13,644 nt of DNA, from positions 2,547 to 16,190 of the forward strand of contig DQGF01000483.1 of NCBI GenBank assembly GCA_003525045.1. The letters run 5' to 3'. Below the pieces are notes generated by a model. It was not told the DNA's origin. It was given only the letters and a program-made list of their open reading frames with translations, and made no database searches. The position numbers and the translations under genes are program-made. Below are positions 1-13,644 of the stretch, one piece after another; the first letter of the stretch is position 1; each line of letters starts with the position of its first letter. Source of the stretch: Pseudomonas sp. (GTDB lineage: Bacteria; Pseudomonadota; Gammaproteobacteria; Pseudomonadales; Pseudomonadaceae).

Positions 1-168
1 TCGCTTTGTTGGCAGCCCTGACAACCGATCTTGGGCGAGGTCAATGAAGACGCAAATATAGTCACTCGATCACTCCATGCCGGTGAACCGGCCTTGATCA
101 CATTCTATCTGGAGGGCCGAGTTCTTGCGCCCGACAGAAACGGTAGTACAGTTCCGACTATGAGCTGA
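1..168 (+). pseudogene. Possible decayed 3' end of a ferredoxin-reductase-like gene
   Basis: In the frame ending at the TGA at 166-168 the DNA is open back to an in-frame TGA at 19-21. The peptide includes NEDANIVTRSLHAGEPALI followed by TFYLEGRVLAPDRNG. The pattern of an I/V-V-x-R, a turn with Gly, FYL-x-GR-hydrophobic-A and a final N resembles the C-terminal Reductase_C domain of FAD-dependent ferredoxin reductases. Before the stop the same frame reads SLCWQP, with a Trp where that domain usually has one. There is no start codon and the window edge cuts the region, so only a remnant, or chance, can be argued. The similarity is from memory of the family and is weak. The alternative is plain intergenic DNA upstream of hslR. 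Confidence 0.2.
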
Positions 169-181
169 AAGAGGAATTCAA

Positions 182-589
182 ATGACACAAAAACAGGAAG
201 AGGACGACAAGGTCCGTCTCGATAAATGGTTGTGGGCCGCGCGTTTTTACAAAACACGTGCCTTGGCCAAGTCGGCGATTGAAAGCGGCAAGGTGCATTG
301 CCGAGGCGAGCGCTGCAAGCCGGGCAAGGAACCGAGGATCGGCGACGAGTTTCAGATTCGCCAAGGCTTCGAGGAGCGCACGGTGGTCGTCCAGGCGTTA
401 TCCATCGTGCGCCGTGGTGCGCCGCAGGCTCAGGCGCTATATGCCGAAACCGAAGCCAGCATCGCCAAGCGCGAAGCGGCAGCGGCCATGCGCAAGGCGG
501 GCTCGCTGGGGGTGAGCACTGATGGCAAGCCGAGCAAGAAGCAGAGGCGGGATCTGTTCAAGTTTCGTGGCAGTAGCAACGACGAGTAA
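182..589 (+). CDS. hslR: Hsp15, heat-shock ribosome-associated RNA-binding protein
   Basis: This is a 135-residue cytoplasmic protein, close to the 133 residues of E. coli Hsp15. An S4 RNA-binding domain fills about residues 11-71: VRLDKWLWAARFYKTRALAK, then SGKVHCRGERCKPGKE and RIGDEF. The tail is basic and helical and ends in KPSKKQRRDLFKF, typical of the family. Hsp15 is known to bind free 50S subunits carrying a stalled nascent chain with peptidyl-tRNA and to help recycle them after heat shock. The ATG at 182 has a GAGG ribosome site at 171-174 with a 7-nt gap. It lies 194 nt before hslO on the same strand, the usual Pseudomonas pairing. No clear terminator lies between them, so read-through into hslO is possible. 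Confidence 0.95.
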   Translation: MTQKQEEDDKVRLDKWLWAARFYKTRALAKSAIESGKVHCRGERCKPGKEPRIGDEFQIRQGFEERTVVVQALSIVRRGAPQAQALYAETEASIAKREAAAAMRKAGSLGVSTDGKPSKKQRRDLFKFRGSSNDE

Positions 590-654
590 TACTGTTGTAT
601 CTGTATCGTTCGGGCGACATTGCACGAAGCCAACCGGCGCAGGTTTCACCTTGC

Positions 655-684
655 TTGGAACAAACCCCGGATTGTTCATAAAAT
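655..684 (+). promoter_or_regulatory. Candidate sigma70-type promoter for hslO
   Basis: TTGGAA at 655-660 and TAAAAT at 679-684 are separated by 18 nt, in the 194-nt gap between hslR and hslO. The predicted start of transcription would be near 691, giving a leader of about 90 nt. The match is by eye. No convincing heat-shock sigma32 element was found here. Confidence 0.4.
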
Positions 685-706
685 GCCTCCCTTGGCTGAA
701 CGTTGC

Positions 707-722
707 GCACCCACATGGGTGC
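707..722. repeat. Inverted repeat GCACCCA-CA-TGGGTGC in the hslO leader
   Basis: Perfect 7-bp arms (707-713 and 716-722) flank a 2-nt centre. It lies between the candidate hslO promoter and the ATG at 784. The compact centre fits a protein operator better than an RNA hairpin. No regulator is assigned. Confidence 0.4.
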
Positions 723-783
723 ATCAAAGACGCAATTTTCAACGCTTGTAACCCTATTGCCATTACTTCAGATACCCAGACCT

Positions 784-1686
784 ATGACCGACCTGACGGA
801 TACCGACTACACCCAACGCTTCATCTTCGATGACAGCGATACCCGCGGCGAGCTGGTTACGTTGGAGCGAAGCTACGCCGAAGTCCTCGCCAAACATCCC
901 TATCCGGAGCCGGTCGCACAATTGCTCGGCGAGCTGATGGCGGCAGCGTCGCTTCTGGTCGGCACGTTGAAGTTCGACGGTTTGCTGATTCTCCAGGCCC
1001 GCTCCGATGGCCCGGTGCCGCTGCTGATGATCGAATGTTCCAGCGAGCGTGAAATCCGCGGCCTTGCCCGTTACGAGGCCGACAGGATTGCACCCGATGC
1101 GACCCTCGCCGACCTGATGCCCAGCGGCGTATTGGCACTGACCGTCGATCCGGCCCAGGGCCAGCGTTACCAGGGCATCGTCGATCTCGACGGTGAAACC
1201 CTGTCGGACTGTTTCACCAACTACTTCGTCATGTCCCAGCAGGTGAACACGCGTTTCTGGCTGTACGCCGATGGCCGTCGTGCCCGTGGCCTGTTGCTGC
1301 AGCAATTGCCCGCCGACCGTCTGAAAGATGAAGAAGAACGCGCCGCCAGCTGGCAGCACATCACCGCACTGGCCAGCACCCTGAATGCCGATGAATTGCT
1401 CGGTCTAGACAACGAAACCGTACTTCATCGCCTCTACCACGAAGAGCAGGTTCGTCTGTTCGATGTGCAGAAGCTGCGCTTCCGTTGCAGTTGCTCTCGC
1501 GAACGTTCTGCCAATGCCCTGGTCAGTTTGGGACTTGAAGATGCGCAGGAGCTGGTCATCGAACACGGTGGCAACATCGAGATCGACTGCCAGTTCTGCA
1601 ATGAGCGCTACCTGTTCGACGCCGCCGATATCGTTCAATTATTCGCTGGTGCGGGTGTCGAGACGCCGTCAGATACCCGTCACTAA
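784..1686 (+). CDS. hslO: Hsp33, redox-regulated holdase chaperone
   Basis: This is a 300-residue cytoplasmic chaperone. In Hsp33, oxidation of a C-terminal zinc centre releases zinc, unfolds a linker and activates binding of unfolding proteins. The zinc ligands are visible as C-x-C at C235/C237 ([10 protein letters not shown]) and C-x2-C at C269/C272 ([10 protein letters not shown]), almost the same positions as in E. coli. The N-terminal core shows [15 protein letters not shown] and [17 protein letters not shown]. The frame is open further upstream from a TTG at 703, but the family N-terminus ([17 protein letters not shown]) begins at the ATG at 784. The ribosome site there is weak. pckA follows 181 nt downstream, an arrangement conserved in Pseudomonas. 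Confidence 0.95.
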
Positions 1687-1729
1687 AACGGTTCAGCGCA
1701 GGTAAATTCACTGGATAGTGCCGGATTAA

Positions 1730-3409
<1,680 letters not shown>

Positions 3410-3430
3410 GGGTTGGTTTGATGTAATGAG

Positions 3431-3457
3431 AAAGCCGCCTTTAGGGGCGGCTTTTTT
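3431..3457 (+). terminator. Rho-independent terminator of pckA
   Basis: AAAGCCGCC (3431-3439) pairs with GGCGGCTTT (3446-3454) and runs into six T. It lies 21 nt after the pckA stop. It also lies just beyond the end of the convergent hipA gene, but the minus-strand T-run is interrupted, so it should work mainly for pckA. Confidence 0.9.
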
Positions 3458-3481
3458 GTGGGCGATGAAAGGAGCAAGCCG

Positions 3482-4753
3482 TCAATTGCCGCAAAGGTGA
3501 AACGCTGACGCCATGTTGTCTTGTTCACGCCTCGACAACCCCAACGCACCGGCCAGTGTTGGCCATTGGCTGACGACCTCTTGGAAGCTCTCAATAATTT
3601 CTTCCGAATCTGCACGACCTACCCGAAAGTACTCGGCTACTTCGCGAGCGAGTTCAAGATCCAAAGCGTTGTCCGCATCTGTGATGTTTAGCTTCAACCC
3701 ATCCGCGTGTGCTACCGGGTTCATATCGTATGCATCAGACAGACGCCATCCGCGACCGGGGTCGAGGATAAAACCGTGGTTGCGCATGTGGTCGTCGGTA
3801 TTGGAAACCAGGATGTTGAATACGATACGAGACCACAACTCGCGAAGATCTGCGTTGGTTTCCGAGCCGTGCTCCATGAGTACTTCTGCTAACTCAAGGT
3901 AGCTGGCGCCAGCGGACGCATCGTCGCCATCTACACGATCAGTCATGGTCATGGCTGAGGCGAAGTGCAGGCGACCGCCCTGTTCGGTACGGTCGAAACG
4001 CTTGACCATGAAGCAGTGATGATCGCTCGCGAAACGGCGTGCAGTAGCAGTCGCGACCCGCAAGCCACAGTGATTTGCCAAGGCATTTACCACCATTTCC
4101 CAACCGCCGACGTCATAGTCATCACGAGTACTTGGGAATTTTGCGATCCACAAATGACCATGTTCGTCAGCGACGCTGGCCTTTGGCCTGGCACCGCCCA
4201 GCGAGCCACCGGGCGCTATGAGCATCCTTAGCCACTCGCGCCCATCTGCAGATGTGTTGTCCGGGTCGTTCTCCAGGGCGCGACTTGCCTCTTCCAGGGC
4301 GCGTAACTCGACGAAGGGTGGGGCTGCCAAGCCATCGCGATCATCCAGAAAGTTGCCTTCGTCATTGAGCTTGTAGCGAATGGCTCCGACTCGAAAGAGG
4401 TCATGAACGCCTAGTAGGAAATCCGATTCGTATAGCTTGGTACCTTTTGGGACTAATCCTTCACGAATGTCTCGTTCCAGGCGTCGCTTCATTAACAATT
4501 GACCCCACCGATCAGGGCTTGAATCGGCAAATACGCCGAACCGGGTCTGATGTTGGCCGGGGAATTGTCGACCTTCGAAAAGCGCGATACGCGGATCCAG
4601 CGGTGTGAAGTTTAATTCGGGATCGGCCAAGGCAGCAGGGTCGTACTCAAACTCGAACACGTTGGTGGAACGGGCCTTCCTGGCATGGAGGAACCCAAGT
4701 CGCCGTGGGCCGTTCAAGGACTCCCAATCGGCATACACAGCGATCAGCGTCAT
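3482..4753 (-). CDS. hipA: HipA-family Ser/Thr kinase toxin
   Basis: This 423-residue protein is the length of HipA toxins, kinases that phosphorylate translation targets (GltX in E. coli) and induce growth arrest or persistence. Features in order: the N-terminal HipA subdomain; a Gly-rich ATP loop [11 protein letters not shown] (182-192), with S184 at the position of the autophosphorylated Ser150 of E. coli HipA; ATP-binding Lys 205 (WIAKFPS); E219; hinge FMVKRFDR (248-255); the catalytic loop [15 protein letters not shown] with D320/D321 and N325; and metal-binding D343 in YDMNP. All key residues appear intact, so it should be active. The start overlaps the hipB stop by 4 nt (ATGA), implying translational coupling. 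The target is unknown. GC looks slightly lower than in flanking core genes. Confidence 0.9.
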
Positions 4754-5244
4754 TTTTCACCTGTCGTAGGCTTAGGTTTTTTCTTGGTTAACAAACTGGA
4801 TAAAGAGTGGGTGTCGAAAGGAAAGTCGGCAGCAAGATTCGAGTTTGAGGCAGGGCTTTCAAGCGCTCCCGCCGCCCTGTCACGAATAGGCGGCGATGTC
4901 GTTGCTGGAGCCCTGCTGCGTACTCGTTGGCGTTTACTCGCTGCGAGGTTACCTGCAGAGGTCAGTTGAGCGTCCTGCAGTTGTCGCCCCACTTCATCCG
5001 CAGCGGCGAGCTTGTTCAAATCTTTCTCCAGGCCCAGCACCTGCATCACTGACAAATAAGCACCCATGGTCACCCCTGACCCGCCTGACTCCAGGGAGCG
5101 CAGTGTTGTCAGTGACATGCCAGCCCTCTCGGCGACTTGTTTGGCTGTCAGTTTGCGGCGTAGCCGAGCGAGTTTCAGTCGCTCGCCAAATTCGGCGAGC
5201 AGCTTGGTGGCGGCCGGTAATAGAGGTGCTGTTTTCTTAGCCAT
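4750..5244 (-). CDS. hipB: HipB-like antitoxin, XRE-family DNA-binding protein with long tail
   Basis: This 164-residue protein has a helix-turn-helix of the Cro/C1 (XRE) type at about residues 20-75: [20 protein letters not shown], then [19 protein letters not shown] and an L-rich helix. It should bind DNA to repress its own operon and bind HipA to block the kinase. The ATG at 5244 has AAGGA ten bases upstream. hipA follows with a 4-nt overlap. The odd feature is a C-terminal tail of about 65 residues (from about residue 100), Ser/Pro/Lys-rich, apparently disordered and ending [11 protein letters not shown]. Many HipB proteins are only about 90-110 residues long. The gene is preceded by two copies of an operator-like repeat. 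Confidence 0.85.
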
Positions 5245-5271
5245 GTGCCATTATTCCTTCGTTTTTACGCT

Positions 5272-5301
5272 TAAACTGCCAGAATAATAGCACTTAAGTG
5301 A
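5272..5301 (-). promoter_or_regulatory. Operator-like repeat copy 1, overlapping the hipB promoter region
   Basis: This 30-nt unit contains the perfect palindrome CACTTAAGTG (5291-5300) next to GCCAGAATAAT. On the minus strand TATTAT (5284-5289) could serve as the -10 for hipBA, so a repressor bound here would cover the promoter. The unit matches copy 2 (5428-5457) at 25 of 30 positions by hand count. Binding by HipB is inferred from position only. A good -35 was not found. Confidence 0.5.
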
Positions 5302-5328
5302 TGACTTGCTGGAATGGCTCGAAGAGCT

Positions 5329-5358
5329 ACTGGAGACGGCCGGTCCTGTGTCTCCAGT
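5329..5358. repeat. Inverted repeat between the two hip operator-like sites
   Basis: ACTGGAGAC (5329-5337) pairs perfectly with GTCTCCAGT (5350-5358) around a 12-nt loop. It lies between the two operator-like repeats, without a T-tract on either strand. It could be an extra regulator site or a hairpin that insulates hipBA from the upstream minus-strand genes. Confidence 0.4.
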
Positions 5359-5427
5359 CCAGATCTTCGCGGCATGATTGGCTTCGATAGATCATTGAAA
5401 CTGCCATTATTGCAGCTGATATGGCGC

Positions 5428-5457
5428 TAAACAGCCAGAATAATGCTACTTAAGTAA
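5428..5457 (-). promoter_or_regulatory. Operator-like repeat copy 2, distal hipBA site
   Basis: This direct repeat of copy 1 carries the palindrome TACTTAAGTA (5447-5456) beside the same GCCAGAATAAT block. The two copies are 156 nt apart, start to start. It lies 26 nt beyond the stop of the DUF1493 gene. Two distant operators suggest cooperative or looped repression by a HipB dimer; this is inference. Confidence 0.5.
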
Positions 5458-5483
5458 AATTCGCTTGAGTCGTGACATGCGTG

Positions 5484-5837
5484 CTACAGACCTGCCAACT
5501 CTTGCGTATCCCACCGTTGCACTCTGATCGCTTGGTAAAGCATTCCGATGGTCAGTGGCACTTTATCGCCTCGACCCTTCGCTCGGCGCTTGAGGAAGAC
5601 ATCAAATCCTTCGGGCTGAAAATAGCGATAGGCATCGTAGTCGGTGAAATCGATGGCGAATTGTGCCTCAAGGGCTTCCATCAGGTGCCGCGCATCGGCA
5701 CCGTCGCAGCCCAGATCGAAGTTGATCGAGGTGGTGAGGCTGATGGCTTTGCGTTCGGGCAGGCCAAGCTCTTCGTGCAGCAACTGCATGAGCAGGTGCA
5801 TGGTGTGGTCGTCGGGGAAGTTGGGGGCGAGGTTCAT
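5484..5837 (-). CDS. DUF1493 family small acidic protein
   Basis: This 117-residue protein has no signal peptide or membrane segment. The central stretch SINFDLGCDGADARHLMEAL with the following FAIDFTDYDAYRYFQPEG is characteristic of DUF1493, a family of unknown function whose helical layout and D-G-D-A-like motif recall acyl-carrier-like folds. The usual carrier Ser within DSL is not apparent, so a carrier role is not supported. The ATG at 5837 has only a weak ribosome site. The gene starts 32 nt after the YhfG-like gene ends on the same strand, so the two are probably co-transcribed. That leaves DUF1493 where a Fic toxin might be expected. Confidence 0.7.
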   Translation of the reverse strand: MNLAPNFPDDHTMHLLMQLLHEELGLPERKAISLTTSINFDLGCDGADARHLMEALEAQFAIDFTDYDAYRYFQPEGFDVFLKRRAKGRGDKVPLTIGMLYQAIRVQRWDTQELAGL

Positions 5838-5869
5838 TGCGGGTGCGTCCGGTTGGGCTTGGGCGGATC

Positions 5870-6082
5870 TTATTGGTCGTCAGACTTGGGGGGAAGGGCG
5901 GGAACAAATTGTGGCGGCTTGTTTTGTCGGTACTTGGCGAACACTTCTTCTCGCGTAGGAAGTGGATTGTCGAGTTCTGCTGGTGACGTGTCGAATCCTG
6001 CGAGACGTAGGCTCGCCAGGTAATTTGAGCGACGGACCTTTTCGTAGTGCGCTTGTTTTTGTTTGAAGGTTAATACGCTCAT
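5870..6082 (-). CDS. YhfG family (DUF2559) Fic-antitoxin-like protein
   Basis: This 70-residue protein has an N-terminus (LTFKQKQAHYEKVRRSNYLA, then SLRLAGFD) matching the YhfG pattern LT-x-KQK...RR-x-N(Y/F)-x-AS-x-RL-x-G. YhfG/FicA proteins and AntF of P. fluorescens are known partners that neutralise class I Fic AMP-transferases encoded just downstream. The inhibitory Fic-antitoxin helix usually carries (S/T)xxxE(G/N); an obvious copy is not clear here. No Fic gene (HPFxxGNG) exists in this window; DUF1493 follows instead. The C-terminal 15 residues are Pro-rich. It may be an orphan antitoxin or have a different partner. The ribosome site upstream of the ATG at 6082 is weak. Confidence 0.65.
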   Translation of the reverse strand: MSVLTFKQKQAHYEKVRRSNYLASLRLAGFDTSPAELDNPLPTREEVFAKYRQNKPPQFVPALPPKSDDQ

Positions 6083-6146
6083 GTCGATTGTCTCGGGCTA
6101 CCAGCGGTTGCGTTCCGGAGCGTGATTATGCGATGCGTTCATCACA

Positions 6147-6169
6147 GGGCAAGCCAGCTCCCACAAAGG
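6147..6169. repeat. Degenerate REP-like element
   Basis: GGGCAAGCCAGCTCCCACA plus AAGG resembles the Pseudomonas REP core (GGGCAAGC...GCTCC(C/T)ACA). It is a single copy in the gap between the small-protein gene at 6196-6492 and the YhfG-like gene. Confidence 0.5.
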
Positions 6170-6195
6170 CCTGACTTGCCTGTCAGTGCGTAGCT

Positions 6196-6492
6196 TTAGG
6201 CTGGAGCTTTCCAATTCAGCATTCGTTGCTGGGCGACTTTTAGCAGGTCGCAGCCGTCCTGGGTCAGGAGGTAGAGCGCGTGGGTGATGTGGGGGATGTC
6301 TTCGACGTCACCGTGCTCGAAGCATTGGCAGTGCAGGGTTCGGAGCAGCTCGCTGGAGGCTCGGATGCGCTGGAGGGCGGCTTCGAGGATGTCTTGGGGG
6401 TTGGCTTCTGTGTCGATGATCAGGGGCGGGGAATCGGTGAGGTTGGTTTGGAGTGGGCGGTAGCGATTTGGAAACGGATTCAGAGTTTGCAT
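6196..6492 (-). CDS. Small Pseudomonas-type protein of unknown function, paralogue A
   Basis: This 98-residue protein is soluble and mostly helical, with no signal peptide. I do not recognise a function; its look recalls the small Pseudomonas families DUF3077/DUF6124, but this is only a resemblance. It is clearly paralogous to the protein at 7008-7331: both share NRYRPL, IDTEA(N/D)P, IL(E/D)AA-x-QRIRA and ALYLLTQDG, 52 of 83 aligned residues identical by hand count. The ATG at 6492 lacks a strong ribosome site. It lies 20 nt after the end of a 54-codon open frame and just below a large structured RNA element, so its translation may be controlled by that leader. Confidence 0.7.
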   Translation of the reverse strand: MQTLNPFPNRYRPLQTNLTDSPPLIIDTEANPQDILEAALQRIRASSELLRTLHCQCFEHGDVEDIPHITHALYLLTQDGCDLLKVAQQRMLNWKAPA

Positions 6493-6512
6493 ATGAATTA
6501 CTCGGTTTGTTG

Positions 6513-6677
6513 TTAAGTAACCGCCAGCACCGTGACCAAACGATGGGAGGCGGACTGTGCGCAGGTTTGGTCAACCGAGAACAACAACCCGGCTCGCCCG
6601 AAGGCGTCCCGCACACAGCCGCCATAGCAATGCACTACGAGGACATAGATGTCCGCGGCGCGAATGATGGCACACAT
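6513..6677 (-). CDS. Possible 54-residue leader peptide
   Basis: This open frame begins at the ATG inside the palindrome GCACACATGTGTGC and ends 20 nt before the small-protein gene at 6492. The peptide starts MCAIIRAADIYVLVVHCYGG and is Cys/Val-rich. The same frame stays open upstream to 6819 without another ATG/GTG/TTG. It runs through the predicted RNA stems, so it may be a leader peptide coupling translation to RNA folding, or just a chance open frame in a structured RNA. The ribosome site (GAGAAC ten bases upstream) is poor. Confidence 0.25.
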   Translation of the reverse strand: MCAIIRAADIYVLVVHCYGGCVRDAFGRAGLLFSVDQTCAQSASHRLVTVLAVT

Positions 6678-6727
6678 GTGTGCGTTGTTCTCAGGTGACC
6701 AAACCTGATCGCTGATTTTGCAGCGAT
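6562..6727 (-). ncRNA. Candidate structured leader RNA upstream of the 6196-6492 gene
   Basis: On the minus strand, 6707-6684 pairs with 6585-6562 over 24 positions: 22 Watson-Crick pairs, one G-U and one mismatch. The closed region holds the palindrome GCACACATGTGTGC (6683-6670), the hairpin GGACAT-CT-ATGTCC (6654-6641) and CGCC-TTCG-GGCG (6606-6595). That last is a C-UUCG-G tetraloop only when read on the minus strand, which fixes the likely sense. A further hairpin, ATCGCTG-CAAAAT-CAGCGAT (6727-6708), abuts the closing stem at its 5' side. The element ends 69 nt before the ATG at 6492. It could be a cis-regulatory leader, a processed sRNA or a mobile non-coding repeat. Folding was done by hand. 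Confidence 0.6.
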
Positions 6728-6826
6728 AGCGAGACAGTAAACGTTCGCAATTAGGTGGCGATAGGCGACAAGGTGTCTTTTTTTGTAGGACCGTGCCGAA
6801 GCTTTGATAGGGCGTTGCCTACGGAC
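6728..6826. other. Gap between the RelB-like gene and the structured RNA
   Basis: No gene was found here, and no RelE/ParE toxin frame follows the RelB-like gene. There is a run of seven T (+ strand, 6778-6784), but no strong stem that would make it a terminator. A promoter for the structured RNA should lie here; TTGCGA with TATCGC 16 nt further on (minus strand, about 6752-6725) is only a weak candidate. Confidence 0.4.
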
Positions 6827-6994
6827 TTATCCCTTCCGTAATTTCTCTCGCTTAATTACCATCAGTTGCTTGGCTTCTTCATCTGGAATGCTTGGGCGAG
6901 GGGCGTTGAGGCTGGTTTGTACTTGTGCTTTGAACCATGCGTCGTAGATTGATTTTTCGCGCGATTGTTGAGTTTCAGGCGTTTTGGTTTTCAT
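6827..6994 (-). CDS. Short RelB-like antitoxin / stability-determinant protein, no toxin adjacent
   Basis: This 55-residue protein contains YDAWFKAQVQTSLNAPRPSI followed by PDEEA. It resembles the conserved segment YD-x-W-(F/L)-x-A-x-VQ-x-SL-x-(D/A)PRP-x-IP of plasmid stability-determinant antitoxins related to RelB/ParD. Those are usually longer at both ends and precede a RelE/ParE toxin; none is present here. A TTG at 7027 would extend the protein by 11 residues, but that stretch is read from a REP element, so the ATG at 6994 is preferred. It starts 13 nt after the stop of the small-protein gene at 7008-7331 and is probably co-transcribed with it. Confidence 0.5.
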   Translation of the reverse strand: MKTKTPETQQSREKSIYDAWFKAQVQTSLNAPRPSIPDEEAKQLMVIKREKLRKG

Positions 6995-7007
6995 CGGGTA
7001 AACCGCG

Positions 7008-7331
7008 TTATCGTTCTTCGCGGGCAAGCCTCGCTCCTACAGGGGCGGTGGTTTTTGGCAAGCGTTGGCGGGCGACTTCGAGCAATTCGTTGCCATCCTG
7101 AGTCAGCAGGTACAGGGCGCTGACGATGTTGGGAATGTCGCTCGCGTCGGCTTGTTTGAAGCACAGGGAATACAGGGTTTCGAGCAGGTCGCTGGCGGCG
7201 CGGATGCGTTGGCGGGCGGCGTCGAGGATTTCGTGAGGGTCGGCCTCGGTGTCGATGACCAGCACGGGGGTGTCGCTGTAGCTGGTTCTGAGTGGGCGGT
7301 AGCGGTTTGTATGCGGATCGGGGTTGTTCAT
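7008..7331 (-). CDS. Small Pseudomonas-type protein of unknown function, paralogue B
   Basis: This 107-residue, soluble, mostly helical protein has unknown function and is a paralogue of the protein at 6196-6492 (about 63% identity over the shared 83 residues). The ATG at 7331 is chosen because AGGA lies 9 nt upstream and because the homology begins just after it; the frame is open further upstream to 7382. The last ten residues (VGARLAREER) and the stop fall inside a REP element, so the natural end was probably replaced by the repeat. It has a plausible promoter (7401-7430) and leads the short RelB-like gene. Unlike its paralogue it lacks the large structured RNA leader. Confidence 0.7.
   Translation of the reverse strand: MNNPDPHTNRYRPLRTSYSDTPVLVIDTEADPHEILDAARQRIRAASDLLETLYSLCFKQADASDIPNIVSALYLLTQDGNELLEVARQRLPKTTAPVGARLAREER
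7014..7042. repeat. REP element overlapping the end of paralogue B
   Basis: The core CGCGGGCAAGCCTCGCTCCT is the common Pseudomonas REP form. It is a single copy, and on the minus strand it encodes the C-terminal VGARLAREER of the 7008-7331 protein. It also forms the region just before the RelB-like start. Confidence 0.75.
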
Positions 7332-7400
7332 CGAGGTCAGTCCTGTGGGAAGTCGGGCAGTCTCGCCGGCAGGCCGACACACGTTTCAGCCTCGCCGCAG

Positions 7401-7430
7401 ACTATAGAAGGGTGAGTCTCTATGGGACAA
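7401..7430 (-). promoter_or_regulatory. Candidate promoter for paralogue B and the RelB-like gene
   Basis: On the minus strand, TTGTCC (7430-7425) and TATAGT (7406-7401) are 18 nt apart. Transcription would begin near 7394, about 60 nt before the ATG at 7331. The rest of the 7332-7601 gap shows no gene and no clear terminator for the peptidase gene upstream of it. Confidence 0.4.
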
Positions 7431-7601
7431 GACGGCCGCGATGGACAGGTTTTGTAGGGGGTTTACCGGCTCTTTGGGATTCGGCCTACGCGCTTGCGAG
7501 GTTTTTACAGCAGAATCCCTAGAGGTAAAAAATCCCACTGGTTTGTCAGGCGAAGCGCGACATCCCTCGGTACGGTGCGCGCCAGAATGTGTACGACTTT
7601 T

Positions 7602-8675
7602 CTACAGGGCCTGGTCGGGATTGCTGCCCGGGGCCTGGCGCGAGGCCGCATCAAGGTCCATCAAACCTCTACCGTACGCTTCACTGTTGGCGTAGATGCC
7701 AGTCCGGTTCGCCGTTACCAGCAGGTGTTCGCGGACTTGCTGCGCGGTAAGTTCGGGATAGCGACTCTGCAAAGCCGCCAGGGCGCCGCTGACCAGCGCG
7801 GCAGCCGGAGAGGTGCCCGCGGTCTGTACGTATTTGCCATCTTTGCTGGTGGTCAGCAGGCCTTGCCCCGCGCCGGAATCGCCACCCGGCACAGCGATGC
7901 ACCAGGCTGCCGCCACACCGCAGTAGTTGGATTTGGCATTGATGGCACTGCCGTCGCTTTTCAATGCCACCACAGCGATCCAGCCCTTTTCCAGTTCGGG
8001 AAGGGCGAGCGGTAGGCCGGGTTCGGCCAGAGGTTCTCGTTTCAGTTCGTTGCCGGTCGGGAACACAAATACCGCGCCGTCCTCGACCAGTTTGCGCGCG
8101 GTGACCAACGATTTTGGCATGACCTGTTTGTAGCGTGCCTCGTTGATCTCTGTCGCCGGGATGGCATTGGCCCACGAGTTGTTGAGAATGCGCGCGCCCT
8201 TGTCGAAACCGGCTTGCCAGGATTGTGCAATTTCACTGTCGAAGAAAAACGGCTCGTTGTCGTCGCCGAAACGAAAGGGGATCAGTTGTGCATTGAACGC
8301 AACGCCGTGCATGCCCTGATCGTCCTTGTTGGCCGCAAGGATGCCGGCCATCTGGGTGCCGTGACCGATCCGGTCGAAGGTGCCGGGCTGGTTCTCGACA
8401 TAGTCAAAGCCCGGATCACGGATTCTTCCCTGGAATTGCGGCAGGCTGGTATTCAAGCCTGAGTCAATCAGCGCTACAGCCACGCCCTGGCCGGTGCCGC
8501 CGCGGGCATAAAGGGTTGATGCGTGAATGACTGCCAGGCCCTTCTGGGCTTGATACTCCGGTGTTTCGAACCGGGTCGGATCGATGGCCGGTTGCACAGG
8601 GTTTGTCAGGCAGCCACTTAACAGCAATGGCAGCGCAAGCGCAGGGGTGAGCGAAAAACTGGGTAGTTGGAGCAT
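7602..8675 (-). CDS. S8 (subtilisin-like) serine peptidase, predicted lipoprotein
   Basis: This is a 357-residue protein. The N-terminus from the ATG at 8675 has a hydrophobic segment ending in the lipobox LLSGC (18-22), so C22 should be lipidated and the enzyme envelope-anchored. The catalytic triad is D71 (ALIDSG), H105 (GHGTQMAG) and S289 (AGTSPAAALVSG), with oxyanion Asn 209 (FPTGNE). The C-terminal YGRGLMDLDAAS is the usual end of the peptidase domain in bacterial autotransporter proteases, but no beta-barrel or linker follows. The frame is open for 40 codons upstream, but the chosen ATG has AAGGA 6 nt before it and gives the clean signal. Substrate unknown. It is divergent from recQ. 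Confidence 0.85.
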   Translation of the reverse strand: MLQLPSFSLTPALALPLLLSGCLTNPVQPAIDPTRFETPEYQAQKGLAVIHASTLYARGGTGQGVAVALIDSGLNTSLPQFQGRIRDPGFDYVENQPGTFDRIGHGTQMAGILAANKDDQGMHGVAFNAQLIPFRFGDDNEPFFFDSEIAQSWQAGFDKGARILNNSWANAIPATEINEARYKQVMPKSLVTARKLVEDGAVFVFPTGNELKREPLAEPGLPLALPELEKGWIAVVALKSDGSAINAKSNYCGVAAAWCIAVPGGDSGAGQGLLTTSKDGKYVQTAGTSPAAALVSGALAALQSRYPELTAQQVREHLLVTANRTGIYANSEAYGRGLMDLDAASRQAPGSNPDQAL

Positions 8676-8885
8676 GGTCGTTCCTTGATGAATACCCGCG
8701 CGCATTGGATGTCCTGCCGTGATGAGGTTTCGCGCAGAGTGGTTTTTTCGAAGGTGAACCTTACCGGTGGAAATGGGCGCACGTGATGGAGGCAAAGTGC
8801 CCCGTTTGTTTCAGCCTATGGCAAAGGTTGGCCCGATGGACGCTGTATCATCCCGTATCGTTTTGCCCCAGACCTTTTCTCGACT

Positions 8886-8922
8886 CGCTGCGATTGCCCG
8901 CTAGGCTTTTGGCATCGCAGCG
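8886..8922. promoter_or_regulatory. Inverted repeat in the recQ leader
   Basis: CGCTGCGAT (8886-8894) and ATCGCAGCG (8914-8922) are perfect 9-bp arms around a 19-nt loop, ending 6 nt before the recQ ribosome site GGAG (8929-8932). There is no T-tract, so it is not a terminator. The surrounding gap 8676-8941 should hold divergent promoters, but none was convincing by eye (TATCAT at 8846-8851 is a weak -10). Confidence 0.4.
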
Positions 8923-8941
8923 GTCAACGGAGTGACAGCTT

Positions 8942-10876
8942 ATGCACAACACCCTGAAACAGGTTTTCGGTTATCCACAGTTTCGGCCCGGCCAGGAAGT
9001 GGCGGTTAGCGCCGTGTTGGCCGGACGCTCGGCGGCGGCGATTTTCCCGACCGGCTCGGGCAAGTCCCTTTGTTACCAATTGCCGGCCTTATTGCTGCCG
9101 CATCTGACGTTGGTGGTCTCGCCGCTGCTGGCGCTGATGCAGGATCAATTGGCATTCCTGCAACGCCACGGCATTGCGGCGGGCAGTATCGATTCGGCCC
9201 AGAGCCGCGAGGATGCCAGCGATGTGATGGCCCGGGCGAAGTCCGGCGAGCTGAAGATTTTGATGATTTCCGTGGAGCGCCTGAAAAACGAACGTTTCCG
9301 CAATTTCTTGCAGCAAGTGCCGATCTCGCTGCTGGTGGTGGACGAGGCGCACTGCATTTCCGAGTGGGGCCACAACTTTCGCCCCGATTACCTCAAGCTT
9401 CCTGACTATCAGCGCCAGTTCAACATCCCACAGGCGCTGCTGCTGACAGCCACCGCGACACCCAAGGTGATCGCCGATATGGAGGCGAAATTCGCCATCG
9501 CCGCCGAAGATGTGGTGACCACCGGTTTTTATCGGCCGAACCTCAATTTGCTGGTGGAGCCGGTGCGCGGTCAGGACAAGCGACGACGTCTTGTTGAATG
9601 GATGAGTGAGCGTCCAGGCCAACCGAGTATCGTCTACGTCACTCTGCAGAAAACCGCCGAGCACATCGCCGAACATCTGACTCGCAATCGTATACAGGCC
9701 GAGGCCTATCACGCCGGTCTGCCTCATGAGCAACGGGAAGCAATACAGAAACGATTCATGAGCGGGCAATCCAATTGCATCGTCGCCACCATTGCCTTCG
9801 GCATGGGTATCGACAAGAGTGACATCCGCAATGTGGTGCATTTCGACCTGCCCAAATCCATCGAAAACTACAGCCAGGAAATCGGCCGCGCCGGGCGTGA
9901 CGGACAGCCGTCCGACTGCCTGGTGTTGGCCAACCGCGACAGCCTCAATGTGCTGGAAAACTTCGTCTATGGCGACACGCCGGAACTGGATGGCATCCGC
10001 CGCGTGCTTGATGAGTTGCAAGCCACTGCACCCGAAGGGCAGTGGGAGTTTCTGTTGGGGCCACTCGCGGATCAGAGCAACATTCGCCAGTTGCCACTCA
10101 AGACTTTGCTGGTGCAGTTGGAACTGCGCAGGATCATCGCGCCGCGTTATGCCTATTACGCCGAATACCGCTTCAAATATTTGCAGGAGCCCGAAGTCTT
10201 GCTGGCCCGCTTCGAGGGTGAGCGCAGGGATTTCGTCGCGGCGATCATCCAGACCTCCACCCGTGCGCGGACCTGGGCTACGGTGAATTTCGATGCGCTG
10301 TACCAGCAGCATCAAGCCGAGCGCAATCGGGTGGTCAAGGCGCTGGACTATTTCCAGGAGAAGGGCTGGGTGGAGCTTGAAAGCAAGCAGATGACTGAGG
10401 TCTACAGCCTGCTGCAAACGGATTTCGACAGCCAGGCCCTGAGCGCCGAGCTGCACGCTTGTTTCACCCAGCATGAGCGCACGGAAGTCGCGCGGATTCA
10501 CGCCATGCTGGAGCTGTTCGCCACTGACCATTGCCTGGGTTATCGCCTGGCTGCGTACTTCGGTGACGAGAATGCGCCTCGCCAATGCGGGCATTGTTCG
10601 GTGTGTCACGGGCAGGTAGTGCGACTGCCGGCCCCACCGGAGTTACCGGCGCTTGTGGATAAAAACTTCGAAGCGCTGTGCGGCGATTTTATCCACAAGC
10701 ATGAGCAATACACCGGCAGCGTGCCATCGGCTGAGCGCGTGACGCGGTTTCTGTGCGGGATCAGCGTTCCGCTGTTTACAAAGCTCAAGGTCAAGTCGAT
10801 TTCGGGGTTTGCGGCGTTGGAGGATTATCCGTACGCCGAAGTGCGGGAATGGGCCGCGGCGCATTTGCCAAGTTGA
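8942..10876 (+). CDS. recQ: RecQ-family ATP-dependent DNA helicase, atypical architecture
   Basis: This 644-residue superfamily 2 DNA helicase probably unwinds 3'-tailed, forked or recombination intermediates. Motifs in order: QFRPGQ (13-18), Walker A PTGSGKS (36-42), DEAH box with aromatic-rich loop DEAHCISEWGHNFRPDY (134-150), TATATP (169-174), AYHAGL (255-260) and motif VI QEIGRAGRDG (312-321). The RecQ zinc cysteines are kept as C531, C549, C552 and C555 (C-x17-C-x2-C-x2-C). In E. coli RecQ they lie only about 50 residues after motif VI; here about 210 residues intervene, including a likely winged-helix-like stretch. No HRDC domain follows. GGAG lies 9 nt before the ATG. This is a RecQ paralogue type rather than the E. 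coli form. Confidence 0.85.
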   Translation: MHNTLKQVFGYPQFRPGQEVAVSAVLAGRSAAAIFPTGSGKSLCYQLPALLLPHLTLVVSPLLALMQDQLAFLQRHGIAAGSIDSAQSREDASDVMARAKSGELKILMISVERLKNERFRNFLQQVPISLLVVDEAHCISEWGHNFRPDYLKLPDYQRQFNIPQALLLTATATPKVIADMEAKFAIAAEDVVTTGFYRPNLNLLVEPVRGQDKRRRLVEWMSERPGQPSIVYVTLQKTAEHIAEHLTRNRIQAEAYHAGLPHEQREAIQKRFMSGQSNCIVATIAFGMGIDKSDIRNVVHFDLPKSIENYSQEIGRAGRDGQPSDCLVLANRDSLNVLENFVYGDTPELDGIRRVLDELQATAPEGQWEFLLGPLADQSNIRQLPLKTLLVQLELRRIIAPRYAYYAEYRFKYLQEPEVLLARFEGERRDFVAAIIQTSTRARTWATVNFDALYQQHQAERNRVVKALDYFQEKGWVELESKQMTEVYSLLQTDFDSQALSAELHACFTQHERTEVARIHAMLELFATDHCLGYRLAAYFGDENAPRQCGHCSVCHGQVVRLPAPPELPALVDKNFEALCGDFIHKHEQYTGSVPSAERVTRFLCGISVPLFTKLKVKSISGFAALEDYPYAEVREWAAAHLPS

Positions 10877-10997
10877 AATACGAAGGCCTGGTCATATCCA
10901 TCCCCTGAATGTCGCTCATCACAGGAATAAATTTCAAAAAAACCTGGCGGCTGACTATGGTGAGGGCTGTCTTTGGATCGCCAACAAGAGAACAATC

Positions 10998-12224
10998 ATG
11001 AGCCAGACACCGTTCAACATTCAGCGCGCAGCCGTCATTGGCGCGGGCACCATGGGCCGTGGCATTGTCATGTGCCTGGCCAATGCCGGGGTGCCGGTGC
11101 AATGGGTCGACAATAATCCGAAGATGCTTGAGCAGGCGCTGGCTGCCGTGGCTGACACCTACGCCCACAATGTGCGCCAAGGTCGTTTTGATCAGGCCGA
11201 GGCGGACGCGCGTGTTGCACGGGTGACAGCGGCGGCCGGTTACGCGGCGATCCGCGATGTGGATCTGGTGATTGAGGCGGTTTACGAAAATCTCGAGCTC
11301 AAGCAGAAAATCTTCCGTGAACTGGATGGCTTGCTCAAACCCGAAGCCATTCTGGCCAGCAACACCTCGGCGCTGGATATCGACGCCATTGCCGCAGCCA
11401 CTCGCCGTCCGCAACAGGTCCTGGGCCTGCATTTCTTCAGCCCGGCGCACATCATGAAGCTGCTGGAAATCGTCCGCGGTGCGCAGACTTCACCGACGGT
11501 GCTTGCTGCGGCGCTGGAGCTGGGCAAGCGCATGGGCAAGGTCAGCGTGGTGGTGGGCAACTGTCCTGGTTTCATCGGTAATCGCATGCTTCGTACCTAC
11601 GTACTTGAAGCGCGCAAGATGCTGCTCGAAGGCGCTTATCCCTATCAGGTCGACGCAGCGCTGCAAGGGTTCGGTTTCGCCATGGGGCCGTTCCGCATGT
11701 ACGACGTGGTCGGCATCGATCTGGAGTGGCGCGCTCGGCAGCTCGCTGGCGAGGGTCAGGATGCGCCGCAGGTGCAAGTAGACAACCGTCTGTGCGAGCT
11801 GGGGCGATTTGGTCAGAAAAGTGGTGACGGGTATTACCACTACGAACCAGGTAGTCGGCAGGCTGAGCACGATGTGACGGTCGATGCGCTGGTGCTGCAG
11901 GTCAGCGAGGAGCTGGGCTTCCAGCGGCGCGAGATCGTGCCTGAGGAGGTCCTGGAGCGCTGCTTGCTGGCACTGGTCAATGAAGGGGCGAAGATTCTTC
12001 AGGAAGGTATTGCCGAGTCTGCACACGACATCGATCTGGTTTACCTCAACGGTTATGGTTTCCCGGTGGATAAGGGCGGGCCGATGGCCTGGGCGGACCG
12101 GCAGGGGTTGGCGGATATTCATCAGCGGTTGCTGGCGCTGGAAACCAGGCAAGGCGATCACTGGAGTCCGGCGCGGTTGATTGGTGAGTTGGCGGCGCAG
12201 GGGAAAGGGTTTGCTGACATGTGA
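10998..12224 (+). CDS. 3-hydroxyacyl-CoA dehydrogenase (stand-alone, FadB C-half type)
   Basis: This 408-residue NAD-dependent enzyme should oxidise a 3-hydroxyacyl-CoA to 3-oxoacyl-CoA. Features: the Rossmann loop GAGTMGRG (15-22); IEAVYE (92-97); SNTSAL (121-126); catalytic His 145 in LHFFSPAH with partner Glu 157; GNCPGFIGNR (187-196); and a second C-terminal 3HCDH domain containing ERCLLALVNEGAKILQEGIA and LNGYGFPVDKGGPM. This is the dehydrogenase half of FadB/FadJ without the enoyl-CoA hydratase half. The ATG at 10998 follows AAGAGAA; the frame is open upstream to 10809, but that stretch overlaps recQ. Substrate chain is unknown. A hotdog thioesterase follows after a REPIN. Confidence 0.85.
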   Translation: MSQTPFNIQRAAVIGAGTMGRGIVMCLANAGVPVQWVDNNPKMLEQALAAVADTYAHNVRQGRFDQAEADARVARVTAAAGYAAIRDVDLVIEAVYENLELKQKIFRELDGLLKPEAILASNTSALDIDAIAAATRRPQQVLGLHFFSPAHIMKLLEIVRGAQTSPTVLAAALELGKRMGKVSVVVGNCPGFIGNRMLRTYVLEARKMLLEGAYPYQVDAALQGFGFAMGPFRMYDVVGIDLEWRARQLAGEGQDAPQVQVDNRLCELGRFGQKSGDGYYHYEPGSRQAEHDVTVDALVLQVSEELGFQRREIVPEEVLERCLLALVNEGAKILQEGIAESAHDIDLVYLNGYGFPVDKGGPMAWADRQGLADIHQRLLALETRQGDHWSPARLIGELAAQGKGFADM

Positions 12225-12247
12225 TTGATGTGGCGCCTGTGAAGGCC

Positions 12248-12344
12248 TCTTCGCGAGCAAGCCCGCTCCCACATTGGGCCTCCTGTGTGCCCACATTTTG
12301 TGTCAGGCACAGTTCAAGTGTGGGAGCGGGCTTGCTCGCGAAGA
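12248..12344. repeat. REPIN: two inverted REP elements
   Basis: Two REP copies of 26 nt (12248-12273 and 12319-12344), core GCGAGCAAGCCCGCTCCCAC, face each other as perfect inverted arms around 45 nt. This is the REP doublet mobilised by RAYT transposases in Pseudomonas; no RAYT gene is in the window. It fills most of the gap between the dehydrogenase and thioesterase genes and could fold as a long hairpin in a read-through mRNA, uncoupling their expression. Confidence 0.9.
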
Positions 12345-12399
12345 ACGATAACGCGGTTTTCGCCTTAAACTCACAATCCAACTCCAGGATCCGATACTG

Positions 12400-12831
12400 A
12401 TGTCCACTCCGATGCCCCTACGCACCGACTACCCCCACTTCCAACCCATCACCACCCGCTGGCATGACAACGATGTCTATGGCCACATCAACAACGTTAC
12501 CTACTACAGCTTCTTCGACACGGCGGTGAACACCTACCTGATCGAAGTCGGCGGCCTGGATATCCATGACGGTGAAGTCGTGGGTTTTGTGGTGAGTTCG
12601 GCCTGTGACTACTTTGCCTCTATCGCTTTCCCGGACCGGATCGAGATCGGCTTGCGCGTGGGCAAGCTAGGCAACAGTTCTGTGCAGTACGAGCTGGCGG
12701 TGTTCAAGGCAGGCGAAGACGAAGCCTGCGCGGCGGGGCGCTTCGTGCAGGTGTTTGTGGATCGTGCTTCAAATCAGCCGGTGGCGATTCCTTACCCGTT
12801 GCGCGAGGCGCTGGAGAGGCTGGTGGTTTGA
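12400..12831 (+). CDS. Acyl-CoA thioesterase, 4-hydroxybenzoyl-CoA thioesterase / FadM-like family
   Basis: This 143-residue single hotdog-fold protein is the usual size of the family. The signature is TRWHDNDVYGHINNVTYYSF (residues 19-38), where the Asp residues D23/D25 and G28-H29-I30-N31-N32 form the active-site turn and helix. Known members hydrolyse acyl-CoA or acyl-ACP thioesters as multimers in the cytoplasm. The ATG at 12400 has AGGA 10 nt upstream; the ATG at 12412 is a possible alternative. Closeness to the 3-hydroxyacyl-CoA dehydrogenase suggests a shared acyl-CoA pathway, but the REPIN between them argues against tight co-expression. A strong terminator follows. Confidence 0.85.
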   Translation: MSTPMPLRTDYPHFQPITTRWHDNDVYGHINNVTYYSFFDTAVNTYLIEVGGLDIHDGEVVGFVVSSACDYFASIAFPDRIEIGLRVGKLGNSSVQYELAVFKAGEDEACAAGRFVQVFVDRASNQPVAIPYPLREALERLVV

Positions 12832-12840
12832 CGGGCAAAA

Positions 12841-12870
12841 AAAATCGCAGCCATTGGGCTGCGATTTTTT
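12841..12870. terminator. Bidirectional rho-independent terminator
   Basis: ATCGCAGCC (12844-12852) pairs with GGCTGCGAT (12857-12865) around ATTG. It is flanked by a run of A on the left and six T on the right. It serves the thioesterase gene on + and the glycine-zipper gene on -, which converge here. Confidence 0.9.
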
Positions 12871-12900
12871 GATCTACCTGTCAGTGAAGCCGTTCAGGCC

Positions 12901-13386
12901 TCAGTGACGACGGTAGTTCTTGTGGTGTTTGCGATGCCCATAGGCATGGCCACGACCCGGGTGGCCGTCACGGTAGTAGCGACGGTCATCGCCGCCACGA
13001 TGGGAGCGACGATCATCGTCCTCATCGCTCTTGTTGCCCATGTAGTTACCCAGCGCGCCACCGGCGCCGCCGCCTGCTGCGGAGCCGATCAGGCTGCCGG
13101 TGGTGCCGCCCATGCTGCGGCCGACCACGTTACCGCCTGCTGCGCCCAACGCACCACCGATAGCGGCTTCGCCACGGCTGCGTTTGTCTGCGCCAACTGC
13201 GCTACCACCCGCGCCGCCCAGGGCCGCGCCAATGGTGGAACCTGTACTGCCGCCTAATGACTGACCGACGACCGAGCCCAAAACCCCGCCCAATGCGCCG
13301 CCCACACCTGCTTCGGTGGTGCCGCCGGCAGAAGCGAAGCCACTGACCAGGCCAAGGGACAACAAGAGAATCGAGGAGAACTTCAT
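12901..13386 (-). CDS. Glycine-zipper envelope protein
   Basis: This 161-residue protein has a Sec signal peptide MKFSSILLLSLGLVSGFASA, likely cut after residue 20. The mature part holds two tandem Gly-rich units of about 42 residues (25-66 and 73-114, offset 48) with GxxxG spacing, i.e. glycine-zipper segments that can pack in or against membranes. The tail after residue 120 is an acidic patch followed by a strongly basic His/Arg/Tyr-rich stretch ending HRKHHKNYRRH. No Cys lipobox is present. The ATG at 13386 has GAGG 7 nt upstream. Known zipper proteins of this type are outer-membrane or periplasmic and often stress-linked. Function is not assigned. Confidence 0.8.
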   Translation of the reverse strand: MKFSSILLLSLGLVSGFASAGGTTEAGVGGALGGVLGSVVGQSLGGSTGSTIGAALGGAGGSAVGADKRSRGEAAIGGALGAAGGNVVGRSMGGTTGSLIGSAAGGGAGGALGNYMGNKSDEDDDRRSHRGGDDRRYYRDGHPGRGHAYGHRKHHKNYRRH

Positions 13387-13457
13387 AGAGAAACCTCAAG
13401 GGGATGACGGCGCGATCCTGAGGCTGTGTCATGGTCGTGACAATCGAAATCCGACGA

Positions 13458-13486
13458 GTGACACGACTTCAACACATTTCTATAAG
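13458..13486 (+). promoter_or_regulatory. Candidate sigma70 promoter for a small RNA
   Basis: GTGACA (13458-13463) and TATAAG (13481-13486) have an ideal 17-nt spacer. It points rightward, away from the glycine-zipper gene, and predicts a start near 13493. No protein-coding frame of note follows. Confidence 0.5.
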
Positions 13487-13492
13487 TTACTG

Positions 13493-13574
13493 TTTTTTAG
13501 GCGGAACTTAACTGTTTTTCACCGGTCTTTAGTTACTTCGGAATGGCCGTTTTTGTGAAAAAACGGCCTTTTTT
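13493..13574 (+). ncRNA. Putative small RNA of about 82 nt
   Basis: A consensus-like promoter is followed, within about 82 nt, by a strong rho-independent terminator with six T, and no gene on the + strand lies between. The transcript would be U-rich with several A/U stretches and end in a GC-clamped hairpin and U-tail, features of Hfq-dependent sRNAs. Its identity is unknown. The alternative is that the terminator only blocks read-through from the left. Confidence 0.45.
13545..13574 (+). terminator. Rho-independent terminator without an obvious upstream gene
   Basis: GGCCGTTTTT (13545-13554) pairs with AAAAACGGCC (13559-13568) and is followed by six T. The T-run is only on the + strand, yet the nearest + gene ends at 12831 and already has its own terminator. 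Confidence 0.85.
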
Positions 13575-13628
13575 GTGGGCGTTTGGAAAGTGTTCGAGGG
13601 GGGTGATACATGTGTTGCCCAGTCGGAC

Positions 13629-13644
13629 GCCTTCGCGGGCAAGC
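13629..13644. repeat. REP element cut by the window edge
   Basis: GCCTTCGCGGGCAAGC matches the start of the REP form seen at 7014-7042 and probably continues beyond the window. Confidence 0.6.

Follow-up and report, generated by a model that had tools for sequence, protein, structure and literature searches.

C4-type antisense RNA units with matched target sites upstream of small genes in Pseudomonas

Introduction

On the minus strand of a Pseudomonas contig, directly upstream of a gene for a 98-aa protein, lies an RNA element whose extensive base pairing raises two questions, namely what kind of RNA it is and on which gene it would act. It was found in a stretch of 13,644 nucleotides, here called the window, and an initial annotation made from the letters alone placed a large multibranched structure at 6562..6727 (-) and offered a cis-regulator, a processed sRNA or part of a toxin/antitoxin-like locus as explanations. 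On its sequence, the structure is an antisense RNA of the phage P1 C4 type, accompanied by two complementary target sites and located 5' of the small gene.

C4 RNA and its target c4-a1b1 were listed from Proteobacteria and phages by Weinberg et al. (2010; PMC2864571). In phages P1 and P7, C4 is described as a product that RNase P releases from a longer transcript, with segment a' providing the specificity and segment b' lying partly over the ribosome-binding site of the target (PMC5320573). More recently 21 C4-like sRNAs were described in Acinetobacter baumannii, for which phage or bacterial transcripts are discussed as targets (Weiss et al., 2016; PMC5320573). The passages on C4 antisense RNA in four further papers (PMC12189769, PMC8201110, PMC9810633, PMC6978653) contain nothing on Pseudomonas units, and among the open-licence papers searched no report ties C4 to DUF6124, DUF3077 or small genes of the window type. 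The RNA family is thus a known one; what appears to be new is its multiplied and gene-dedicated form in Pseudomonas, with triads of co-varying sites, which is undescribed in the literature searched. Here we describe the anatomy of the unit, its copy number, the genes that follow it and the matching of its loops to neighboring sites, and weigh different models for its function and origin.

Anatomy of the C4 unit

Comparison with Rfam, which the initial annotation had recommended, gave matches to C4 (RF01695) and to c4-a1b1 (RF03163), both over their curated cut-offs (Table 1), and the suggestion of a cis-regulator or processed sRNA was therefore right in kind, as the segment scores as a C4 antisense RNA together with its a1/b1 target. 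The isrK family (RF01394) also matches the a1/b1 part, below threshold (32.6 bits against a cut-off of 50).

Table 1. Features of the C4 unit and its surroundings in the window
Feature	Position	Strand	Basis or remark
Upstream paralogue of the window gene	7008..7331	-	58% identical over piece 7008-7322
Candidate -10 region, TTACTGT	6734..6740	-	Inferred from placement before the a1 hairpin across 36 aligned loci
c4-a1b1 target match	6740-6688	-	RF03163, 49.5 bits vs curated cut-off 46.7
7-bp hairpin before a1, within the c4-a1b1 match 6688-6740	6708..6727	-	RF03163 match
a1, first target site for a'	6693..6706	-	Complement of a'; core repeated in a2
b1, first target site for b'	6684..6692	-	9-nt perfect complement of b'
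Spacer, with palindrome (6670-6683, 14 nt) and hairpin (6641-6654)	6641..6683	-	
C4 antisense RNA	6543..6629	-	RF01695, 56 bits vs curated cut-off 45, model positions 1-87 of 87
C4 closing stem, 5' arm	6609..6623	-	Rfam structure line
UUCG hairpin of C4	6595..6607	-	Rfam structure line
b' loop of C4	6577..6588	-	Complementary to b1 over 9 nt and to b2 over 8 nt
a' of C4	6564..6576	-	Pairs with a1 and a2; 9-nt core in common with a2
C4 closing stem, 3' arm	6549..6565	-	Rfam structure line
a2, second target site for a'	6531..6542	-	Complementarity to a'; 9-nt perfect core
b2, second target site for b'	6501..6514	-	Perfect stretch 6514-6507
Presumed regulated gene, 98-aa protein	6196..6492	-	Homologue search

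The structural elements reported at first are all present. The complementary arms 6707-6684 and 6585-6562 on the minus strand are joined by 23 pairs, interrupted by a single 1x1 mismatch (-37.5 kcal/mol), and the 14-nt palindrome, the internal hairpin, the UUCG hairpin and the abutting 7-bp hairpin were recovered as well. The predicted fold of the segment 6740-6500 (241 nt) reaches -106.2 kcal/mol, whereas 200 dinucleotide shuffles gave -81.0 +/- 5.2 kcal/mol (z = -4.88) and 0/200 were as good. What has to be revised is the reading of the parts. A multibranched RNA with a closing stem of 24 positions describes the window fold with its 23 pairs and fails to describe the majority of the comparable loci, where fewer than 10 pairs connect the upstream part and C4 in the predicted fold (71/93); the long "stem" is better understood as antisense loops facing their first target, b' opposite b1 and a' opposite a1. 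Likewise, the interval 6562-6727 holds a1/b1, a' and b' and ends inside the unit: because the C4 closing stem is formed by 6623-6609 with 6565-6549, the interval cuts across it and leaves its 3' arm and the second target (6542-6501) wholly or mostly outside.

Copy number and distribution

The unit of the window is one of many. The genome to which the window belongs (5.41 Mb in 610 contigs, 80% complete) contains 22 C4 matches, all over the cut-off, as well as 23 c4-a1b1 matches, 10 of them over the cut-off. Two loci of this genome (L004 and L006) show c4-a1b1 without a C4 match and have stretches of N where C4 seems to start, and may be complete units. A deeper search of six single-contig genomes of the genus, which homologue names place in Pseudomonas in the broad sense, gave 36, 15, 22, 15, 23 and 43 C4 copies (range 15-43). 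The covariance-model search of the genus that had been proposed at the outset found c4-a1b1 in 272 of 298 Pseudomonas genomes, with matches over the cut-off in 255, and the copy numbers per genome in this survey are lower bounds. Outside the genus the family is far less frequent: C4 was present in 24 of 369 sampled Gammaproteobacteria, the window's own genome included, and among the other 23 one carries at least 10 matches and the rest at least 1 to 6. The former (G571) is a genome of 4.8 Mb from another family of the class, in which C4 has possibly multiplied independently.

Small genes downstream of C4

The presumed regulated gene of the window encodes a protein that has 446 homologues at E<=0.001, and of the 120 best matches listed, every one that carries an organism name is from Pseudomonas. 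No match to Pfam, NCBIfam or PHROG was found at E<=0.001, so that a match to an antirepressor is absent too, and relaxing the Pfam search up to E 1 yielded only sub-threshold Cas_Csd1 and Ferritin. Profile comparison gives the family probabilities of 4.3% and 8.2% for a relation to DUF6124 and DUF3077, respectively, and two homologues among the matches listed (P0057 and P0109) bear the DUF3077 name from their source. An AlphaFold2 model (mean pLDDT 79.9) consists of two short strands and two long helices; it matched nothing in the PDB or BFVD at E<=0.001, and thus no function follows from it. Matches to the gene occur in 136 of 249 Pseudomonas genomes. Among 29 further loci with close homologues, C4 over the cut-off precedes the gene in 25, and the remaining four (L149, L154, L155 and L165) have no C4 over the cut-off, yet an a1-like hairpin stands before the gene, indicating that the gene can persist without C4. 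No C4 match precedes the paralogue upstream of the window gene.

Among 92 scanned ORFs downstream of C4 (L039, L043 and L086, with the ORF absent or shorter than 25 aa, were excluded), 31 belong to DUF6124 (PF19619), 13 to DUF3077 (PF11275) and one to Bro-N at E<=0.001, and no further Pfam family was found among them at this threshold. The share of DUF6124 is probably an undercount, since several ORFs of genome G034 were chosen in a frame other than that of a DUF6124-like motif. In these G034 copies (L122, L126, L131, L136, L137, L138, L139 and others) the start codon and the motif are out of frame, and the break often falls past a run of C near codon 14, with which an assembly error, pseudogenes and frameshifting are equally compatible. 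The Bro-N ORF stands at locus L041 of the window's own genome; it also matches antirepressor PHROGs, and its layout is the nearest to that of P1.

Viewed from the side of the gene, a same-strand C4 stands no more than 450 nt upstream of 88 of the 105 DUF6124 matches in the six single-contig genomes, where 0.12 would be expected, and 17 have no listed C4 upstream. Conversely, 88 of the 150 listed C4 stand before a DUF6124 match, the proportion being 0/14 in G163 and 2/23 in G190, where other small families are found. These counts, and those for integrases given below, use 150 of 154 reported C4 (one below the cut-off), and the 105 DUF6124 rows also include one below the cut-off. By profile comparison DUF6124 joins DUF3077 (97.7%) and, less surely, a family beginning MLKIVPDPP (85%). 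The three groups are otherwise diverged, and an N-terminal P-[DN]-P-P motif just past the start tends to recur in them. A predicted model of DUF6124 reached pLDDT 75.7 and pTM 0.52. Neither the window protein nor three representatives of other C4-associated families matched the anti-phage defense models of PADLOC at E<=0.01. In the libraries searched, no function is assigned to DUF6124, DUF3077 or the unnamed family of the window, and an antisense RNA directly upstream suggests that these small genes are tightly controlled and offers a direct experimental handle on them.

Matching of C4 loops to their own sites

If C4 is dedicated to the adjoining gene, its loops should fit the sites of their own locus better than those of others. 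This was examined in 92 loci from five genomes (L043, L106 and L109 were excluded from the 95), with shuffled partners as control; 73 of the C4 loci, all those listed there, came from four of the six single-contig genomes, while the other two (G010 and G097) contributed to the wider analysis by coordinates only. In 91 of the 92 loci, a' and a2 share a perfect core of 6 nt or longer, compared with a mean of 21.9 and a maximum of 32 in 200 shuffles, and the same core is found again upstream, as a1, in 85 (shuffled mean 4.2, maximum 10; 200 shuffles). There are 44 distinct cores among the 92 loci. The longest perfect run averages 7.12 in cis vs 4.62 when shuffled within the genome for the start region (b2), 7.16 vs 4.75 for a2 and 7.48 vs 6.01 for the upstream region, each reached in 0 of 5000 permutations, counts which are not strict probabilities because related sequences are not independent. 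The initial annotation had held that homologous loci in which the arms drift without compensatory changes would speak against a functional structure, and this was not observed in 26 loci (the window and 25 with close homologues of its gene), where the match of b' is 7.15 to its own b2 vs 5.21 when swapped, and 8.08 vs 5.42 to its own upstream region (0/10,000 permutations in both cases). Duplex energy discriminates more weakly for single loci, with the own b2 best or tied in 34 of the 92 and ranked first in 8 of 21 loci in the window's genome; duplex energies against the upstream region were left unused, as they contain an artefact, probably from stretches of N. At L049, the complementarity of b' extends through 14 nt up to the ATG. 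Where an ORF was chosen (94 loci), the start codon lies 38-62 nt past C4 in 92, a spacing that is partly a consequence of the start choice made by the script and to which no weight is given.

A model for the C4 switch

The reading that we favor, with a probability of roughly 0.8, is a chromosomal antisense switch of the C4 type dedicated to the adjoining small gene, in which each C4 represses translation of its own gene. Since the anatomy known from P1 and P7 is also present here, the evidence best supports a model in which translation of the adjacent gene would be lowered. A single minus-strand transcript would carry a1-b1, then C4, then a2-b2 and the gene for the 98-aa protein, and C4 would be cut out of it. 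Segment a' would then pair with a2 as an anchor and b' with b2 near the gene start, by which translation would be lowered, and pairing with a1-b1 may add a second layer, either by titration or by control at the level of the transcript. In regard to processing, the GGT/GGA motif of RNase P occurs in the first 11 nt of C4 in only 35 of 95 loci, and the window has GGC. This motif is reported for the phage and most Acinetobacter C4, and two Acinetobacter members with GGC are reported to be processed (PMC5320573).

The closest known system is C4 of P1 and P7 (RF01695, with targets RF03163), which has the same fold, the a' and b' loops, a1/b1 upstream and a second site before the start codon, and differs in the regulated gene, which is icd/ant in the phages and here encodes a protein of no named family in one of 22 units of a genome (PMC8198154, PMC5320573). 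An antirepressor as the regulated gene is thus absent from the window and is seen in 1 of the 92 scanned ORFs (L041). The Group 1 sRNAs of A. baumannii AB5075 resemble the Pseudomonas set in their number (21 C4-like RNAs in the genome) and variable loops, and are reported to be expressed and apparently processed; no cis target gene is named for them in the passages on this group, whereas here C4 is matched to its own leader beside a small gene (PMC5320573). The targets of such C4-type RNAs, the Acinetobacter set for example, might lie in their own transcripts. The IsrK-orf45-anrP leader of Salmonella Gifsy-1 (RF01394) also has complementary segments on one transcript 5' of an ORF, but IsrK is a translational activator whose operon leads to an antirepressor, to which the window gene has no match (PMC4825925). 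Phage P4 CI RNA, likened here from its description, is an antisense RNA processed from an untranslated leader that pairs with sites on both sides (PMC4825925); unlike the mechanism proposed here, P4 CI works through transcription termination.

An alternative is that the main action of the C4 array is in trans, as a form of superinfection immunity in which it shuts off antirepressor or early genes of phages and satellites that enter the cell, with the small genes being secondary. C4 has an immunity function in P1 and P7, the same idea was raised for Acinetobacter by Weiss et al. (PMC5320573), and weak leader matches exist in a few phage records at E<=0.1 (three for the window and eight for the DUF6124 locus L056). 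Nevertheless, none of the phage records matches 80% of either leader, and the loops of a given C4 tend to be better matched to the a2, b2 and upstream region of their own locus than to those of others, so that we consider a mainly trans-acting array unlikely. The two ideas would meet in a bolder extension of the dedicated switch, to which we likewise give little credence: the 15-43 copies of a genome might constitute as many distinguishable antisense switches, built from a multiplied phage immunity RNA, each of which would hold one small protein back until its C4 is titrated, as might happen when a phage or satellite brings in a matching C4 target. If true, such a titration-released array would be an RNA-based detector of invaders of the C4 and P4 type. 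Independent of this extension, the presence in one cell of many copies with co-varying loops provides a natural data set for the specificity of antisense pairs.

Origin and mobile-element context

The dedicated switches probably descend from immunity modules of phages or satellites, which would have multiplied in the genus to tens of copies with their loops co-varying. Nine C4 loci outside the genus were inspected. An AntA-type antirepressor follows C4 in L065, a primase-like ORF containing Toprim does so in L061, and primase-like (Toprim-type) ORFs were recognized by eye only in L062 and L067. The ORF between C4 and the primase-like ORF in L061 matches the profile of the window family (E 6e-14), and an ORF of L066 matches it more weakly (2e-5; database size set to 10,000 in both cases). 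The pairing of C4 with the window family is therefore not confined to the genus, and it appears to occur in mobile elements as well. A search of 50,697 phage records with the window protein gave no match. For the DUF6124 protein of L056 there is a single phage match, close to the repressor gene in a prophage record of Pseudomonas fluorescens, and none in 72,556 plasmids.

It could be argued that the units are decaying remnants of phages or satellites without present function. C4 is a phage family, some copies outside the genus stand before antirepressor or Toprim ORFs, and the score of the window C4 is the second lowest of the 22 in its genome. C4 also lies near tyrosine integrases somewhat above chance, with 9 of 150 within 10 kb (3.8 expected) and 7 within 5 kb (1.9 expected), as counted with 54 of 58 integrase rows after four weak or partial matches were omitted. 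On the other hand, for the remaining 141 of 150 no tyrosine integrase was detected inside 10 kb, c4-a1b1 is found in 272 of the 298 genomes of the genus that were surveyed, and complementarity is maintained despite sequence divergence. General decay is judged slightly less probable than action in trans. The high-scoring C4 within 5 kb of a tyrosine integrase (L070, L071, L121 and one at G097:C1:5361143) may represent a mobile-element form, and the ORF downstream of the first three encodes a 52-aa protein that forms a group of its own.

The window copy and its neighbors

The copy in the window is not the strongest example of the dedicated switch, as it combines a short b2 match, a departing -10 region, the GGC start and an unusually stable joint fold. 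The perfect b' match in b2 is only 8 nt long and ends 14 nt 5' of the ATG at 6492, where no strong Shine-Dalgarno sequence is visible, and therefore regulation by this copy may be weak. At the position of the candidate -10 region, TATAGT or TATCGT is often seen in related loci (TATAGT in the four homologue loci without C4 over the cut-off), from which the window copy departs, and so its promoter may be weak. A generic promoter scan of 6000-7400 made no call there. The script for a1 hairpins found 37 of 95 and was too strict, and the promoter positions derived from it are illustrative only. The joint fold of the upstream region and C4 in the window is 10.8 kcal/mol better than the separate folds and has 23 inter-part pairs, which, together with the alternation between two folds described for the isrK-orf45 leader of Gifsy-1 (PMC4825925), would suit an attenuator in which a1-b1 lies on b'-a' of the same molecule as one long cis hairpin while the C4 fold serves as the alternative conformation of the leader, with no separate antisense RNA. 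This is the least probable of the alternatives: at least 10 such pairs occur in just 22 of the 93 loci, joint folding gains a median of 1.8 kcal/mol, and the target downstream of C4, which is also matched, would be superfluous.

The ORFs searched around the unit include HipA-, HTH-, DUF1493-, YhfG-, PaaA2- and S8-peptidase-like ones. Downstream of the C4 unit, a HipA-like ORF and its HTH partner form a HipBA-like pair at 3482-5244 (-), and the gene of the unit itself is flanked by a YhfG-like ORF at 5870-6082 (-) and a PaaA2/RelB-like ORF of 55 aa at 6830-6994 (-). A tandem of type II toxin-antitoxin systems was considered and rejected, given that no toxin partner for the PaaA2- and YhfG-like ORFs was present among the ORFs searched and no link to C4 was found. 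At the far end of the window, the Pseudomonas sRNA P34 (RF02405) is encoded at 13286-13644 (+) with 172.5 bits, and is cut by the window end.
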